In this document: positions 1 to 64,000 of the stretch, piece after piece
Position numbering within the stretch: the stretch's first letter is position 1
How the letters are laid out: the number at the start of each line of letters is the position of its first letter
Assembly: GCF_009649845.1 (NCBI RefSeq)
Contig: NZ_WJIE01000002.1
Coordinates: forward strand, 1 to 64,000
Reading direction: 5' to 3'
Origin: Polyangium spumosum
GTDB taxonomy: Bacteria > Myxococcota_A > Polyangia > Polyangiales > Polyangiaceae
DNA length: 64,000 nt
Made by a program: the position numbers and the translations under genes
Notes under the pieces: generated by a model
Told to the model about the DNA's origin: nothing
Databases searched by the model: none
Seen by the model: only the letters and a program-made list of their open reading frames with translations

Positions 1-205
1 GCCTGTTTGAAAAACTGCGCGGAGCGCAGTTTTTCAACCCCCGGTCCAGGGCTTGCCCTGGCGCGGGTCGAGGGGCGCGTAGCCCCCGCGGGGTCCGGGG
101 CAGCGCCCCGGCTCTGCGCCTGCCAGACAAGACCCATGCTCAGCCGCTGTGCGGAGAGGGGGTTGGGGGGTGAGGCTGGGCCAACGACGCCTGCGGAACA
201 CCCTC
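1..205. repeat. Non-coding cluster of four consecutive palindromes
   Basis: No gene is supported here. Four hairpins follow one another. The first has perfect 14-bp arms at 7-20 and 24-37 with loop GGA. The second has 7-bp arms at 46-52 and 55-61. The third has 5-bp arms at 72-76 and 82-86. The fourth has 7-bp arms at 95-101 and 105-111 with loop AGC. From 112 to 205 I see nothing. The layout looks like an extragenic palindromic (REP/BIME-like) element, because a similar GC hairpin sits at 54466-54482. It could also serve as a terminator for the methyltransferase gene that ends just to the right. A short open frame across it is Arg/Pro-rich and not convincing. Confidence 0.6.
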
Positions 206-895
206 TCACCGCCCCGCGATCCACCCGTCGAACGTCCCTTCCCCGCCCGCGCTGCCGGCCTCGACCTTGATCCACAGATTCAGGAACGTCGTGCCCGCCG
301 TCCGCTCGGGGTATTTGTGATACGTCGCCGGCACGCGCGCGCCGAGCCCGTGGAACGTCACGATCCGCGTCCCGACGGGCGCCGCGTCGAGCGCCGCCGT
401 CACGCGCGCCGTGTCGTCTCGGAAGCGGTCCTCGGTCAGCGGAATGGCGTCGTCGAGGCGCCTCGCCTCCGGGAAGATGTTCTCCTCGAATGGATTGCAG
501 AAGTAAAAGGCCCGGTATGCCTCCCAGTCGACATCGTCCAGCGTCCCTTGCCGCACCTCGGCTCTGCCCGTGAGCCCGAGCGCGTCGATGACCTCCGTCG
601 CCGTCTGCACGAGGGAGGCGCGGTGCTCGATGCCGTGGAATACCGCTCCGGTCGTGAGCGCGCCTGTGATGCAGAGCTTGCCGACGCCGGCGCCGACGTC
701 GAGCACGGGGCCTCCTTCTTCGGCGAGCAGGCGGCTCACCTTGCGGGCGACGACGAGCGGGGTCCAGAAGCGCGACGAGACGCGCCGGATGGGCTCGGGG
801 AAGAGCCGGTCGAAGGCGCGATCGGAGACGGGGCGCCCCGCGCGGACGTCGTCGATCATGCTCTTCAGATCGGCGTCGATCGCGCGGCGCGTCAT
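206..895 (-). CDS. Class I SAM-dependent methyltransferase
   Basis: This 229-residue protein is probably a Rossmann-fold methyltransferase. The S-adenosylmethionine-binding motif I is LDVGAGVGKL near residue 60. An acidic/hydrophobic segment with HGIEH follows as motif II, and FYFCNPFEENIF gives an NPF-type motif IV, which in related enzymes lines the acceptor pocket. The substrate cannot be read from the sequence. I chose the ATG at 895 because the open frame upstream of it runs into the preceding gene and is Arg/Thr-rich junk. It lies 7 bp downstream of the NlpC/P60-like gene on the same strand, so the two are probably cotranscribed. No signal peptide is visible, so it should be cytoplasmic. 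Confidence 0.75.
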   Translation of the reverse strand: MTRRAIDADLKSMIDDVRAGRPVSDRAFDRLFPEPIRRVSSRFWTPLVVARKVSRLLAEEGGPVLDVGAGVGKLCITGALTTGAVFHGIEHRASLVQTATEVIDALGLTGRAEVRQGTLDDVDWEAYRAFYFCNPFEENIFPEARRLDDAIPLTEDRFRDDTARVTAALDAAPVGTRIVTFHGLGARVPATYHKYPERTAGTTFLNLWIKVEAGSAGGEGTFDGWIAGR

Positions 896-902
896 GCGGG
901 GA

Positions 903-1274
903 TCAATAACCGGTGTACCGGAGGAATGCGTCGGGCTTCTTGCCGCCGTAGTCGCCGTTCCAGTAGCCCTTCTTGTAGTTCGCCTCCGCCACGCCCGTCG
1001 AGGTCTGCGAGCCGATGAACGTGCCATGATCCGGGTCGAGCACGATACCGATGTGGCCGGACCAGTGGACGAGGTCACCGGCCTGCGGGTCGTTCACCTT
1101 CTGGAAATAGGGCGAGCTCGGAAAATCGTTCGCCAGGATGTACGGGAACCTGGGGTTCACCGCGGCGCGTAACACGGCGACGACGAACTGGTTGCACTTC
1201 ATCTCGTTGTAGGAGATCTCCCGGCCTTGCATCCGCTCGTAGTTCCGGGCCACCTGCGCGATCTCGTATCCCAT
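903..1274 (-). CDS. NlpC/P60 or CHAP-like cysteine peptidase/amidase domain protein
   Basis: This small protein (123 aa) consists of little more than a papain-like NlpC/P60-type core. The candidate nucleophile is Cys27 in KCNQFV and the candidate catalytic His is His74 in SGHIGIV, preceded by AGDLVHW, the strand pattern common to this fold. Such enzymes usually cut peptidoglycan cross-links or other amide bonds. There is no signal peptide, so it is either a cytosolic amidase or a protein exported by a dedicated machine. That second reading is only inference. A good GGAGGA Shine-Dalgarno lies 9 bp before the ATG. The next gene is a methyltransferase 7 bp away. Confidence 0.6.
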   Translation of the reverse strand: MGYEIAQVARNYERMQGREISYNEMKCNQFVVAVLRAAVNPRFPYILANDFPSSPYFQKVNDPQAGDLVHWSGHIGIVLDPDHGTFIGSQTSTGVAEANYKKGYWNGDYGGKKPDAFLRYTGY

Positions 1275-1377
1275 GGAAGCGTCCTCCCGCTACGAAGAAT
1301 GGTCGGGAGTTTACACGCGAACGGCGCGCCTGAGAACCCCCTTTCGGCCAGGCCGGAGGACGTGATAAGAGCGGGGG

Positions 1378-2184
1378 ATGCGCCTCTCCGACGTGCTCGC
1401 CGTGCTGGAATCGATCGCCCCGCTCAGGCTCGCCGAGGGCTGGGACAACGTGGGGCTGCTCGTGGGGGATCCGGGCGCGCAGGTCCGCGCGGCGCTGCTC
1501 TGCATCGATTACACGCCCGCCGTGGCCGCGGAGGCGCGCGAGAAGGGGGCGGAGCTCGTTTATTCGTACCACCCGCCGATCTTCGAGGCGATGAAGCGGG
1601 TCGTCGCGCCGGGGCCGATCTTCGAGGCGATCCGGGACGGGATCGCCATTTATTCGCCGCACACGGCGCTCGACGTGGCCGAGGGCGGGACGAACGATTT
1701 CCTGGCGGACGTGCTCGGCCTCGGCCGCGGCCTGCCCGCGCGCCGGCCCATGCGCGCGCCGGGCGCGAAATGTGGCCCCGCGCCGGAGGGGGAGGCGCTC
1801 GGGCTCGGGCGCATCGGCGAGCTCGACGCGCCGGCGCCGCGGGAGGAGCTGTTCGAGCGGATCAAGCGAGGGCTCGGGATCGAGGCGCTGCTCGTGTCGG
1901 GGCCCCAGGCGGGGATGGCGCGGAAGGTGGCGGTGAGCGCGGGCGCCGCGGGCAACATGGTCGAGGACGCGCTCGCGCAGGGCGCGGAGCTCTACCTGAC
2001 GGGCGAGATGCGGCACCACGACGCGCTGCGGGCGGCGAAGCTCGGCATGACCGTGGTGTGCGCGCTGCATTCGAATAGCGAACGAGTGGTGCTCCCGCGG
2101 ATCGGGGAGCGGATCTCCGCCGCGCTGCCGGGGCTCTCGATTGTGGTGAGCGAGGCGGATCGGGATCCTTTTGTGGTCCGTTGA
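1378..2184 (+). CDS. Nif3-like dinuclear metal centre protein (YbgI/DUF34 family)
   Basis: This 268-residue protein belongs to the Nif3/YbgI family, formerly called GTP cyclohydrolase I type 2-like. The metal-binding motifs are all present: HPPIFEAMKRV near residue 65, HTALDVAEGGTNDFL near residue 95, GEMRHHDAL near residue 208 and LHSNSE near residue 230. The start gives the family N-terminus (LSDVLAVLESIAPL, then WDNVGLLVGDP). Members form toroidal hexamers with a di-metal site. Their cellular role is poorly defined, and metal-dependent hydrolase or metal-handling roles have been proposed. The next gene begins 32 bp after the stop, so cotranscription is possible. Confidence 0.9.
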   Translation: MRLSDVLAVLESIAPLRLAEGWDNVGLLVGDPGAQVRAALLCIDYTPAVAAEAREKGAELVYSYHPPIFEAMKRVVAPGPIFEAIRDGIAIYSPHTALDVAEGGTNDFLADVLGLGRGLPARRPMRAPGAKCGPAPEGEALGLGRIGELDAPAPREELFERIKRGLGIEALLVSGPQAGMARKVAVSAGAAGNMVEDALAQGAELYLTGEMRHHDALRAAKLGMTVVCALHSNSERVVLPRIGERISAALPGLSIVVSEADRDPFVVR

Positions 2185-2216
2185 TGCCCGCTCCGGTAGG
2201 AAGGCTTGCCATCACG

Positions 2217-4535
2217 ATGCAAGTGCGCCTACCGTTCCGCATGCGAACTTCCCTGTTCCTGCTCGGTTCCCTCTTCCTCACGGCTTGCGAGCTCGTTTCC
2301 TCGACGCCTCCTTCCAGCAGCACGAGCTCCTCGACCGGGAGCGGCGGCGCGGGCGGCGACGGCGGGAGCGGCGGCGGCGGGAACGGCGGGAGCGGCGGAG
2401 GGTTTTCGCTGGATTGCTCCCCGAAACCCGCGCCGGAGCTCCCGCCGGAGGCCTTTTGCGCGCGTGTCGCCCCCGGCGCTCCCGGCGCGCGCCCCCTGCC
2501 GGTCGACCTCTCCGCGGCGCACGCCGGCGTGCGCTTTTTTGGGCCGGTCGATGAATACGCCGACGCGGACCAGGCGCTCGCGGCGGCGCTCCTCCCCGCG
2601 GACGGGCTCGAGGCGCTGGACCTCGCGCCTTATGCGGGCGCGTTGCCCGGGATCACCTGCGCCCTGCCCGCGAACGTCGCCGCGTCCTCCCTCGACGTCG
2701 CGCGTGTCGATATCGTGGACGGCGACGTCGCCCTCGTCCGGCCCGGCGCAGGCCCGGTCGAGGTGCCGCCCGAGGTCACGGCGATCGTCGTCGATCTGCG
2801 TGGATTGCCGCCCGCGCCCGGCCTCCGCGAGGCGCTCGACGTCGCGGTCGCCGAGGCCCTCGCCGCGCCCGTGCCGCGCCTCGCGCGCCGCGTGCGGCGC
2901 CATTACGGGATGACCGACGAGCAGTTCACCCCCACCAATCTGTACAAGAACACGATCGCCGAGGTCGACGACGACCCGATCCCCGCCGCGAGCAGCGCCG
3001 AACGAAAGCTCGCCCTCCTGACGAGCGAGAGGCTCGCGCCGGAGGCCGCCTCGCTCGCCCTCTCGCTCCGCCTCGCCGGGCGCGCGACGATCGTCGGCGA
3101 GGGCCTGCGCGCCGACGTCGCGGAGGCGCGGTGGCAAGGGATCGGGCCGACGGGGATCACCTATCGAATCGCCGACCTGATCCTGCCCGACGGGCGACGT
3201 GTCCCCGACACGATCCCCGCCGACCGCCGGATGGCCGAGCCCGCGTGTATCGTGCACGAGATCGAGGGCCTCGCGGCGCCCGCGCCGATCACGCCGCTGC
3301 CCGCGGAGCGGCCCGAGCAGAAGAGCGTGTCGCCCTTCAACAAGAGGCAACCGCCCGAGGTCGACCTCGGCACGGCGCGCGCGGCGCTCGTCGTCGCGCA
3401 CGGCGCGGCGCGGACCTTTTTCCCCTACTTCGACGTGGTGCCCGACGTCATCGACGAGCGCCTCGTGGAGACGCTCGGCACGCTCGGACAGACCCCGCCC
3501 GAGCGCCCCGTCGTCCGGAACCTCCTGCGCCGCTTCGGCAATGCGCTCGACGACAGCCATACGCTGGTCCGCGATTACGTGACCAAGCCGGCGGGCTCAT
3601 TTCCCTCGTACCTCGAGTGGATCGACGGCGAGGCCGTCGTGCGCCAGACGCTCGCCGTGGGCGTCGAGCCAGGGGATACCCTCGTGTCGATCGACGGCGT
3701 GCCCGCGGCCGACTGGTATACGACGGAGCTCGCGCGCTCGTCGGGGGCCACCGACGCGTATCGCTTCGTCGTGGCCTCGTACGAGGTCCAGCAGCTCCAG
3801 AAGCCCATCGAGCTCGGCCTGCGTGACCCCGACGGCGGCATGAAGACCCTCCAGTTCCAGCCCCAGCCGCTCGCGGACTTCGGCGCCGTCGGATTCACGC
3901 CCACGCTGCGCCCCGCCGGCTGGCTCGCCGATCTCGGGGCGCCGAAGCTTTATTACATCAACCTGACGGGCGAGATCCTTTACGACATGGCCGATTTCAA
4001 CGCGGCCCTCACGGAAGCCGGGGCCGCCGACGGTCTGATCCTGGACATGCGTGGTTTCCCGGGCGTCAACCTCGCCGAGGTGGCGCAACGCGTGATCCCG
4101 GGGCCGTGGTCGGGCGCGATCTTCCGCGTCGCCATGCGCACGGGGCCGGACGACGTCACGATCGACGAGTTCGCCGATACGTTCGGCCCGCTCGAATCCC
4201 CCTCGTACGGGGGCCCGCTCGTGCTGCTCGTCGGCAATGGGACGCTCTCGGCCGCCGAGCATTTTTCGCTCGCCCTCGTCGACGCGAACCGCGCCACCGT
4301 CGTCGGCCGGGGGACGGCCGGGACCGACGGAAACATCACCGGGGTGCAGCTCCCCGGCCAGTTCGCGCTCTCGTTCACCGGGCTGGAGATCCGGCACGCG
4401 GACGCACAAAAGAGCGTCTTCCACGGCGTGGGCATCATCCCCGACATCGAGGTCACGCTCTCCGCCGCGGCCTTCCGCGACGGCGTCGACCCCGAGCTCG
4501 ACGCCGCGATCGACCACTTGCTCGCGGCTCCCTGA
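2217..4535 (+). CDS. S41-family (tail-specific) peptidase lipoprotein
   Basis: This is a predicted secreted lipoprotein of 772 residues. A basic n-region and hydrophobic stretch end in the lipobox LTAC, followed by a Ser/Gly-rich linker of about 40 residues. The last 250 residues are an S41 catalytic domain. YYINLTG and LILDMRGFPG lead to GNGTLSAAEHF, where Ser is the likely nucleophile (near residue 674). The next segment reads VGRGTAGTDGN, without the Lys of the C-terminal-processing-protease branch, so the Tricorn/IRBP-like S41B branch fits better. A PDZ-like segment (VEPGDTLVSIDGVPA) precedes it. The ATG at 2217 follows GGTAGGAAGG. An ATG at 2241 would also keep the signal peptide. Confidence 0.8.
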   Translation: MQVRLPFRMRTSLFLLGSLFLTACELVSSTPPSSSTSSSTGSGGAGGDGGSGGGGNGGSGGGFSLDCSPKPAPELPPEAFCARVAPGAPGARPLPVDLSAAHAGVRFFGPVDEYADADQALAAALLPADGLEALDLAPYAGALPGITCALPANVAASSLDVARVDIVDGDVALVRPGAGPVEVPPEVTAIVVDLRGLPPAPGLREALDVAVAEALAAPVPRLARRVRRHYGMTDEQFTPTNLYKNTIAEVDDDPIPAASSAERKLALLTSERLAPEAASLALSLRLAGRATIVGEGLRADVAEARWQGIGPTGITYRIADLILPDGRRVPDTIPADRRMAEPACIVHEIEGLAAPAPITPLPAERPEQKSVSPFNKRQPPEVDLGTARAALVVAHGAARTFFPYFDVVPDVIDERLVETLGTLGQTPPERPVVRNLLRRFGNALDDSHTLVRDYVTKPAGSFPSYLEWIDGEAVVRQTLAVGVEPGDTLVSIDGVPAADWYTTELARSSGATDAYRFVVASYEVQQLQKPIELGLRDPDGGMKTLQFQPQPLADFGAVGFTPTLRPAGWLADLGAPKLYYINLTGEILYDMADFNAALTEAGAADGLILDMRGFPGVNLAEVAQRVIPGPWSGAIFRVAMRTGPDDVTIDEFADTFGPLESPSYGGPLVLLVGNGTLSAAEHFSLALVDANRATVVGRGTAGTDGNITGVQLPGQFALSFTGLEIRHADAQKSVFHGVGIIPDIEVTLSAAAFRDGVDPELDAAIDHLLAAP

Positions 4536-4624
4536 CCCCATCGAGGCTTGACTTCCAGGATCAGCCTGCGTAATCGAACGCCCTGCAATTCCGGGAAGCC
4601 GCGGCGCGGTGTCGGGAGATCCTC

Positions 4625-5674
4625 ATGAACATGGTCAGGTTTTTCTTGCTGGTGAGCGCGCTCAGCCTCACGGGGTGCGTGTCTCTGCTGGCGCAGATCG
4701 GAGGGGGCTCCAGCGACAGCGGTGGGGCGAGCGACAAGCCGAAGGACGCCCCCGCCGCGCCGGGGGACGGCGATTATGCCGATCCCGGCGCCTGGGAGGG
4801 CCCGCTCCACCAGAAATACGCGGGCAAGGTCGTGTTCTCGTCGAAGCCCATCCCCAAGGACGGCGCCGACGACAGCAGCGTCTACACGGCGTACACGCTC
4901 GGCGGCCCGCTCTATGGCCGCTTCTGGTCGAAGGAGTCGCCGCACAACCTGATGCCCAAGTGCAGCGATCCGCGCCACATCATGCGGGTCGACGTGAACG
5001 GCGAGCACGCCGGCAAGCCGCCTTCGCAGGTCCCCTCGTTCGACCTCGCCAAGTTCTCGGCCAACAAGACGCGCACCATGGCGAGCCTCACGGGCGAGCT
5101 CGAGGTGCCGTTCACGACCGCCTCCACCGTGACCTTCACCAAGGCGGACGGGGACACGCGCGCCATTCGTGACTTCAACGCCCTCGTCGTGCCCAAGCTG
5201 AAGGAGGGCGACAACACCGTCCGCGTGATCGTCAGCCTGGATTGCGGCGCCTCCCGCGACACCGACCCGCTCGTGGCCGAAGGGACGCTCGAGGTGAAGG
5301 TCGAGCCCGGCGCCAAGAAGGAGTATCTGACGAAATACGGCGCGCAGCTCGCCCCGTCGCAGCACCCGGAGAACACCAAGCTCGCGCCGCAGATCGTCAA
5401 GCTCGTCGACGACAAACCCGACTGGGACAACGAGGTCGTGCTCGGCGCGCGCGTGATCTCGGACCAATGGGAGCCGGTCCGGAACAAGATCACGGGCGTG
5501 CTCACGCACCACGTCATCGAAGCCGCGGTCGTGGTGCGGCTGAAGAAGGAGACCGACGAGAATGCGTGCCGCGTCTTCCCCATCGGAGTCACGCGCGACG
5601 CGGCCGGCGGCTCGATCCGCTGGGGCGGCAATGGATCCGGCATCCCGTTCCCCTGCGTGAACGCGCCGAAGTGA
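4625..5674 (+). CDS. Hypothetical lipoprotein
   Basis: I do not recognise this 349-residue protein. The N-terminus is a lipoprotein signal (FFLLVSALSLTGC), followed by a Gly/Ser/Asp-rich linker to about residue 50. The body alternates Lys/Asp-rich loops with short hydrophobic strands. It has three Cys in the mature part, at CSDP, LDCGAS and NACRVF, and ends FPCVNAPK. That composition suggests a folded periplasmic or surface domain. The ATG has a GGAGATCCTC spacer ahead of it. It is flanked on the same strand by the S41 peptidase lipoprotein and the helicase, with 89 and 96 bp gaps, so it may have its own promoter. Confidence 0.7.
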   Translation: MNMVRFFLLVSALSLTGCVSLLAQIGGGSSDSGGASDKPKDAPAAPGDGDYADPGAWEGPLHQKYAGKVVFSSKPIPKDGADDSSVYTAYTLGGPLYGRFWSKESPHNLMPKCSDPRHIMRVDVNGEHAGKPPSQVPSFDLAKFSANKTRTMASLTGELEVPFTTASTVTFTKADGDTRAIRDFNALVVPKLKEGDNTVRVIVSLDCGASRDTDPLVAEGTLEVKVEPGAKKEYLTKYGAQLAPSQHPENTKLAPQIVKLVDDKPDWDNEVVLGARVISDQWEPVRNKITGVLTHHVIEAAVVVRLKKETDENACRVFPIGVTRDAAGGSIRWGGNGSGIPFPCVNAPK

Positions 5675-5770
5675 CCTCGGACGAGGGACGCGGGAGCCAC
5701 ATCGACCACGCGCCGATGCTCCCGCTCCCTCGCGTGCGTCTGCCCCGCCCCGCGCTACGCTCGCCCCGCG

Positions 5771-8101
5771 ATGATAGGCTCCGCGGTGACAGCCGTGCTC
5801 GGCCCGACGAACACCGGCAAGACACACCGGGCCGTCGAGCACATGCTGGAGCACGCCTCCGGCATGATCGGGCTGCCCCTGCGCCTGCTCGCCCGCGAGG
5901 TCTACGATCGTATCACCTCGCGGCTCGGCGAGGCGCGCGTCGCGCTCGTCACGGGTGAGGAGAAGCGGATCCCGCGCCGCCCCGATTACTGGGTCTGCAC
6001 GGTCGAGGCCATGCCGAAGGGCCTCGACGTCGAGTTCGTCGCCGTCGACGAGATCCAGCTCGCCGCGCATCCGCAACGCGGCCACGTGTTCACCGAGCGC
6101 CTGCAGCACGCCCGCGGCACGAAGGAGACCTGGTTCATGGGCGCCGCGTCCATGCAGCCGATGATCACCGAGCTCCTGCCCGCGGCGCGGATCCAGACGT
6201 TCCCGCGCCTCAGCCGGCTCGCCTTCGCGGGGGCCGACAAACTCGCGAGGTTGCCCCAGCGCAGCGCGATCGTCGCGTTTTCCATGCAGGAGGTCTACGA
6301 GGTCGCCGAGCGGCTCCGGGCGAGCCGCGGGGGCGCGGCCGTGGTGCTCGGGGCGCTGTCGCCGCGCACGCGGAACGCGCAGGTCGCGATGTTCCAGTCG
6401 GGCGAGGTCGAGTACATCGTCGCGACCGACGCCATCGGGATGGGGCTGAACCTCGACGTGAAACACGTGGCGTTCGCGGCCCTGCGCAAGTTCGACGGCC
6501 GCGATGTCCGGGACCTCGAGGCCGCGGAGATCGGGCAAATCGCCGGGCGGGCCGGGCGATACACGAGTGATGGTTCGTTCGGCACGCTGCTGCCGGTCAC
6601 GTTGCCGCAGGGGCTGGCGAGCGCCGTGGAGGCGCACCGGTTCCCCGCGGTGCGGCGGCTCGTCTGGCGAAACGCGGATCTCGACACGAGCTCGGTCGAG
6701 GCGCTCCTTTCGTCGCTCAAGCGCTCGCCGGGGCGGCGCTCGCTCGTGCTGCAGGAGAGCGCGGAGGACGCGGCGGCGCTCGCGCGGCTCGGCCAGGATC
6801 CGGCGATCCGGGCGCGGGCGCAGGGCCGCGAGGCGGTGGAGCTGCTCTGGGAGGTCTGTCGAATCCCCGATTATCGCAAGCTGCTCTTCGAATCGCATTG
6901 CGCGCTGCTCGCCGAGATCTTCACGCACCTGACCGGGACACGCGCCTTCCTGGACGAGGCCTGGATGGGCGAGCGGGTCGAGGAGATCGACGATCCGGCC
7001 GGGGACATCGACACGCTCATCGCGCGTATCTCGGCGATCCGGACGTGGACGTACGTGTCGCACCAGGGCCGCTGGGTGAAGGATCCCGCGGCGTGGCAGG
7101 AGCGGACGGCGGCGATCGAGGACCGGCTGAGCGACGCGCTGCACGAGCGGCTGGTGCAGCGGTTCGTCGAAAAGAGCGGCGGCAAGACGAAGGCGCGGGC
7201 GCCGGGCGGGGCGCCGAAAAAGGCGCTCACCACGGCCGAGAAGCGCGTTTTGGACAAGGCAAACCCCTTCGGCAAGCTCGCGGCGCTGCGGGCGCCCGTG
7301 GCGCGGGAGGCGGGCGAGGCGTCTTCGGACGAGGCGCGCTGGGTGGAGGCGGTCGTCTCGGCGCGGCACGGGTCGATCGTGGTCGACGCTTCGGGGCGGA
7401 TCACGTTCGAGGACGGGCGTGAGCTCGGGCGGCTCGTGCGGGGTTCGAGCTTGCTCTTGCCGGACGTGAAGCTCGCGCCGCTCGAGGAGCTCGGCGCGGG
7501 GGCGCGGGCGCGGATCACGCGGCGGCTCGTGGCGTTCGCGCGTGACCTCGTGGAGGAGTTATGCGCGCCGCTCAGGGCGCAGGCGCCGCGCGGGATCGGG
7601 GCGGCGGCGCGGGGACTTTTGTATCAGCTCGAGCAGGGGCTCGGGACGGCGAAGGCCGAGGACGCCGCGGCGCAGATCGCGGAGCTCGCGCCGGAGGACA
7701 GGGACAAACTCGCGGCGGCGGGGATCGTGGTGGGCGCGCGGGTCGTGTACGTGCCGGCGATGCTGAAGGGGCCGGCGCTCACGAAGCGAAGCGCGCTCGT
7801 GGCTGCGTTCGCGGGCGAAAAGGGGCCGCGGGCGCCTCTGCCGAGCGTGGTGTCGATGCCGATCACGCGCCTCGGGGCGCCCGAGCTGCACGCCGCGGTG
7901 GGATATCCGGTCTTCGGGCCGCGGGCGGTGCGCGCGGACGTGGTGGAGAAGGTGTTCGCGGCGATCGAGGCGGAGGGGGGCCTGCCGCCGGCCGGGAAGC
8001 TCGCGGGCTGGCTCGGATGTCCGGCGAAAGAGGCGGCGAAGGTGGGCGCGTCGATCGCGGGCCTGCAGCCGCCTTGTGAGGCGGGGCGTCCGCACCTATA
8101 A
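5771..8101 (+). CDS. Suv3-like DExH-box RNA helicase
   Basis: This 776-residue protein matches the Suv3 branch of superfamily 2 RNA helicases, known from mitochondria and alphaproteobacteria. Walker A is GPTNTGKT (11-18), and the DExH-type motif II is DEIQ (93-96). VATDAIGMGLNL forms motif V, and QIAGRAGR (about 255-262) is motif VI with its arginine fingers. The Suv3 family C-terminal part follows, then a long Ala/Arg-rich extension with KSGGKTKARAP. In mitochondria Suv3 unwinds RNA for the degradosome; a bacterial role in RNA turnover is inference. The start is the first ATG before the P-loop. It stands alone with about 100 bp gaps on both sides. Confidence 0.88.
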   Translation: MIGSAVTAVLGPTNTGKTHRAVEHMLEHASGMIGLPLRLLAREVYDRITSRLGEARVALVTGEEKRIPRRPDYWVCTVEAMPKGLDVEFVAVDEIQLAAHPQRGHVFTERLQHARGTKETWFMGAASMQPMITELLPAARIQTFPRLSRLAFAGADKLARLPQRSAIVAFSMQEVYEVAERLRASRGGAAVVLGALSPRTRNAQVAMFQSGEVEYIVATDAIGMGLNLDVKHVAFAALRKFDGRDVRDLEAAEIGQIAGRAGRYTSDGSFGTLLPVTLPQGLASAVEAHRFPAVRRLVWRNADLDTSSVEALLSSLKRSPGRRSLVLQESAEDAAALARLGQDPAIRARAQGREAVELLWEVCRIPDYRKLLFESHCALLAEIFTHLTGTRAFLDEAWMGERVEEIDDPAGDIDTLIARISAIRTWTYVSHQGRWVKDPAAWQERTAAIEDRLSDALHERLVQRFVEKSGGKTKARAPGGAPKKALTTAEKRVLDKANPFGKLAALRAPVAREAGEASSDEARWVEAVVSARHGSIVVDASGRITFEDGRELGRLVRGSSLLLPDVKLAPLEELGAGARARITRRLVAFARDLVEELCAPLRAQAPRGIGAAARGLLYQLEQGLGTAKAEDAAAQIAELAPEDRDKLAAAGIVVGARVVYVPAMLKGPALTKRSALVAAFAGEKGPRAPLPSVVSMPITRLGAPELHAAVGYPVFGPRAVRADVVEKVFAAIEAEGGLPPAGKLAGWLGCPAKEAAKVGASIAGLQPPCEAGRPHL

Positions 8102-8208
8102 TCGGACCTTCTTATCATTCTTGGCGGAGGTCACAGCTCCTACGTGGCGCGTGGGTCCCCCCGTGCCCCGCGAGATCTTCAGAGACCCCCGTGAAAGGGA
8201 GGACGATC

Positions 8209-9678
8209 ATGACGAATCGATTGCACTTCGCGAACGTGGCTGCATTGCTCGCGGCCCTGCCGCTCGTGGGCTGCGGCGTCGCGGCTCCGGACGCGTCGCC
8301 GGCCTGCAGCGGAGAGTACGCCTCGCAGCCCGAGGGCACGAGCGGCGCGGTGTACGTGTCCGCGGCCTGCGGAGCGCAGGACGGGGACGGGTCGAAGGAG
8401 CGGCCCTTCGCGACGATCCAGCAAGGCATCGACGCCTCGGCCGAGGGGGGCGCGGTGCTCGTCGACGCCGGGACGTACGAGGAGAACCTGAGCATCACGA
8501 AGGCCGTGCAGGTGCTCGGCGTGGACGAGACCGAGGATCCGAACCGGGCGAGCATCATCGTGCAGGCGCCGTCGCCCTACGCGATCAACGTGGAGGGCGC
8601 GGCGGGCGTGGTCCTGCGCGGGATCATCGTGCAAAAGCCGCAAGGCGCGGGCATCTGGGTGCAGAAGAAGGGCGGCGCCACGATCCTGGCCTCGCGGATC
8701 GAGGGCGCGATCGCGGCGAAGACGGACGGCCACGGCGTGATGGCCACGGACGAGGGGAGCATCATCGTCCAGCGGACGATCATCGTGCAATCGGAGGGCG
8801 CCGGGGTGCACGTCGACGCCGCCGGGGCGAAGGTCGAGCGGAGCATCATCGTGCAGAACGGAGCCTTCGCCGGGATCTGGGTCCAGCGCGCGATGGACCA
8901 GGTGTCGCTCGTCGACAACGAGATCTCCGAGAACACGGATGCGGGCATCACGATCCTCGGCTCGCGGGCGATCATCGTGCAGAACGAGGTGAAACACACG
9001 AGGGCCCGGAGCGCAGGCGGGCAAGCGGACGGTATCCGGATCGTCAGCGATGCCGAGCTGGGCGAGGCGTACTTCACGATCGGCGACTCGAATCCGGAGT
9101 CCGCGAACGTGATCGAGGGCAACGATCGGGTCGGGATCTTCGTCTCGGGCGAGCTTGCGCGCGGGCTCATCCTGCATAACCAGGTGATCGGCAACGCGGA
9201 CGCGACGAAACGCGGGGCGGGGATCTGGTTGCAATCGGGCGCGGGCTCGGTCGAGGCGGTCCCGGACGCGGCGCCGGGCATCGTGATCCAGCAAAACCGG
9301 ATCGAGAACAACCATTTCCTCGGGATCGGCGTGACCTCCAATGCGCGGGCGCTCCTCTGGGAGAACCCGAGCATCAGCGGGACGATCGCGGAGGAGGTGA
9401 CGGTGGACGGGCAGGCCGCCAAGATCGGCGACGGGCTCGGCGTGTACGCCGGCGCGAGCGCGCAGGTCGAGTTCAACACGTTCTCCGGGAACGCCCGCGC
9501 GGCCGCGCTCTTCGATGGCGCCGCGGCGAGCAGCTTCACGAAGAACACATTCGAGAAGACCGCGGAGCACGCGATCATCGTGCAGAACTCGGCCGGTCCA
9601 ATCAGTCTCGGCGACAACAAAGACGACCTCAACCCGATGCCTGTCGCCCCCGTCCTCAGCGACCCGTCGAATCTGTGA
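8209..9678 (+). CDS. Right-handed beta-helix lipoprotein with repeated IIVQ strands
   Basis: This 489-residue lipoprotein has the lipobox LVGCG near residue 20. The region from residue 40 (VYVSAACG..DGDGSKERPFATIQQGID) matches the N-terminal cap of DUF1565/pectate-lyase-like beta-helix proteins. The rest is a solenoid of short strands with Asn/Gly turns. The tetrapeptide IIVQ recurs at residues 116, 139, 185, 191, 213, 255 and 456, encoded nearly identically as ATCATCGTGCAR. This suits stacked rungs. I see no lyase catalytic residues, so it may be a surface adhesin or structural protein. ATG 8209 was chosen over GTG 8191 because AAGGGAGG lies 6 bp before it. A convergent terminator hairpin follows the gene. 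Confidence 0.85.
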   Translation: MTNRLHFANVAALLAALPLVGCGVAAPDASPACSGEYASQPEGTSGAVYVSAACGAQDGDGSKERPFATIQQGIDASAEGGAVLVDAGTYEENLSITKAVQVLGVDETEDPNRASIIVQAPSPYAINVEGAAGVVLRGIIVQKPQGAGIWVQKKGGATILASRIEGAIAAKTDGHGVMATDEGSIIVQRTIIVQSEGAGVHVDAAGAKVERSIIVQNGAFAGIWVQRAMDQVSLVDNEISENTDAGITILGSRAIIVQNEVKHTRARSAGGQADGIRIVSDAELGEAYFTIGDSNPESANVIEGNDRVGIFVSGELARGLILHNQVIGNADATKRGAGIWLQSGAGSVEAVPDAAPGIVIQQNRIENNHFLGIGVTSNARALLWENPSISGTIAEEVTVDGQAAKIGDGLGVYAGASAQVEFNTFSGNARAAALFDGAAASSFTKNTFEKTAEHAIIVQNSAGPISLGDNKDDLNPMPVAPVLSDPSNL

Positions 9679-9689
9679 TCCCACCCCGA

Positions 9690-9719
9690 GCGGGCGCGCC
9701 TGACACGACGCGCGCCCGC
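9690..9719. terminator. Convergent hairpin between the beta-helix gene and the kinase gene
   Basis: Perfect 10-bp GC-only arms at 9690-9699 and 9710-9719 enclose a 10-nt loop. They lie in the 50 bp between two genes that converge. No T-run follows on either strand, so this is a terminator candidate by position and stem strength, not a textbook intrinsic terminator. Confidence 0.5.
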
Positions 9720-9728
9720 CTCCCTCCC

Positions 9729-12700
9729 TCAGCCCGATAACGACGCCGCGAGCGCCCGCGTTTCCTCGGCCAGCTTGCCCATGTTCGCCGCCTCGAAGAG
9801 GGTGATGCTCTCGTCGAGGAAGCGGTGAGCCTCGGCGAGCGCCGCGCCGTCGCCCTTCGCGCTCGCGTGGAGCACACGCGCCATCGTGCGGCGGGCCGTG
9901 CCGCGCATGTAGGGCGAGCTCACGCGGTCGGCGAGCTCTATGCAGCGCTCGGCGTGCTCCCTCGCCAGGGGGAGCTCGTCGAGCAGGAGGTGGCATTCGG
10001 CGAGGGCGCGGTGCGCCTCGGCGAGGCCACGCAAGGAGCCGAGGCGCTCGTGCAGGACCTTCGCGCGGGAGAGGGTGCGGGCGGCCGCGCGCGCGTCGCC
10101 GCGGGCGAGCTCGAGCTCGCCGACGTTGCTCAGGATGACCGAGCGGTGCTGGACGAGGTCCCAGCGCTCGGTTTGTTCGAGCGCCGCGCGCCAGGTGGAC
10201 TCGGCCAGGTCGAGGCGGCCGCGGAAGTAATGGAGCGCGGCGAGCCCGTTGTAGGCGTCGACGGCCTCGACGGGCGCGTTCGCCGCCATCGCGCGTTCGA
10301 TGGCCCGCTGATAGGTGGGTTCGCCCTCGTCGTATCGGCCCGTGTGCAGAGACCCGTTGCCGAGGACGCGGTAGGCCGAGGAGAGGGCCCGCTCCCATTC
10401 CTGCGTGCGCGTGGCCGCCTCGGCCCTCTCGTGGGATTCGAGCACGCGGCGGAGGCGCTCGGCAGAGGCGCGATGATCCCCGAGGTGCACGCTCGCCCCC
10501 ATCGCGCCCGTGAGCGCCCGGAGCGCGAGCAGGCTCTCGTCCTCGCCGAGCCATTGTTCTGCCTGGACAAACGATTCCCGCGCGTCCGCGTACCTGCCCG
10601 AGTGCTCGAGCGCCCAGCCTTTTTCGATGGCGACGCGGGCCTTCGCGTCGGCGAACGTGGCCCCGTCGCCGGCGCGGGCGAGGGCGTCGTCGGCGACCTC
10701 GAGGGCACGCGCGAGGCTGCCGGCGAGCACGAGCTCGTGCACGAGGGAACCCGTGAGGGAGAGGAGCTCGGAGGTCCGCGTGCTCTCGTCCATCGATGAG
10801 GCGGGCATGTCGAGCAGGATCTCGCGGGCGCCTTCGAGCATCCGGACGGCCTCCTCGATCGCGTGGGTGCGGATCGCGAGCTCGGCCGCGCGCCGCTTGT
10901 ACGGCAGGGCGAGGGCGAGCTCGCCGGCCTCGCGGAAATGGTGGCCGATGAGGTCGTCGTGCGGGCCCGGCGAGCCACCCGTCGCGCGCTCGAGCCAGAG
11001 CGCCGCGGCCCGGTGGAGCGCGCGCCGCCGGGCCTTGGGCACGCGCCGCTGCGCCACCTCCTGCAAGGCCGCCTGCGTGAAGGCATAATCGACCTCGCCG
11101 GCGAGCATGGCGTCGCGTCGCGGGGCGAAGATGCCGCGACGGACGAGCTCGGCGAGCAGGCGCGGCTCGAAGCGGTTTTCGAGGAGCTCGCCGAGCAGCG
11201 ACGGCCAGAACCTGCGGCCCGCGACGGCGGCGGCCTCCACGGCCTCGCTGAGCCTGGGTTCGAGGCGATCGAGGCGGCCGAGGAGGAGCTGCTCGAGCGT
11301 CTCCGGCAGGCGCACGCTCGCCGCCCGCGACGAGGAGAGCCGCCACGCGGCCTCGCCGACGACGAGCACGCCCTCGTCGACGAGCTGGTGCACGGTCTCC
11401 TCGACGATGAGCGGCACGCCGCCCGCGAGCGCCGCGATCTGCCGCACGAGCCCCGCGGGCACGTCGATGAGCGCGCGGAGGACGTGCCGGATGAGCGCCT
11501 CGCAGGCCTCGTCGTCGAGCGGCTCGACCGGGAGCGTGACGACGGGCGAAGGATCTCGGAGGAACGAGGCATCCGGCGCGGCGGCGCCCTCGGCGCGGTG
11601 GACCAGGACGAACAGCGCGGGGCAACCCGCGAGCCGCTCGATCACGTGGCCGAGCAGCGCCTTCGTCGTGGCCGTCGCCCACTCGAAATCCTCGAGCAAA
11701 AAGAGCAGCGGCGTGCGGGTCGCGAGCCTGCGGTAGGCCTCGGCGACGGCGTCGAAGAGGACCTTCTTTTGCGCCTCGTCGCCGGCCACGGTGTCGCGAT
11801 CCGCGGTCACGTCCTCGCCGCCGCCGACGCCGAGCAACGCGCCGAGCCGACGGCCGAGCTCGATCTCGGCCTCGCCGAGCGTCGTGGGATCGACGGCGCA
11901 GTAGCGGCGGATGTAGTGGTCGAGCTTGGCGCGCACCTGCTCGGGGCCGTCGTCGTCGACGACACGCGCGCGGTGGCGGATGGCCTGGAGGAAGGGCTCG
12001 TACGGCAGGCCCTGCCCCGCCGGGGTCGAGCGGCCCATCTCGAAGAAGTAGGCCTCGCCCTCGCGCTCCTCGAGCTCCTCGACGAGCGCCATGCAGAGCC
12101 GGCTCTTGCCCACGCCCGCGGGCCCCGTGACCACGAGGACCTCGGGCCGCCGCTCCATCCGCGCCTGCGCGAGGACGGCGCGCAGGACGGAGAGCTCCTC
12201 GTCACGGCCGATGAGCGAGATCCGGACGCCGTGGATCTCGTTCGTCCCGAGGTACGCGGTCGATTTCTTGGAGGCGACGCGGCGGCCGGGCACGTCGGCG
12301 CCCGCGCTCGGGGTCTCGTAGAGGCCACGTACACGGCGGAGGACGGCGTGCGTCGCGACGACCTCGCCGGGCGCGGCCGCGCGCGCGAGGTTGCGGGCCT
12401 CGAAGACGGGCGCGCCCGAGAGGAAGGGGACGCCGCCGGCACGCGGCTGGGTGGAGACGACGCGGCCAGCGTCGATGCCGAAGCGCACGCCGAGCCGGAA
12501 CGAGGGCGGGAACGTGGGATCCGAGGAGAGCGCGCCGAGGGCGGCGCGCAGCGAGAGGGCCGCGTCGAGGGCGCGCTCGGCGTCGTTCTCGGCGGCGCCC
12601 TCGGGCCCGAAGAGGCAAAGCGCGCGCTCGGTGAAGGGCCCGATGGGCTCGCCCCCGTGACGCGCGAGGACCTGCTCGAGGCGCGCGCCGACGACCGCGA

Positions 12701-13835
12701 GGCAGTCGAGGTGCTCCTCGAGATCCACCGAGGCGTCGAGCGCGCCGAGCGAGAGATCGACGTAGAGGACCGTCGCGCTGCGGACGAGCCGCGCGTCCTT
12801 GGCCTCGCGCCGCGCCCACGCGCCCGAGCCGACGGCCGTGGGGAAAGGCCGCGACGCGCCGTCGAGGAGCGTGGTCGCGCCGGGCAAGGGCGCGAGGGTC
12901 GCATCGGCGCCAACGACGATGGTCTCGGAGAGCTCGATCGGCCCGGACGGCGACGAACCCGCGGACCACTCGGCGACGGAAGCCGGGCCTGCGCCGAGGG
13001 AGCGGAGCTCGCGCAAGAGATCGTGCATGAAGTGCTCGACGGTCTGGTGACGCTCGCCGGGGTTTTTCCGGAGCGCGCGGCCGATGACGGCGTCGATCCC
13101 CGCGGGGATGCCGAGATCGGGGCGGAGGCGCGAAGGCAGGGTGAGCGCGCCTTCGAGGCGCGCGGCGAAGAGGCCGGCGAGGCCGCCGGTCTCATCGAAC
13201 GGGCGCGCGCCGGTGAGCAGCTCGCAAGCCATGATGCCGAGCGCGTAGATGTCGGCGCGCCCGTCCACGTCCTTCGCCTCGATCTGCTCCGGCGCCATGT
13301 ACGCGGGTGTGCCGCTCACCTGGCCGTCGACGGCGAGCTCGGGGCCGCCGTCGAGCCCGAAGGCCTTGGCCACGCCGAAGTCGACGACCTTCACGAAACA
13401 CGCGTCCCCCGCGAGGGACGTGAGGAGCACGTTGCCGGGCTTCAGATCACGATGGACGATCCCGCTCCGGTGGGCCTCGGCGACGGCGCTGCCGACCTGG
13501 GCCATCACGTGGCCGACGAGCGAAGGTTCGAGGCAGCCGACGCGGCGCAGGCGTTCGTCGAGGGACTCGCCGCGCACGTACTCCATCACGATGTAGTGCA
13601 GCTCGGCCGACGCGCTGCCGAAGGCGTGGACCACGACCACGTTCGGGTGGCTCAAGCGCGCGAGCAGGCGCGCCTCGCGGCGGAAACGCGCGTCGGTCTC
13701 GAGGAGCGAGGAGAGCTCGGGGCGGAGGATCTTGATCGCGACGAATCGATCGAGGGCGAGGTCACTCGCGAGCAAGACCTCGCCCATCCCACCCGCGCCG
13801 AGGCGCTTGATGATCTGGTACTTCTGCCCGAGCAC
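9729..13835 (-). CDS. Ser/Thr protein kinase fused to cyclase-like, AAA-ATPase and TPR domains
   Basis: This is a 1,368-residue multidomain signalling protein. Residues 6-270 form an active-looking Hanks kinase: GAGGMGEV P-loop, Lys35 in AIK, HRDLKPGN near 127 and DFG near 151. Residues 350-510 resemble a degenerate class III nucleotide cyclase (VLYVDLSLGALD, FRLGVRFGIDAGRVV). The first metal-binding position is kept, but the rest is poorly conserved. A STAND/AAA-like ATPase follows with Walker A GPAGVGKS near 570 and LLFLLEDFEWA as Walker B near 718. The last 350 residues are TPR repeats. The layout is typical of myxobacterial kinases. No transmembrane segment is seen. Start is GTG 13835; the upstream codons (LTPGT) resemble the usual kinase N-terminus but offer no ATG/GTG. 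Confidence 0.9.
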   Translation of the reverse strand: MLGQKYQIIKRLGAGGMGEVLLASDLALDRFVAIKILRPELSSLLETDARFRREARLLARLSHPNVVVVHAFGSASAELHYIVMEYVRGESLDERLRRVGCLEPSLVGHVMAQVGSAVAEAHRSGIVHRDLKPGNVLLTSLAGDACFVKVVDFGVAKAFGLDGGPELAVDGQVSGTPAYMAPEQIEAKDVDGRADIYALGIMACELLTGARPFDETGGLAGLFAARLEGALTLPSRLRPDLGIPAGIDAVIGRALRKNPGERHQTVEHFMHDLLRELRSLGAGPASVAEWSAGSSPSGPIELSETIVVGADATLAPLPGATTLLDGASRPFPTAVGSGAWARREAKDARLVRSATVLYVDLSLGALDASVDLEEHLDCLAVVGARLEQVLARHGGEPIGPFTERALCLFGPEGAAENDAERALDAALSLRAALGALSSDPTFPPSFRLGVRFGIDAGRVVSTQPRAGGVPFLSGAPVFEARNLARAAAPGEVVATHAVLRRVRGLYETPSAGADVPGRRVASKKSTAYLGTNEIHGVRISLIGRDEELSVLRAVLAQARMERRPEVLVVTGPAGVGKSRLCMALVEELEEREGEAYFFEMGRSTPAGQGLPYEPFLQAIRHRARVVDDDGPEQVRAKLDHYIRRYCAVDPTTLGEAEIELGRRLGALLGVGGGEDVTADRDTVAGDEAQKKVLFDAVAEAYRRLATRTPLLFLLEDFEWATATTKALLGHVIERLAGCPALFVLVHRAEGAAAPDASFLRDPSPVVTLPVEPLDDEACEALIRHVLRALIDVPAGLVRQIAALAGGVPLIVEETVHQLVDEGVLVVGEAAWRLSSSRAASVRLPETLEQLLLGRLDRLEPRLSEAVEAAAVAGRRFWPSLLGELLENRFEPRLLAELVRRGIFAPRRDAMLAGEVDYAFTQAALQEVAQRRVPKARRRALHRAAALWLERATGGSPGPHDDLIGHHFREAGELALALPYKRRAAELAIRTHAIEEAVRMLEGAREILLDMPASSMDESTRTSELLSLTGSLVHELVLAGSLARALEVADDALARAGDGATFADAKARVAIEKGWALEHSGRYADARESFVQAEQWLGEDESLLALRALTGAMGASVHLGDHRASAERLRRVLESHERAEAATRTQEWERALSSAYRVLGNGSLHTGRYDEGEPTYQRAIERAMAANAPVEAVDAYNGLAALHYFRGRLDLAESTWRAALEQTERWDLVQHRSVILSNVGELELARGDARAAARTLSRAKVLHERLGSLRGLAEAHRALAECHLLLDELPLAREHAERCIELADRVSSPYMRGTARRTMARVLHASAKGDGAALAEAHRFLDESITLFEAANMGKLAEETRALAASLSG

Positions 13836-13958
13836 CGTGCCGGGCGTGAGCCTTGCCGTGTCGATGACGCCCTCGCGCGCCCGATCCCCTGGGCCGTCGT
13901 TCCTCGTACCATGGGGAGCCGCGCCGCGTCACGCCCGCGAGCGCGCGGCGCGCGTGGC

Positions 13959-14924
13959 TCACTGAAGCAGGAACGAGTGCCAGTACGCGAGGACCTCGCG
14001 CATGATGAACCACGGCTCCTTGAGGAGCCGCCGGCTCATGCGCGCGGGCACCGTGTACACGAAGACGCCCGCGCGCTCGAAGAGCATCTTCACCCGCGGC
14101 TCGTGGTAATAGTGCGTCACCGCGATCGCCCGGACGAACCCGTGGCGGCGCATCAAGAGCGCCCCGTTCCGCGCCGTCCACGAGGACGTCACGCCCTCCT
14201 CGTCGAGGATCACCGCCGCCTCCGGCACACCCGCCGCGACGGCGCGCGCGCGCATCACCTCGGGCTCGGAGAAACCATTGTGCTCGTCGACCGCGCCGCT
14301 CATCACGAGCGCCCGGACGAGCCCCTGCTGGTAGAGGCGGATCCCCTCGTCGACGCGGTCCGAGAGCGCGAGCGAAGGCGTGCCGTCGTCGAAGACGCGC
14401 GCCCCGAGCACGATCGCGCAGTCCGCGCGCCGCTCGTACCGGGTGGGCCCCAGGGTGACCATGAGGAGCAGCGGCATGGCCACGAAGGTCGAGGCCGCCA
14501 CGGCCGCACACGCGACGGCACGAAAGCGCGTCCACGGAGGCCGGTCGGCGCGCTCCCTCGACACGCTCACGGCGAGCGCGGCGAGACAAACCAGGACGAC
14601 GAGGGACGCCGGGACGAACGCCGGGCCGCGGATCACGCCCCGCGCGAGGACGCCGTAAAACGTGGCGACGTCGAGCGCCGCGAGCGTGGCCCCGATCCCG
14701 AGCACGATCGCCCCGCCGACGCGGGCCCACGCCGGGCGGATCGGCCGCGCCGCATGCCAGACGAGCGTCACGGCCGCCGCGAGCTCGAGGGCGCGGAAAA
14801 TGGGCCGCGGCAGGTCCGCGTCGCCGAGCCAGGTGTGCGTGGTGTCGAACGGAGGACGCAGGGCCTCGCCCGCGAGGTTCAGCAGGGCGAAGAGGCCGAT
14901 GGCGAGGCCCACGCCGCGCAACAC
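13959..14924 (-). CDS. Membrane protein with a YdcF/SanA/ElyC-type DUF218 domain
   Basis: About four hydrophobic helices fill the first 150 residues. The C-terminal half is a DUF218 domain: ADCAIVLGARVFDDGTPS, then ALVMSGAVDEHNGFSEPEVM, then VTHYYHEPRVKMLFERAG. That is the family order of a nucleotide-fold-like core with a conserved Glu and His. SanA and ElyC of enterobacteria act in envelope or peptidoglycan-precursor homeostasis, so a role in the envelope is plausible. The start is uncertain. GTG 14924 gives 321 residues, while an upstream non-ATG codon in the overlap with the globin gene would add a basic stretch. It lies downstream of the globin gene on the same strand. Confidence 0.78.
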   Translation of the reverse strand: MLRGVGLAIGLFALLNLAGEALRPPFDTTHTWLGDADLPRPIFRALELAAAVTLVWHAARPIRPAWARVGGAIVLGIGATLAALDVATFYGVLARGVIRGPAFVPASLVVLVCLAALAVSVSRERADRPPWTRFRAVACAAVAASTFVAMPLLLMVTLGPTRYERRADCAIVLGARVFDDGTPSLALSDRVDEGIRLYQQGLVRALVMSGAVDEHNGFSEPEVMRARAVAAGVPEAAVILDEEGVTSSWTARNGALLMRRHGFVRAIAVTHYYHEPRVKMLFERAGVFVYTVPARMSRRLLKEPWFIMREVLAYWHSFLLQ

Positions 14925-14962
14925 GAAGCGCGCGGCGGGGCGGAGACGAGAGGCGAACGTGC

Positions 14963-15610
14963 TCAGGTGATCGTGGGCGGGTTCGAGATGCGGGGCAGGC
15001 GCGTGCTCGCCGAGCCGCTCTTCGAGGACGGGGCCGCCTGCGAGCTCGCGCCGCCGTAGAGGGCCTGGATCGAGGCCGGCATACGCGAGCCGGGCGGCAT
15101 GGACGGGCGACCCATCGGCGGGCGGTACGAGGGGCGCTTGACCGCGGGCAAACGGTGCGCGCTGCCGCGGCGCGAGAGCGGCGTGCGCAGCGAGAGGGGC
15201 GCGACCTCGTTCGCCGCGTCCTTCATGACCTTCGCGAGCACGTTGTACACCGTGGTCCAGGCTTCTTTGGTCTCGGGCGTCCACGCCTCGCCGAGCCCCT
15301 TCTCCAGCGTCCACAGGAGCGCGGCGCCGACGGTGTCGTAGTGATCGTCGCGCACACCGTAAGCGAGGTGGCGGCGACCGAGCGCCTGGACGGTCGGGAT
15401 GAGCGCGTCGAGGCGATCGAGCGCGTGGACCGCCACCTTCAGCGTGGACATGAGCTTCTTGCCCTGGTCCTTCAGATCGCCCCGGAAGAGGGGCTTGAGG
15501 GACGGATCGACCTCGAAGAGCCGGCCATAAAACAGCGCGGCGGCCGTGTCCGCGATCGGCGCGACCATTTCGAAGGTCTTCTGGACCAGAAGCTTCTGCT
15601 CGTTGTTCAT
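14963..15610 (-). CDS. Single-domain globin with a long disordered C-terminal tail
   Basis: This 215-residue protein begins with a flavohaemoglobin/Vitreoscilla-type globin domain (1-140). Family residues can be placed: Tyr28 at B10, Gln49 at E7, and the haem-ligating proximal His81 at F8 in LGRRHLAYGV, followed by HYDTVGAALLWTL. Such globins bind O2 or NO. Unlike flavohaemoglobins there is no FAD/NAD reductase domain. Instead, about 75 residues rich in Pro, Ser and Arg follow, a tail I do not recognise. ATG 15610 has GAGGAACCG just upstream and was preferred to an extension upstream. The gene precedes the DUF218 membrane protein on the same strand. Confidence 0.88.
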   Translation of the reverse strand: MNNEQKLLVQKTFEMVAPIADTAAALFYGRLFEVDPSLKPLFRGDLKDQGKKLMSTLKVAVHALDRLDALIPTVQALGRRHLAYGVRDDHYDTVGAALLWTLEKGLGEAWTPETKEAWTTVYNVLAKVMKDAANEVAPLSLRTPLSRRGSAHRLPAVKRPSYRPPMGRPSMPPGSRMPASIQALYGGASSQAAPSSKSGSASTRLPRISNPPTIT

Positions 15611-15852
15611 CGGTTCCTCACGGTCAGCCCTGTTGTCCGGGCGGAGAGATGCTTCGGCGACCAAGGGCAGCGTAGACCTCTATCCAAGATCTGCGCCGAC
15701 GTTTCACCCTAGCATGGGTCGGGTAGACACCGACAGTATTTGTTGCGGGGACGCCAAGCGCGTGACGGCGGCAGCATCGGCGGCTCCCCGACGCGGAGCC
15801 CGCGACGTTTGCATCCGAACGACGCGGCTGTCGGTCCGAGGGAGCATCGACC
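15611..15852. other. Intergenic region upstream of the globin gene
   Basis: This 242-bp gap lies between the globin start and the stop of the carboxyltransferase gene, both on the minus strand. It must contain the globin promoter, but I cannot assign -35/-10 boxes or operators with confidence. No ORF or RNA gene is visible. Confidence 0.4.
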
Positions 15853-17418
15853 TCAAACGGGGATGATGCCGCGCTTCTTGAAGGGGCGCTCGATGCGCTT
15901 GTGCCGCGCGAGCTCGAGGCCCCAGGCGACGGCGCGCCGGGTGTCGCGCGGGTCGATGACGTCGTCGATGAGGCCCCAGCCTGCGACCTTCATGATGTCG
16001 ATGTTCTTCTGGATCATGTCGATCATCTGCTGCTTGAGCTCCGGCGGCGGCGGGGCGTCGCCGAAGAGCTTACGCGCGGCGATACCTAGCATGCCCTCGG
16101 GGCCCATCACGCTGATCTCGCCGGTCGGCCATCCGACGATGAGGTCCGGCTCGTAGGCGCGTCCGCACATGACGTAATACCCGGCGCCGTAAGCCTTGCG
16201 CACGACGACCGTGACCTTGGGGACCGTGGCGGCGCTCATCACGTGCAGCATCTTCGCGCCGTGCCGGATGATGCCCTCGTGCTCGACCTTCGAGCCGATC
16301 ATGAAGCCGGGCACGTCCTGGAGGAACACGAGCGGGATGTTGAAGGCGTCGCAGATCTGCATGAACCGCGCGGCCTTGTCGGAGGAGTCGACGTCGAGCA
16401 CGCCGCCCATGTGATTGGGCTGGTTCGCGACGATGCCGACGCTCTGTCCGCCGATCCGCGCGAGGCAGGTGATGATCTGGCGCGCGAAGCGCGGCTTGAT
16501 GTCGAAATACTCGCCGTGGTCCACGATCGCCGCGATGAGCTTGTACATGTCGTACGCCTTGCGCGGGTTCTCGGGGAGCAAATCGAGCAGCGACTCCTCG
16601 CGGCGCTCGATCGGATCCGTCGCGGGCAGGCGCGGCGCTTCCTCCTCGCAATGGGAGGGGAAATACGAGAGGTATTTCTTGATCGCGGCGATGCAATCGG
16701 CGTCGCTCTTGTATTCGCCGTCGCCGACGCCGCTCTTCGTGGAGTGCACCTTCGAGCCGCCGAGCTCCTGCTCGGAGATGTCCTCGCCGGTCATGGCCTT
16801 GACGAGCGGCGGGCCGCCGAGGGCCATGGAGCCGATGTCCTTCACCATGGGCACGAAATCGGCGAGGCCCGGGATGTAGGCCGTGCCCGCGGCGCCGGGG
16901 CCGACCATGGCCGCGACCTGAGGCACGACGCCGCTCATGACGACCTGCTCGCGGAAGAGGTGGCCGCTGCCGGCGAAGAGCGAAATGGCGTCCGGGTGGC
17001 TCGATCCAGGGTCGATCCGCGCGCCGGCCGAGTCGATGAACCACACCATGGGCCAGCGCCCGCGCAGGGCCATCTGGCGCAATCGGGTGACCTTCTCCTC
17101 GCCGGTATGGCCGATGCTGCCGCCCTTGACCGTGAAATCATAGGCGGCGGCGCAGACCATGCGGCCGTCGACCTTGCCGAATGCGCAAACCACGGCGTCG
17201 GCGGGCGGGCGATCCTTCCCGTCGCCGGCGGCGAGGCCCATCTGCGTGCCGTGCATGCCGACCTCGAAATGGACGCCGTCGTCGAAGAACGCGGCGAGCC
17301 GCTCGCGGGCCGTCAGCTTGCCGCGGGCGTGTTGCTTCGCGACCTTGTCCTCGCCGCCCATCTTGCGCACCTCGGCGCGCCGGGCTTCGAGGTCCTTCAA
17401 GAGCTCACGCATGTCCAT
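15853..17418 (-). CDS. Acyl-CoA carboxylase, carboxyltransferase (beta) subunit
   Basis: This 521-residue protein is a biotin-dependent carboxyltransferase of the propionyl-/methylmalonyl-/methylcrotonyl-CoA type. The N-terminus (KQHARGKLTARERL, FDDG) is diagnostic. The crotonase-fold halves carry the acyl-CoA and carboxybiotin pockets: FIDSAGARIDPG and GPGAAGTAYIPGLADF in the first, DVPGFMIG and GPEGMLGI in the second. It moves the carboxyl group between carboxybiotin and an acyl-CoA. No biotin carboxylase or BCCP gene is nearby, so the partner is encoded elsewhere, or the enzyme works in a decarboxylase. It is the last gene of the MarR operon, starting 3 bp after the hydratase stop. The exact substrate is not determined. 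Confidence 0.9.
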   Translation of the reverse strand: MDMRELLKDLEARRAEVRKMGGEDKVAKQHARGKLTARERLAAFFDDGVHFEVGMHGTQMGLAAGDGKDRPPADAVVCAFGKVDGRMVCAAAYDFTVKGGSIGHTGEEKVTRLRQMALRGRWPMVWFIDSAGARIDPGSSHPDAISLFAGSGHLFREQVVMSGVVPQVAAMVGPGAAGTAYIPGLADFVPMVKDIGSMALGGPPLVKAMTGEDISEQELGGSKVHSTKSGVGDGEYKSDADCIAAIKKYLSYFPSHCEEEAPRLPATDPIERREESLLDLLPENPRKAYDMYKLIAAIVDHGEYFDIKPRFARQIITCLARIGGQSVGIVANQPNHMGGVLDVDSSDKAARFMQICDAFNIPLVFLQDVPGFMIGSKVEHEGIIRHGAKMLHVMSAATVPKVTVVVRKAYGAGYYVMCGRAYEPDLIVGWPTGEISVMGPEGMLGIAARKLFGDAPPPPELKQQMIDMIQKNIDIMKVAGWGLIDDVIDPRDTRRAVAWGLELARHKRIERPFKKRGIIPV

Positions 17419-17421
17419 GGG

Positions 17422-18210
17422 TCATTTCCCCGTCCACCTGGGAGAACGTTTCTCGAGGAACGCCATCAGGCCTTCCCGCGCGTCGTCCGTCGAGAGCACG
17501 GCGCCGAGCCGCTCGCGCAGCATCGGCAATGCGTCCGCGAGCGCGAGATCGGCCTGCGCCGCGAACGCCTCGAGCCCGAGCTTCACCGTGATCGGGCTCT
17601 TGCTCGCGACTTGCTGCGTGATCCGCGCGACCTCGGCGTCGAGCCCGTCCGCGTCCACGACCTTGCCGACGAGGCCGATCGCCGCCGCGGCGTCGGCGTC
17701 GAGCCGCTCGCCGAAGAGCATCATTTCGAGCAGGCGCCGCTGCGGCACGACACGCGCGAGCACGGCCATGATCATCATCGGGAACAGGCCGACGTTGATC
17801 TCGGGCGTGCCGAGCTTCGCCCCCCGCGCGGCGACGGCAAAATGGCAAGCCGCCACGAGCCCGAGCCCGCCGCCCATCGCGTGCCCGTTCACCCGCGCGA
17901 CGAGCGGCTTCGGCGAGCGGGTGATGGCGAGCAGGAGATCCGCGTAATCACCCTTCGGCGGCAATTCGTTGCCCGAGGCGCCGGACGTCATCTGCGCGAA
18001 ATCACCGCCGGCGCAGAACGCGTCGCCCGCGCCCGTCAGGACGATCGAACGCACGGAATCGTCGCTCGCCGCGTCTTCGAGCGCCCAGAGCAACTCATTC
18101 ACCATGGCCGGCCCGATCGCGTTTTTTCGGGCCGGGTTTTTCAGGGTGATCCAGAGGGCGCCGCTCTCCTTCGTGGCGACCTCGATCATTCCATACGCGC
18201 GGGCCGTCAT
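17422..18210 (-). CDS. Enoyl-CoA hydratase/isomerase family protein
   Basis: This crotonase-superfamily enzyme (262 aa) is the usual length for the family. The oxyanion-hole segments are AGDAFCAGGDFAQM near residue 65 and NGHAMGGGLGLVAACHFAVA near residue 112, followed by FGERLDADAAAAIGLV. In enoyl-CoA hydratase the two catalytic Glu lie after these segments. Here the matching positions are not clearly Glu, so isomerase, lyase or other crotonase chemistry is possible. The gene overlaps the upstream BKACE gene by 4 bp and is 3 bp from the carboxyltransferase, so it is translationally coupled within a CoA-thioester catabolic operon. Confidence 0.88.
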   Translation of the reverse strand: MTARAYGMIEVATKESGALWITLKNPARKNAIGPAMVNELLWALEDAASDDSVRSIVLTGAGDAFCAGGDFAQMTSGASGNELPPKGDYADLLLAITRSPKPLVARVNGHAMGGGLGLVAACHFAVAARGAKLGTPEINVGLFPMMIMAVLARVVPQRRLLEMMLFGERLDADAAAAIGLVGKVVDADGLDAEVARITQQVASKSPITVKLGLEAFAAQADLALADALPMLRERLGAVLSTDDAREGLMAFLEKRSPRWTGK

Positions 18211-19115
18211 CGGGGCGCTCCGAGCGAGAGGATCTCCCGCGCCTCCTCGACCGTCGCCGGCCGCCGGCCCACGTCACGCACGAGCCGGACCGCGGTCTCC
18301 ACGAGCGCGCCGTTCGATGTCGCCATCTCGCCGTTCGGCAGATAAAGGTGGTCCTCGAGCCCGCAGCGGATGTTGCCGCCGAGCACGAGCGCCGCGGCGA
18401 TCATGCGCCACGCGCCGTGGCTGATCCCGATGACCTCCCACTCCGAGCCGGCCGGCATGATCCTCGTCTGGAGCTGGAGCGACTCGACGTGCGCCGGGAT
18501 GCCCCCGAGCACGTTCACGATGAACGAGAACTGGAGCGGCGGCCGGAGCACGCCCATGTCGAGCAAGGGCGCGATCCCATTCGTGTGCCCCGTGTCGAAG
18601 CACTCGAGCTCGGGCTTCACGCCCGCCTCGTTCATCGCCTCGAGCAGCTTGATGATCTTCGAATAGGTGTTGGGAAACACCATGTCGAAATCGAATTGCT
18701 TTCGCTTGGGCGAGTACTTCGCGTAGTTCATCGTGCCCATGTTGAGGGCGGCGATCTCGGGCTTGCTCTCCCGGATGTACGCGCATTGATCCGAGACGTC
18801 CTCGAGGATCGTGCCCGTCGAGAAATTGAGGATGATCGGGCAACGCGCGCGGACCTCCTCCTTGATGCGGGCGAAGACGGCCGGGGAGAAGGTCGGCGAG
18901 CCGTCGTCGTTGCGGGCGTGGATGTGCACGACCGAGGCGCCGGCGTCGTAGGCGCGTCTGCATTCGTCGGCGATTTCGGCCGGGGTGTACGGGATGCCCG
19001 GGTTTTGCCTGCGATTGGCGAGCACGCCCGTCACGGCGCAGGTGACCACGCAGATATCGGGATCACGCGCGCCAGGCTTCTTCGCTTCGCCCGTGTACGA
19101 CGGCTTCTCCTTCAT
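18207..19115 (-). CDS. Beta-keto acid cleavage enzyme (BKACE, DUF849)
   Basis: This 302-residue protein belongs to the BKACE family, whose founder is 3-keto-5-aminohexanoate cleavage enzyme (Kce) of lysine fermentation. These Zn-dependent TIM barrels condense a beta-keto acid with acetyl-CoA to yield acetoacetate and a new CoA ester. Visible marks are VTCAVTGV at the first strand, VVHIHARNDDGSPT carrying the two His zinc ligands, LNFSTGT, and GGNIRCGLEDHLYLPNG near the C-terminus. The family has many substrates, and the adjoining carboxyltransferase and crotonase suggest a branched or carboxylated acyl-CoA route. It overlaps both neighbours by 4 bp. Confidence 0.9.
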   Translation of the reverse strand: MKEKPSYTGEAKKPGARDPDICVVTCAVTGVLANRRQNPGIPYTPAEIADECRRAYDAGASVVHIHARNDDGSPTFSPAVFARIKEEVRARCPIILNFSTGTILEDVSDQCAYIRESKPEIAALNMGTMNYAKYSPKRKQFDFDMVFPNTYSKIIKLLEAMNEAGVKPELECFDTGHTNGIAPLLDMGVLRPPLQFSFIVNVLGGIPAHVESLQLQTRIMPAGSEWEVIGISHGAWRMIAAALVLGGNIRCGLEDHLYLPNGEMATSNGALVETAVRLVRDVGRRPATVEEAREILSLGAPR

Positions 19116-19624
19116 CGATCCTTCTCCTCCCCCGCTCGGGGCGTGCCCTCGGCCTCGGATACGCGGCCCTCGACGTGCGAGACGACGCGTTTTTGCAGCT
19201 TGGTCAGGATCCGGAGCAAATGCCCGAGGTCGTCCTCGGACAGCACCGTGAGCGCGCTCCGGAAGATCTCCATGGGCTCGACCTGGATCTCGCGGGCGAG
19301 CTTCTCGCCTTTTTCGCTCAGCCGGATGTAAACGACGCGCCGATCCGTGGTCGAGCGCTCCCGCTTGACGAGGCCCTCGCGCTCCATGCGGTCGATGATC
19401 CCGGTCACCGTGCTGTTCTGGGCCCGGATGCGCTCCGACAAGGACGAGAGCGACAGATCGCCGAGCTCCTCCAGCAGCTTGATGACGGTGAGCTGCGGGC
19501 CCGTGAGCCCGAACTGCGCGGCCATGCCCTTCGTCAGGCGCCGCGACTCGGTGTAGAGGTAGATGATCGTCTCGACGATCGCATCCACCTCGGGCTTGGT
19601 ATCGGGAGGGAGGGAGGCCGCCAC
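19112..19624 (-). CDS. MarR-family transcriptional regulator
   Basis: This 170-residue winged-helix regulator has the family layout: an N-terminal dimer helix, then LTGPQLTVIKLLEELGDLSL, a recognition helix region SERIRAQNSTVTGIIDRM, and the wing with ERSTTDRRVVYIRL. MarR proteins usually repress their own operon and are released by a small ligand, often an aromatic or acyl-CoA compound. It is the first gene of a four-gene overlapping operon, so local autoregulation is likely. The start is GTG 19624. A short palindrome lies 7-18 bp upstream and is a candidate operator. Confidence 0.92.
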   Translation of the reverse strand: MAASLPPDTKPEVDAIVETIIYLYTESRRLTKGMAAQFGLTGPQLTVIKLLEELGDLSLSSLSERIRAQNSTVTGIIDRMEREGLVKRERSTTDRRVVYIRLSEKGEKLAREIQVEPMEIFRSALTVLSEDDLGHLLRILTKLQKRVVSHVEGRVSEAEGTPRAGEEKDR

Positions 19625-19630
19625 GGATGT

Positions 19631-19642
19631 TTCGTGTGCGAA
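19631..19642. promoter_or_regulatory. Candidate MarR operator (short palindrome)
   Basis: TTCGTGTGCGAA is a 4-bp inverted repeat around TGTG, located 7-18 bp upstream of the marR GTG start. A repressor bound here would block the ribosome-binding region or the promoter. It is short and could arise by chance in GC-rich DNA, so it is only a candidate. Confidence 0.3.
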
Positions 19643-19696
19643 GTATCTGCGGAGCGGCCGGGTGTCAAGGGGGTTTCGGGCGATCTGGAGGCGCCC

Positions 19697-20329
19697 TCAC
19701 CCAAACGGGCGCAGCCCCATCACCCGCGTCCGGGCGAGCCGCTCGAGGAACTGCCGGCGGGAGAGGACGACGGCGCCGAGCGCCTGCATGTGCGGCGTCA
19801 TCACCTGGATGTCGATCCAATCACAGCCCGCCTTCGCCAGGTGCTCGACGAGGTGCAAGAGCGCGATCTTCGAGGCATTCGGCGCGAGGTGGAACATGCT
19901 CTCGGCCGAGAAATACCCCTCGACGCAGACGCCATAAATGCCGCCCACGAGCGCGCCCGCCTCGTCCCATACCTCGACGCTGTGCGCGAAGCCGAGCCGG
20001 TGCATCGCCTTGTAGGCGTCCAGGAGCTCCGGCGTGATCCACGTGCCGTCCTGCCCGGGCCGCGGGACCTCGGCGCAGCGCTCGATCACCGCGTCGAAGG
20101 CCCGGTCCACCGTGCAACGCAGGGGCGTCTTCCGGATCTCGCGGCGGAGGCTGCGCGAGAGGTGGATCTGCGAGAAATCGAGGATCGCCCGCTCTTTCGG
20201 GCAAAACCAGGGGAGCACATCGAGCCCGTCGATCGGCCAGGGAAAAACCCCGCGCCGGTACGCCTCGACGAGCACGCGCGGCTCCAGGCTGCCGCCCACG
20301 GCCACGATGTCGTCTGCGTCGATGGTCAT
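19697..20329 (-). CDS. aat: Leucyl/phenylalanyl-tRNA--protein transferase
   Basis: Aat transfers Leu or Phe from charged tRNA to proteins that begin with Arg or Lys, marking them for ClpSAP degradation (bacterial N-end rule). The 210-residue length fits the family. Family segments are YRRGVFPW, PWFCPKERAILDF, the catalytic-core region TWITPELLDAYKAMHRLGFAHSVE (here in two runs), GGIYGVCVEGYFSAESMFH, and WIDIQVMTPHMQALGA at the C-terminus. The start at ATG 20329 gives MTIDADDIVAVGG, matching the usual short N-terminus. A longer frame reaches 20368 without support. The gene precedes the MarR operon by 72 bp on the same strand, and I see no functional link. Confidence 0.93.
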   Translation of the reverse strand: MTIDADDIVAVGGSLEPRVLVEAYRRGVFPWPIDGLDVLPWFCPKERAILDFSQIHLSRSLRREIRKTPLRCTVDRAFDAVIERCAEVPRPGQDGTWITPELLDAYKAMHRLGFAHSVEVWDEAGALVGGIYGVCVEGYFSAESMFHLAPNASKIALLHLVEHLAKAGCDWIDIQVMTPHMQALGAVVLSRRQFLERLARTRVMGLRPFG

Positions 20330-20426
20330 GCTCGGTCGTCGTCCAGAACGGGGCCATCCAAGCGCCAAAGCCCGCCCGGGTCAAGCCTTTGCCGGCGAAC
20401 GAATCCCGTCTTATATCACCAGGATC

Positions 20427-20879
20427 GTGCCCATCTTCGAGAGACGAACCCGGATCCAGGCCCCGCCCGAGGTGGTCTTCGCCTTCCACGAGCGCCCGGA
20501 CGCGCTGCGCATGCTCATGCCGCCGTGGGAGCATGCCCGCATCCTCGAACGGAGCGGCGGGCTGGAGGAGGGCGCGCGCACGGTGATCGAGACGTACATC
20601 GGGCCGATCAAGCAGCGCCTCGTGGCCGTGCACACGGCCTACGAAAAAGGTCGGATGTTCCAGGATACGGTCGTCGAGGGCCCCTTCGCCCGCTGGGTGC
20701 ACACGCACACGATGGAGCCGGACGGCGAAGGCGGGACCTTCCTCGTCGACCACATCGATTATGCGCTCCCGCTCGGCCCGCTCGGCGCCCTGTTCGGCGG
20801 GGCGTTCGCGCGGCGGAAGCTCGAGAAGATGTTCACGTTCCGCCACGCGGTGACGAAAAAGGCGTGCGAGGAGGGGTGA
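20427..20879 (+). CDS. SRPBCC-superfamily (START/Bet v1-like) protein
   Basis: This 150-residue protein opens with IFERRTRIQAPPEVVFAFHERPDAL, the typical first strand and helix of SRPBCC ligand-binding folds. It continues with alternating strands (TVIETYIGPIKQRLVAVHTA, TFLVDHIDYALPLG) and ends in the long C-terminal helix. Similar proteins are annotated as cyclase/dehydrase or cell-division inhibitor SulA-like homologues, but no catalytic residue can be named. The start is GTG 20427, with CCAGGA just upstream. The gene converges on the TPR lipoprotein gene with only 1 bp between stop codons. Confidence 0.75.
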   Translation: MPIFERRTRIQAPPEVVFAFHERPDALRMLMPPWEHARILERSGGLEEGARTVIETYIGPIKQRLVAVHTAYEKGRMFQDTVVEGPFARWVHTHTMEPDGEGGTFLVDHIDYALPLGPLGALFGGAFARRKLEKMFTFRHAVTKKACEEG

Positions 20880-20880
20880 C

Positions 20881-22095
20881 TCAGCGTTTGTCCGGCGAAG
20901 CGGCCGGCGCGTTCGCCTTCTCGATCGCCGAGAGCTCGAGCAGCACGGCCTTGACGCGTGGATCCTCGGGATCGAGGGCCTCGGCCTTCTCGTACGCCTC
21001 GCGCGCCTCGGCGAGTTTTCGCTGCTTGGCGAGGGCGTTGCCGAGGTTCACCCACGCGCTCACGAGCTTCGGATCGAGCGCGAGCGCCTCGCGGTAGATC
21101 ACCTTCGCGCGCTCGAGGTCGCCCTTCTGCGCGATCGCATAACCGAGGTTCGAACGGTACGTGGCGCGGCGCGGATCCCGCAGGACGGCCGTCTCCAGGC
21201 ATCGAATGGCCCGATCGGTGTCGTTCAGGGTGAGCAGCGCGGTGCCGAGGTCGTTCTGCACGCGGGCGTCGTTCGGGGCGATACGCGCGGCGCGCTCGTA
21301 GGCGCGGACGGCTTGCTCCCGCCGACCGAGCGCGAGCAGGGCCGTGCCGAGGTTCGTTTGCCGCTCGGCCACGCCGGGCTCGAGCTCGGCGGCGCGCTCG
21401 AGCTCCCGGACGGCGTCGTCGAGTTTTCCCGTGGCGACGAGGCCGACGCCGAGCGCGGAGTGGGCCTCGGCGTCGTTCGGCGCGAGGTCCTTGGCCTTGC
21501 GCAAGGCGGCGAGCGCGGGCTCGGCGCGGCCGAGGACGAGCAACGCGCGGCCGAGCTCGAGGTGGGCCGGCGCGTAGGAGGGCTCTTTTTGCAGGGCCGC
21601 TTCGAGGTCCTTCGTGGCTCGCAGGAGGCCGGGGTGCGAGGGCGCGGCGCCGTAATCGACGGGCGCGTCCTCGGCCGAGAGGCGGGCGCGGACGAGGCCG
21701 ACGACCGGCGCGGGATCCTTCGGCGCGAGCGTCTTCGCCTTCTGGTACGCCTTCTCCGCGGCCACGAAATCGCCCTGCGCGAGGGCGAGGTCGCCCTCGG
21801 CGAGCGCCTTGTCCGCGGGCGTGGCCGTCCCACGCGAGAGCTTGGGCGGCGGCGGCTGCGCGGCCTCCTCCGTGGAGACGGGCGCGTCGAGCGGGACACC
21901 GGATCCCGCAGGTGGCGCCGCGGGCGCGGGCGCGGGCGCGGCTACGGAAGTGGTTACGGAAGCAGCTCCGGAAGCACTTCCATAAGTGGCAGGAGGCAGC
22001 GGCGGGGGAGGTGGCGGAGGAGGCGACGTGGCGGGGCCGCAGGCGGCGAGCATCACGAGCGTGAGCGCGCTGCCCCAGCGGGGGACGTTTTTCAT
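20881..22095 (-). CDS. TPR-repeat lipoprotein
   Basis: This 404-residue lipoprotein has the lipobox MLAACG at about residue 19, then a linker of eight prolines followed by Ala/Pro-rich spacers to about residue 90. From there to residue 390 it is a run of about eight to nine 34-residue tetratricopeptide repeats. Examples are APAHLELGRALLVLGRAEPA and ARVQNDLGTALLTLNDTDRA, with the usual W/L-G-A-P spacing. TPR lipoproteins act as scaffolds for outer-membrane or periplasmic complexes. Its ATG overlaps the SpoVR stop codon by 1 bp (TGATG), so it is translationally coupled to the SpoVR-DUF444 pair. That makes it a possible third component. Confidence 0.88.
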   Translation of the reverse strand: MKNVPRWGSALTLVMLAACGPATSPPPPPPPPLPPATYGSASGAASVTTSVAAPAPAPAAPPAGSGVPLDAPVSTEEAAQPPPPKLSRGTATPADKALAEGDLALAQGDFVAAEKAYQKAKTLAPKDPAPVVGLVRARLSAEDAPVDYGAAPSHPGLLRATKDLEAALQKEPSYAPAHLELGRALLVLGRAEPALAALRKAKDLAPNDAEAHSALGVGLVATGKLDDAVRELERAAELEPGVAERQTNLGTALLALGRREQAVRAYERAARIAPNDARVQNDLGTALLTLNDTDRAIRCLETAVLRDPRRATYRSNLGYAIAQKGDLERAKVIYREALALDPKLVSAWVNLGNALAKQRKLAEAREAYEKAEALDPEDPRVKAVLLELSAIEKANAPAASPDKR

Positions 22096-23657
22096 CACAA
22101 CTTGTACGGGGTCATCGAATGCTCTTTGCCGTCGTAACGCAGGAGCACGGGCTTGTTGTCGAGCCGCGTCGCCACGGCGACGGGCCGCTTCCAGCAGCGG
22201 ACCAGGGAGACGAGCGTCTCGCGCGCGTAATCGGCCCGCAGGTCCACGCCGCCGTGCTGGTGCTCGAGGAGCAATTCGCCGCGGTTCTGGTGGTTCGCGT
22301 CGATCACGCGGATGTACGGGTCGCCGAAGTTCGTGAGCGAGAAGAGCAGCTTCTCCTTCACGTCGCGGAAGGCGCGGCTCTCGATCTCGAACCGGTCGTT
22401 GCGCCCGGAAAAACCGAACGTGTAGAGCTTCTGCTCGAGCACGAATTCGGGGGTCAAGAACTCGTCGATGAACGTGACGTCGTTGTAGAGCGCGCGGACC
22501 TGGAAGATCTTCTGCCGGCCGAGGCCGAGGCGCATGTCCCAGCTCCGCTTCGCGTCGAGGTCGTTGCACTCCTCCCACTCGCGGCCGAAGCGGCCCTTGT
22601 TCCAGCGATCCTCGATGTAACGGAAGAGCTCGACCCCGAGCTTGTACGGGTTCAGCCGGCCCGGCGCCGTGGCCATGACGCCCGCGTTGTTGTCGGCGTA
22701 ATCGATGATCTCCGAGGCGTCGAGGATCTTCTCCGTGAGGATCTTCGAATGCCAGTACGCCGCCCAGCCCTCGTTCATGATCTTGGTCTGGCGCTGCGGC
22801 ACGAAATAAAGCGCCTCGTCGCGGATGACCTCGAGCACGTCGCGCTCCCAGCGCTCGAGCGGCGCGTGATCGAGCAAGAAGCCGAGCACGTCACGCTCCG
22901 GCCGCTCGGGGACCTTGCGCTCGGGTTTGTCCCTCGCGAGCTGCCTCTTCTTGGCCTCGATGTACTCCTCCGGGTTGATGAAGGACTCCATGTACTCCTT
23001 CGCCCGGAGCCGCGGGACCTCGACCGGCGTCTCGTCCTCCTCCTCGTCCGGCTTCCTCGTCGCCGCGCGGCCCGAGAAGGGCTGCCAGGGATCGATGAGG
23101 TTCTCCAGCGACAAGCACCGATCGATGAAATCCTCGACCTTGTTGATGCCGTGCCGCTCGATGTGCCGCGCCACGCGCGCGCCGTGGTTCGCCATCTTGT
23201 CGATCCAGCGGCGATCGGGGTCGTACGAGCTCGTCTTCCGCACCGGATCGATGACGGTGCCCTTCTGGTCGAGGTCCGTCGAGCGGAAGCAGAAATTGTT
23301 CTTGAAGAAGTCCACGTGCCCGTACACGTGGGCCATCACGAGCTTCTGATCGGTGAGCGAGTTGCCCTCGAGCAAATAGGCGTACGAGGGGTTGTTGTTG
23401 ATGACCATCTCGTAAATCTTCGAGAGGCCATACTCGTAGCTCTTCGAGAGCTGCTCGTACTCCATGCCGTACCGCCAGTGCGGATACCGGCTCGGGAAAC
23501 CGCCGTACGCCGCGATCTCGTTCATCTGGTCGTACGTCAGGATCTCGAAGATCGTCGGAAAGAAATCGAGGCCATACTCACGCGCCGCGGCCTCGACGCG
23601 CTCCTGCTCGACCCGCAGGTAGCGGGGGAGCGCGGTGTTCAGGGCAAACTTGCTCAT
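22095..23657 (-). CDS. SpoVR/YcgB family protein
   Basis: This 520-residue protein is a full-length SpoVR homologue. Recognisable family segments are [20 protein letters not shown] near residue 31, [37 protein letters not shown] and [13 protein letters not shown]. SpoVR is needed for spore cortex formation in Bacillus, and YcgB belongs to a conserved YeaG-YeaH-YcgB module in enterobacteria that is induced in stationary phase or by stress. The biochemical activity is unknown. Here it lies 20 bp downstream of the DUF444 (YeaH) gene and is coupled to a TPR lipoprotein, but no PrkA/YeaG kinase gene is next to it. In a sporulating myxobacterium a developmental role is plausible inference. Confidence 0.93.
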
Positions 23658-23677
23658 CTCGCTCTACGCCCCCTCTC

Positions 23678-24787
23678 TCACTTCCCCTTGCCCAGGAAGT
23701 CCTTGATGCTCCCGACGATCCCGTCCTTGTCCCGGATCTCGCTCGTGACCACGCGCTCGTCCCGGCCGAAATGCTCGCGCAGGTCCTTGATGAACTGGCC
23801 CGAGCCGTACGGGCTCTCGACCTGGCCATACGCGAACATGTTCACCCGCGGCAGGATCCTGTTCTTCACGACGTCCACGCAGGCGAGCGTGTCGTCCATC
23901 GACCAGTTGTCGCCGTCCGAGAAATGGAACGGATAGATGTTCCACTCGTCCGGCGGATAGTCCTGGTCGATGATCTGCGAGCAAAGCTTGTAGGCGCTCG
24001 AGATCATCGTGCCGCCCGACTCGCGCGTGTGGAAAAACGTGTCCCGATCGACCTCGCGCGCCACCGCGTCGTGGATGATGAACCGAGACTCGAGCCCCTT
24101 GTATTGCTTGGTCAGCCAGGCGTCGATCCAGAAGGACTCGATCCGCACGATCTCCTTCTGCTCGTCGCCCATCGAGCCCGACACGTCCATCATGTAAATG
24201 ATGACCGCGTTCGCCACGGGCTCGGTCACCGTCTTCCAGGAGCGATATCGCTTGTCGTCGGGGACGGGCACCACGACGGGTTTGTCGTGCTGGAATGTAC
24301 CGCTCGCGATCATGCGCTTCAGCGCCTCGCGGTACGTGCGCTTGAAATGACGCAAGGACTCGGGGCCGACGCGCCGGATGCCCGAATACCGGTCGTGCGC
24401 ATTCGAGATCTTGTTCTTGCCCTTGTCCTGGATGTCCGGCAGCTCGAGCTCCTCGCCCAGGATGGCCGCCAGCTCGTCGAGCGTGACGTCGACCTCGAGG
24501 ATGTGATCCCCGGCCTCGCTGCCGGCCTGCCCTTGGCCGGGCTGCTTCTCGTCCGAGCCGCCGATCGGGTCGCCGGGGTTGCCATCCCCCTGCCCCACGC
24601 CGCCCCGCTGTTTGTCCCCGTAACGGAACCGCGGGATGTCGATATGGGGGATCGGGATCGATACGAGATCCTTGCCCTTCCGCCCGACGAGCTCGCCTTG
24701 CGAAATGTACTTGCGCAGGTTCTGCCGGATCCTCCCGCGGACGATCTGGCGAAAACGGCCGTGGTCCTGGTCGATCTTCAGCGACAC
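23678..24787 (-). CDS. DUF444 (YeaH/YhbH) family protein with a VWA-like domain
   Basis: The start was set at GTG 24787 so that the protein begins [17 protein letters not shown], the conserved DUF444 N-terminus; the open frame upstream is not conserved-looking. It is 369 residues long. A basic segment ([20 protein letters not shown]) is followed by a Gly/Gln-rich linker. A von Willebrand factor A-like domain has a MIDAS motif, DVSGSMGD, near residue 215 and a C-terminal FAYGQVES. YeaH-type proteins are encoded with PrkA kinase and SpoVR. Here only SpoVR follows, 20 bp downstream. It is the first gene of the three-gene unit. Confidence 0.9.
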
Positions 24788-25079
24788 CTCGGAAGTGTAG
24801 CAGATCCGATCCAGAGGAGGCCCTTTCCGCCCGACGAACTGCGCGGCCACCACGCGCGCCCACGCCCGTCCAAGCCGTTCGAGCACGCCCTCGTCGCGCC
24901 TCTTCCGCCCGCGCTCTCGATCGTCGGGTCGCTCACGCGCGACACGATTCCGACGCGAGGGGCGCGGCCGTTCAGCGCGCGGGGCATGTGCTCAGTGATC
25001 CGCGAGATCGCGCGGTGAATTGGGCGTCCCGGACATGGCCTGTGATACGCTCTCGCCGATGTCGCTTGGCACTTCTTCC
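24788..25079. other. Divergent intergenic region
   Basis: This 292-bp region separates the DUF444 operon (-) from the cysteine-rich lipoprotein (+). It should carry both promoters. I could not assign boxes or operators, and no small ORF is convincing. Confidence 0.4.
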
Positions 25080-26561
25080 ATGAGGATGCTTTGGTTCTTG
25101 CTGTCCTTCGTGGCCCTCGGATGCGGGGGTCGGGCAGAGCTGCTCGGGCCAGGACAAGGCGAAGGCGGCCAGGGCGGCCAGGGCGGCCAGGGCGGCCAGG
25201 GCGGACAAGGCGGACAAGGCGGACAAGGCGGGACCCCCTGCCTCGGCGACGGGGCGCCCTGCCAGGACGAAAGCGCCTGCTGCAGCGGCACCTGCGAGGC
25301 CGGGACGTGTGGGCCGGTCGCGTGCTTGCCCGACGAGGCGCCCTGCGTGGACGCGAGCGAGTGTTGCGCCGGGGTCTGTCAGAACAACCGCTGCGGGTTC
25401 AACCAATGTGTGCCCGACGGCTTCGGGTGCAGCGCGAACTTCGAATGCTGCAGCGGCGTCTGCCAGAACGGGTCCTGCGGCATCGGGGAGTGTTTCCCCG
25501 ACGGCGCGAGCTGCTTCGAGGGCCTCGAGTGCTGCAGCGGCGGCTGCTTCAACGGGGTCTGCGGCGGCGTCCAGTGTCTGCCCGACGGCGCGAGCTGCAT
25601 CGAGGGCCTGCAATGTTGCAGCGGCGGCTGCTTCAACGGGGCCTGCGGCATCGGGCAGTGCACGGGCAACGGCCTGATGTGCGCGTCGTCCGAGGAGTGC
25701 TGCTCCGGCCAGTGCACGAACGGCGTTTGCCTCGGCAAGCCCTGCTCGCACGACGTCTGCGTGACCGGCCCCGCGCTCGATCCCGGCTGCGGGCCGTGCG
25801 TCGCCGCGGTCTGCCAGCTCGACTCGTTCTGCTGCGACGTGAACTGGGACGGGCTCTGCGTGAACGCCGTGGACTCGGTCTGCGGGCTGAACTGCGGAGA
25901 ATGCACGGAGGACGGCGAGGCCTGCGCGTCGAGTGACCAGTGCTGCTCGCAGCTCTGCAATACGAACGGGACATGCGGGCCGCTCGCCTGCGCGCCCGAC
26001 GGCAAGCTCTGTCAGAGCCCCGCCGAGTGCTGCTCGGGCGAGTGCTCGAACGGCGTCTGCGGTCCACCTCCGATGTGCAAGCCCGACGGCCTCGGCTGCA
26101 ACACGGCCGGCGAATGCTGCACGGGGATCTGCACGAACGGCGTCTGCGGCAAGCCGCCCTGCAAGCCCGACGGCCTCTCGTGCGGGAGCGCCGCCGAGTG
26201 CTGCACGGGCCTCTGCTCGGACGGCGTCTGCGGTCCGCCCAAGTGCCAGCCCGACGGCGCGATGTGCGGCGGCCCCGGCGATTGCTGCAACGGGCAGTGC
26301 ACGGACGGGATCTGCGGCGCGCCGCCGGCCTGCCCCTCGGACGGCTCGGTCTGCGGCGACTGCGTGGCCGGGAGCTGCTGCAACCAGCTCCAGACCTGCC
26401 TGAGCAGCCCGACCTGCCAGCAAAACGTGGAGTGTATCCTCACGTGTATCGCCGGCGGCGGCAGCCCGGGCCCGTGCTTCTTCCAGTGCGGGGCCAACGC
26501 GCAGGCGGTCCAGCTCATCTTCTGCCTCGCCTCGAACTGCGGCCAGGGCGTCTGCTTCTAG
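25080..26561 (+). CDS. Cysteine-rich lipoprotein with tandem knottin-pattern repeats
   Basis: This 493-residue protein begins with a lipoprotein signal (LLSFVALGC) and a (GGQ)7 linker. Then come 28-residue modules with the fixed spacing C-x6-C-x5-CC-x3-C-x4-C, for example CVPDGFGCSANFECCSGVCQ then NGSCG. Six modules precede a different Cys-rich block (DVCVTGPALDPGCGPC through CCDVNWDGLCVNAV), and five follow it. The C-terminus is another Cys-rich cap ending in GQGVCF. The six-Cys spacing is that of inhibitor cystine knots, so each module may fold as a disulfide knot outside the cytoplasm. I do not know its function; adhesion, protection or toxin-like roles are all possible. The start at ATG 25080 could also be ATG 25059. 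Confidence 0.85.
   Translation: MRMLWFLLSFVALGCGGRAELLGPGQGEGGQGGQGGQGGQGGQGGQGGQGGTPCLGDGAPCQDESACCSGTCEAGTCGPVACLPDEAPCVDASECCAGVCQNNRCGFNQCVPDGFGCSANFECCSGVCQNGSCGIGECFPDGASCFEGLECCSGGCFNGVCGGVQCLPDGASCIEGLQCCSGGCFNGACGIGQCTGNGLMCASSEECCSGQCTNGVCLGKPCSHDVCVTGPALDPGCGPCVAAVCQLDSFCCDVNWDGLCVNAVDSVCGLNCGECTEDGEACASSDQCCSQLCNTNGTCGPLACAPDGKLCQSPAECCSGECSNGVCGPPPMCKPDGLGCNTAGECCTGICTNGVCGKPPCKPDGLSCGSAAECCTGLCSDGVCGPPKCQPDGAMCGGPGDCCNGQCTDGICGAPPACPSDGSVCGDCVAGSCCNQLQTCLSSPTCQQNVECILTCIAGGGSPGPCFFQCGANAQAVQLIFCLASNCGQGVCF
25164..25226 (+). repeat. In-frame 9-bp tandem repeat encoding (GGQ)7
   Basis: Four copies of GGCGGCCAG are followed by three of GGCGGACAA, all in frame within the cysteine-rich lipoprotein gene. 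Both units encode Gly-Gly-Gln. The block structure of two unit types suggests slipped-strand expansion, so linker length may vary between strains. Confidence 0.9.
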
Positions 26562-26563
26562 TC

Positions 26564-27496
26564 GTGTCGCGCTCCCCCCGCATCGCCGCGGCGTGTTCCC
26601 TCGTCCTCGCCCTCCTCGCTCCGGACGACGCCGCGGCCGAGCCGCCCACGCGCGCCGAAGCAGCGCTGCTCCACGACCTCGAGAAGATCGTCGAATCGAA
26701 GGCCAACGCGGGCTGGAAGATCGATCGTTACGAGCTCGAAGCGATGATGCCGGACGCGCTCGAGAGCCTCTGCAACGCGCCCGAGCGGACACGCCTCGAC
26801 GCCCTCGAGCGGCAGGCGCGGACGGTGGAGTCACTCGGCGGGCCGATCACGGAGGCGTACCGGAAAAACGGCGGGAAGCTCAGCGGGCTCTCGGAGCTAC
26901 ACGCCGCGACGCGGGTGCACGATCTGCTCGCCGAGGCCCTGCGACGCGCGCCCGCGGAGTGCCCGTTCTGGATCACGCCGAGCCCCACGTTCCGCGGGCT
27001 GCAGACGGACGCGTACCGCTTCACGTTGAACCTGGAGACCGACGGGCTCTTCTTGCTCCGGCGGAGCGAAGGGACGTTCCTCCCGGGCGCGGGAGGCAGC
27101 GGGCGGCTCTTGCTCGGGCGCGGGCTCTCGCATCACTTCACGTTGCTCTTCGGGCTGGAGTTCGGCGGCTGGGCGATCATCGAGCAGAACGAAGCGGCGA
27201 CGAACTTCCCGCTCGAGTTCATCGGCGCCTTGCCGTTCGTCGTTCGTCACGTGCGAGAGACGTGGCAATACGACCTGGAGCTCGCCCCCGTCGCGTTCCT
27301 CACGCAGTCGGATCTGCGGCCGAGCGTGGGCGGGCGCGTGGGCGTGTCGATCGGCGTCTCGACGCTGCGCATCCGCCGCATCATGCCGTGGGCAGGGCTG
27401 CAGCTCTCGGCCGAGTATTACCCGGAGAACGACGTGCGCGGGACGATCGTGGTGATCAAAGGCGGAGGGCGCGTGGGCTTCGACTGGGACTTTTGA
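26564..27496 (+). CDS. Hypothetical secreted protein, possible outer-membrane barrel
   Basis: I do not recognise this 310-residue protein. It starts at GTG 26564, two bases after the stop of the cysteine-rich lipoprotein gene, so the pair is probably cotranscribed. An N-terminal signal peptide (IAAACSLVLALLAPDDAAAE, with AAA-type cleavage) is followed by about 110 charged, helical residues. From residue 155 it has amphipathic strands with aromatic ends: GGSGRLLLGRGLSHHFTLLF, FGGWAIIEQNE, LQLSAEYYPENDV and a final VGFDWDF. A terminal Phe and alternating pattern are typical of outer-membrane beta-barrels, but the strand count is too low to be sure. Confidence 0.65.
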   Translation: MSRSPRIAAACSLVLALLAPDDAAAEPPTRAEAALLHDLEKIVESKANAGWKIDRYELEAMMPDALESLCNAPERTRLDALERQARTVESLGGPITEAYRKNGGKLSGLSELHAATRVHDLLAEALRRAPAECPFWITPSPTFRGLQTDAYRFTLNLETDGLFLLRRSEGTFLPGAGGSGRLLLGRGLSHHFTLLFGLEFGGWAIIEQNEAATNFPLEFIGALPFVVRHVRETWQYDLELAPVAFLTQSDLRPSVGGRVGVSIGVSTLRIRRIMPWAGLQLSAEYYPENDVRGTIVVIKGGGRVGFDWDF

Positions 27497-27506
27497 GCCC
27501 CAACCT

Positions 27507-28022
27507 TCAACGCGAGAACGACAGACCCCACCAGGCGATGACGCGCGGCGCGCCGCCCTGATCGAAGATCACGGGCCCGATGCCGAGGCCCGGCGTGATC
27601 ACGCGGAGCTCGTCGCGCAGCGCGCGCACGGGCCAAGCGTGTCCCTGCGCGGGATCGTCGTACCGGAACACGAGCGTCGGGCCGCCGTCGAGCGACGAGT
27701 CGGCTCGCTCGACGCGGAAGGGCGCGACGCGCCGGCCACCTTTGACGAGGTTCCAGCCGATCTCGGCGTCGATGGCCTTGCCCTGCCAGGGCAAGAGGTC
27801 CGTCGCGAGGAGGCGAACCAGGCTGCGAACGGCGAGGAACGCGCCCGGCGCGGCGACGAGCGCGAGCACACGGCCGCGGCCTTCGCCGATCGAGGAGGGA
27901 TCCACGACGTTGCCCGTCGCATAGAAGCGGCGGAGCGACTCGGGATGTGCGCCGATGAGCTCGTCGAGCGAACGAACCATCGAGACCACGCGACCGGGCG
28001 CCACGACGGGATGTGCCTGCAT
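27507..28022 (-). CDS. Conserved hypothetical protein
   Basis: This 171-residue protein is not recognised with confidence. The sequence runs SLDELIGAHPESLRRFYATG, then a small helical stretch, LPWQGKAIDAEIGWNLVKGG, a polar strand pair (FRVERADSS, TLVFRYDDP) and RDELRVITPGLGIGPVIFD near the C-terminus. The mix of a WxGK segment and a late PGLxxGP loop resembles lipocalin-like or DUF4334-type small proteins, which is only a resemblance. There is no signal peptide. It converges on the barrel-like gene with a 10-bp gap and follows the flotillin operon on the same strand. Confidence 0.6.
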   Translation of the reverse strand: MQAHPVVAPGRVVSMVRSLDELIGAHPESLRRFYATGNVVDPSSIGEGRGRVLALVAAPGAFLAVRSLVRLLATDLLPWQGKAIDAEIGWNLVKGGRRVAPFRVERADSSLDGGPTLVFRYDDPAQGHAWPVRALRDELRVITPGLGIGPVIFDQGGAPRVIAWWGLSFSR

Positions 28023-28069
28023 GGCCCTTGCAGGTCGCATGTTTTCGAAAGGAGAGCAACGCGGAAGCT

Positions 28070-28100
28070 CCCTCCCTCTCCACCACGTGGAGAGGGAGGG
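28070..28100. repeat. Perfect 14-bp palindrome between flotillin and hypothetical gene
   Basis: Arms at 28070-28083 and 28087-28100 match perfectly around a CAC loop. It lies 16 bp beyond the stop of the SPFH gene and so could end that transcript, but no T-run follows. Its pure CCCTCCC/GAGAGGG composition suggests a dispersed extragenic palindrome instead. Confidence 0.55.
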
Positions 28101-28115
28101 CCGGTGCGGGTGACG

Positions 28116-29435
28116 TCAGGCGCGCGGCGTGCGGCCCGGCGGAGGCGCGGTCTTCGTGGCGACCTGCTGCGGCGGCGGAGGCGCCGCGAGCGCGGGCGCC
28201 GGTGCGCTCGTGCCGAGGCGGCGCGCGACGTCGGTCAGATCGAGCCCCGTGGCCGCGCGGATCTGCTCGGTCACGGCGATCGCCTTGCGCGCGAGCGAGG
28301 CGTCGTCTCCGCCCGGCAGGACCGAGAGCGAGCCGATCTTGATCGGCGTGCGGGAGCCCGCGATGTGCGGCAGGAGCGGCATCATCTGCTGGAGCGCGAG
28401 GATCTCCAGCGCGCCCGGCCCCGCCTTGCGGATCTCGTCGACGATGCGGTGCAGCGCCTCGGCCTCGGCCTTGCCGATCTCGATGATCTTGGCCGCCTCG
28501 CCGCGCGCCTGCTCCTCGAGGTTGCGCCGCTCGGCGTCGTGCGGCTGGATCACGTCGGCCTGGAGCTGCCGCTCGACCTGGAGCGCGCGGGCCTTCTGGC
28601 GGTTGATCTCCGCCTTGACCTGCGCGATCTGCGCGAGGACCTGGCCCTTCGCCTCCTGGATCATCGCCTCGCGGCGGCTCATCGCGTCCTTGACGCGTTT
28701 CTCCGTCTCCTGCTTGGCGATGGCGAGGTCCGCGTCGATCTTGGCGACCTCGCTCTTCGCCCAGTTCTCGGCCTTCTGCTCGGCCGACTGCGCCTGCGTC
28801 CTCGCCTCGACGATGCTCGCGTCCATGCGCACGCTCGCGCCGCGGATGCGGCCGATCGAGTTCAGGTAGTTCGCGTCGTCGGTGACGTTCTGGATCTTCA
28901 GCGTGTCGAGCACGAGGCCCATGCGCTGCATGTCGTGCTCGGCCTCCTCGAGCAGCTTGTCGGCGAACGCGGTCTTGTCCTGGTTGACCTGCTCGGGCGT
29001 GAGCTGCGCGAGCACGCCGCGCACGTTGCCCTCGAGCGTCTCGCGCGCGATCGCCGCGATCTCGCCCTGCGCCTTGCCGAGGAAACGCTCGACCGCGTTG
29101 GAGAGCCGCGGCTCCTCGCCCGGCAGCTTCACGTGCGCGACGCCCTGCACGTTGAGCGGGATGCCGCCCTTCGAGTAGGCGCCCTTCACGGAGATCTCGA
29201 CCGGGATGTTGTTGAGGTCCATCCGATCGACGCGCTCGAGCAGCGGGATCCGCACGGCGCGGCCGCCACGCACGGAGCGATAACCGACCTCGCGCGAGCC
29301 GACCTGAAACGTGCCGCCGGAGAGGATCAAGACCTCGTTCGGCGAGCTCACGAGCAGGAGGTTCTTCAGCGTGTAGACGACGAAGCCCACCACGACGAAC
29401 GCGGTGAGGCCGAGGACCATGATGATGGGGATCAC
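28116..29435 (-). CDS. Flotillin-like SPFH-domain membrane protein (second paralogue)
   Basis: This 439-residue protein has one N-terminal membrane segment (MIPIIMVLGLTAFVVVGFVV) and an SPFH/band 7 domain from about 25 to 200 (NLLLVSSPNEVLILSG, VEISVKGAYSKGGIPLNVQG). A long flotillin-type coiled coil with Ala-Glu-rich heptads follows to about residue 330. The C-terminal 100 residues include a Pro/Ala-rich end. Flotillins oligomerise into membrane microdomain scaffolds. It overlaps the upstream SPFH gene by 4 bp, and the two proteins are similar throughout, so they probably form a hetero-oligomer. An NfeD-like gene lies upstream, as is common for this family. Confidence 0.9.
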   Translation of the reverse strand: MIPIIMVLGLTAFVVVGFVVYTLKNLLLVSSPNEVLILSGGTFQVGSREVGYRSVRGGRAVRIPLLERVDRMDLNNIPVEISVKGAYSKGGIPLNVQGVAHVKLPGEEPRLSNAVERFLGKAQGEIAAIARETLEGNVRGVLAQLTPEQVNQDKTAFADKLLEEAEHDMQRMGLVLDTLKIQNVTDDANYLNSIGRIRGASVRMDASIVEARTQAQSAEQKAENWAKSEVAKIDADLAIAKQETEKRVKDAMSRREAMIQEAKGQVLAQIAQVKAEINRQKARALQVERQLQADVIQPHDAERRNLEEQARGEAAKIIEIGKAEAEALHRIVDEIRKAGPGALEILALQQMMPLLPHIAGSRTPIKIGSLSVLPGGDDASLARKAIAVTEQIRAATGLDLTDVARRLGTSAPAPALAAPPPPQQVATKTAPPPGRTPRA

Positions 29436-30799
29436 GAAGCCCTCCCGTGGGATCCGAGGATCTGTTGAATGTCGAGGCCCATCGCGCGCCCCGTCTCCTG
29501 GAGCACGCGCGTGACCGCGGCCGGGTACGCCGCGACGAGCGCGCTGAACGCCTCGACGTCGTTGCCCGCCACGACGTTGACCTCACCGATCTGCGTCTGC
29601 GCCACGCGCGCCGCCGCGGCCGTGACGAGCTGCCGGAGCTGCTGGAGCACGTACGCGTCCTTCGCGAGTTGCCCCGCGGCCGCCCACTCCTGCGCCACGA
29701 GCCGCAGCGCCTCGGCCGTCGCCTTGCCGTTCTCCACGGTGGGCGCCGCCTCGCCGCGTGCCTTGAGCTCCTGCGCCTTGCGGTTCGCCTCGGCGGGCAG
29801 GATGACGTCGCAGTTGAGGCGGAGCTTCTCCAGCTCGCCGCGCAGGGACTGCAGCTCCTGCTCGGCCATGGCGCGCTCGGTCTCGGCCGCGATCTCGGCC
29901 TCGTTCTCGATCTGCTTGGCCTCCGCTTCGAGCTTCGCGCTCTCGGCGCGGTAGCCGTTGCGGCTCTGCGCGATCACCGTCTCGGCGCGCTTCGTCGCCG
30001 TCTCGGCCGCCTGACGGGCCGCCGCCTGCGCCTCGGCCACGGCCTGGTTCGCCGCGTTCTCGGCGTTCGCCGCGTCGCGCAGCATGGTCGCGATCCGGCC
30101 GCGACCGAGGTTCGCGAGGTAGTGCTGATCGTCGGAGACGTGCTGGACCTTGAGCACGTCGAGCTCGAGCCCGAGCTTGTCGAAGTCGTCGCGCGCGTTC
30201 TCCACGAGCGTCTCGGCGAACTTGAGCCGATCCTCGTTCACCTCCTCGGGCGTGAGCTGCGAGATGACCTCACGCAGCACGCCTTCGAGCGTCTGCTGCG
30301 CCGCGATCGCGATCTGCACGGGCGAGACGCCGAGGAAGCGCTCGACGGCGTTGCGCACGCCCGTGTCGTTGCTCGCGATCTTCACGTTGGCGATCGCGTG
30401 CACGCTGAGCGGGATGCCGCCCTTCGAGTAGGCGTTGTGCACCTGGACCTCGACCGGGAAGAGCCGCATGTCCATGCGGCTCACGCTCTCGAGGAAGGGC
30501 ATGCGGAAGCCACGTCCGCCGTGCAGGATCTTGTAGCCGCTCACGGTGCCGTCGGGCAGGACGTGCTTGCGGCCGCTGAAGACGAGGATCTCGTTCGGCC
30601 GGCAAATGAACAGGAACTGCCGCAGGATCGCCACGAAGATCCCGAACAGGACGATGACGCCGCCCGCCGCGAGCAGGACGAAGACGGCTTGATCGAGGTC
30701 GGGCGTCCCCGAGCCCGACGTCGCTGGATACGAAGGGCGCGTGCGCCGCTGCGCGTCGATCGACGCGAGCAAGGCACTGCCGAGAAGATGATACCCCAT
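29432..30799 (-). CDS. Flotillin-like SPFH-domain membrane protein (first paralogue)
   Basis: This 455-residue protein has a polar N-terminal stretch of about 38 residues, a membrane helix (AVFVLLAAGGVIVLFGIFVA), then an SPFH domain (FICRPNEILVFSGRK, VEVQVHNAYSKGGIPLSVHA). A coiled coil with repeated Ala-Glu-Ala motifs occupies about residues 240-370. It is similar to the next gene across the whole length, including LTPEEVNEDRLKFAETL against LTPEQVNQDKTAFADKL, which shows an old tandem duplication. The 4-bp ATGA overlap implies coupled synthesis in equal amounts. It follows the NfeD-like gene by 74 bp. Confidence 0.9.
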   Translation of the reverse strand: MGYHLLGSALLASIDAQRRTRPSYPATSGSGTPDLDQAVFVLLAAGGVIVLFGIFVAILRQFLFICRPNEILVFSGRKHVLPDGTVSGYKILHGGRGFRMPFLESVSRMDMRLFPVEVQVHNAYSKGGIPLSVHAIANVKIASNDTGVRNAVERFLGVSPVQIAIAAQQTLEGVLREVISQLTPEEVNEDRLKFAETLVENARDDFDKLGLELDVLKVQHVSDDQHYLANLGRGRIATMLRDAANAENAANQAVAEAQAAARQAAETATKRAETVIAQSRNGYRAESAKLEAEAKQIENEAEIAAETERAMAEQELQSLRGELEKLRLNCDVILPAEANRKAQELKARGEAAPTVENGKATAEALRLVAQEWAAAGQLAKDAYVLQQLRQLVTAAAARVAQTQIGEVNVVAGNDVEAFSALVAAYPAAVTRVLQETGRAMGLDIQQILGSHGRAS

Positions 30800-30873
30800 A
30801 CGAAGAGCGTATCAGGCAACGCGGGCCACCCGGGGCGTGATCGACCACGCGATCGCGCAATTTCAGCGCGAGC

Positions 30874-31476
30874 TCAAGCGAGCTCGGAGGGCCTGCGCGA
30901 CACGCGCGCCACGTCGCCCTCGACGTCCTCGACGAGGACGTGGTCACCACGCGCGATCTCGTCGCCATCGGTCCGGGCGAGGATGTCGACGCTCTGGCCC
31001 TTCAGCACGATGCGGATCTTGCCGACCTTGTCCTTGCCGACGGGCACGAGCACGCGACCGATGCTGCCCTCCGCGTGGTCGACGTCCGCCGAGGTCGACA
31101 CGGAGGATTGCGTGACGAAGCGGAAGACGAGCTGCGCGAAGAGGCCCGACGAGAGCCCGGAGCCCGCCGCGAGCGCGAAGACCAGGATCGGCCCCGCCAG
31201 CGCGAAGAAGTGCAGGAGCGAGCCCGACAAGCCGAAGCCGAGCAGCGTGAAGACCCAGAACCGGAGCGAGAGAAAAAACGCGAGGACATCGCCGGCCCCC
31301 GCGCTCGCGCCCGTCGTCGCGAGCGACTTCGTGGAGACGTCCTTCGCGAGCTCCTTGCCCCCACCTTCGCCTGCGTCGCCCGCATCGCCGTCGGCGTCGC
31401 CCTTGCCCCCCGAGGCGATCTGCACGACGAGGATGCCGAGACCGACGACCAGGGAGAAGAGGTAGACGAGGCCCAT
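30874..31476 (-). CDS. NfeD-like membrane protein
   Basis: This 200-residue protein has one N-terminal helix (LVYLFSLVVGLGILVVQIAS), a Gly/Asp-rich loop, then two hydrophobic helices around residues 70-115. The C-terminal 60 residues form an OB-fold-like domain (GRVLVPVGKDKVGKIRIVLK, GDEIARGDHVLVEDVEGDVA). This is the short, protease-less NfeD type that partners with SPFH proteins, and two flotillin-like genes follow. ATG 31476 was chosen; a TTG at 31515 that overlaps the glnE stop would add 13 residues. It is 35 bp downstream of glnE on the same strand. Confidence 0.8.
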   Translation of the reverse strand: MGLVYLFSLVVGLGILVVQIASGGKGDADGDAGDAGEGGGKELAKDVSTKSLATTGASAGAGDVLAFFLSLRFWVFTLLGFGLSGSLLHFFALAGPILVFALAAGSGLSSGLFAQLVFRFVTQSSVSTSADVDHAEGSIGRVLVPVGKDKVGKIRIVLKGQSVDILARTDGDEIARGDHVLVEDVEGDVARVSRRPSELA

Positions 31477-31511
31477 CGACAGGAGGATACCGCGAGCCGA
31501 GGCCCGAACGA

Positions 31512-34487
31512 TCAACTCCCGCCGAGCACGTCCTCGTACACCGCCCGCACGCGCGCCGTAACCTCGCGATAACGCGCGAGCAGCTCCCCCGCGGCCTGCT
31601 CGCCCGGACGGTCACGAATGCCCATCCGCCGCGCCAGCGGCCGGAGGCCCGGCGCGCTCTCTTCGAGCAGGTGCGAGGCATTGGCGTGCACGATCCGGAT
31701 ACGACCGCCGAGCTTGCGCAGGAACGAATACCCGTCCCGCAGCGCCTCAGCCTGCTCCGGCGAGAGCTTGCCCGACGCCGCGAGCGCCTCGATCGCGAGC
31801 GACGTCTCCGTCGTGCGTACGCCCGGATCCGCGCCGGAGCACATCTGGAGGAACTGCACGCAGAGCTCGAGCTCGAAGAGCCCGCCGTGCCCGAGCTTCA
31901 AGTCGTACCGACCGCGCCGCTCCTGCGAGAGCTCCTGCTCCATGCGGCGCCGCAGCCGGCAGAGCTCCTCGGCGACCCGCGCCGGATCCCCCGGCCTCGC
32001 ATAAGCCGCCGCGTGCGCGATCTCGATCGCCCGCGCCCCGAGCTCGACGTCACCCGCCACGGCGCGCGCCCGCAGGAGCGCGAGGCGCTCCCAGGCCGCG
32101 GCCTCGACGTGTGGCGTGTCCGGCCCCTTCGCGTGGTACCGCGCGAAGGCGTCGATCGACGTGACGAGCAAGCCCTGGTTGCCCGAAGGCCGCAGGCGCG
32201 TGTCGAGCTCGTAGCCGGGCCCGGCGGGGTGCAGGATCGAGATGAGGCGGATCACGCGGCGCGCCGAGCGGGCGAAGAAGGCGTCGGGATCCGCGCCGGC
32301 AGGGGCCTTCTCCGGATCGAAGAGGAAGAGGACGTCGAGGTCCGAGCCGTAGCCGATCTCGCATCCCCCGAGCGTGCCGACGGCGAGCACGGAGAGGCCT
32401 CGCACGGGCTCGCCCGGGGGCGTGCCGAGCGCGTGCCGCGTCGAGAGCTCGAGCGAAACATCCGCGAGCTCCGAGAGCACGTAGCCGACCTCGCGCGGGC
32501 CGAGCTCGCTGGCGAGGTCCGCGAGCCCCACGTCGATGACGACACGAGCCTTCGCCTGACGCAGCGCGCGCACGAGCTGCTCGTCGGGCTCCTCGTCCAC
32601 CGCGGCGGCCTCGCGCAGAGCCTGATCGAGCTCCACGCGCACGGACGCGGGCGTGGGGACGCCACGCGCGAACAGGATGCGATCGCCGTGCTCGGGGTGC
32701 TGCACGAGCGCCTCGGCGAGGAAGGCGCTGCCTCCGATCGCCTCGACGAGCCTGCGCACGAGGCGCGGCTCGTCGCCGAGGAAACGCAGGTACACGCCGG
32801 GATGACGAAGCCGCGCGAAGAGCCTGCGAAGCGTGCGCGCGGCCTGCTCGGGATCGGCCGCGTCGGCCACGGCGTCGAGGACCGCCTCGGCGAGGCGCGG
32901 ATACGCCTCGCGGCTGCGCGCGCCGAGCGCCGCGTCGGCCCGCCGCGAGAGCTCGAAGAGATCCCGCGCGACGTCGCCCCACCGCTCCACCGCTTCGAGC
33001 GCGTCCGGCGCCTCCGGCGTCGCGGCCGGCAAGGAGACCTCCGCGACGCGGCGGAAGGCGCTCTCGAACGCCGCGGCGTCGGCGTCGTCGAGCGCGGCGA
33101 GGGCCTCGGTCCAGCGGGAAGGCGCGGGCGCGCCGTCGGGCAGGAGCGAGTGGAAACGCGACTCCACGCGGACGAGGTGCTTCGCGAGGTCGGCCTCGAA
33201 CGCCTCGGCCGACGCGAACCCGAGCGCCCGCGCGAGCCTGCCTGCAGACTCGGCCTCCGCCGGCCACACGTGCGTCTGCTGGCCCGTGGCGAGCTGCACG
33301 GCGTGCTCGGCGCGGCGGAGCGCGAGGTACGCCTCGGCGACCTCACGCGCCTCGCGATCCGTCACGAACCCGGCCGCGCGCAGCCGTCGCAGGCCGTCGA
33401 GCGTGCCCCGCGCGCGCAGGCGCGCCTCGCGGCCTCCCCAGACGAGCAGGAGCGTCTGCACGAAGAACTCCGCCTCGCGGATGCCGCCCGGGCCGAGCTT
33501 CAGATCCCGCCCCGGCTCGCGTGAGAGCTCGGTCCGCGCCCGCTGCACGAGCTTCGTCATCTCGACGGCGATCGTCGGATCGACGCGCCTTCGCCACACG
33601 AAGGGCTCGAGCGCGGCGAGCACCTCGTCGCCGAAGTCGAGGTCGCCCGCGATGGGCCGCGCGCGCACGAGCGCCGCGCGCTCCCACGTCCGCCCGAACG
33701 ACTCGTAGTACCGCTCGGCCGCGGCGAGCGAGTTGACGAGCGGCCCGCTGCGCCCCTCGGGCCGGAGGCGCAGGTCCACGCGCCACACGAAGCCATCGGC
33801 GGTCACGTCCTCGAGCGTCGCCGTCACGCGCCGCGCGACCCGCGTCCAGAAGTCGTGCAGCGGCAGCGCCTCGCCCCCGCCGAGCGAACACCCACCCTCG
33901 TCCGTGTCGTAAAAGAACACGAGATCGACGTCGGATCCCACGTTGAGCTCGCCGCCGCCGAGCTTGCCCATCCCGAGCACGACGAACCGCGCGGGCGCGC
34001 CGCTGTCGAGGCGCGGAGGGCCGAACCGCGCGGAGAGCTGCGTGATCGCGTCCTTCACGGCCGCGTCGATCGTCACCTCCGCGAGCGCCGCGATCTCCTG
34101 CGAGGTGACGTCGACGTCGGCGCCGCCGAGCGAAGGCGGCAAGAGCTCGCGCAGCGCGACGCGGATCCGCTCCTCGCGGGCGAAGCGCCGGAGCTCGCGC
34201 GAGACCCGCTCCGCGTCGCCGTCGTCGCCGATCCGCGCCTTGAGGCGCGCCCTGAGCCCTGCGTGATCCCGCGCGGCCTGGTGCCCTTCGGCCGCGATCG
34301 TCACCACGATCTCGGGCGACGCTTCGAGCGCGGGGGCGAGCGCGGGGTAGGCGCTCGCGAGCAGCACCGCGAGCAGGAAGCCGACCGTGCCGGGCTCGAG
34401 CTGCTCGGCGAAACGCGCGGCGTAGATCTCGGCCCGGCGGCGATCGATCCGCTGCGCGAGGGCCTGGAGCCGGGAGCGCCGGAGCAT
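31512..34487 (-). CDS. glnE: Bifunctional glutamine synthetase adenylyltransferase/adenylyl-removing enzyme
   Basis: GlnE adenylylates glutamine synthetase to switch it off and removes AMP to switch it on, in response to PII. At 991 residues it has the normal two-domain length. The N-terminal adenylyl-removase nucleotidyltransferase domain has VLGMGKLGGGELNVGSDVDL, and the C-terminal adenylyltransferase domain has AVGTLGGCEIGYGSDLDVLF. Both keep the GSDxD metal-binding motif. RVDLRLRPEGRSG and DTRLRPSGNQG are the matching second motifs. ATG 34487 was chosen because the upstream codons are Arg/Ser-rich noise. It heads the NfeD-flotillin run, probably only by position. Confidence 0.93.
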   Translation of the reverse strand: MLRRSRLQALAQRIDRRRAEIYAARFAEQLEPGTVGFLLAVLLASAYPALAPALEASPEIVVTIAAEGHQAARDHAGLRARLKARIGDDGDAERVSRELRRFAREERIRVALRELLPPSLGGADVDVTSQEIAALAEVTIDAAVKDAITQLSARFGPPRLDSGAPARFVVLGMGKLGGGELNVGSDVDLVFFYDTDEGGCSLGGGEALPLHDFWTRVARRVTATLEDVTADGFVWRVDLRLRPEGRSGPLVNSLAAAERYYESFGRTWERAALVRARPIAGDLDFGDEVLAALEPFVWRRRVDPTIAVEMTKLVQRARTELSREPGRDLKLGPGGIREAEFFVQTLLLVWGGREARLRARGTLDGLRRLRAAGFVTDREAREVAEAYLALRRAEHAVQLATGQQTHVWPAEAESAGRLARALGFASAEAFEADLAKHLVRVESRFHSLLPDGAPAPSRWTEALAALDDADAAAFESAFRRVAEVSLPAATPEAPDALEAVERWGDVARDLFELSRRADAALGARSREAYPRLAEAVLDAVADAADPEQAARTLRRLFARLRHPGVYLRFLGDEPRLVRRLVEAIGGSAFLAEALVQHPEHGDRILFARGVPTPASVRVELDQALREAAAVDEEPDEQLVRALRQAKARVVIDVGLADLASELGPREVGYVLSELADVSLELSTRHALGTPPGEPVRGLSVLAVGTLGGCEIGYGSDLDVLFLFDPEKAPAGADPDAFFARSARRVIRLISILHPAGPGYELDTRLRPSGNQGLLVTSIDAFARYHAKGPDTPHVEAAAWERLALLRARAVAGDVELGARAIEIAHAAAYARPGDPARVAEELCRLRRRMEQELSQERRGRYDLKLGHGGLFELELCVQFLQMCSGADPGVRTTETSLAIEALAASGKLSPEQAEALRDGYSFLRKLGGRIRIVHANASHLLEESAPGLRPLARRMGIRDRPGEQAAGELLARYREVTARVRAVYEDVLGGS

Positions 34488-34620
34488 CGGAGGAGAGCCG
34501 CAACGTAGCAGCGAGGCGCGCCGCGCACTGCTCTCTTTTCCCTCCTCTCGCGCCGACGAGCAGGCTGGGCGGACGCGCCTCCGATCCCGATGCGCCTTGG
34601 CGAGGCTCCGCTCACCTCTT

Positions 34621-35298
34621 ATGCTCCGCCGCGTGCGTCTCCTCTGCCTGTCCGACATCCATGGACGCGTGGATGCGCTCTCCGCCGTACTCGCGGTGGC
34701 CGAGCGCCGCGGCTACTCCAAGATCCTCGTCGCCGGGGATCTATGCTTTCCCGGCCCCGAACCGCTCGAGACGTGGCGGAGGCTCACGCAGATGCAGGCC
34801 ATCCTGGTCCAGGGCACGGGAGATCGTGCGCTCGCGACGCTCGACATCAGCAAGGTCGTGCCGAAGAGCCCCCACGAGCGCTCGCGGCTCGAGCGCCTCT
34901 CGGAGGTGCGCACCGAGCTCGGCCAGCTCATCCTCGCGCGCCTCGGCCGGCTCCCCACGACCCACCGCATGAACCTCGAGGACGGCAGCGAGCTGCTGCT
35001 CGTGCACGGATCGCCGGTGGATCCGTTCGAGCCGTTCTGCCACGACATGACGGACGAGGAGATGGCCGCCCTGCTCGGCGACGATCCTGCGGACGTGATC
35101 GTCTGCGGCGGCTCGCACGTGCCCTTCGACCGCATGGTCCAGGGTGTACGGATCGTGAACGTCGGCAGCGTCGGGGAGGCACCGGGGGGCGAGGGCGCGG
35201 GGCAAGGCTTTTCGCACGCCGACGTCACGCTGCTCGAGACGAGCATCGCCGGCGTCGAGGTCGAGCAGATCGCCGTGCCTCTGGGCAAGGCAGCTTGA
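34621..35298 (+). CDS. Calcineurin-like metallophosphoesterase
   Basis: This 225-residue protein has the metallophosphatase ligands in order: CLSDIHG near residue 10, VAGDLCFPGP near residue 38 (GD), GTGD near residue 64 in place of the usual GNHD, LLVHGSP near residue 128 and CGGSHVPFDR near residue 160. The fold is that of YfcE-like phosphodiesterases, which cut phosphodiesters or nucleotides. The change from N-H to T-G in the third motif could alter activity. The ATG at 34621 fits, and GTG 34633 is an alternative. It diverges from glnE across 133 bp. Confidence 0.85.
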   Translation: MLRRVRLLCLSDIHGRVDALSAVLAVAERRGYSKILVAGDLCFPGPEPLETWRRLTQMQAILVQGTGDRALATLDISKVVPKSPHERSRLERLSEVRTELGQLILARLGRLPTTHRMNLEDGSELLLVHGSPVDPFEPFCHDMTDEEMAALLGDDPADVIVCGGSHVPFDRMVQGVRIVNVGSVGEAPGGEGAGQGFSHADVTLLETSIAGVEVEQIAVPLGKAA

Positions 35299-35404
35299 GA
35301 ACGAAGGGCCCCTCCCGTCGGCTGGCTTGCTTCGAGGGCCTTCGGACCCCGAGAAACCACGCGCCCCTGCACGGTAACCGTTCCCAAGCGACGGCGTGCG
35401 GGGC

Positions 35405-35410
35405 TATGAT
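35405..35410 (+). promoter_or_regulatory. Possible -10 box for the FHA-GGDEF gene
   Basis: TATGAT lies 13 bp before the ATG at 35424, with TTCCCA 18 bp further upstream (35381-35386) as a weak -35. The leader would be only about 7 nt. This is suggestive only. Confidence 0.25.
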
Positions 35411-35423
35411 GTAGTTTGGCAGC

Positions 35424-36353
35424 ATGAACAGCGGGCCGCCTGACGACGATATCGAAGCCACGCGGGTCGCCCACGTGAAGGAGCTCCAGGACGAGCTCAG
35501 GGCTCGATCGCAGCGTGATCGCGCCTATCTCATCGTGCTCGTCGGCTCGAACGTCGGCGAGATGTTCGAGGTCGAGTTTCCGGAGACCGTCCTGGGCCGC
35601 GGGGCGAACGCCACGGTGCGTCTGAACGACGACGGCATCTCGCGTCGGCACGCGCGGCTCGTCCGCGCCGGCAACGACGTGGTGCTCGAGGACCTCAACA
35701 GCTCGAACGGCACCTCGGTGAACGGCGAGAACATCAGCCAGCGCATCCTGCGCGACGGCGACAAGATCCGCCTGGGATCAACCACGATCCTGAAGTTCAC
35801 CTACCACGACCACCTCGACGTCAGCTTCCAGCAGCAGATGATCGACGCGGCGCTGCGGGACGGGCTGACGAAGGCGTTCAACAAACGTTACTTCCTGAGC
35901 CGACTCGAGACCGAGATCGCCTACGCGAAGCGGCACCGCGCGCCGCTCTCGCTGGTGATGTTCGACGTCGACCACTTCAAGCGCGTGAACGACACGTACG
36001 GCCACCTCGCCGGCGACTACGTGCTCACGAAGATCTCGAAGCTGACGATGAACACGGTGCGCACCGAGGACGTCTTCGCGCGTTACGGCGGCGAAGAGTT
36101 CGGCGTGATCTGCCGCGGCGTGACGCTCGGCAACGCCGGCATCCTCGGCGAGCGGCTGCGATCCGCGGTGGAGACGGAGCGCTTCGAACACGAAGGGACG
36201 CGCATGCAGATCACGATCAGCGTCGGCGTCGCCGCGTACCCGGACCTGCCGGTCGAGACGCCCGAGCAGCTCATCGCCGCCGCCGACGAGGCGCTCTACC
36301 AGGCGAAGAGGACGGGCCGAAACCGCGTCCTGCTCAAGCACGGGACGGGCTGA
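35424..36353 (+). CDS. Diguanylate cyclase with FHA domain
   Basis: This 309-residue protein couples phospho-protein sensing to c-di-GMP synthesis. Residues 40-120 are an FHA domain (GRGANATVRLNDDGISRRHARL, in two runs, and DLNSSNGTSVNG), which binds phosphothreonine. Residues 145-305 are a GGDEF domain with an intact active site (RYGGEEFGV). An RTED segment five residues before it fits the RxxD product-inhibition site, so activity is probably feedback regulated. DVDHFKRVNDTYGH is the standard metal-binding segment. With Hanks kinases in this genome, an FHA input is a natural link, but the partner kinase is unknown. No membrane segment is seen. Confidence 0.92.
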   Translation: MNSGPPDDDIEATRVAHVKELQDELRARSQRDRAYLIVLVGSNVGEMFEVEFPETVLGRGANATVRLNDDGISRRHARLVRAGNDVVLEDLNSSNGTSVNGENISQRILRDGDKIRLGSTTILKFTYHDHLDVSFQQQMIDAALRDGLTKAFNKRYFLSRLETEIAYAKRHRAPLSLVMFDVDHFKRVNDTYGHLAGDYVLTKISKLTMNTVRTEDVFARYGGEEFGVICRGVTLGNAGILGERLRSAVETERFEHEGTRMQITISVGVAAYPDLPVETPEQLIAAADEALYQAKRTGRNRVLLKHGTG

Positions 36354-36365
36354 AACGCTTTCATT

Positions 36366-37205
36366 TCAGGCAGGTTCGTCGAGCGCTCGCCTGAGCTCGC
36401 CGACGAAGCTACACACGGCGCGCCGCTGCTCGTCTCCACTCGCGGCTTGCTCGATGCGCCGCGCGAGCGCCGTGCCGACGACGACGCCGTCCGCGCCGCC
36501 CGACGCCTGGCCCGCCGCGAGCCGCGCGCTCGCGCCGCCGTCGATGCCGAAGCCCACGAGCACCGGTCGGTCGAACGATCGACGCATCCCCTCGGCGTCG
36601 CGCGCGGCCGCGGCGAGATCCGAGGGGCTCGCCCCCGTCACGCCGGTCATCGAGATCGAGTACACGAACGCGCGCGGCGCGCCGTCGAGCGGCGTCGAGG
36701 CGCGACGGATCGCTTCGATGCGCGCCGCGTGGCTCGTCGGCGAGACGAGCGGCACGACGCCGAGCCCCTCGGCGGCAGCACAGGCCCGCAGCGGCCCTGC
36801 CTCCTCGGGAGGCAGATCCACGACGAGCAGCGCGTCGACGCCCGCCTCCCGCGCGAGCCGCGCGACCTTCGCCTCCCCCGCGACGAAGACGGGGTTGTAG
36901 TACGTGAAGAGCACGAGCGGCGCCTCCGAGCGCGCTCGCACGCGCGCCGCCACCTCGAGCACGCGCTCGAGCGTCGCGCCCGCCGCGATGGCGCGCTGGG
37001 CCGCGCGCGCGAGCGTCGGGCCGTCGGCGGTGGGATCACTGAACGGCACGCCGAGCTCCAGGATGTCGGCGCCCGCGTCGATGGCCTCGAGCGCGAGGAA
37101 CCCCGAAGCTTCGAGTGATGGATCGCCGACGCAGAGGTAGACGCAGAGCGCCTTCCTGCCTTCGCGCCGGAGCTCGACGAAGCGCTGATCGATCCGGTGC
37201 ATCAT
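36366..37205 (-). CDS. trpA: Tryptophan synthase alpha chain
   Basis: TrpA cleaves indole-3-glycerol phosphate to indole, which passes through a tunnel to TrpB. The 279-residue length is normal. The catalytic Glu sits in [11 protein letters not shown] near residue 53, and the catalytic Asp in SDPTADGPT a few residues on. FTYYNPVF and VVDLPPEEA follow, with the phosphate-binding GFGI and [10 protein letters not shown] near the end. ATG 37205 overlaps the trpB stop by 4 bp; ATG 37202 would give a 1-bp overlap. It is the last gene of the long minus-strand run and converges on the FHA-GGDEF gene with a 12-bp gap. Confidence 0.95.
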
Positions 37206-38404
37206 TTCCCTCCGACGTACGCCGTGATCGTGTCCAGGTCCTTGTCGCCGCGGCCCGAGAGGCACACGAGGATCCGCGAAGGCCGCCCCCTCGCCTCGGC
37301 CTCGCGCCGCGCGATCGCCCCGATCGCGGCGAACGCGTGCGCCGTCTCCAGCGCGACCACGATGCCCTCGGAGCGCGCCACCTCGCGCGCCGCAGCGAGC
37401 GCCTCCTCGTCCGTCGCGGAGACGTACGTGGCGCGCCCCGTGTCGCGGAGGCGCGCGTGCTCCGGCCCCACGCCTGGATAATCGAGCCCCGCGCTCACCG
37501 AGTGCGCCTCCTCCACCTGCCCCGCTTCATCGCAGAGCACGTACGTCTTCGCGCCGTGGAGCACGCCGACCCGCCCGCGCGACAGCGTCGCCGCGTGCCT
37601 GTCCGTGTCGAGCCCGTGGCCCGCGGCCTCCACGCCGTAGAGCGACACGCCCGCGTCACCCTCGAACGCCTTGAAGATTCCGATCGCGTTTGATCCACCG
37701 CCCACGCACGCGATCACGGCGTCCGGCAGCGCCCCGCGCGTGGCGCATGCAGCGCGCGCCTCGTCGCCGATGATCCGCTGCAGCTCCGCGACGAGCGTGG
37801 GGTACGGGTGCGGCCCTGCCGCGCTGCCGACGCAGTAGTACGTCGTGCGTACGTTCGTCACCCAGTCGCGCAGCGCCTCGTTCATCGCGTCCTTCAAGGT
37901 CCGCGACCCGGACTCCACCGGTACCACGCGCGCGCCGAGCAGCCGCATGCGCGCGACGTTCGGCGCTTGCCGTTCCATGTCGAGCGCGCCCTGGTAGACC
38001 TCGCACGGCAGGCCGAGCAGCGCCGCCGCCGTCGCCGTCGCGACGCCGTGTTGCCCCGCGCCCGTCTCCGCGATGATCCGCGTCTTGCCCATCGCCTTCG
38101 CGAGCAAGAGCTGACCGAGCGCATTGTTGATCTTGTGCGCCCCCGTGTGACAGAGGTCCTCGCGCTTGAGCAAGAGCTCGGCGATGGCACCTCCGTCCGG
38201 ATCGATGCGCCGCGCGAGCCGCTTCGCCTCCGTCAGGGGCGTCGGGCGCCCGACGTAGCTCCGCAGGAGCTCGTGGAGCTCCGCCTGGAACGCTGGCGAG
38301 GGCAGGAGCTCCTGCCGCGCGTGATCGAGCTCCTCGAGCGCGGGCACGAGCGTCTCGGCGACGAACCGCCCTCCAAAAGGTCCGAAATATCCTGCCGCGG
38401 TCAC
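37202..38404 (-). CDS. trpB: Tryptophan synthase beta chain
   Basis: TrpB condenses indole and serine to tryptophan using PLP. The 400-residue protein has the canonical TrpB1 features: GGRFVAETL at the start, [15 protein letters not shown] with the PLP lysine (in HK), [12 protein letters not shown], and the phosphate-binding [10 protein letters not shown]. The start is GTG 38404. It is coupled to trpA by overlap. trpF is about 4 kb upstream on the same strand with two secreted-protein genes between them, and trpC/D/E are not in the window, so the pathway genes are scattered here. Confidence 0.95.
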
Positions 38405-38488
38405 GCCGGGAAGCCTGCCCGCCCGCGTCTTACCGGGCGAGCAGGTCCTTCCTGAAACCGGCGTCGAGCGAGCCCCGCGGCGCCGAGG

Positions 38489-40591
38489 TCACCAGACGCC
38501 GCACATCTTCGCCGGGCGCATCGGTGTGCCCTCGGCGCAGGAGAACGCCTGCGCGAACTCCGGCGTGTTCACGAGCGGACCGTTCACGCGGAACCGGGGC
38601 GCCGAGTGCGTGTTCGTCTTCGCGTGGAGGCGCGTGTACTCGTCGCGGCTCTTGGCGCACCACGCCTGCGCGTGCGCGAGGAAGAACTGCTGATCCTCGG
38701 TGAAGCCACTCGCCACCGTCATGTTCGCCGCGCCCTTGCGCATCTCGCGGTAGGCCAAAAACGCGAGCTTGATGCCGCCGAGATCCGCGATGTTCTCGCC
38801 GAGCGTCAGCTTGCCGTTGAGCTTCACGCCGGGCAGCGGCTCGTACTTCGAGTACTGCTCCTCGACGCAGGTCGTCTTCTTCTGGAAGAGCTCCCCGACG
38901 GCGGGCTCCCACCAGTTCTCGAGGTTGCCGTTGCCCGCGAACTGCGAGCCCTCGTCGTCGAAGCCGTGCGTGAGCTCGTGGCCCACGACCATGCCCATCG
39001 CGCCGAGGTTCACCTGGATCGCCGACTTCACGTCGTAGAAGGGCGGCTGCAGGATCCCAGCCGGGAAGACCATGTGGTTCTTCTGCGCGTCGTAGTACGC
39101 GTTCACCATCGGAGGGCTCATCTGCCACTCCTCGCGATCGACGGGCTTGCCGATCTTGGCGAGCCTGCGCTTCTGCTCGAACGCGCCCGCGGCCAGCATG
39201 TTCTTCCCGTAGCTCTTCCGGTCGACCTCGAAGTCGTAGCTGCGCCACTTGTTCGGGTAGCCGATGAGGTAGGCCATGGCGGAGAGCTTCTGCAGCGCGC
39301 GCTCCTTCGTCTTGTCGTCCATCCAGTCGAGCGAGCGGACGCGCACCCCGAAGGCCTTGCCGATCTCCTGCACCATCTGCTCGGCCGCGCGCTTCGAGTC
39401 GCCCGCGAAGTGGCGCGCCACGAAGGGCTGCGCGACGAGCTCGCCGAGCGCGTGATCCGTGGCATCGACGCACCGCTTCCAGCGCGGCTTCTGCTCCTTC
39501 AGGCCGACGAGGCGGGCGCGCATGGAGAACATCTCGTCGACGAACGGCTTCGATAGATCGTCGGCCGCCGCGCGCACGACGTGCCAGGTCATGTAGCTCT
39601 GCCAGACCGCGGGCTTCACCGACGAGAGCAGCTTGTCGATGCCCTCGAAGAACGCGACCGACGTGAGGTTCGCCTGCTTCACGTCCGCGATCCCGAGCGC
39701 CTTGAAGTACGTGTCCCACGGGAACGTCGGCGCCTTCTTCGCGAGATCGGCGCGGCTCACCATGTTGTAGAGGGCCTTCGGATCGCGGCGCTCCACGCGC
39801 GTCTTCGAGACCTTGGCGATGTCGGTCTCGAGCGCGAGCACGTTCGCCGCGGCCTTCTTCGCGTCGGCCTCGGAGAGCCCGGCGAGCTTCAGCATGCGCT
39901 CGACGTGGGCCACGTAGTCCGCGCGGAGCTTCTTCGAGTCGTCGTCTTCCTTCGTGTAGTAGTCGCGATCCGGCAGGCCGAGCCCGCCTTGATCGAGCGT
40001 GGCGATGACGCGCGTCGCGTCCCCGGGATCCTGCTCGCCCGAGATCCAGAACAGCGGGAACATGCCCTTGCCGTGGAGCTCGGTGACGAGCGCGGCCACG
40101 TCCTTCGCGGAGGAGACCTTGCGCGCCCGATCGACGAGCGGCTTGATCGGCGTGATGCCCGCGGCGTCGACGGCCGCCTCATCCATGCACGCGGCGTAGA
40201 AATCGCCGATCTTCTTCGTCGTCGGATCGGCGTTCTTCGCCTTGCCTGCGTCCTCCAGGATCGTCTTCAGCGCGATCTCGTTGCGCTTGTCGATCTCGCT
40301 GAAGCTCCGCACCCACGTCGCCTCGTCGGCCGGGATCTCCGTCGACTTCAGCCAGCCGCCGCACGCGAACTGGTAGAAGTCGTCGCAAGGGCTGACGGAC
40401 TTGTCGAGCGCGGCGCCGTCGAGGCCGACGCTCTCCAGCGTGACCTGCACGGGCGGCGGGCCCTTGTCGGCCGGCGGATCGACGGTGGGCACGGGGCCCG
40501 CGGACTGGGTGATGGGCTCGGGCTTCGTCGAGCCACACCCAGCGAGGAGGGACAACGCCACGGAGGCGAAGGCGAGGGAAAGCGTGCGCAT
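38489..40591 (-). CDS. M13-family (neprilysin-like) metallopeptidase lipoprotein
   Basis: This 700-residue lipoprotein has the lipobox LLAGCG at residue 19, followed by a Pro-rich spacer. The N-terminal M13 domain starts with CDDFYQFACGGWL, and the C-terminal catalytic domain carries the zinc motif GHELTHGFDDEGSQF near residue 540. The third ligand and active site lie in ENIADLGGI near residue 600, and the substrate-binding NAYYDAQKNHMVFPAGI stands before the zinc motif. These enzymes cleave oligopeptides outside the cytoplasm. ATG 40591 was chosen for the signal peptide. It lies between the beta-helix gene and trpB on the same strand, with gaps of 138 and 84 bp. Confidence 0.93.
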   Translation of the reverse strand: MRTLSLAFASVALSLLAGCGSTKPEPITQSAGPVPTVDPPADKGPPPVQVTLESVGLDGAALDKSVSPCDDFYQFACGGWLKSTEIPADEATWVRSFSEIDKRNEIALKTILEDAGKAKNADPTTKKIGDFYAACMDEAAVDAAGITPIKPLVDRARKVSSAKDVAALVTELHGKGMFPLFWISGEQDPGDATRVIATLDQGGLGLPDRDYYTKEDDDSKKLRADYVAHVERMLKLAGLSEADAKKAAANVLALETDIAKVSKTRVERRDPKALYNMVSRADLAKKAPTFPWDTYFKALGIADVKQANLTSVAFFEGIDKLLSSVKPAVWQSYMTWHVVRAAADDLSKPFVDEMFSMRARLVGLKEQKPRWKRCVDATDHALGELVAQPFVARHFAGDSKRAAEQMVQEIGKAFGVRVRSLDWMDDKTKERALQKLSAMAYLIGYPNKWRSYDFEVDRKSYGKNMLAAGAFEQKRRLAKIGKPVDREEWQMSPPMVNAYYDAQKNHMVFPAGILQPPFYDVKSAIQVNLGAMGMVVGHELTHGFDDEGSQFAGNGNLENWWEPAVGELFQKKTTCVEEQYSKYEPLPGVKLNGKLTLGENIADLGGIKLAFLAYREMRKGAANMTVASGFTEDQQFFLAHAQAWCAKSRDEYTRLHAKTNTHSAPRFRVNGPLVNTPEFAQAFSCAEGTPMRPAKMCGVW

Positions 40592-40729
40592 ACGAGTCTC
40601 CAGTCGGGGGAGCGGCATCCTAGGACGAACCGCGGACGCCGCAACGATCGACGTCACTCGCGAGGCCATGTGAACCCGCGAGAACGCGTGAACCGGAGAG
40701 GACGTGGAGAGGCGTGTTCGAGACCGCGA

Positions 40730-42178
40730 TCAGCGACGCGAGATTTTTTCGCGTCGTCGCTCGCCCCTGCGCGCGAAGGCGGCCGCGCCGATCACGAGGC
40801 CCGCGATCCAGCCGAAGGACGCGCCGCCGCTCGCGTCGACGACGCGGCACCCGCAGCTCCCCTCCTCGCCGCCGTCCGTGCCGACGCCATCACTGCCGCC
40901 GGCGCCTCCGCTTCCGCCAGCGGCTCCGCTTCCGCCGTCGCCGCCGCTGCCGCCGCTTCCGCCGCCGCTGCCGCCGCTACCGCCGCTGCCTCCGCTCCCG
41001 CCAGCTCCGCCGTCACCACCAAGCTCGTAAGCGCCGATGTCGATGGTGCCGATCGTCATGCGCCCGACCACGTCGGCGGGATGCACGTAATGATACTTTG
41101 GGGTCAAATCAATCCCACCACCCGTGCCAGGCGCCTCGCCCTTGTCCACGCAGGGCGACCCGTCCTTCAACCGGTAGTCGAACGTCGCTTGATCGACGAA
41201 CATCGGATCGCCCTGGAAGTTCGACGCCTGGATCGCGCCGGCCTGGCTGATGACGGTCCCCGGCCCGACGAAGACGTTGTTCCGCACGACCACGGGCGTC
41301 GACACGCCGGGATCGATGTTCAGGAACGTCCCGCCGTTCGGCCGCTCGTTGACGAACGTGTTGTTGACGACGAACAGCTCGTCGCTCGGGTTCGCCGGAT
41401 CGGCGCCCTCGCGCCGATAGGCCACGATCGAGCCGTTCTGCGTGCTTTCGCCCTGCTGGATCAGGTTGCCGATGATGAACGTGCGCCCGCCGTTCGGTAC
41501 GTCGATCTCGTAGCTGCCCGTGCCGCTCTCCTGCGTGAGGCGGTTGTAGAGGACGTGCGTCTCGGTCGCGCGGCTCTTCAGGAGGTGGCCGACCTTCGCG
41601 GAGTGCGAGTGGTTGTGCTGGAAGACGAGCTTGCCGACGTGGTTGATGTACAGGTTGTGCGTCTGGCCGTCGCCGAAGCCGTTGTCCGCGAACTCGGTGA
41701 ACTCGATCAGGATCGTGCTCGCCGCGTTGTTGCCCGCGAGGATGCCGTTCTCGTTGTCGTGGAAGTAGCAGCCGCGGACCGTGAGGTTCGCGCCCTCCTG
41801 CCGGATGCCCGCGCCGTTCTCGTCCGGCACCGTGGCGCCCGTGAACTCGATGTTCTCGACGACGGTGTCGTTGCCCGCGATGACCCAGATCGCCTTGCCG
41901 CCCGCGTTCTGGCCCGCCGCGTCGATCTTCGCGAGACCACCGACGCCGCGCAACGTGAGCCCGTCCTTCGACCAGCTACACACGTCGCCGTCGTAGTTGC
42001 CGGCGGCGTCGATCTCGATCGTGTCGCCATCCGCAGCCGCCGCGATCGCCGCGCAAGGCGTCGCGTGCATCTTGCCCGGCCCCACCGAAAGCGTCGCCGC
42101 CGACGCCGTGGTCGCCGCGAGCGCGCACGGCGCCGCGACGAGGACCGCCCAGAGCTCCCTCGAATCTTTCCGCGTCAT
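40730..42178 (-). CDS. Beta-helix surface protein with MYXO-CTERM-like sorting tail
   Basis: This 482-residue protein has a signal peptide (VLVAAPCALAATTASAATL) and a right-handed parallel beta-helix body of about 330 residues (TIEIDAAGNYDGD, GCYFHDNENGILAGNN, LFVVNNTFVNERPNGG). A Gly/Ser-rich linker of about 70 residues follows. It ends in SCGCRVV, a hydrophobic helix (FGWIAGLVIGAAAF) and an Arg-rich tail. Cys followed by helix and Arg is the MYXO-CTERM tripartite signal, which is cleaved by a rhombosortase/myxosortase-type enzyme and lipidated for surface display in myxobacteria. ATG 42178 was chosen. It is 16 bp downstream of trpF. Confidence 0.88.
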   Translation of the reverse strand: MTRKDSRELWAVLVAAPCALAATTASAATLSVGPGKMHATPCAAIAAAADGDTIEIDAAGNYDGDVCSWSKDGLTLRGVGGLAKIDAAGQNAGGKAIWVIAGNDTVVENIEFTGATVPDENGAGIRQEGANLTVRGCYFHDNENGILAGNNAASTILIEFTEFADNGFGDGQTHNLYINHVGKLVFQHNHSHSAKVGHLLKSRATETHVLYNRLTQESGTGSYEIDVPNGGRTFIIGNLIQQGESTQNGSIVAYRREGADPANPSDELFVVNNTFVNERPNGGTFLNIDPGVSTPVVVRNNVFVGPGTVISQAGAIQASNFQGDPMFVDQATFDYRLKDGSPCVDKGEAPGTGGGIDLTPKYHYVHPADVVGRMTIGTIDIGAYELGGDGGAGGSGGSGGSGGSGGGSGGSGGDGGSGAAGGSGGAGGSDGVGTDGGEEGSCGCRVVDASGGASFGWIAGLVIGAAAFARRGERRREKISRR

Positions 42179-42194
42179 CACCAAGACCTCCTGC

Positions 42195-42866
42195 TTACGC
42201 GCCGCTCGCGCCGTCCGCCGCATCTGCGGCTTCCTGCGCGGCGCGCCGAGCTTCGTCGACGAACACGCGCACCTTGCGCTCGTCCTTGATCCCGGGCGCG
42301 GACTCGACGCCGCTCGCCACGTCGACGCCCCACGGACGCACGCCGCGCACCGCCTCGGCGACGTTGTCGGGATCGAGCCCACCCGCGAGCAGGAGGCGCC
42401 TCACGCGCGCGAGCTCGACGACGAGCGAAGGATCGACGCGCACGCCCGTGCCGCCCTGCTTGCCCGGCACGCGCGCGTCGACGAGCAGGAGATCACCGCC
42501 GTACTGCGCCGCGAGCGCGACGTCCTCCGCGCTCCCGACGCGCAGCGCCTTGAACGCGCGCGGCCCGAGCGCGCCGAGCACCTCGGGCCTCTCGTCTCCG
42601 TGAAGCTGAACCCGATCCAGCCCGACGTCCGTGAGAAGCGCTTGGACCTCCAACGAATCCAGATCGGCCACGACGCCGACGACCTCGACGCGCCCCCGCG
42701 CCGCGCGCACGAGCGTACGCGCGAGCGCCACGTCGATGCGACGCGACGAACCCGGAACGAAGTTGAGGCCGATCATGTCGGCGCCCGCGGCGACGGCGAC
42801 CTCCACGTCGGAGGCCCGCGTGAGGCCACAAATCTTGATGTGGAGGGGCGGGGGCGTCCGGCTCAC
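42195..42866 (-). CDS. trpF: Phosphoribosylanthranilate isomerase
   Basis: TrpF performs the Amadori rearrangement of N-(5-phosphoribosyl)anthranilate in tryptophan synthesis. The general base Cys is in HIKICGLT near residue 13 and the general acid Asp in LLLVDARVPGKQGGTG near residue 128. LLAGGLDPDNV and VDVASGVESAPGIKD near the C-terminus are the phosphate-binding segments. The length (223) is usual. It overlaps the CheY-like gene upstream by 4 bp, which is an unusual neighbour, and precedes the beta-helix gene by 16 bp. trpBA are 4 kb downstream. Confidence 0.94.
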   Translation of the reverse strand: MSRTPPPLHIKICGLTRASDVEVAVAAGADMIGLNFVPGSSRRIDVALARTLVRAARGRVEVVGVVADLDSLEVQALLTDVGLDRVQLHGDERPEVLGALGPRAFKALRVGSAEDVALAAQYGGDLLLVDARVPGKQGGTGVRVDPSLVVELARVRRLLLAGGLDPDNVAEAVRGVRPWGVDVASGVESAPGIKDERKVRVFVDEARRAAQEAADAADGASGA

Positions 42867-43240
42867 TCGATGCCGAGGAGCTCTTTGACCTTGGCGATCA
42901 CCTGAGGCGCCTGGATGGGCTTGGTGATGTACGCGTTTGCGCCGAGCTGCAGCGCGCGTTGCCGGTCTTCCTGCGAGCCCTCGGTGGTGATGATGATGAT
43001 CGGCGTGTCCTTGTGTACCGGATCCGACCGGACACGCTTGACGAGCTTCAGCCCGTCCATGATCGGCATGTTGATGTCGGTGATGATGACGTCGTACTTC
43101 GTCGAGGCGAGCTTGCGCAGGCCGTCGACGCCGTCGTCCGCCTCCGTGACGCGCAGGTTCTTGAGCCGCGCGAGCGCGAAGACCAAGAGCTGCCGCATCA
43201 TGGGCGAATCTTCGACAATCAGGCAGGAGTACTCGGCCAT
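42863..43240 (-). CDS. CheY-like single-domain response regulator
   Basis: This 125-residue receiver domain stands alone with no output domain. The acidic pocket is Glu10-Asp11, the phospho-acceptor is Asp55 in VIITDINMPIMDG, and the conserved Lys is in YITKPIQAP. It must act through another protein, as CheY or Spo0F does. It is 3 bp downstream of the GAF-domain gene and overlaps trpF by 4 bp, so the GAF protein is its likely partner. No histidine kinase is encoded nearby. Confidence 0.93.
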   Translation of the reverse strand: MAEYSCLIVEDSPMMRQLLVFALARLKNLRVTEADDGVDGLRKLASTKYDVIITDINMPIMDGLKLVKRVRSDPVHKDTPIIIITTEGSQEDRQRALQLGANAYITKPIQAPQVIAKVKELLGIE

Positions 43241-43243
43241 CGA

Positions 43244-44098
43244 TCAGTCCTCCAGGTCGAGGAACGCCTTTACACCAGGCACCCTGCGACCTGCATCGGT
43301 GAACAGCCGCGCGCTGACGAGCGCGAGGGCGGCCTGCGTGCCCAGGAGCCGGAACAGCTCACCGTCCTGGTCGTCGAAGGCCGTCTTTTGGGAAAGTGTC
43401 CCGAAGATGGCGATGACGCCGATGGGTTGCCCATCGATGAGCAGCGGTACCACCGCCGCGGGGCGCTCGACGGTGCCCTTCGAGACGTCGTTCTCGGCGT
43501 CGTGATAAAGCTTGCCGGCGGAAAAAGCTCGCCCGATCGGGCCGTCATCCACCGGTAGGGTCGCGATGTCGGCGAAGCTCTGGCCCTCGGCCGCCACCGC
43601 CACGAGCTCTTTCTTGTCGTCCGAGGCGATGTAGACACCGAACCGAGCCGCGCCGAGGAGCTGCGCCAGGAGCTCCTTGATGTTGCGGAGCACGTGGCGA
43701 ACGTTCGACGAGGCGTGGAGCTGCGAGGTCGCGACGTAGAGGTTCGCGAGGCTCGCGAGCTCGGACTCCACTTCCTGGTGGCGCGAGGTGTAACGATCGC
43801 TCACCGCCTCCATCGCCACCGAGCGCTGGAGCAGCGCGTTCTTCTCGCCCTCGAGCGCCTCGATCTTCCGCACCAGATCCCGCATCGCGGTGTCGCTGGC
43901 GATGTGCGAGCGCAGCCTCCCGTTCTCGCTCTCGAGCTCCGAGAGGCGCTCGCGGAGACGCTCGTTCTCCTTCAGGACCTCTTCGGTCAACTGAGCGCCT
44001 TTGCGGAAGAACTGCTGGATGAACGCATCCCGCTCCCTTTTCAGATCTTCCGGAGGCTGTTCGCTGGGCGCTTTGGATCGCCCTTCGTTGTCGCTCAT
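43244..44098 (-). CDS. Coiled-coil and GAF domain protein
   Basis: Residues 20-110 of this 284-residue protein form a coiled coil rich in Glu, Arg and Leu (LKENERLRERLSELESENGR). Residues 115-270 are a GAF domain (LLGAARFGVYIASDDKKELV, then DDGPIGRAFSAG, and AVVPLLIDGQPIGVIAIFG). There is no kinase or output domain. It may sense a ligand or redox state and act on the adjacent receiver, whose gene starts 3 bp later. The pairing is inferred from position. No signal peptide is seen. Confidence 0.85.
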   Translation of the reverse strand: MSDNEGRSKAPSEQPPEDLKRERDAFIQQFFRKGAQLTEEVLKENERLRERLSELESENGRLRSHIASDTAMRDLVRKIEALEGEKNALLQRSVAMEAVSDRYTSRHQEVESELASLANLYVATSQLHASSNVRHVLRNIKELLAQLLGAARFGVYIASDDKKELVAVAAEGQSFADIATLPVDDGPIGRAFSAGKLYHDAENDVSKGTVERPAAVVPLLIDGQPIGVIAIFGTLSQKTAFDDQDGELFRLLGTQAALALVSARLFTDAGRRVPGVKAFLDLED

Positions 44099-44182
44099 CG
44101 TCTCCCTGGGATCTCCAGCGACCCGGACGGTAGCACGCCCGGCTCGCCGGCAGGAACCCCCTTCATATCGGCCCGGCCAAGC

Positions 44183-45280
44183 TCATTTCTTCCGGCTGCC
44201 CGAGGCGAGAGCCGCCCAGCGCTCGAGATCCGGGGAAAGCATGGCGGTCACGCGGCGGAGCGCCCGTACGTCCCGCGCGCCCACGAGCAACATGACCGCA
44301 CGGAGCTCGGCTTCCACCTTGTCGAGGAAGGCGAGCGCACCATCCCGCCCCCCAGAGACGAGCGCCTGCAGGACGGGACGGGCGATGCCCGCCGCGTGCG
44401 CCCCGAGCGTGATGGCCTTGGCCACGTCGACGCCGCTCGAAACACCACCCGTCGCGATGATGGTCTTGAACCGCGGCCGCGCCTCGCGGGTGATCAGCAC
44501 CGAGGCCGCCGTCGGCACGCCCCAGTCCCGGAGCAGCACGCCGAGCGATCGCTCCTGCCCCACGGCGCGCGCCGTCTCCACCGCGACCCAGCTCGTGCCT
44601 CCCGCGCCCGAAACGTCGACGTGCCGCACGCCCGCCTTCGCCAGCTTCTTCGCCGCGCGCGGCCCGATCCCGCAGCCCGTCTCCTTCGCCACGACCGGCA
44701 CAGGCAGCTCCGCGACGAGCCGCTCGAACGCCCCGAGCACGCCCGAGAAATCACGATCCCCGCCCGGCTGCACGATCTCCTGCGCCGGGTTCAGGTGCAC
44801 GCAGAGCGCGTCGGCGCCCACGGCCTCCACGAGCTCCGCGAGCGCCGCCGTCTCGAGGCTCTTGGCCTGCACGCCGCCGATGTTGCCGAGCACGAGCGTC
44901 GTCGGCGCGACGTCACGCACCACGTACGTCTCGCGGGGCTCGCCCTTCAGGATCGCGCGCTGGCTGCCGAGACCGAAGCCGTACCCGCGCTCCTCCGCGA
45001 TCCGCGCGAGCTCGCGGTTGATGCCACGCGCGCGCTCGGTGCCCCCCGTCATCGCCGCGATCACGAGCGGCGCGCGGAGCTTCTTGCCGAGCAGCTCGAC
45101 CGACGTGTCGACGTCGTCGAGCACGAGCTCGGGCAGCGCGTCATGAACGAGCTCGACGCCCTCGAACAGCGTCGTCTTCGCCTTGAAGCCCACGTCGCCC
45201 GTGGCGCAGAGGTCGATGTGGTCGGCCTTGCGCGCGGCGATCGGCGAGCCTCGAGGCGGGAGTGTCTGGGGTTCGGTCAT
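44183..45280 (-). CDS. fni: Isopentenyl-diphosphate delta-isomerase, type 2 (FMN)
   Basis: Type 2 IDI interconverts IPP and DMAPP with FMN and NADPH and is unrelated to type 1. The 365-residue protein has the family segments RKADHIDLC at the N-terminus, PLVIAAMTGGTERA, the signature CVHLNPAQEIVQPGGDRDF, VVAKETGCGIG, VDVSGAGGTSW, and GVSSGVDVAKAITLGAHAAG near the end. It supplies precursors for terpenoids, quinones and carotenoids. It lies 84 bp upstream of the GAF gene on the same strand, but a functional link is not evident. The N-terminus (TEPQTLPPRGSPIAAR) is slightly longer than in many homologues. Confidence 0.94.
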   Translation of the reverse strand: MTEPQTLPPRGSPIAARKADHIDLCATGDVGFKAKTTLFEGVELVHDALPELVLDDVDTSVELLGKKLRAPLVIAAMTGGTERARGINRELARIAEERGYGFGLGSQRAILKGEPRETYVVRDVAPTTLVLGNIGGVQAKSLETAALAELVEAVGADALCVHLNPAQEIVQPGGDRDFSGVLGAFERLVAELPVPVVAKETGCGIGPRAAKKLAKAGVRHVDVSGAGGTSWVAVETARAVGQERSLGVLLRDWGVPTAASVLITREARPRFKTIIATGGVSSGVDVAKAITLGAHAAGIARPVLQALVSGGRDGALAFLDKVEAELRAVMLLVGARDVRALRRVTAMLSPDLERWAALASGSRKK

Positions 45281-45370
45281 TCGATCCGTCCGCCCCCTCC
45301 ATGAGGCTTACGGGTTCACGAATCAAGGGAAAGAATCCCTGACACTTTCGACGCCGCGCCCCTCCCGCAC

Positions 45371-45376
45371 TAGACT
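45371..45376 (+). promoter_or_regulatory. Possible -10 box, leaderless arrangement
   Basis: TAGACT lies 6 bp before the ATG at 45383, with TTCGAC 18 bp further upstream (45347-45352). A transcript would start at or very near the ATG, so the mRNA could be leaderless. There is no Shine-Dalgarno sequence in the space. Weak evidence. Confidence 0.3.
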
Positions 45377-45382
45377 GTTCGC

Positions 45383-46345
45383 ATGGATCTCCCCGCAGAA
45401 CCGAGAGTCCGCTGGATCCTCCATCGCGCCGCGGCCCTGCTCGAGCAAGGCGCCGAGCCCGTGCGCGGCCTCGTGCTCCCCACCGCCGACTACTTCCCCG
45501 ATCCCTTCGACGGATCGCCGAACGCGGTGGTGAAGCTGCTCGAGCGCGTGCAAGCCCTCGCGGGCCTCTCGGATCTCTCGGTCGAGCTCACGTTCGTCAC
45601 GCCCGAAGGCGAGACGATGAGCGCGGGCTGCGGCAGCGGCGCATGCGGGCCCGGCGGCAAGATCGAGGCGCGCCTCGATCGCGTCGGGCGGAGGCCCGAC
45701 GGCACCTATGTCGTCGCCGTGGGCACGGGCGAGGTGCGTGATCCTGTCGTCCTCACGACGGCCCTCGTCCGCTCCGTGGCTTGCATGTTCATGACCGAGG
45801 CCGACGCGTACGACGGCATCCCCGCGGCCGAGCGCGAGCCCGTCACGGACCTCGCGGGCGCGCTCCTCGGCTTCGGCGTCCTGCTCGCGAACGGATCACA
45901 CGTCGTGGTGAAGGGCTGCGGCGGCGCGAAGATCCACTCCGCCACGCGCCTCGCGACGAACGAGATCACGCTCGCGCTCGCCATGTTCTGCAAGCTCTTC
46001 GGCACGGACGGCCGGGTCGCCGCGCGCCAGCTCGATCCCGTCCCGCGCGAGCGCTTCGCCGAGTCCGAGACCTGGGCGCGCGCGAACGCGGCCGTCGTGC
46101 GCAGGCTGCGCGAGGATCCCGACGGCATCCGCAGCGACGCGTTCGTCCTCGATCAAGCCGAGGGCTGGATGTCGCGCCTCTTCAGCTTCGGCCGCAGCAA
46201 GCGCGCGCCCACCGCGGAGGAGACGCTCTCCGAGCTCGAACGATCGATGCGCGCCACGACGCCGAAGAAGACCGTCGACCCCGAGCGCGCGAAAAAACTC
46301 GCCGAGCTCCGCGCGCTCGTGGACGAGACCCTGGAAGAACGATGA
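45383..46345 (+). CDS. Conserved hypothetical protein coupled to argH
   Basis: I do not recognise this 320-residue protein. It reads RVRWILHRAAALLEQGAEPV, then PTADYFPDPFDGSPNAVVKL, a Cys-rich loop GCGSGACGPGGKIEARLDR, a hydrophobic mid-region (SVACMFMTEADAYDG, LLGFGVLLANGS), and VVKGCGGAKIHSATRL followed by TNEITLALAMFCKLFG. The conserved-looking Cys/Gly loops could bind metal. The last 70 residues are Lys/Glu-rich and likely helical. There is no signal peptide, so it is probably cytoplasmic. Its stop overlaps the argH start by 4 bp, indicating coupling to argininosuccinate lyase, but no link to arginine metabolism can be seen in the sequence. Confidence 0.72.
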   Translation: MDLPAEPRVRWILHRAAALLEQGAEPVRGLVLPTADYFPDPFDGSPNAVVKLLERVQALAGLSDLSVELTFVTPEGETMSAGCGSGACGPGGKIEARLDRVGRRPDGTYVVAVGTGEVRDPVVLTTALVRSVACMFMTEADAYDGIPAAEREPVTDLAGALLGFGVLLANGSHVVVKGCGGAKIHSATRLATNEITLALAMFCKLFGTDGRVAARQLDPVPRERFAESETWARANAAVVRRLREDPDGIRSDAFVLDQAEGWMSRLFSFGRSKRAPTAEETLSELERSMRATTPKKTVDPERAKKLAELRALVDETLEER

Positions 46346-47631
46346 GCGGACGCCTCTGGGACAAGGGCGGCGCCACCGACGCCGCCATGCTCCGTTACAC
46401 CTCACGCGACGACTGGAAGCTCGATCAACGCCTGCTCGCCTACGACCTCGTGGCCACGCGCGCGCACGTGCGAGGGCTCGGCCGTATCGGCGTGCTCTCC
46501 GCGGACGAGCTCGACGCGATGGAGCGCGCGCTCGCGGAGCTCGTCCGCAGGAACGAGGCCGGCGAGCTCGTGCTCACCGAGGCCGACGAGGACGGCCACT
46601 CCGCGCTCGAGTCCGCGCTCGTCTCCATGCTCGGCGACACCGGCAAGAAGGTGCACACGGGCCGCAGCCGCAACGATCAGGTCCTCGTGGCCATGCGCCT
46701 CTACGAGCGGGACGCGATGGACGAGCTCGAAGCGCTCGTCGCCTCTGCGGCCTCCGCGCTCGTCGCGCTCGCGCGTCGTGAAGAGAAGACGCCGCTGCCG
46801 GGCTACACGCACCTGCAGCGCGCGGTGCCGAGCTCGGTCGGCCTCTGGGCCGGCTCCTTCGCGGAGGGCCTGCTCGACGCGGCGACCATCGTCCGCGCCG
46901 CGCGTGCGCTCACCGATCGCTCCCCGCTCGGCGCGGCGGCCGGGTATGGCGTGAACCTCCCGCTCGATCGTGAGGGCGTCGCGCGGGAGCTCGGCTTCGG
47001 TGGCGTCGCGTGGAACCCGCTCGCCTCGCAGACCTCGCGTGGCATCGTCGAGGCGACGTTGCTCGCCGCTGCGTGGCAGGTGATGGCGATCGTCCGCCGG
47101 CTCGCCTGGGACCTCTCCCTCTTCACGACGATCGAGTTCGGCTTCGTGCGCCTCCCCGACGCCTTCACCACGGGCTCGTCGATCATGCCGCAGAAGCGAA
47201 ACCCCGACGTCGTCGAGCTCATGCGCGCCGCCTGCTCGATCGTGCAGGGCGCCCTCGTCGAGGTGCAGACCTTGGTCGCGCTCCCGTCCGGGTATCACCG
47301 CGATCTGCAGCTCACGAAGTCGCCCGTGCTCCGCGGCCTCGACGAGACGCTCGCCACGGTCCGCCTCCTGCCGCGCCTCGTCGAGGGGCTTCGCTTTGAC
47401 CACCAACGAATGCTCGCCGCGATCACGCCCGAGTGCTTCGCCACCGACCGGGCCGTCGAGCTCGCCACCTCCGGCGTCCCCTTCCGCGAGGCGTATCGGC
47501 GCGTCGCCGACGAGATCGCAGAGCTCTCTCAGGGAGACGCGCAGGCCAGCCTCGCCTCGCGCGTCTCGCCGGGCGCGCCGGGTGATCTGCGCCTCGATCT
47601 GCTCGAGGCGCGCCTCAGCGCATCTCGGTGA
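46342..47631 (+). CDS. argH: Argininosuccinate lyase
   Basis: ArgH splits argininosuccinate into arginine and fumarate, the last step of arginine synthesis. The 429-residue protein has the fumarase/aspartase superfamily signature GSSIMPQKRNPDVVELMR near residue 274. Other ArgH marks are KVHTGRSRNDQV near residue 104, PGYTHLQRAVPSS near residue 153 and the N-terminal RLWDKGG. It is slightly shorter than typical ArgH (about 460), mainly at the C-terminus. It overlaps the unknown gene upstream by 4 bp, and its last 17 bp overlap the end of rpiA on the other strand. Confidence 0.94.
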   Translation: MSGRLWDKGGATDAAMLRYTSRDDWKLDQRLLAYDLVATRAHVRGLGRIGVLSADELDAMERALAELVRRNEAGELVLTEADEDGHSALESALVSMLGDTGKKVHTGRSRNDQVLVAMRLYERDAMDELEALVASAASALVALARREEKTPLPGYTHLQRAVPSSVGLWAGSFAEGLLDAATIVRAARALTDRSPLGAAAGYGVNLPLDREGVARELGFGGVAWNPLASQTSRGIVEATLLAAAWQVMAIVRRLAWDLSLFTTIEFGFVRLPDAFTTGSSIMPQKRNPDVVELMRAACSIVQGALVEVQTLVALPSGYHRDLQLTKSPVLRGLDETLATVRLLPRLVEGLRFDHQRMLAAITPECFATDRAVELATSGVPFREAYRRVADEIAELSQGDAQASLASRVSPGAPGDLRLDLLEARLSASR

Positions 47632-48307
47632 CGCTGCCGTCGCCGCCCACCAGCACCACGTCTGCCAGCCCGACGAAGAGCCCCGTGTCCACGACGCCCG
47701 GGATGCGCCTCACCTCGGCGTGCGTCCGCTCCGGGTCGTCGATCGGCTCGAAGCGCGTGTCGAGGATCCAGTTCATGTTGTCGGTGACGAAGGGAAAACC
47801 GTCCGCCTTCCTGCGCACGACGGGATCACCGCCGAGGTTGCGCAGGTTCTTCGACGCCGTGGCCGCGGCGAACGGCACGACCTCGATCGGGATCGCCGTC
47901 CTCGTCCCGAGCTTCTTCACGAGCTTCTCCGGCGTCACCAGGATCACGAGCCGATCGGCCTCGTGCGCGACCACGCGCTCGCGCAGGAGCGCGCCGCCGA
48001 GCCCCTTCGTGAGCGCGAGCTCCGGCGTCACCTCGTCCGCGCCGTCGAAGGCCACGTCGATCCTGTGGATCTGGTCGAGCTCGACGCACTCGATCTGAAG
48101 CCTCTTCGCGAGCTCCTCCGAGCGCTTCGAGGTCGCCACGCCCTGCACGCGGAGCCCTCGGCGCACCTTCTCGCCGAGCCTGTCGATGAACGCCTCCGCG
48201 GCGCGGCCCGTGCCGAGGCCGAGCGTCATGCCATCGGCCACGTGCGTGAGCGCCGCGAGAGCCACGCGATCGAGCGCGGCCGGATCCGGACCCTGAGACA
48301 TCGTCAT
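47615..48307 (-). CDS. rpiA: Ribose-5-phosphate isomerase A
   Basis: RpiA converts ribulose-5-phosphate and ribose-5-phosphate in the pentose phosphate pathway. The 230-residue protein has GLGTGRAAEAFI, the active-site loop DVAFDGADEV, KGLGGALLRERVVA and VTPEKLVKKLG, all typical. The first ATG at 48307 overlaps the PLD-family stop codon by 4 bp; ATG 48301 is an alternative. It closes the seven-gene PerR/rubrerythrin run. NADPH supply under oxidative stress would make sense, but this is inference. Its 3' end overlaps argH by 17 bp. Confidence 0.94.
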   Translation of the reverse strand: MTMSQGPDPAALDRVALAALTHVADGMTLGLGTGRAAEAFIDRLGEKVRRGLRVQGVATSKRSEELAKRLQIECVELDQIHRIDVAFDGADEVTPELALTKGLGGALLRERVVAHEADRLVILVTPEKLVKKLGTRTAIPIEVVPFAAATASKNLRNLGGDPVVRRKADGFPFVTDNMNWILDTRFEPIDDPERTHAEVRRIPGVVDTGLFVGLADVVLVGGDGSVTEMR

Positions 48308-48969
48308 GCCCCGCCCTTGCTCGATCGCGGCCCGCGCGGCAACCGCGAACGAACGTTCCCCGCGGGCTTCTTCGCCGCAGCCTTGGCGCTCGGCTTCCCG
48401 ATCCCGTCGAGCGGCGCCGGGCAGACGTCGCGCACCCTGCAGCCTTTGCATTCTCTCCCGGACCAGATCCGATCAAACGCCTCCTGCATCTCGTCGAGCA
48501 GCACGTCGTCGTCCGTCAGGATGCCCGCCTCGAAGTTGCGACGCCCCTCGCCCTTCGCGCCGAGCCCCGCGCCCGTCAGGTTCGCCGAGCCGAGGTAAAG
48601 CGCCGCGCCGTCGACCGCGATCATCTTCAGGTGCACGCGCGGACACTGGCGCATCGCGAGCCCGCCTCCGCGGAGCTCCTCGCAGCGCGCGAGCTCCTCG
48701 CGGAACGCGCGCGACGGCACGCCTGCGTGCAGCAGCCGCAGCTCCACCCCGCGCTGCGACAAACCCTGCAGCACCTCGAGCAGCGACACGTACCGGCCCT
48801 TCGCGCGCGCCCGCGATCCCACGGGCGCCTCCACGCGCAGCTCCTTCACGTTCGCCGTCGCGATCCACACGCTCACGCGCGCCCCTGCGAGCACGCGCTG
48901 CACGAGCACGTCGTAGTGCGCGCGATCCCGGAGCAGGCGGAGCTCGACGCGCCGACCGCCCAGGCTCAA
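48304..48969 (-). CDS. Phospholipase D-like (HKD) domain protein
   Basis: This 221-residue protein carries a single HxKxxxxD motif in VHLKMIAVDGAALYLGSANLT near residue 115-135, which is the PLD active-site signature. Single-motif members such as Nuc act as dimers on DNA or other phosphodiesters. The start is TTG 48969, overlapping the thioesterase stop; codons upstream belong to the thioesterase. A Cys cluster CKGCRVRDVC near residue 175 could be a metal-binding knuckle, and the C-terminus is Lys/Arg/Ala-rich, which suits nucleic acid binding. It is coupled to its neighbours on both sides. Confidence 0.8.
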   Translation of the reverse strand: MSLGGRRVELRLLRDRAHYDVLVQRVLAGARVSVWIATANVKELRVEAPVGSRARAKGRYVSLLEVLQGLSQRGVELRLLHAGVPSRAFREELARCEELRGGGLAMRQCPRVHLKMIAVDGAALYLGSANLTGAGLGAKGEGRRNFEAGILTDDDVLLDEMQEAFDRIWSGRECKGCRVRDVCPAPLDGIGKPSAKAAAKKPAGNVRSRLPRGPRSSKGGA

Positions 48970-49391
48970 GGCGACGTGGCCTCGATCGAGAGGTGCGCGG
49001 CGAGGATCGACCGCACGTCGTCCGGCATCGGGCACGACGCCATCACGTCGAGGTTCGTCGTGACGATCGTGTGCTCCACCGTCGCCACCAGCACGTCCCC
49101 CGCCTCGCGAACCATGCGATACCGCAGCGTCGCGCTCCGGTTGCCGAGGTGCGCCGTGCTCGTCTCGATCCGGAGCACGTCGCCGTAACGCGCCGGCGCG
49201 CTGAACGACATGTTCACCTTCACCGCGGGCAAACCCACGCGGCGCTGCATGATGAGGTGCGGGTATCCCCCTTCGAGCCCGGCGAAGAAGTGCTCCATCG
49301 CCTGGTGGGCGAAGCCGAGGTAATGCCCGAAGAAGACGATGCCCGCGGCGTCGACCTCCTCGAACTTGATCGGCCGCAGGAGGGGGATCAT
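48966..49391 (-). CDS. Hotdog-fold acyl-CoA thioesterase (4HBT type)
   Basis: This 141-residue hotdog-fold protein has the catalytic Asp segment EVDAAGIVFFGHYLGFAHQA near residue 12, the hallmark of 4-hydroxybenzoyl-CoA thioesterase-like and YbgC-like enzymes. The strands VNMSFSAPARYGDVLRIE, LGNRSATLRYRM and VATVEHTIVTTN complete the fold. It hydrolyses an acyl-CoA or acyl-ACP whose identity is unclear. It starts 4 bp after the DUF3501 stop and overlaps the PLD gene. There is no signal peptide. Confidence 0.9.
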   Translation of the reverse strand: MIPLLRPIKFEEVDAAGIVFFGHYLGFAHQAMEHFFAGLEGGYPHLIMQRRVGLPAVKVNMSFSAPARYGDVLRIETSTAHLGNRSATLRYRMVREAGDVLVATVEHTIVTTNLDVMASCPMPDDVRSILAAHLSIEATSP

Positions 49392-49395
49392 GGCC

Positions 49396-49971
49396 TCACG
49401 AAAGGTCCTCGGCGAGCTTCGAGATCGACGCGGGCCCGAGCTCGGCCCGCGCGTAGTACCGCGGGTGATCCACGCGCACCGCGACCTTCGCCGTCTTCCC
49501 GCGGATCGCCGCGCTCTGCTCGTCCGTCAGCTTCACCTTGAAGTAGTGCACGGCCGTCGTCCGATCGGCCATCACGCCCTTCGGATCACTCGTCGCCGGC
49601 GCGCGCGCGCCGTCGATCTCCACGCTCACCGAGCCTTCGAGGCCCTTCAGCTCGATCAACATGCGGTCACGCACCACCGCGTCCGGGATCTCCACGAAGA
49701 GCGTCAGGCTGAGCTCGTTCGGGCCTGGGACGAGCTCGTTGTACGTGTCCATCTCGTGCTTGATCCCGCTCTCGGTCGTGATGCGCTCCGTGCGCAGCAT
49801 CTCCTGGATCTGCAGGAGCACCGAGTCGCGGTTCTCGAACACCGCCGAGATCTGCTCGCCGAGCTTCACCCGGCGCGGCCGCTTCTCCTCGATGACGCGC
49901 GCCCGGAACCTCGCCCGGATCTGCTCGTAGTCGCCGAGGGGCAGGATCTCGCTCCGATCGATCGGTCGCAT
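49396..49971 (-). CDS. DUF3501 family protein
   Basis: This 191-residue protein looks like a full DUF3501 member. It starts [19 protein letters not shown], then [20 protein letters not shown] and [33 protein letters not shown] follows, and [17 protein letters not shown] and [12 protein letters not shown] close the sequence. The function is unknown. Members are commonly found next to a rubrerythrin and a GlpC-like Fe-S protein, the same order as here, so a role in peroxide or redox handling is a reasonable inference. It lies 20 bp after the Fe-S protein gene and 4 bp before the thioesterase. Confidence 0.88.
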
Positions 49972-49991
49972 GTCTCTCTTTTCCTCCAGGA

Positions 49992-51371
49992 TCAGGCTCG
50001 TTCAGCCGACGTCGTGGGCGCGGCGCTCTCCGCGGGCAAGAGCCCGTAGGCTTGCGCGAGCGCCTCGATGGGGTGCAGGACGTGCTTGCCCGTCTCCTTC
50101 ACCACGCGCAGCCCTGCCAGCGTGCAGTCGCTGACGACCATGTCCGGCTCCATCTCCGACACGCCCCGCACGAGCTTCTGCGCGTAGCGACGCCCGGTCT
50201 CGTAGTTCGCTGCCTTCATGCCCCACGTCCCGTCGACGGCCGAACACTGCTCGACCACCCGCACGTCCGTGTCGGGCACGACGCCGAGCACGCGCGCCCC
50301 CGGGAAGCCGATCTTCTGCGCGCGCAGGTGGCAGGCCGCGTGATAAGCGACCGTGCCGAGCTTGACCGGGAACTCGCGCACGAGCTTCTTCTCGCGCCCG
50401 AGCTTCACGAGGTACTCCATGAGGTCGATCGTCGCCGCCGCGACCTCCTTCGCCTCGGGCGTGGGCAGATACTCCGCCCACTCCTTCTTCATCGTGTAGC
50501 CACACGTCGGCCCTGGCACGACGATCGATCGGCCCGCGCGTACATGCGGCAAAAGCAGCTCCACGTTGTGGCGGATCTTCTCGGTCGCGGCCTTCACGTC
50601 GCCGCCGTCGAGGTTCGGCATCCCGCAACACGTCAGGCTCTCGCGCCCGTCTTCGCCCACGCCCGGGTACCGCACGCGCACGCCGTTGTGCTCGAGCACG
50701 GTCACCGCCGCGCGAACCACGTTCGGCACGTTGAACTCGCCGTAACAGGTCGCGAAGAGCACGACCTCGCCGTTTTTCCCGGCGCTCTCGGCCGGCTTGT
50801 GATGCGCGAGCCAGTCGCTGAACGTCTCTCGCGCCATCGGCGGCAGCGGGAACTCCGCCGAGATGCCCGTCACCTTCTCCTGCACCTTGCGCACGAGGCT
50901 CGACGCCAGCACGAAGTTCGAGATCGGCGCCATCACGCCCCCGCCCGTCGCGCCGATCGTCTGCGGCTCGCCGAGGATCTTGTCGACGAACGTGATGCCG
51001 TCGCGGGCGGCGCGGTTCGCTCGCTCGCGGGCCATGAGGCGCGGGAAGTCGAGCATCTCGGACGAGCCCTCGTCGGGCGTGTACGGGCACTTGATATAAC
51101 AGAGCTTGCACTGCCAGCAGGCGTCGCTGACGGCCTTGATGTCCGCGTCGTCGATCGTCTCCGCGCCCTCGGCGCGGCCCGACTCGATCGCCTCGTCGAC
51201 GCGGTTGAAGAGCTCCGGGAACGAGCCGCAGTAGTTCACGCACATGCGGCACTCGTGGCAGATCTGGAACGCGCGGCGCAGCTCGGCCTCGAGATCCCGC
51301 GCGTCGTAGTAGCGCGGATCGTGCGGGCTCGTCGCCGGCGGGGCCTTGGGTTTGCGGGGGATCACGCTCAC
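49992..51371 (-). CDS. GlpC/HdrD-like iron-sulfur protein
   Basis: This 459-residue protein resembles anaerobic glycerol-3-phosphate dehydrogenase subunit C and heterodisulfide reductase subunits. Two 4Fe-4S sites are formed by Cys38/41/44/48 ([11 protein letters not shown]) and Cys85/88/91/95 ([11 protein letters not shown]). Two CCG-type domains follow ([12 protein letters not shown] near residue 255, [13 protein letters not shown] near residue 338). It should pass electrons between a quinone or carrier and a partner. No GlpA/GlpB gene is adjacent; rubrerythrin and DUF3501 are. That arrangement suggests it feeds peroxide reduction. The start is GTG 51371; GTG 51365 is an alternative. Confidence 0.88.
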
Positions 51372-51429
51372 GGTTTCGTCTCGTCTCCGGTTCGTCCGGG
51401 TCTTGAGTGCGCGTCGTGGAAACGCGCGA

Positions 51430-51470
51430 GGCGCGCGGGAAGACCGCATCGAGCGGCTCGCCCGCGCGCC
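51430..51470 (-). terminator. Hairpin between rubrerythrin and the Fe-S protein gene
   Basis: Perfect 10-bp arms at 51430-51439 and 51461-51470 enclose a 21-nt loop in the 116-bp gap after the rubrerythrin stop. No T-run follows. It could attenuate or stabilise the rubrerythrin transcript so that it exceeds the downstream genes. Confidence 0.45.
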
Positions 51471-51487
51471 ACGCTGCGTGTGGCTGA

Positions 51488-51910
51488 TCAGAAGTCGAGC
51501 GAGTCGAGGGCCTTCGCGAAGCGGCCCGCGTGCGACCGCTCGGCCTTCGCGAGCGTCTCGAACCACTCGGCGATGTCCTCGAAGCCCTCTTCGCGCGCCG
51601 TCTTGGCCATGCCCGGGTACATCGTCTCGTACTCGTGCGTCTCGCCGGCGACGGAGGCCTTGAGGTTCTTCTCCGTGTTGCCGATCGGCAGCCCCGTCGC
51701 GGGATCACCGACCATCTTCAGGTAGTCGAGGTGGCCGTGGGCGTGGCCCGTCTCGCCGTCCGCGGTGTCCTTGAAGAGGCCCGCGATCTCGGGGCGGCCC
51801 TCCACGTCCGCGACCTTGGCGAAGTAGAGATAGCGGCGGTTGGCCTGCGACTCGCCGGCAAACGCGTCCTTCAGGTTCTGATGGGTCTTGGTTCCTGCGA
51901 GCTTCGACAT
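51488..51910 (-). CDS. Rubrerythrin, erythrin-type without rubredoxin domain
   Basis: Rubrerythrin reduces hydrogen peroxide at a di-iron centre. This 140-residue protein holds only the ferritin-like four-helix bundle. The di-iron ligands can be placed: Glu20, Glu53 and His56 in ETGH, Glu90 and Glu93 nearby, and Glu124 with His127 in ERSH. The C-terminal rubredoxin domain of classical rubrerythrin is missing, so electrons must come from another protein; the downstream Fe-S protein is an obvious candidate. A strong AAGGAGA lies 10 bp before ATG 51910. It follows the PerR-type regulator by 55 bp. Confidence 0.93.
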
Positions 51911-51965
51911 GGATGATCGTCTCCTTCGCGCTGGTTGCGATGGGGGAAGGAACTGCGTGCTGAAA

Positions 51966-52472
51966 CTATCGTGGTTTGCCCGCGCGCGCGCGGGCAAACG
52001 CGAACGTGGGCTCGTCGGCCGCGCAGGCCTCGCAGAGCCCTCGGTAAATCTGCTCGACGGCGCGCACGGAGAACCCCGGCGCGGCCGCGTTCACGCTCGG
52101 CGCGAGATCCCGGGCTGGCTCGCCGTCCGCGCCCGTGGGCACGTCTCGCACGAGGCCGCAGCGATCGCAGACCGCGTGGTTGTGCGGCGTCATGTTCGCG
52201 TCGAAGCGCGCGGCGCCCGGCGCGAGGCTGAGCGAGACGCAGAGCCCCGCCGCGGCGAGCGCGTCGAGCGTGTTGTACACGGTCGCGAAGCTCATCGTGG
52301 GCATCGCGGGGCGGAGCCGTTCGAAGAGCTCCTGCGCCGTCGGGTGCGTCGGATCCCCGGCGAGCTCGCGCGCGATCGCCAGCCGTTGCGGCGTCAGCTT
52401 GAGGCCGGAGGCGCGGACACGCGTCAGCATCTCCGCGAAACGTGCTTCGACCTCGGGACACCCGTTTGGCAC
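51966..52472 (-). CDS. Fur-family regulator, PerR-like
   Basis: This 168-residue metalloregulator has a winged-helix N-terminus (LKLTPQRLAIARELAGD, MSFATVYNTLDALAAAGL) and a C-terminal dimerisation domain. The metal region reads FDANMTPHNHAVCDRCG, and a second pair is CEAC near the C-terminus, giving a CxxC-CxxC structural zinc site. PerR proteins sense peroxide by iron-catalysed oxidation of His ligands. A rubrerythrin gene lies directly downstream, which supports PerR, but Fur or Zur cannot be excluded. The start is GTG 52472. A candidate operator lies 14-28 bp upstream. Confidence 0.88.
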   Translation of the reverse strand: MPNGCPEVEARFAEMLTRVRASGLKLTPQRLAIARELAGDPTHPTAQELFERLRPAMPTMSFATVYNTLDALAAAGLCVSLSLAPGAARFDANMTPHNHAVCDRCGLVRDVPTGADGEPARDLAPSVNAAAPGFSVRAVEQIYRGLCEACAADEPTFAFARARAGKPR

Positions 52473-52485
52473 GCCCGCTAGTTAC

Positions 52486-52500
52486 TTAGAATCTTTCTCA
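52486..52500. promoter_or_regulatory. Candidate PerR/Fur operator
   Basis: TTAGAATCTTTCTCA is an imperfect inverted repeat (TTAGAA and TTCTCA around TCT) that stands out as AT-rich in GC-rich DNA. It lies 14-28 bp upstream of the perR start codon. The shape resembles the Fur-family 7-1-7 boxes. Autoregulation of the perR-rubrerythrin operon would be expected, but the match is by eye. Confidence 0.45.
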
Positions 52501-52643
52501 GGTGCAAGTCCTCCTGAGTTGAGGAAGATCCCTACGCTCGATCCGGGTCGCGCCCCTGGGGCGGCTCCCTCGTGTTCGTGGAGAACCTCACCGGTTTTTC
52601 TTTCCCCACGATCCACGGGCGTGCCGAACACGCGTCGACGGCC

Positions 52644-52672
52644 TTGCCAGACAAAAAAGCCACTGACATACT
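52644..52672 (+). promoter_or_regulatory. Possible sigma70-type promoter of rpsU
   Basis: TTGCCA (52644-52649) and CATACT (52667-52672) are 17 bp apart, close to TTGACA-N17-TATAAT. The start of transcription would be near 52680, giving a leader of about 130 nt for rpsU. An AT-rich spacer (ACAAAAAAG) supports it. Confidence 0.45.
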
Positions 52673-52809
52673 GTCGCCCCCTCGCGAACCGGGTCCACGT
52701 ACACGTGTACCTGCGCGCCGCGGGGAAACTGGAAAACCAAGGACACAACGCCCCGCGCGGCCCGGGGGAACAGGGCCCGCTCGACGGAAACGAGAGGACG
52801 CGTTCAGAG

Positions 52810-53034
52810 ATGCCTACCGACGCCATTCAGTGCAAACCGCTCGAGGTCGCCGTGGGCGACAAGGGAATCGAGCGCGCGATCAAGCACCTCAAGCGGAAGA
52901 TGGCCGCGGAGGGCATCCTTCGTGAGCTCAAGAGGCGCCGGCACTACATGAAGCCCTCGGTCAAGCGCCGCAAGAAGGCCTCCGAGGCCGCCCGCCGCCG
53001 CCGCAAGCGGTCGAAGATGGACGTGATGCAATAG
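52810..53034 (+). CDS. rpsU: 30S ribosomal protein S21
   Basis: S21 is a small, basic 30S subunit protein near the mRNA exit. This 74-residue sequence has the family core DKGIERAIKHLKRKMAAEGI, RELKRRRHYMKPS and a lysine/arginine-rich end (KRRKKASEAARRRRKR). ATG 52810 gives MPTDAIQCKPLEV, and the length fits. It is divergent from perR, and a stem-loop with a T-run follows. In many bacteria S21 is part of a dnaG-rpoD operon; here it stands alone. Confidence 0.94.
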   Translation: MPTDAIQCKPLEVAVGDKGIERAIKHLKRKMAAEGILRELKRRRHYMKPSVKRRKKASEAARRRRKRSKMDVMQ

Positions 53035-53082
53035 CCCGGCGGCGCGTCCGCGCGCCCCCGAGCCTGACCGCTCACCCACGAT

Positions 53083-53125
53083 GACGACGCCGGCCGCTCT
53101 GCGGAGTCCGGCGTTTCGTCGTTTT
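53083..53125 (+). terminator. Rho-independent terminator of rpsU
   Basis: A stem formed by GACGACGCCGG-CCGC and GCGG-CCGGCG-CGTC, with small bulges and a TCT loop, is followed by GTTTTG. It begins 48 bp after the rpsU stop and ends just before the glycosyltransferase start. Confidence 0.65.
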
Positions 53126-53133
53126 GTCTGCCC

Positions 53134-54201
53134 TTGAAGCTGCTCGTCCTCACCACCTCCTATCCGCGGAGCGACGCCGATCCTTCGGGACACTTCGTGC
53201 GCGCCGAGGCTCGCGCGCTCGCGCGGCGAGGGCACGAGGTGCACGTCGTCGCGCCCGGCGGCTCGCTGTTCGACGTGGCCACGCGCGACCCGCTCGTCCC
53301 CTCGCTCCACGTGCATCACGCGGGCGGCGGCGCGCTCTTCGGGTGGCCGGGCGCTGCCGCTCGCGCGCGCCGTGATCCCACGCGCCTGCTCAACGCCCTG
53401 CCTTTCGCCGTCGCCGCGCGTGGAAAAACCTCCACGATCGGCCCGTTCGATCGCGCCATCGCGCACTGGATCGTCCCCTCGGCCGTGCCGCTCCTCCTCG
53501 GCTTCTCTGCGCCGCTCGAGGTCGTCGGCCATGGCGCCGACGTGCGCCTCCTCTGCGGGATGCCCGCTGCTCTGCGCTGCTTCGCCGTGCGTGTCCTCCT
53601 CGATCGTGGCGCCTCTTTCCGCTTCGCCGCGCGCGCCTCCCTCGACGCCCTCGCCTGCGCCTTGCCTGCGCCGCTCGCGTCGCGCCTCGAACGCGCCTCT
53701 CGCGTCGAGCCTGTTGTCCTCGATCTGCCCGATGTCTCCACGCGCGCGCGCGTGTTACGCGCCTCGCTCGCGCCGCGCTCGCGCGAGGACAAACTCGTCG
53801 TCGCTGCGGGCCGGCTCGTCGCGGGCAAGCGGGTCGACCTCGTGATCGAGGCGGCGGCGGCGGCGTCGATGTCGATCGTCGTCGTGGGCGACGGCCCTCT
53901 GCGTGGCGAGCTCGCGGCGCTCGCGCGTGCGCGTGGCGCTCGTGCGACGTTCGTCGGCCTCTTGCCGCGGGACGAGGCGCTCGCCTGGATCGCGGCGGCC
54001 GACGTGCTCGTGCATGCGTCGAAGGAGGAGGCTGCGCCGACGGTCGTGCGTGAGGCGCGCGCCCTGGGCGTGCCTGTCGTGGCTTGTGCGGCGGGGGACG
54101 TCGCTGCTTGGGCTCGGCGTGACCCTGGCATCGTCGTCGTTGCGCCTGACGTCCGGGCTCTTTCCGCGGCTCTTTTGGCTGCCGCGGCCGTGTGTTCGTA
54201 G
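53134..54201 (+). CDS. Glycosyltransferase family 4
   Basis: This 355-residue GT-B fold enzyme starts at TTG 53134 with KLLVLTTSYPRSDADPSGHF, typical for GT4 N-termini. The C-terminal nucleotide-sugar domain shows VAAGRLVAGKRVDLVIEAAA, GDGPLRGEL and the signature KEEAAPTVVREARALGVPVV, an E-x7-E-type motif. It transfers a sugar, probably to a polysaccharide, glycan lipid or protein; donor and acceptor are unknown. Residues 90-170 have a hydrophobic segment that may touch the membrane. It is preceded by the rpsU terminator, so it should have its own promoter. Confidence 0.88.
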   Translation: MKLLVLTTSYPRSDADPSGHFVRAEARALARRGHEVHVVAPGGSLFDVATRDPLVPSLHVHHAGGGALFGWPGAAARARRDPTRLLNALPFAVAARGKTSTIGPFDRAIAHWIVPSAVPLLLGFSAPLEVVGHGADVRLLCGMPAALRCFAVRVLLDRGASFRFAARASLDALACALPAPLASRLERASRVEPVVLDLPDVSTRARVLRASLAPRSREDKLVVAAGRLVAGKRVDLVIEAAAAASMSIVVVGDGPLRGELAALARARGARATFVGLLPRDEALAWIAAADVLVHASKEEAAPTVVREARALGVPVVACAAGDVAAWARRDPGIVVVAPDVRALSAALLAAAAVCS

Positions 54202-54319
54202 TTTGCCCCCCATGACCTGGACAAGACTTACAAAACTGACGAACGTGGGTCTTGCAATCCTCGACAGTTCTACTAGGTTGCCGCCTCGCCTCGCGCGGTA
54301 AACACCACGCGGAGTGATT

Positions 54320-54394
54320 CGGGGCGTAGCGCAGCCTGGTTAGCGCACTTGACTGGGGGTCAAGGGGTCGGTGGTTCAAATCCACTCGCCCCGA
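54320..54394 (+). tRNA. tRNA-Pro(GGG)
   Basis: A full cloverleaf folds: acceptor CGGGGCG pairs with CGCCCCG, D-arm contains GCGCAGCCTGGTTAGCGC, anticodon stem CTTGA/TCAAG encloses the loop CTGGGGG with anticodon GGG, and the T-arm is GGTGG-TTCAAAT-CCACT. The discriminator is A. The 3' CCA is not encoded. GGG reads CCC (and CCU) proline codons, common in this GC-rich genome. A strong terminator begins 2 bp later. Confidence 0.95.
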
Positions 54395-54395
54395 C

Positions 54396-54436
54396 AAGGT
54401 CCGGAGGATGAACGTCCTCCGGACCTTTTCGGTTTT
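54396..54436 (+). terminator. Rho-independent terminator of tRNA-Pro
   Basis: A perfect 13-bp stem, AAGGTCCGGAGGA with TCCTCCGGACCTT, encloses the loop TGAACG and is followed by TTCGGTTTTT. It begins two bases after the tRNA end. Confidence 0.9.
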
Positions 54437-54465
54437 TGTCCCTTGGCTCTGCCGCCTCGAGGGGT

Positions 54466-54482
54466 GCGGGGCGACGCCCCGC
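54466..54482. repeat. Short GC palindrome
   Basis: GCGGGGC and GCCCCGC flank a GAC loop just before the end of the hypothetical lipoprotein gene on the minus strand. The form is close to the fourth hairpin in the left-edge cluster, suggesting one dispersed palindrome family. Confidence 0.5.
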
Positions 54483-54489
54483 GCTCCCT

Positions 54490-54972
54490 TCACTTGAAGC
54501 TGATACGGAAGTTGGTGGGTCCGCAGTTCGGCGCGTTGTCCATCGAGAGCGTCGCCTCGTGCCGGCCGGGGTCGCCTGTGACGGTGAGGGTGCCGCTCGT
54601 GGTGCGCTCGGCTTTGCTGCCCACGTTGATCGGCAGGTCCATGGTGGCGCCGCCGCCGCGCCAGGTCAGGCGCAGGCCTGCGGTCTCCTGCCGGTCTTTG
54701 GGGCTCAGGTTCTCGCCCTTGAACTCGATGATCAGCCGCTCGGCGTTGACGATGTCCGAGCGGAAGGTCGCCTTGGCGCCGCAGCTCATGCGGAAGCGAT
54801 GTGTTTCTCCGCGCTTGATGGGCAGCGCTGCGGAGGTCGGGGGCTGGAAGGGATCACCCTTCTTCGGCGGCGGGACCTTCACGACGATGCAGCCTGTGGA
54901 CGCGGCGGCCACGAGGCCGAGCGCGACGAAACGCGTGGCTGCGGAGAGAATGGCGGGGACCTTCTTCGACAT
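54490..54972 (-). CDS. Hypothetical lipoprotein
   Basis: This 160-residue lipoprotein has the lipobox STGC near residue 28, then VVKVPPPKKGDPFQPP. The mature part seems to be a small beta domain (HRFRMSCGAKATFRSD, LIIEFKGENLSPKDR, LRLTWRGGGATMDLPI, GTLTVTGDPGRHEATLSM) ending NCGPTNFRISFK. Two Cys may form a disulfide. I do not recognise the family. ATG 54972 was chosen for the signal peptide. The gene is divergent from msrC and ends near the tRNA terminator. Confidence 0.7.
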   Translation of the reverse strand: MSKKVPAILSAATRFVALGLVAAASTGCIVVKVPPPKKGDPFQPPTSAALPIKRGETHRFRMSCGAKATFRSDIVNAERLIIEFKGENLSPKDRQETAGLRLTWRGGGATMDLPINVGSKAERTTSGTLTVTGDPGRHEATLSMDNAPNCGPTNFRISFK

Positions 54973-55150
54973 GATGACGAGCGCCTCCTGGCGAGCCCGC
55001 CGGCCCCCTCCGCTCCGTGCGGGTGTGATGATCCGGCCAGAGGAACGGTCGGCGGCTACCATTTCGCGTATAAACGACGTCGCACGGAAGATCCACACTT
55101 TCACGCTCTGCCGTGGCGTGCCTTCCGCTTCGTAGTATCGTCGCCGCCTC

Positions 55151-55639
55151 ATGGCCGAATCCACCCTCGACCTTCGCGGCCTGCCCAAGGCGCGCGCCTA
55201 CGATGAATTGGACCACGCGCTCGAGGCCGTCCTCGCGGGCCTCGCGGATCCCATCGCGGCCATGGCCACGATGAGCGCGCTCCTGCACCACGGCTTCGGC
55301 CACCTCTGGACTGGCTTCTACCGCAAAGTCGCGCCCGACCTCCTCCGCGTCGGGCCTTATCAGGGCACCCTCGGCTGCCTCGAAATCCCCTTCGGCAAGG
55401 GCGTCTGCGGTACGGCGGCCCGGGAGCGACGTACGGTCCTCGTCCCCGACGTCCACGCCTTCCCTGGGCACATCACCTGCGACGCGCGCTCTCGCTCCGA
55501 AATCGTCGTCCCTGTCCTCGATGCCTCCGGCGCGCTCCTCGCCGTGCTCGACATCGACGCCGACCGCCCGGCGGCCTTCGACGACGAGGATACGCGCCGG
55601 CTCGAGGCGATCGTCGGCTGGTTCGCTCGGGTGCCTTGA
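55151..55639 (+). CDS. msrC: Free methionine-(R)-sulfoxide reductase (fRMsr)
   Basis: fRMsr reduces free methionine-R-sulfoxide with a GAF fold. The 162-residue protein has the three family cysteines: Cys76 in GTLGCLEIPFGKGVC, Cys86 in KGVCGTAA and Cys110 in GHITCDARS. Their spacing (10 and 24) matches the characterised enzyme, in which the last is catalytic. FDDEDTRRLEAIVG ends the domain. It repairs oxidised methionine and fits the stress-gene content to the left, but is not in one operon with it. It diverges from the lipoprotein gene across 178 bp. Confidence 0.93.
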   Translation: MAESTLDLRGLPKARAYDELDHALEAVLAGLADPIAAMATMSALLHHGFGHLWTGFYRKVAPDLLRVGPYQGTLGCLEIPFGKGVCGTAARERRTVLVPDVHAFPGHITCDARSRSEIVVPVLDASGALLAVLDIDADRPAAFDDEDTRRLEAIVGWFARVP

Positions 55640-55684
55640 CGGCACGTCTTCCCTCCTCCGAGCCGCTCGCTTACACTCGCGCGC

Positions 55685-56485
55685 ATGCTCCGCCCCACCT
55701 TGCGAATGCCGTGCGGATATCCCGACGCGGCGCCGCATCTGCGCGACGAGGTCCGCCTCCTGCAGCGTGAGCTCAAGCGTTGGGCGTATTCCATGAGCCC
55801 CGACGGCCAGTTCGGCCCGCGCACCGATGCCGCCGTGCGCCATTTCCAGCGCAAGCGTGGCCTGAAGGACGACGGCATCGTTGGTCCGCGGACCTGGGAC
55901 GCCGTCCTCGACCCCGACGCCCGGCCCATTGGGGCGGGCTTCCAGTACCAGCCGGCCGGCGCCTCCGATCCCACGCCCCCCTCCCCCGCGAAGCCGCCGA
56001 CCGGGGGCACCACGCCTGATCCTGCCCCGTCGAACCCTGGCGCGGGCGGGGCCTCGTGGATGACCATCGCGCGCAAGGAAGAGGGCGTCCGCGAGACCTC
56101 GGGGCGGGCGGCCAATCCGCGCATCGTCGAGTACCACGCGACGACCACGCTGCGCGCCAAGTCGGACGAGGTCGCGTGGTGCGCCTCCTTCGTGAACTGG
56201 GTCCTCAAGAAGGCTGGTTACAAGGGCACGAACTCCGCCGCCGCCGCGAGCTGGGTCAAGTGGGGCGCCCCCACGACCGCGCGGCAGGGCGCGATCTGCG
56301 TCATCTACAACGCGAAAGCGGCGAACTCGTCCCTCTCCACCTCCGGCAATCACGTCGGCTTCCTCGTCCGCGAGACGAGCAGCCATTACGTGCTGCTCGG
56401 CGGGAACCAGTCGAACTCCGTGAAGGAGTCGAGCTTCGCCAAGACGAAATGGCGACTCAAAGCGTACCGGTGGCCGTCGTCCTAG
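55685..56485 (+). CDS. Peptidoglycan-binding and CHAP-like (TIGR02594) protein
   Basis: This 266-residue protein has an N-terminal peptidoglycan-binding type 1 domain (EVRLLQRELKRWAYSMSPDG, FGPRTDAAVRHFQRKRGL, DDGIVGPRTWDAV), a Pro/Thr-rich linker near residues 95-125, and a C-terminal CHAP/NlpC-type amidase domain. Its candidate nucleophile is Cys in VAWCASFVNWVLKKAG near residue 165, and the His is in SGNHVGFLV near residue 220. It lacks a recognisable signal peptide, so export is unclear. It begins 45 bp after msrC. Its stop abuts the stop of the giant ATPase gene on the other strand with no gap. Confidence 0.85.
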   Translation: MLRPTLRMPCGYPDAAPHLRDEVRLLQRELKRWAYSMSPDGQFGPRTDAAVRHFQRKRGLKDDGIVGPRTWDAVLDPDARPIGAGFQYQPAGASDPTPPSPAKPPTGGTTPDPAPSNPGAGGASWMTIARKEEGVRETSGRAANPRIVEYHATTTLRAKSDEVAWCASFVNWVLKKAGYKGTNSAAAASWVKWGAPTTARQGAICVIYNAKAANSSLSTSGNHVGFLVRETSSHYVLLGGNQSNSVKESSFAKTKWRLKAYRWPSS

Positions 56486-59400
56486 TCACCGCTTCGTCGC
56501 TGGCCCGCCGAACGCTTCGTCGAGCGAGCGCGCCGGCGGACGGCAATCCCGCGGCCCGAGCTCGACCCGCGCGATTCCCTCCACCGTGAACCGGTGCTCG
56601 ACCCCGCGCGCGTCCCAGACCATCACGCGCCGGATCGCCCCGAGATCCCCCCGCGCGACCAGCACCCGGTCGACCTCGATCCGCGCCCGCGCGCACCCCG
56701 CCCGTTGCTTGCGCGGCACCGCCGCGATCACCGCCATCCACGGCCGCGCCTCCTCCCCCGACACCACCACGTCGAACGCCCGCCCGAGCCCCTCCCCGAG
56801 CAGCGCCGTCAGCGCCACGTACGGCGTCTCCTCGATCGTCGACCGCGTGATCACGTACCCCCGCCGCACCAGCGAGGCCTCGCTCCCGTTCGCGATCAGG
56901 ACCTCCTCCGCCGGATCGTCCGCGAACACCCGCACCACCGGCTCGCCGTCCTCGCCCCGGAACGCGTCGACGAGCTCGGTCGCCTCCTGCCCGCCCTCGC
57001 TCGTCCGGCGCACGGCCGCGCGTAAGGCCAGCGTGCCCGCGTAGAGCGCCCCGAGCGCGCCGACGACATCGCCCACCGGCCCCGCGATCGGCGCCGGGAA
57101 GAGCACACGCGGCGGCGCCTCGGGCGCCTCGTCCCGCGCCCGCCCCGGCGCGAGGCTCGCCTTCGCCGTCCCGCCCTCGTCCTGCCGCTCGAGCAGCAGC
57201 AGCGGGCACGAGAGCCACGGGATCGGCGGCTCCACGCCGAGCGAGGTATCGGGTCGACAAACGGGCGCCGCGTGTGTGCGGATCGCCCGCGTGTTCGCCC
57301 GCTCGAGCGCGCTCTCCGCGGCCTCCGCGCCCACGACCGCGACGGGCTTGCGTGGCGCCGCGGCCGTGGCCCCGGCGAGCGCGCAGAGCCAGGCCAGCCC
57401 CGAGGGATCCAGCGCGCGCAGCGCCTCGCGTGTCTCGGCCGGGATCGACTCGATCCGCGACCCGATCTCCCGGACGAGCCCTCCGTCGTGGGGCTTCATG
57501 GCCGCCCGCACCGCGCTGAGGGCCCGCGCGAGCACCACCTCGCCGCCCCGCGTGTAGGCCTTCTCCAGCAGGCCCCGCGCCTCGTCCTCGTCGGCGCGGA
57601 TGAGCGCGAGGATCCCCGCGCAGCCGAGCAGGAACGGATCCGACCCATCATGCTCGGCGGCCTCGCGCAGGTTCCTCCGGGCGAGCTCGAACGACGCCTC
57701 GCCCGCCGTCACCCCGAACCCTTGCAGCATCGCCGCCACCCGCAGCAGCGCGAGCCCCGCGCGGCCCAGGATCCGCGGCCTCCGCGGGTCGTCCCAGCGC
57801 GCGCGTAACGACGCCTCCGCCAGCGCCGCGCGCGCCTCGTCCACGCGCCCTTCCCGCTCGAGCACACACGAGAGCGAATACGACACGCCCGACAGCAGCG
57901 CGATCAGCCCTGCCCCCGCGTCGAGCCGCAGCCACACCCGCCCGAGCCGCTCGCGCAAAGCAAAAAGCGCCTCGCTCGCGCGCCGCGCCTCCCCGCGTGT
58001 CGCCAGCGTGATCGCGTGCGAGCACTCCGCCGCGCAGAGCGCCGACAGCACCGGCAGGTGCAGGCTCCCCGCGAGACGCGCGCGCACCTCGGCCATCCGC
58101 GCCGCGGCCTCCTCGTGCCTGCCCGCGGCGTCGAGCACCGTCACCTCGTTACACGCCACCGCCGCCGCGATCTCGAAATGGGGCGACTCCTTCACCCCCG
58201 CGAGCCGCTCCCGCAACACGCCGAGCGCCGCGGCCGCCTGCGACGTGTGCCCCGCGAGCCCGAGCGTCGCCGCCGCGTTCGCGGCCCCGAGCACGATCGC
58301 CGCCGCCATCGACGCCGCGGCCGGCGTGTTCGCCCGGCGCGCGAGCTCCATCGCTGCTTCGAGCGCCCGCTCGTGGGCGCCGAGGCGCCCCGCCGAGAAG
58401 ATCGTCCCGCAGAGCGACGCCGCCTCCACGGCGCGAAACCCGATCCCCTCGCGGGCCTGGGCCGCGGCGCAGGCCATCGCGAAATGGTTCACCGCCGTAT
58501 CGTCCCAGCCGAGCTCCTGACAGCACACGCCGGCCGCGTGCGCCGCGTCGACGAGCACCGCCGCGAGCCACGGCGGCTCCTCGACGAGGCGCATCTCCTC
58601 GCCGAGCTCGAGCGCCATCCCGAGGTGCTTGCACGCCTCGGCCCATTGCTCCCGGCCCGCGTGGAATTTGCCCTGACGATACGACGCCAGCAGCACCGAC
58701 GTCAGGAACTCCCGATCCTCGAATCGACGCGGGAAGAACCGCCGGATCACCTCGCTGTACTCGGAGACGCTCGGCTCACCCGACTCGATCGACAGGTCCC
58801 CGAGCGCGACGAGCGCCCGCGCCACTTCCCGCGAGCCGCCCTCGTCGCGCACCTCGCCGCGCGTGATGTCGAGGTACACCTTCCGGGCCGCGCGAACATT
58901 CCCCTCCGCCCGCAGCGCCGCCGCGCGGACGAACGGATCCCCCTCGATGAACCGCACGCTCGGCGGCACCCGTGAAGGCGGCGGCGGCGGCGACGAACCT
59001 CGATCCTCCGCGAACAGCCGCGACGAAGGCGGCGACGAGTCCGGCCCGGATCGCCCCCGCCGCGCCTCGATCGCGGCCCAGAGATCCCGCGAGCTCGGCC
59101 GCGCCGCCTCACCCACGTCGAGCGGGCTCTGTCGCCGGAGACATTGCACGAAGCGCAGATAAGCGTGCGCGAGGCTCTTCGGATCCGCCGTCGACTCGAA
59201 CTCCGCCGCGATCGCCGCGCCCCGCGCGGCCCGCTCGTTCCAGGGGATCGTCGCGAGCCCCAGGTAGGGCCCGAGATCCCGGCCCATCACGTGCGTCGTC
59301 TCGTAGATCAGCCCCTCGAGCTGCTCCTTCGCCTCCTCCACGAACGCGCGCCCGCTCGCCCCCTCCTCCACCCGCACGAGCAGCGGGAAAATCGCGAGCG

Positions 59401-60040
59401 GCCGGCCCGCATCCACGATCCCCCGCCGCGCATGCGCGAACCTCCCAAGCTCGATCGCCTCCTCCAGCGACGCGTCATCCACGAGCAACACGAGCTTGTC
59501 CACGAGGTGAGCAGCGAGCAGCGCCGTCGCCTCCGTCCGGCCCGACGGCACGTTCACCAGCACCTCGTCGTACCGGGCCCGGAGCGCCTGCCCGAGCGGC
59601 GCGAGCAACCACGGGCACTCCTCGATCACCCGCCCCCGCGCCACCGCCGATCGCACCCCTTCCGCCGGCCAGTAATGCACCTCCGCCGGCGCTCCCCCGA
59701 GCTTCAGCGGCACCACCCGGATCCCCGCGCCCTCGAGCAACTGCGTCACGCCCGCGCGCACAGCCGCCTCGGGCGGCGTCTCCCGCGCCCGCCCGAGCGT
59801 CAGCGGCGAGACGGCGGCCCGCACCGCCTCAAAAAAACCAACAACCCCCGCACCCCTGCGGCCCTCACCCCGCCCCTGAAAATATCGCTCCAGCGCAGGC
59901 TCGTCGACGGCCAGGTCCACGACGAGCACACGCTTGCCTTTTTGCGCCAGGAGCGCGCCGACATTGGCCACGGCCATCGCGCGCCCGACACCTCCGCGCG
60001 CCGAAGCGAGCCCGACGATGATCCCCTGCCGCTCGCTCAC
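56486..60040 (-). CDS. ParA-like ATPase with aberrant P-loop fused to helical repeats
   Basis: This is a 1,184-residue protein. The first 300 residues are a MinD/ParA-like domain, but the deviant Walker A KGGxGKT reads SARGGVGRAMAV: both lysines (Arg15, Arg20) and the Thr (Ala21) are replaced. VLVVDLAVDEPALERYFQ and EVLVNVPSG follow. This matches the known KGGVGR-motif variant ATPase group, with an extra change. From about 380 to 900 it is TPR-like helical repeats. The last 180 residues, with FDVVVSGEEARPWMAVIAAV and a beta-rich end, are unrecognised. It stands alone, divergent from arfB, and ends against the peptidoglycan-binding gene. Confidence 0.8.
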   Translation of the reverse strand: MSERQGIIVGLASARGGVGRAMAVANVGALLAQKGKRVLVVDLAVDEPALERYFQGRGEGRRGAGVVGFFEAVRAAVSPLTLGRARETPPEAAVRAGVTQLLEGAGIRVVPLKLGGAPAEVHYWPAEGVRSAVARGRVIEECPWLLAPLGQALRARYDEVLVNVPSGRTEATALLAAHLVDKLVLLVDDASLEEAIELGRFAHARRGIVDAGRPLAIFPLLVRVEEGASGRAFVEEAKEQLEGLIYETTHVMGRDLGPYLGLATIPWNERAARGAAIAAEFESTADPKSLAHAYLRFVQCLRRQSPLDVGEAARPSSRDLWAAIEARRGRSGPDSSPPSSRLFAEDRGSSPPPPPSRVPPSVRFIEGDPFVRAAALRAEGNVRAARKVYLDITRGEVRDEGGSREVARALVALGDLSIESGEPSVSEYSEVIRRFFPRRFEDREFLTSVLLASYRQGKFHAGREQWAEACKHLGMALELGEEMRLVEEPPWLAAVLVDAAHAAGVCCQELGWDDTAVNHFAMACAAAQAREGIGFRAVEAASLCGTIFSAGRLGAHERALEAAMELARRANTPAAASMAAAIVLGAANAAATLGLAGHTSQAAAALGVLRERLAGVKESPHFEIAAAVACNEVTVLDAAGRHEEAAARMAEVRARLAGSLHLPVLSALCAAECSHAITLATRGEARRASEALFALRERLGRVWLRLDAGAGLIALLSGVSYSLSCVLEREGRVDEARAALAEASLRARWDDPRRPRILGRAGLALLRVAAMLQGFGVTAGEASFELARRNLREAAEHDGSDPFLLGCAGILALIRADEDEARGLLEKAYTRGGEVVLARALSAVRAAMKPHDGGLVREIGSRIESIPAETREALRALDPSGLAWLCALAGATAAAPRKPVAVVGAEAAESALERANTRAIRTHAAPVCRPDTSLGVEPPIPWLSCPLLLLERQDEGGTAKASLAPGRARDEAPEAPPRVLFPAPIAGPVGDVVGALGALYAGTLALRAAVRRTSEGGQEATELVDAFRGEDGEPVVRVFADDPAEEVLIANGSEASLVRRGYVITRSTIEETPYVALTALLGEGLGRAFDVVVSGEEARPWMAVIAAVPRKQRAGCARARIEVDRVLVARGDLGAIRRVMVWDARGVEHRFTVEGIARVELGPRDCRPPARSLDEAFGGPATKR

Positions 60041-60178
60041 GCCGCCCTCGTCTCGGAAAGAGGCGCGACTCTACCGGACGGCGGACACGCCTGGCAATAG
60101 ACGCCCGTCGCGGCTGTAGCTCGACGAACAGGCGGATTGGTGCTTTTCTGCGCGCCGCCGAGGACGAGGAGACTGCTC

Positions 60179-60634
60179 GTGGACCCGAAAGAGAGCCGCG
60201 CGACACCGGAAGGCGCCATCGTCGTGAACGACCGTGTTCACGTCCCTGCGCAGGCCCTCACCGTGACGACGGCGCGCGCCTCCGGCCCGGGCGGTCAGAA
60301 CGTGAACAAGGTGGAGTCCAAGGTGGATGTCCGCGTGGATCTCGGCGCGATCGTCGGCCTCGACGAGGGCGCGCGGGCGCGGCTCGTCGCGGCGGCGCGG
60401 ACGCGGCTCGACGCCGAGGGAAAACTCCGGGTCACGAGCCAAAGGACGCGGGATCAGGCGAAGAACCTCTCGGACGCGCGCGCCAAGATCCGCGAGCTCG
60501 TCGCGGCGGCGCTCATCGCGCCGAGGCCACGCAAGCCCACGCGCCCGAGCCGCGGCTCCGTCGAGCGTCGCCTCGACGAGAAGAAACGCGCCGGTGAGCG
60601 GAAGCGGTCTCGGGCGGGGCGGGGCGAGGAGTAG
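60179..60634 (+). CDS. arfB: Alternative ribosome-rescue peptidyl-tRNA hydrolase ArfB
   Basis: ArfB (YaeJ) frees ribosomes stalled on non-stop mRNA by hydrolysing peptidyl-tRNA. The 151-residue protein has the GGQ motif at 38-40 in ARASGPGGQNVNKVESKVDV, placed as in the family, then LRVTSQRTRDQAKNLSDARA. The basic C-terminal tail (RRLDEKKRAGERKRSRAGRG) is what enters the empty mRNA channel. GTG 60179 was chosen because GAGGAG lies 9 bp before it; GTG 60140 and TTG 60137 are alternatives. It converges on an NTF2-like lipoprotein gene with a 4-bp gap. Confidence 0.92.
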   Translation: MDPKESRATPEGAIVVNDRVHVPAQALTVTTARASGPGGQNVNKVESKVDVRVDLGAIVGLDEGARARLVAAARTRLDAEGKLRVTSQRTRDQAKNLSDARAKIRELVAAALIAPRPRKPTRPSRGSVERRLDEKKRAGERKRSRAGRGEE

Positions 60635-60638
60635 GCGA

Positions 60639-61193
60639 TCACGGATTCTGCGGCGCCTCCCCCTCCTCGTGCCCCCCGTCGATCGGCACCGACAGGTGCT
60701 CGTGCACGATGAGCCATTGCCCCTCGCGCCATGCCCATACCACGGTCCAGCGTGCGTTGAACGACTCTGTCATGCCGTCCTGGAAGGTGATTTCCATCTG
60801 GACGATGCTCGCGCCGATGGCTTTGTCGCCGAGGACGTCGATTTTTGCGTCTTCCTTTACCTTGCCTTTGAAGCTCGTGAACTGCGCGAGCATCTCCTTC
60901 ACACCTGTCGAATAGGCGTCCCAGCCTCGGAACTGGAGGGGCGCGAAATCGAAGAAGACGAGGTCTGGCTCCTTCGCGTAAAATGGGGCGGCTTGCTCTG
61001 GATCGAGGGTGCTCCAGGCGTCCCAGGTGCGCTGCATGAGCTCCTTGTCGGGCAGGATTGACGGGGCGCTCGGCTCGACCTCCGTGGTCGTCGGGGCTTT
61101 TTTGCAGCCGATCGGCGCCGCGAGTAGCCCGGATATCGAGAGTGCGGCCACGAGGGAGAGTCCGGCGAGGAGAGAAGAGCGAACCTTTTTCAT
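60639..61193 (-). CDS. NTF2-like (DUF4440/SnoaL-type) lipoprotein
   Basis: This 184-residue lipoprotein has a signal (SLLAGLSLVAALSISGLLAA) with lipobox PIGCKK, then a short acidic spacer. From residue 45 it is an NTF2-like fold: helix LMQRTWDAWSTLDPEQAAPF, YAKEPDLVFFDFAPLQFRGW, and strands QMEITFQDG, ESFNARWTVVWAWREGQWLI, VHEHLSVP. That order is typical of SnoaL/DUF4440 proteins, which either bind a small ligand or act as isomerases. No catalytic residue is assignable. AGGAGG lies 9 bp before ATG 61193. It diverges from the STAS gene. Confidence 0.85.
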   Translation of the reverse strand: MKKVRSSLLAGLSLVAALSISGLLAAPIGCKKAPTTTEVEPSAPSILPDKELMQRTWDAWSTLDPEQAAPFYAKEPDLVFFDFAPLQFRGWDAYSTGVKEMLAQFTSFKGKVKEDAKIDVLGDKAIGASIVQMEITFQDGMTESFNARWTVVWAWREGQWLIVHEHLSVPIDGGHEEGEAPQNP

Positions 61194-61357
61194 GCGCGTC
61201 GCCTCCTGAATCGCCGCGAGCCGATGCACGGGGCGGGCCGCCGGGCGCGGCGGAGCGGCTCGAAACCCGGGAGAACGCCGAAACTCCGGCGGGTGGATAC
61301 GCGGCCCTTTCCCTTTGGTCCCGCGCTCGTGCAACATGGCGCACGGGAGCGAGGGAC

Positions 61358-62179
61358 ATGCAGCGCGTGGTCGAAGCCTTTTGGGAGCGCCTCGAGGACA
61401 ACGTGACCGAGTCGTGCACGCGCGTGCAGGCGGCCGACATCCCCTTTTATCGGGGCCTGCCCGCGGACGTGCGTCGGGGCGCCTTCAAGCGCGCGTTCGA
61501 GGCGATGGGGGACGACCTCGCGGCGGGCACCACGGAGGCGTTCCCGGCGCTGCTCCGGGCCCTCGGCGCGCAGCGCTCGGACCAGGGTGTCACCATCATG
61601 GACATCCTCCGGGGCATGTTGCTCGGCTTCGAGATCGTGACCGACGACTTCGCGCGGGTCTTCGCTGACGACCTCGAGGCGCGCTTGTATTGGGAGCGGG
61701 TCCGGGCGCGGGTGAGTTACCTCGGCGCGGCTGCGCTCGCCGACGCGTATATGACCGCGCGCGAGAGGCTCGTGCGGGCGCAGGCCGAGGAGATCCTCGC
61801 GCTCTCGGCGCGGGTCCTGCCGCTTTATCCGGGCATCCTCGTGCTCCCGCTCGTGGGCGCGCTCGACGCCACGCGCGCGGGGCACCTCGTGCCGCTCTTG
61901 CTCCGGGCCGTCGTGGAGAACCAGGCGCGCGTCGTGCTTATCGACGTGACGGGTTTGCCCGCGGTCGTCGCGGAGACGGCCGAGCATTTGACGGGCGCGG
62001 CGCGGGGCGTCGTTTTGCTCGGGGCGACGGCGATCCTCGTCGGCGTACAGCCACACATGGCGCGCACGATGGTCGAGGCCGGGGTCGATCTCGGCGGGAT
62101 CACGACACGCGGCGACCTGGCGAGTGGGCTCCGGGACGCGCTCGACCGGCTCGGGATGACGATCGCGCCGAAGCGCTGA
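61358..62179 (+). CDS. RsbR-like STAS-domain protein
   Basis: This 273-residue protein has a helical N-terminal domain (to about residue 140) and a C-terminal STAS domain from about residue 155 (GILVLPLVGALDATRAGHLV, RVVLIDVTGLPAVVAETAEH, GATAILVGVQPHMARTMVEA, GVDLGGITTRGDLASGLRDA). This is the architecture of RsbR stressosome proteins, whose N-terminal domain is a globin-like sensor. Of the two RsbR phospho-threonines, the one in the motif before the last helix has a counterpart in RTMVEAGVDL; the first is unclear. No RsbS or RsbT gene is nearby. It diverges from the NTF2-like gene. Confidence 0.88.
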   Translation: MQRVVEAFWERLEDNVTESCTRVQAADIPFYRGLPADVRRGAFKRAFEAMGDDLAAGTTEAFPALLRALGAQRSDQGVTIMDILRGMLLGFEIVTDDFARVFADDLEARLYWERVRARVSYLGAAALADAYMTARERLVRAQAEEILALSARVLPLYPGILVLPLVGALDATRAGHLVPLLLRAVVENQARVVLIDVTGLPAVVAETAEHLTGAARGVVLLGATAILVGVQPHMARTMVEAGVDLGGITTRGDLASGLRDALDRLGMTIAPKR

Positions 62180-62249
62180 TCAGCGCCCGAAACCACCGCC
62201 GCGAGGTCCTCTGCCCGGCGCGAGCTGCCTCGAACCGCTTCGAACAGGT

Positions 62250-62297
62250 CCCCGGACCCCGCCCGGGTGGATGAAACCACCTCTGCGGGGTCCCGGG
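62250..62297. repeat. Composite long hairpin downstream of the STAS gene
   Basis: Outer arms at 62250-62262 and 62285-62297 match with one mismatch, and an inner stem GGTGG/CCACC (62266-62270, 62277-62281) fills the loop. It lies 71 bp after the STAS stop in a 225-bp convergent gap. No T-run follows. Confidence 0.5.
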
Positions 62298-62404
62298 AGG
62301 CGCCTGAAACCTGTTTAGCTCACAATTTGCCGGGTTCCGGGAGGAGTCTGGGGTGGTTCGAAGGGGTTTTGGGGGGTCCTTCGACCTTTCGGAGGTGGTT
62401 TTGA

Positions 62405-63172
62405 TCAGCCGGGGGTGGTGATTTCGGGCGTCGCGGGGGGTTGCGGGCTGCTGCCGCGCCGGGCGGCGGCTTCGCGGTATGCGTCGAGGGGGCGGAGGGC
62501 GGATCGAGCGGCGCTGATGCTGGAGGGGTCGTCCTCGTCGACGGAGGCGCAGACCTTGGTGGCGTAATCGACGATGGCGCGGCCCATGGCGCGGACGTGG
62601 TCGTTGAGGTTCACGCCCTCGGCCTGCTCGCGGAGGAGGATGCCCTGGACCATGCCGCCATATTGCTCATGCTGGGCGCGGATGTTGTCGAGATAGATTT
62701 TCCCGGCGATCCGATCGATGTCCTTTTCGAGCCCCTCCTCGTCGATGCGCTTGAGGATGGTATCGGCGGTGGACCATTGCACCGGATAGGTCTCCTTGAG
62801 GAAGGAGAGGCCCTCGGGGCCAAAAAGAATGGTGACGAGCTCGGCGGCGCGTTTGGCGTCGGGATACGTGGCGCCTGGCAGCTCGGCGGCGCCGAGGAGG
62901 CGCAGGCGAAGCGCGCTCCAGGAGGAATCCCCCGCCTGATCGACGAGTCGCGCGGTGTCGTCGGAGACCTTGCCGAGGGCCTTCTGCCGGAGCGCGAGCG
63001 CCGATTGTGCCTTGTCGGCGGCGACGTTGACCTTTGCGGCGGCCTTCTGGATGGCCGGCGAGAAGCTCTGGACGCAGGCCGCGAAGAGGGCGCGGGAGAG
63101 GGTAATGCCGGCCTCGGCGCTCATGACGGGGGCGCGGACGTAGAGGGTGGGATCGGGAGGGGCGTGAGACAT
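62405..63172 (-). CDS. Hypothetical helical protein
   Basis: I do not recognise this 255-residue protein. It has no signal peptide or membrane helix. Most of it is predicted helix by eye (SRALFAACVQSFSPAIQKAA, ALRLRLLGAAELPGATYPDA, VNLNDHVRAMGRAIVDYATK), with Ala-rich amphipathic segments and an ordered middle (AELVTILFGPEGLSFLKETY). The last 20 residues are Pro/Ser/Thr-rich. The start at 63172 is the first ATG. It may be cytoplasmic and oligomeric. The gene is followed by the repeat-rich gap near the STAS gene. Confidence 0.65.
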   Translation of the reverse strand: MSHAPPDPTLYVRAPVMSAEAGITLSRALFAACVQSFSPAIQKAAAKVNVAADKAQSALALRQKALGKVSDDTARLVDQAGDSSWSALRLRLLGAAELPGATYPDAKRAAELVTILFGPEGLSFLKETYPVQWSTADTILKRIDEEGLEKDIDRIAGKIYLDNIRAQHEQYGGMVQGILLREQAEGVNLNDHVRAMGRAIVDYATKVCASVDEDDPSSISAARSALRPLDAYREAAARRGSSPQPPATPEITTPG

Positions 63173-63275
63173 GGTGGGGGAGGGTACGGGAAGCGGGGGC
63201 GGGAGGGGAAGGGGGGTTGTGGGGGGGCGGGTCAGGAACGCAGGCGAGCGGCGCCGCCCCTCCTTGCCGCTTCGC

Positions 63276-63992
63276 TCAGCGCATGGCGTGATGCTCGAAG
63301 ACGTTCGAGATGTCGTCCGGGTCCGGCGCGATGTTCTTCACGTCCCCCGTGGTGATGTCGATCGTGACATAACCGAGGTTGGTGAATACGTAGTACTCGT
63401 TCTTCCCCGGGTCGATGCCTCCGCGAGCGTTGTGCGACGTGACGGTCGGGATGGCCTTGATCGGGGTATAGGCGCCCGTCTGCATGTCCAGCGTCCCGAA
63501 CGCGAATTCGAGGGTGTCGGGGTTGCGGAGGAGGCCATATATCGTGCCTGTGATCGGGTGGAGCTCGTGGGCCGACACGTCGTCCACGTCCGGCGCGACG
63601 TGGGTGATGAGGCCCGTGCTCACGTCGATCGTCAGCCAGCCGAGGTTCGTCCTCAAATAGAAGCTCTTGCCGGTCGGATCGATCCCGGGCGCGTCCGAGA
63701 GGAGCTGCACGCCGGGGAGCGTGTTGATGCTGGAAAAGACCCCGGTCGCAGGATCGAGGGTGCCGAAATGCTCCTCGGAGGCCGCGGCGTCCCACCGCAC
63801 GCCATAAAGGACCCCTGTGATGGGGTGGGCACGCACCGTGTAGCTCTCCCACGCGGGGGAGACATCAACGACGCCGCCGGTTTTCACGTCAATCGCGAGC
63901 TGGCCGACGTTCGTCTGGACGTAGAATCGACCGTTCACGGAGTCGAGCACCATCGGGTCACCGACGGACAGGACACCGGGGAGGATGCTCAT
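63276..63992 (-). CDS. Hypothetical protein with three internal repeats, possibly truncated at the window edge
   Basis: At least 238 residues. Three copies of a repeat of about 65-75 residues follow one another, each with a pattern like GRFYVQTNVGQLAIDVKTG, then AHPITGVLYGV, then HFGTLDPATG. The recurrent line is TNLGWLTIDVSTGLI or TNLGYVTIDITTGDV. The blades resemble beta-propeller or YVTN-type repeats. The ATG at 63992 is only 8 bp from the end of the window and the frame is open beyond it, so the real start may lie outside and more repeats may be missing. The protein ends in ISNVFEHHAMR. Confidence 0.7.
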   Translation of the reverse strand: MSILPGVLSVGDPMVLDSVNGRFYVQTNVGQLAIDVKTGGVVDVSPAWESYTVRAHPITGVLYGVRWDAAASEEHFGTLDPATGVFSSINTLPGVQLLSDAPGIDPTGKSFYLRTNLGWLTIDVSTGLITHVAPDVDDVSAHELHPITGTIYGLLRNPDTLEFAFGTLDMQTGAYTPIKAIPTVTSHNARGGIDPGKNEYYVFTNLGYVTIDITTGDVKNIAPDPDDISNVFEHHAMR

Positions 63993-64000
63993 CGGCTGAA

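Follow-up and report, generated by a model that had tools for sequence, protein, structure and literature searches.

Predicted-inactive MinD-like domains are already known. They are described in VMAP conflict systems, and also together with the AP-ATPase of peptide-processing systems (PMC7159879). Among ParA-like proteins, TadZ is a polar hub that keeps ATP binding and shows low activity (PMC6668835), and McdA lacks the signature lysine, yet is a strong ATPase (PMC6328274). In MinD of B. subtilis, the substitution K16A disrupts ATP binding, and the D40A protein, designed to prevent hydrolysis, acts as a locked, stable ATP-bound dimer (PMC13246001).

Here we analysed a gene of Polyangium spumosum lying in a stretch of 64,000 nt (positions 1 to 64,000 of contig NZ_WJIE01000002.1, hereafter the window), whose product had been predicted to be a giant ParA-like protein with an altered P-loop. 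The features of the gene are as follows.

56486-60040, minus strand: whole gene, an open frame for a MinD-like/TPR-like/LolA-like fusion of 1184 aa, GTG start
59111-60040, minus strand: MinD/ParA-like (KGGVGR-type) domain with degenerate active site, residues 1-310, from the CbiA, NF047398 and 3q9l matches
59972-60004, minus strand: degenerate deviant Walker A SARGGVGRAMA, residues 13-23, with K11->R15, K16->R20 and T17->A21 relative to MinD
59903-59917, minus strand: switch I DLAVD, residues 42-46, with Ala44 at the MinD Asp40 position in 11/11 members of alignment A1
59534-59572, minus strand: Walker B YDEVLVNVPSGRT, residues 157-169, with Asn163 for Asp in 6/6 orthologues
58943-59110, minus strand: Pro/Ser-rich linker, residues 311-366, dN/dS 0.31-0.56 against orthologues
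57341-58942, minus strand: Ala/Leu-rich, probably helical TPR-like repeats, residues 367-900, assigned by reading
56516-57073, minus strand: predicted LolA fold, residues 990-1175, from hhalign, AF2, Foldseek and VIA-align

The open reading frame of the original prediction was confirmed; its GC contents at the three codon positions are 0.78, 0.55 and 0.92, and the frame is single and uninterrupted, with a length of about 1,200 residues, in all six Polyangium genomes. An in-frame stop is located upstream of the GTG, 10 codons separating the two, and a scan of the window protein's own sequence revealed no GK[ST] elsewhere; therefore, neither a mis-set start nor a nearby second P-loop rescues the motif, and both explanations were rejected.

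The N-terminal domain matched the Pfam family CbiA with an E-value of 5.6e-7 (30.0 bits, above the cut-off of 25.4), and its best NCBIfam match was NF047398 (E 1.7e-13, 51.3 bits, under the cut-off of 90). The profile of alignment A2, from which one orthologue (L004) was left out, matched MinD 3q9l in two stretches with an E-value of 1e-6 and matched related structures too. Homology to the MinD/ParA ATPases was thus found across the domain (CbiA, 3q9l). The AF2 model of this domain, made from 11 sequences, reached a pLDDT of only 42 and was set aside, so that the assignment of the MinD/ParA-like fold rests on sequence.

The 1184-aa protein is conserved in 6/6 Polyangium genomes searched, each of which also carries a second copy, 37-38% identical. 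Alignment A1 contains 11 full-length members of both copies, the paralogue of genome G005, which is split over two contigs (L019, L022), being left out. The two Walker A lysines, the threonine and the switch-I aspartate of MinD/ParA proteins are all replaced (R15, R20, A21, A44). Alignment to MinD 3q9l bore out the prediction that both P-loop lysines have been exchanged and that the threonine has changed as well; each of the lysines is replaced by arginine. The string ARGGVGRA, proposed as the Walker A segment, is present, but its register had to be corrected, because the A of 'ARGG' precedes the position of the first lysine, which is held by R. Two losses had been overlooked: Ala44 and, in the orthologues, Asn163 at the Walker B aspartate, which the paralogue retains in 6/6 genomes. 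R15, G19, R20, A21 and A44 are invariant in 11/11 full-length members of both copies. The motif SARGGVGRAMA is identical in 6/6 orthologues, and the paralogue reads SARSDAGRAMA in 6/6, with the GG of the loop replaced (SDAG). The motif KGGVGR that defines NF047398 is therefore found in neither copy, since the orthologues have RGGVGR and the paralogues RSDAGR. Both copies are present in all six genomes and share these losses, which suggests that the duplication occurred before the six species split.

The closest matches beyond the genus Polyangium are of the KGGVGR type. We read 23 loci outside the clade (loci L045, L049-L051 and L054-L057 and matches without a locus are excluded from the count) and classed 17 of them as KGGVGR type by reading, a class that is partly defined by the motif itself. 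In these 17 relatives, arginine occupies the second-lysine position in 17/17, the Thr/Ser is kept in 17/17, the switch-I aspartate in 17/17 and the first lysine in 15/17. R20 is therefore not a new loss. The other six loci (L011, L013, L015, L047, L048, L053) are ParA/MinD proteins of other kinds, and five of them keep the Asp40-equivalent aspartate. The exception, the MinD-like L011, reads RGGVGTT, in which Arg replaces the first lysine and Thr the second, and it carries Ala where MinD has Asp40; losses of this sort thus occur outside the Polyangium clade as well. The possibility that all homologues carry a canonical P-loop does not hold, the loss being common to orthologues and paralogues.

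Searching the order with the N-terminal profile gave matches in at least 5 of 115 genomes (E<=1e-8), of which four, all Polyangium, extended over the whole profile; the fifth genome contributed a KGGTGRT protein matching 52 profile positions only. Across the phylum at least 8 of 282 genomes matched (E<=1e-7), with a whole-profile match in the own genome only. The C-terminal profile matched at least 10 of 115 genomes of the order (E<=1e-4) with 18 matches, comprising 8 Polyangium fusions and 10 in ORFs of 235-596 aa, which we took for standalone LolA-like proteins. These three scans were non-exhaustive, with first-look candidates limited to at most 19, 7 and 26 per genome, respectively. A contig search with the window protein as single query gave no match, and the A1 profile found 8 loci, all Polyangium, which added no species beyond those of G001, G002, G003 and G005. 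PHROGs gave no match at 1e-3. The gene probably has a single origin in the Polyangium lineage, through fusion of a KGGVGR-type domain with a LolA-like part that is related to a local lipoprotein of this type and was taken up minus its signal peptide.

The about 500 residues of helical repeats that had been predicted for the middle region are plausible by eye but found weak support in the profile comparisons. At E<=0.1, TPR_8 and TPR_14 each matched 2 of the 11 members, and TPR_12 and TPR_16 each matched 1; hhalign against true TPRs gave a weak match (probability 5, E 0.007), and hydropathy autocorrelation of the middle repeats gave no clear period common to both copies.

The C-terminal domain, originally called unknown, is predicted to be a LolA fold. 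Comparison by hhalign with the LolA-like lipoproteins of the family gave a probability of 98 and an E-value of 1.5e-13. The best AF2 model, made from family members only, had a pLDDT of 76 (the five models span 49 to 76); in a Foldseek search of the PDB with the model the 20 best matches were all LolA (best E 1.6e-8), with modest TM scores by query of 0.46-0.59, and VIA-align gave Z 13.5 and rmsd 3.7 over 166 aligned residues. The Pfam model LolA (PF03548) scored 13.1 bits (E 0.081) on the window domain alone, under its cut-off of 23.6, and did not match the paralogue's C-terminal domain; a PDB sequence search with the C-terminal profile returned nothing significant (best E 1.1). The own genome also encodes a LolA-like protein (L091) with an N-terminus of lipoprotein type by eye, and the probable ancestor of the C-terminal domain is a LolA-like lipoprotein of myxobacteria. 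The fusion protein begins MSERQGIIVGLASARGG, where no signal peptide was seen by eye or hydropathy, and its five most hydrophobic stretches all lie from residue 578 onward. Three 19-residue stretches (at 578, 709 and 992) have a hydropathy of 1.63-1.75. Since the paralogue reaches 1.27 at 604, the counterpart of the highest of the three, and the stretch at 992 corresponds to the first helix in the LolA model, we read all three as buried helices; from the sequence, a membrane-spanning form may also be possible.

The dN/dS of the window gene against five orthologues was 0.29-0.35 for the whole gene, 0.138-0.188 for residues 1-310, 0.289-0.343 for the helical part and 0.310-0.452 for the LolA-like part, which is among the less constrained parts. 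The MinD/ParA-like domain is thus the most constrained portion of the protein, and its active-site losses are therefore not the result of decay. In the paralogue comparison (L018), the linker (residues 311-366) gave 0.154, below the N-terminal value of 0.175 for the same pair, and the P-loop codons of the paralogues vary only silently (6/6).

The loss of the ATP-splitting residues and the joining of a LolA-like domain make a scaffold or sensor more probable than an engine, and the protein probably works as such. Hydrolysis loss with a role as binding switch or scaffold, as originally proposed, fits the sequence, in which A44 would equal MinD D40A and N163 would replace the Walker B aspartate; the argument from the second lysine does not carry over, because its arginine is a trait of the KGGVGR family. 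We tentatively favour a scaffold in the cytosol, a pseudo-ATPase that combines TPR-like repeats with a pocket for a hydrophobic ligand. Judged from R15, R20, A21, A44 and N163, its MinD/ParA-like domain would not hydrolyse nucleotide; it may be nucleotide-free or hold a nucleotide uncleaved, and is kept under strong selection, probably for dimerisation or partner docking. The TPR-like middle may bind client proteins. By analogy with the LolA superfamily, the LolA fold could hold a hydrophobic ligand, e.g. an acyl chain or lipid, and this ligand could alter the scaffold's binding partners. A more specific version, possible but doubtful, is a lipid-sensing scaffold in which a LolA-fold pocket, which normally serves as a carrier in the periplasm, has moved to the cytosol and is coupled to a non-cycling MinD-derived dimer; if this is true, ligand binding, not nucleotide hydrolysis, sets the scaffold's place or partner.

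Several catalytic residues are gone, as expected of a decaying gene or a local mutation, but the residues are identical in 6/6 species, the frames stay open over about 1,200 residues and dN/dS in the MinD/ParA-like domain is 0.14-0.19; with intact frames, invariant residues and low dN/dS, we rejected this reading as scarcely credible. By analogy with MinD D40A, a stable ATP-bound dimer (PMC13246001), the A44 found in 11/11 members might instead lock a protein that still binds ATP into a permanent dimer, and R20, common to 17/17 KGGVGR-type relatives, would be no new loss. We regard this as rather unlikely, because R15 and A21 are also changed, the paralogue is without the loop GG as well, and K16A disrupts ATP binding by MinD (PMC13246001), a precedent that concerns Ala where the Polyangium protein, as the whole KGGVGR family, has Arg. 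An NTPase with altered, non-canonical chemistry might be envisaged from McdA, which is highly active without the signature lysine (PMC6328274), and would suit the strong constraint on the domain; it is very unlikely, since four positions beyond the family trait (R15, A21, A44, N163) have changed together in the orthologues.

The domain might also serve anti-phage immunity as an inactive MinD/ParA-like module, either a decoy or an effector, as predicted-inactive MinD/ParA-like domains are known in VMAP systems (PMC7159879). A ThsA-like SIR2-STALD gene (PADLOC E 5.9e-132) is located 0.7 kb away from the paralogue; comparison with four other Polyangium loci showed a match to it in three but, within the stretch compared, not at the fourth (P. 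fumosum, L063). The defence role originally suggested found no support at the window locus itself: the neighbours are ordinary and syntenic, no vWA, MoxR or VMAP gene was present among 9 window ORFs scanned (the remaining ORFs were read by eye), and the sole PADLOC match of the protein, PDC-M28B at E 1.8e-7, covers residues 11-51, the P-loop stretch, with no full-length match. Presence in 6/6 genomes is also unlike a patchy defence island. We therefore consider a conflict-system component unlikely, and, given the ThsA-like neighbour and the inactive domains of conflict systems, conceivable above all for the paralogue.

Under the favoured scaffold reading, the Polyangium fusion is a natural example in which a MinD/ParA-type switch has had its catalytic centre dismantled while the domain remains the most conserved part, in two copies per genome, and it offers a defined system for asking about non-hydrolytic roles of such domains. 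Word searches of the open-access literature did not find a MinD-LolA fusion, which does not imply its absence from print, and 'KGGVGR' as a search word gave no match there. The protein resembles the SIMIBI Walker A cytoskeletal ATPases MinD/ParA in its profile matches to MinD 3q9l and related structures, but has no intact catalytic motif. It shares with NF047398, the KGGVGR-motif variant AAA ATPases, the Arg at the second lysine, and differs from them in the first lysine, the threonine, the switch-I aspartate, in the orthologues the Walker B aspartate, and the fused LolA fold. TadZ and McdA are ParA-like precedents for an altered Walker A; to our knowledge, neither has TPR-like or LolA parts. 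The VMAP systems, in which multidomain proteins from multicellular bacteria are described as containing MinD/ParA-like domains predicted to be inactive (PMC7159879), are likened by description, not by sequence, and the window gene has no vWA-MoxR-VMAP neighbours that we saw. The predicted C-terminal fold is that of LolA, LolB, RseB and VioE, but the Polyangium domain is joined to a MinD-like one, lacks a signal peptide as judged by eye and scores under the Pfam LolA cut-off. With the fusion, a multidomain protein that is apparently cytosolic comes to contain a predicted LolA fold, and the sole precedent that we met for this is VioE.

The gene under study is the following:
56486-60040, minus strand: ORF encoding the window protein, 1184 aa, GTG start

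Its GC contents at the three codon positions are 0.78/0.55/0.92. A stop codon lies in frame just upstream of the GTG and no GK[ST] motif was found elsewhere in the 1184 residues, which rules out a mis-set start or a second P-loop. Orthologues are present in all six Polyangium genomes searched, the five others being 79-81% identical; the named relatives, P. fumosum and three Polyangium strains, show 77-80% identity. A second copy likewise occurs in 6/6 genomes, with 37-38% identity as computed for the five genomes with a complete copy; in the sixth it is split across two contigs. A TTG with GGAGGG shortly upstream stands at the same place in all six second copies and was taken as their putative start.

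Residues 1-310 belong to the MinD/ParA group (Pfam CbiA, 5.6e-7; MinD 3q9l, 1e-6) and are nearest to the KGGVGR variant family NF047398 (1.7e-13), with a score of 51.3 bits, under the cut-off of 90. Alignment to MinD confirmed the original prediction that both P-loop lysines are replaced (K11 to R15, K16 to R20) together with the Thr (T17 to A21); overlooked there was the loss of D40 (A44), the window protein reading DLAVD versus D-x-D in relatives. At this place the 3q9l chain reads DFAIG, and we take this entry to be the D40A mutant of MinD. The Walker B Asp position is N163 in 6/6 orthologues and Asp in 6/6 paralogues.

The P-loop alignment across relatives, proposed with the original prediction, covered 23 matches outside the Polyangium clade, 17 of which were classed by reading as KGGVGR type. 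Since Arg occupies the second lysine position in 17/17 of these, it is a trait of the KGGVGR family. The Thr/Ser and the switch-I Asp are kept in all 17 and lost in the clade, and this double loss therefore distinguishes the clade inside that family. The first Lys is kept in 15; the remaining two matched loci, L014 and L100, read FRGGAGRT, with Arg at the signature Lys and Thr and Asp kept, and L014 carries GSKGSGKT further along, as if it had a second P-loop domain. In the wider group such losses are not unique to the clade: a MinD-like protein from another genome of the order, L011, which is not of KGGVGR type, reads RGGVGTT and also has Ala at the Asp40 place, and its 584-aa frame holds J-domain-like and RodZ-like stretches by eye. 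Two further Polyangium proteins, L032 and L040 (ORFs of 906 and 873 aa), read KGGQGRS and KGGQTRS and score 77 and 75 bits against NF047398, under cut-off. In a quick tree rooted on outsiders, both Polyangium copies cluster together with a stem support of 1.000.

When dN/dS was calculated by region between the gene and its five orthologues, residues 1-310 gave the lowest values (0.138-0.188), the helical region ranging over 0.289-0.343, the LolA-like one over 0.310-0.452 and the linkers over 0.31-0.72, so that the degenerate domain is the most constrained part. Among paralogues the values were 0.117-0.175, 0.170-0.252 and 0.337-0.395 for residues 1-310, the helical and the LolA-like parts, respectively, with one short linker comparison falling below the N-terminal value. 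The codons of the paralogue loop carry silent changes only; this and the dN/dS of the degenerate domain rule out gene decay. At the level of sequence, we conclude that the domain is a MinD/ParA homologue, has lost catalytic residues and is under selection.

The C-terminal domain, called unknown in the original prediction, is predicted to have a LolA fold. At E 1e-8 to 7e-7, BLAST matched it with LolA-like proteins from within the family, among them one with a PF03548 hit of 6.3e-22; alone, the window domain scores 13.1 bits against PF03548, and no LolA match was found for the C-terminal domain of the paralogue. Profile-profile comparison with the LolA-like proteins gave a probability of 98 (E 1.5e-13, 175 columns). 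AF2 models were built from an alignment of 11 family members without any LolA sequence, and pLDDT across the five models ranged from 49 to 76. With the best model, the top 20 Foldseek matches in the PDB, including several chains of one entry, were all LolA (best E 1.6e-8, TM by query 0.46-0.59), and VIA-align to Rickettsia bellii LolA gave Z 13.5 and rmsd 3.7 over 166 aligned residues. A PDB sequence search with the family C-terminal profile returned nothing significant; in the same genome and in others, the profile recovers LolA-like ORFs whose N-termini look by eye like those of lipoproteins (matched loci L091, L082 and L086). Residues 367-900 read as Ala/Leu-rich helical repeats, for which TPR evidence is weak. 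The protein is probably cytosolic, because no signal peptide was seen by hydropathy and its hydrophobic stretches are not matched above 1.6 at the corresponding places among the five best of the paralogue; a membrane form is conceivable, as three stretches reach 1.63-1.75.

The neighbours of the two copies are as follows:
Window gene, one side: ArfB, SnoaL-type lipoprotein, STAS protein
Window gene, other side: peptidoglycan-binding/TIGR02594 protein, GAF protein, 232-aa protein, glycosyltransferase-like ORF (by eye)
Second copy: vWA protein, TPR-YbjN protein, methyltransferase, then SIR2-STALD (ThsA-like), SLOG-phosphorylase
L075 (a locus holding the second copy) 12723-14171, minus strand: ThsA-like SIR2-STALD gene, PADLOC E 5.9e-132
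L075 14204-15670, plus strand: SLOG-phosphorylase gene, back to back with the former

The window gene neighbours are ordinary. Its flanks are matched in 4/4 named Polyangium loci, in whose compared flanks ORFs 62405-63172 and 63276-63992 have no match. The L075 pair is matched at 82-89% identity in three of the four other Polyangium loci compared, and has no match in the compared stretch of P. fumosum L063. The window also holds a tRNA-Pro(ggg) gene (54320-54395) and, at 9729-13835 on the minus strand, a 1368-aa ORF whose N-terminus resembles a Ser/Thr kinase by eye.

Residues 1-310 would act without ATP hydrolysis. MinD D40A of E. coli is described as hydrolysis-deficient, and the signature Lys touches the ATP of the partner subunit (excerpts of PMC6803595). 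Caution is needed in reading hydrolysis as lost, because McdA, as described in part of PMC6328274, is without the signature Lys yet very active. The LolA pocket may hold a hydrophobic ligand, since binding of such ligands unifies the LolA superfamily, of which VioE is an apparently cytosolic member (PMC6363788). Loss of hydrolysis and a hydrophobic ligand, if both hold, would make the protein a scaffold or sensor, the reading which we tentatively favour at somewhat below even chances. Ranked next, and rather unlikely, is a locked ATP dimer: B. subtilis MinD D40A, designed against hydrolysis, acts as one, and the window protein has A44 at this place, but K16A in that MinD disrupts ATP binding (both from sections of PMC13246001).

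The MinD-LolA fusion was not found in open-literature word searches, nor, in non-exhaustive scans, by either half among 111 non-Polyangium genomes of the order or by the N-terminal half among 281 other genomes of the phylum. What appears to be new is the joining of a degenerate MinD/ParA-like domain to a predicted LolA fold. The predicted-inactive MinD/ParA-like domain as a kind, which includes that of the window protein, is already known: multicellular bacteria have such domains in their conflict systems (parts of PMC7159879), and TadZ, an atypical ParA-like protein, serves as a hub (parts of PMC6668835).
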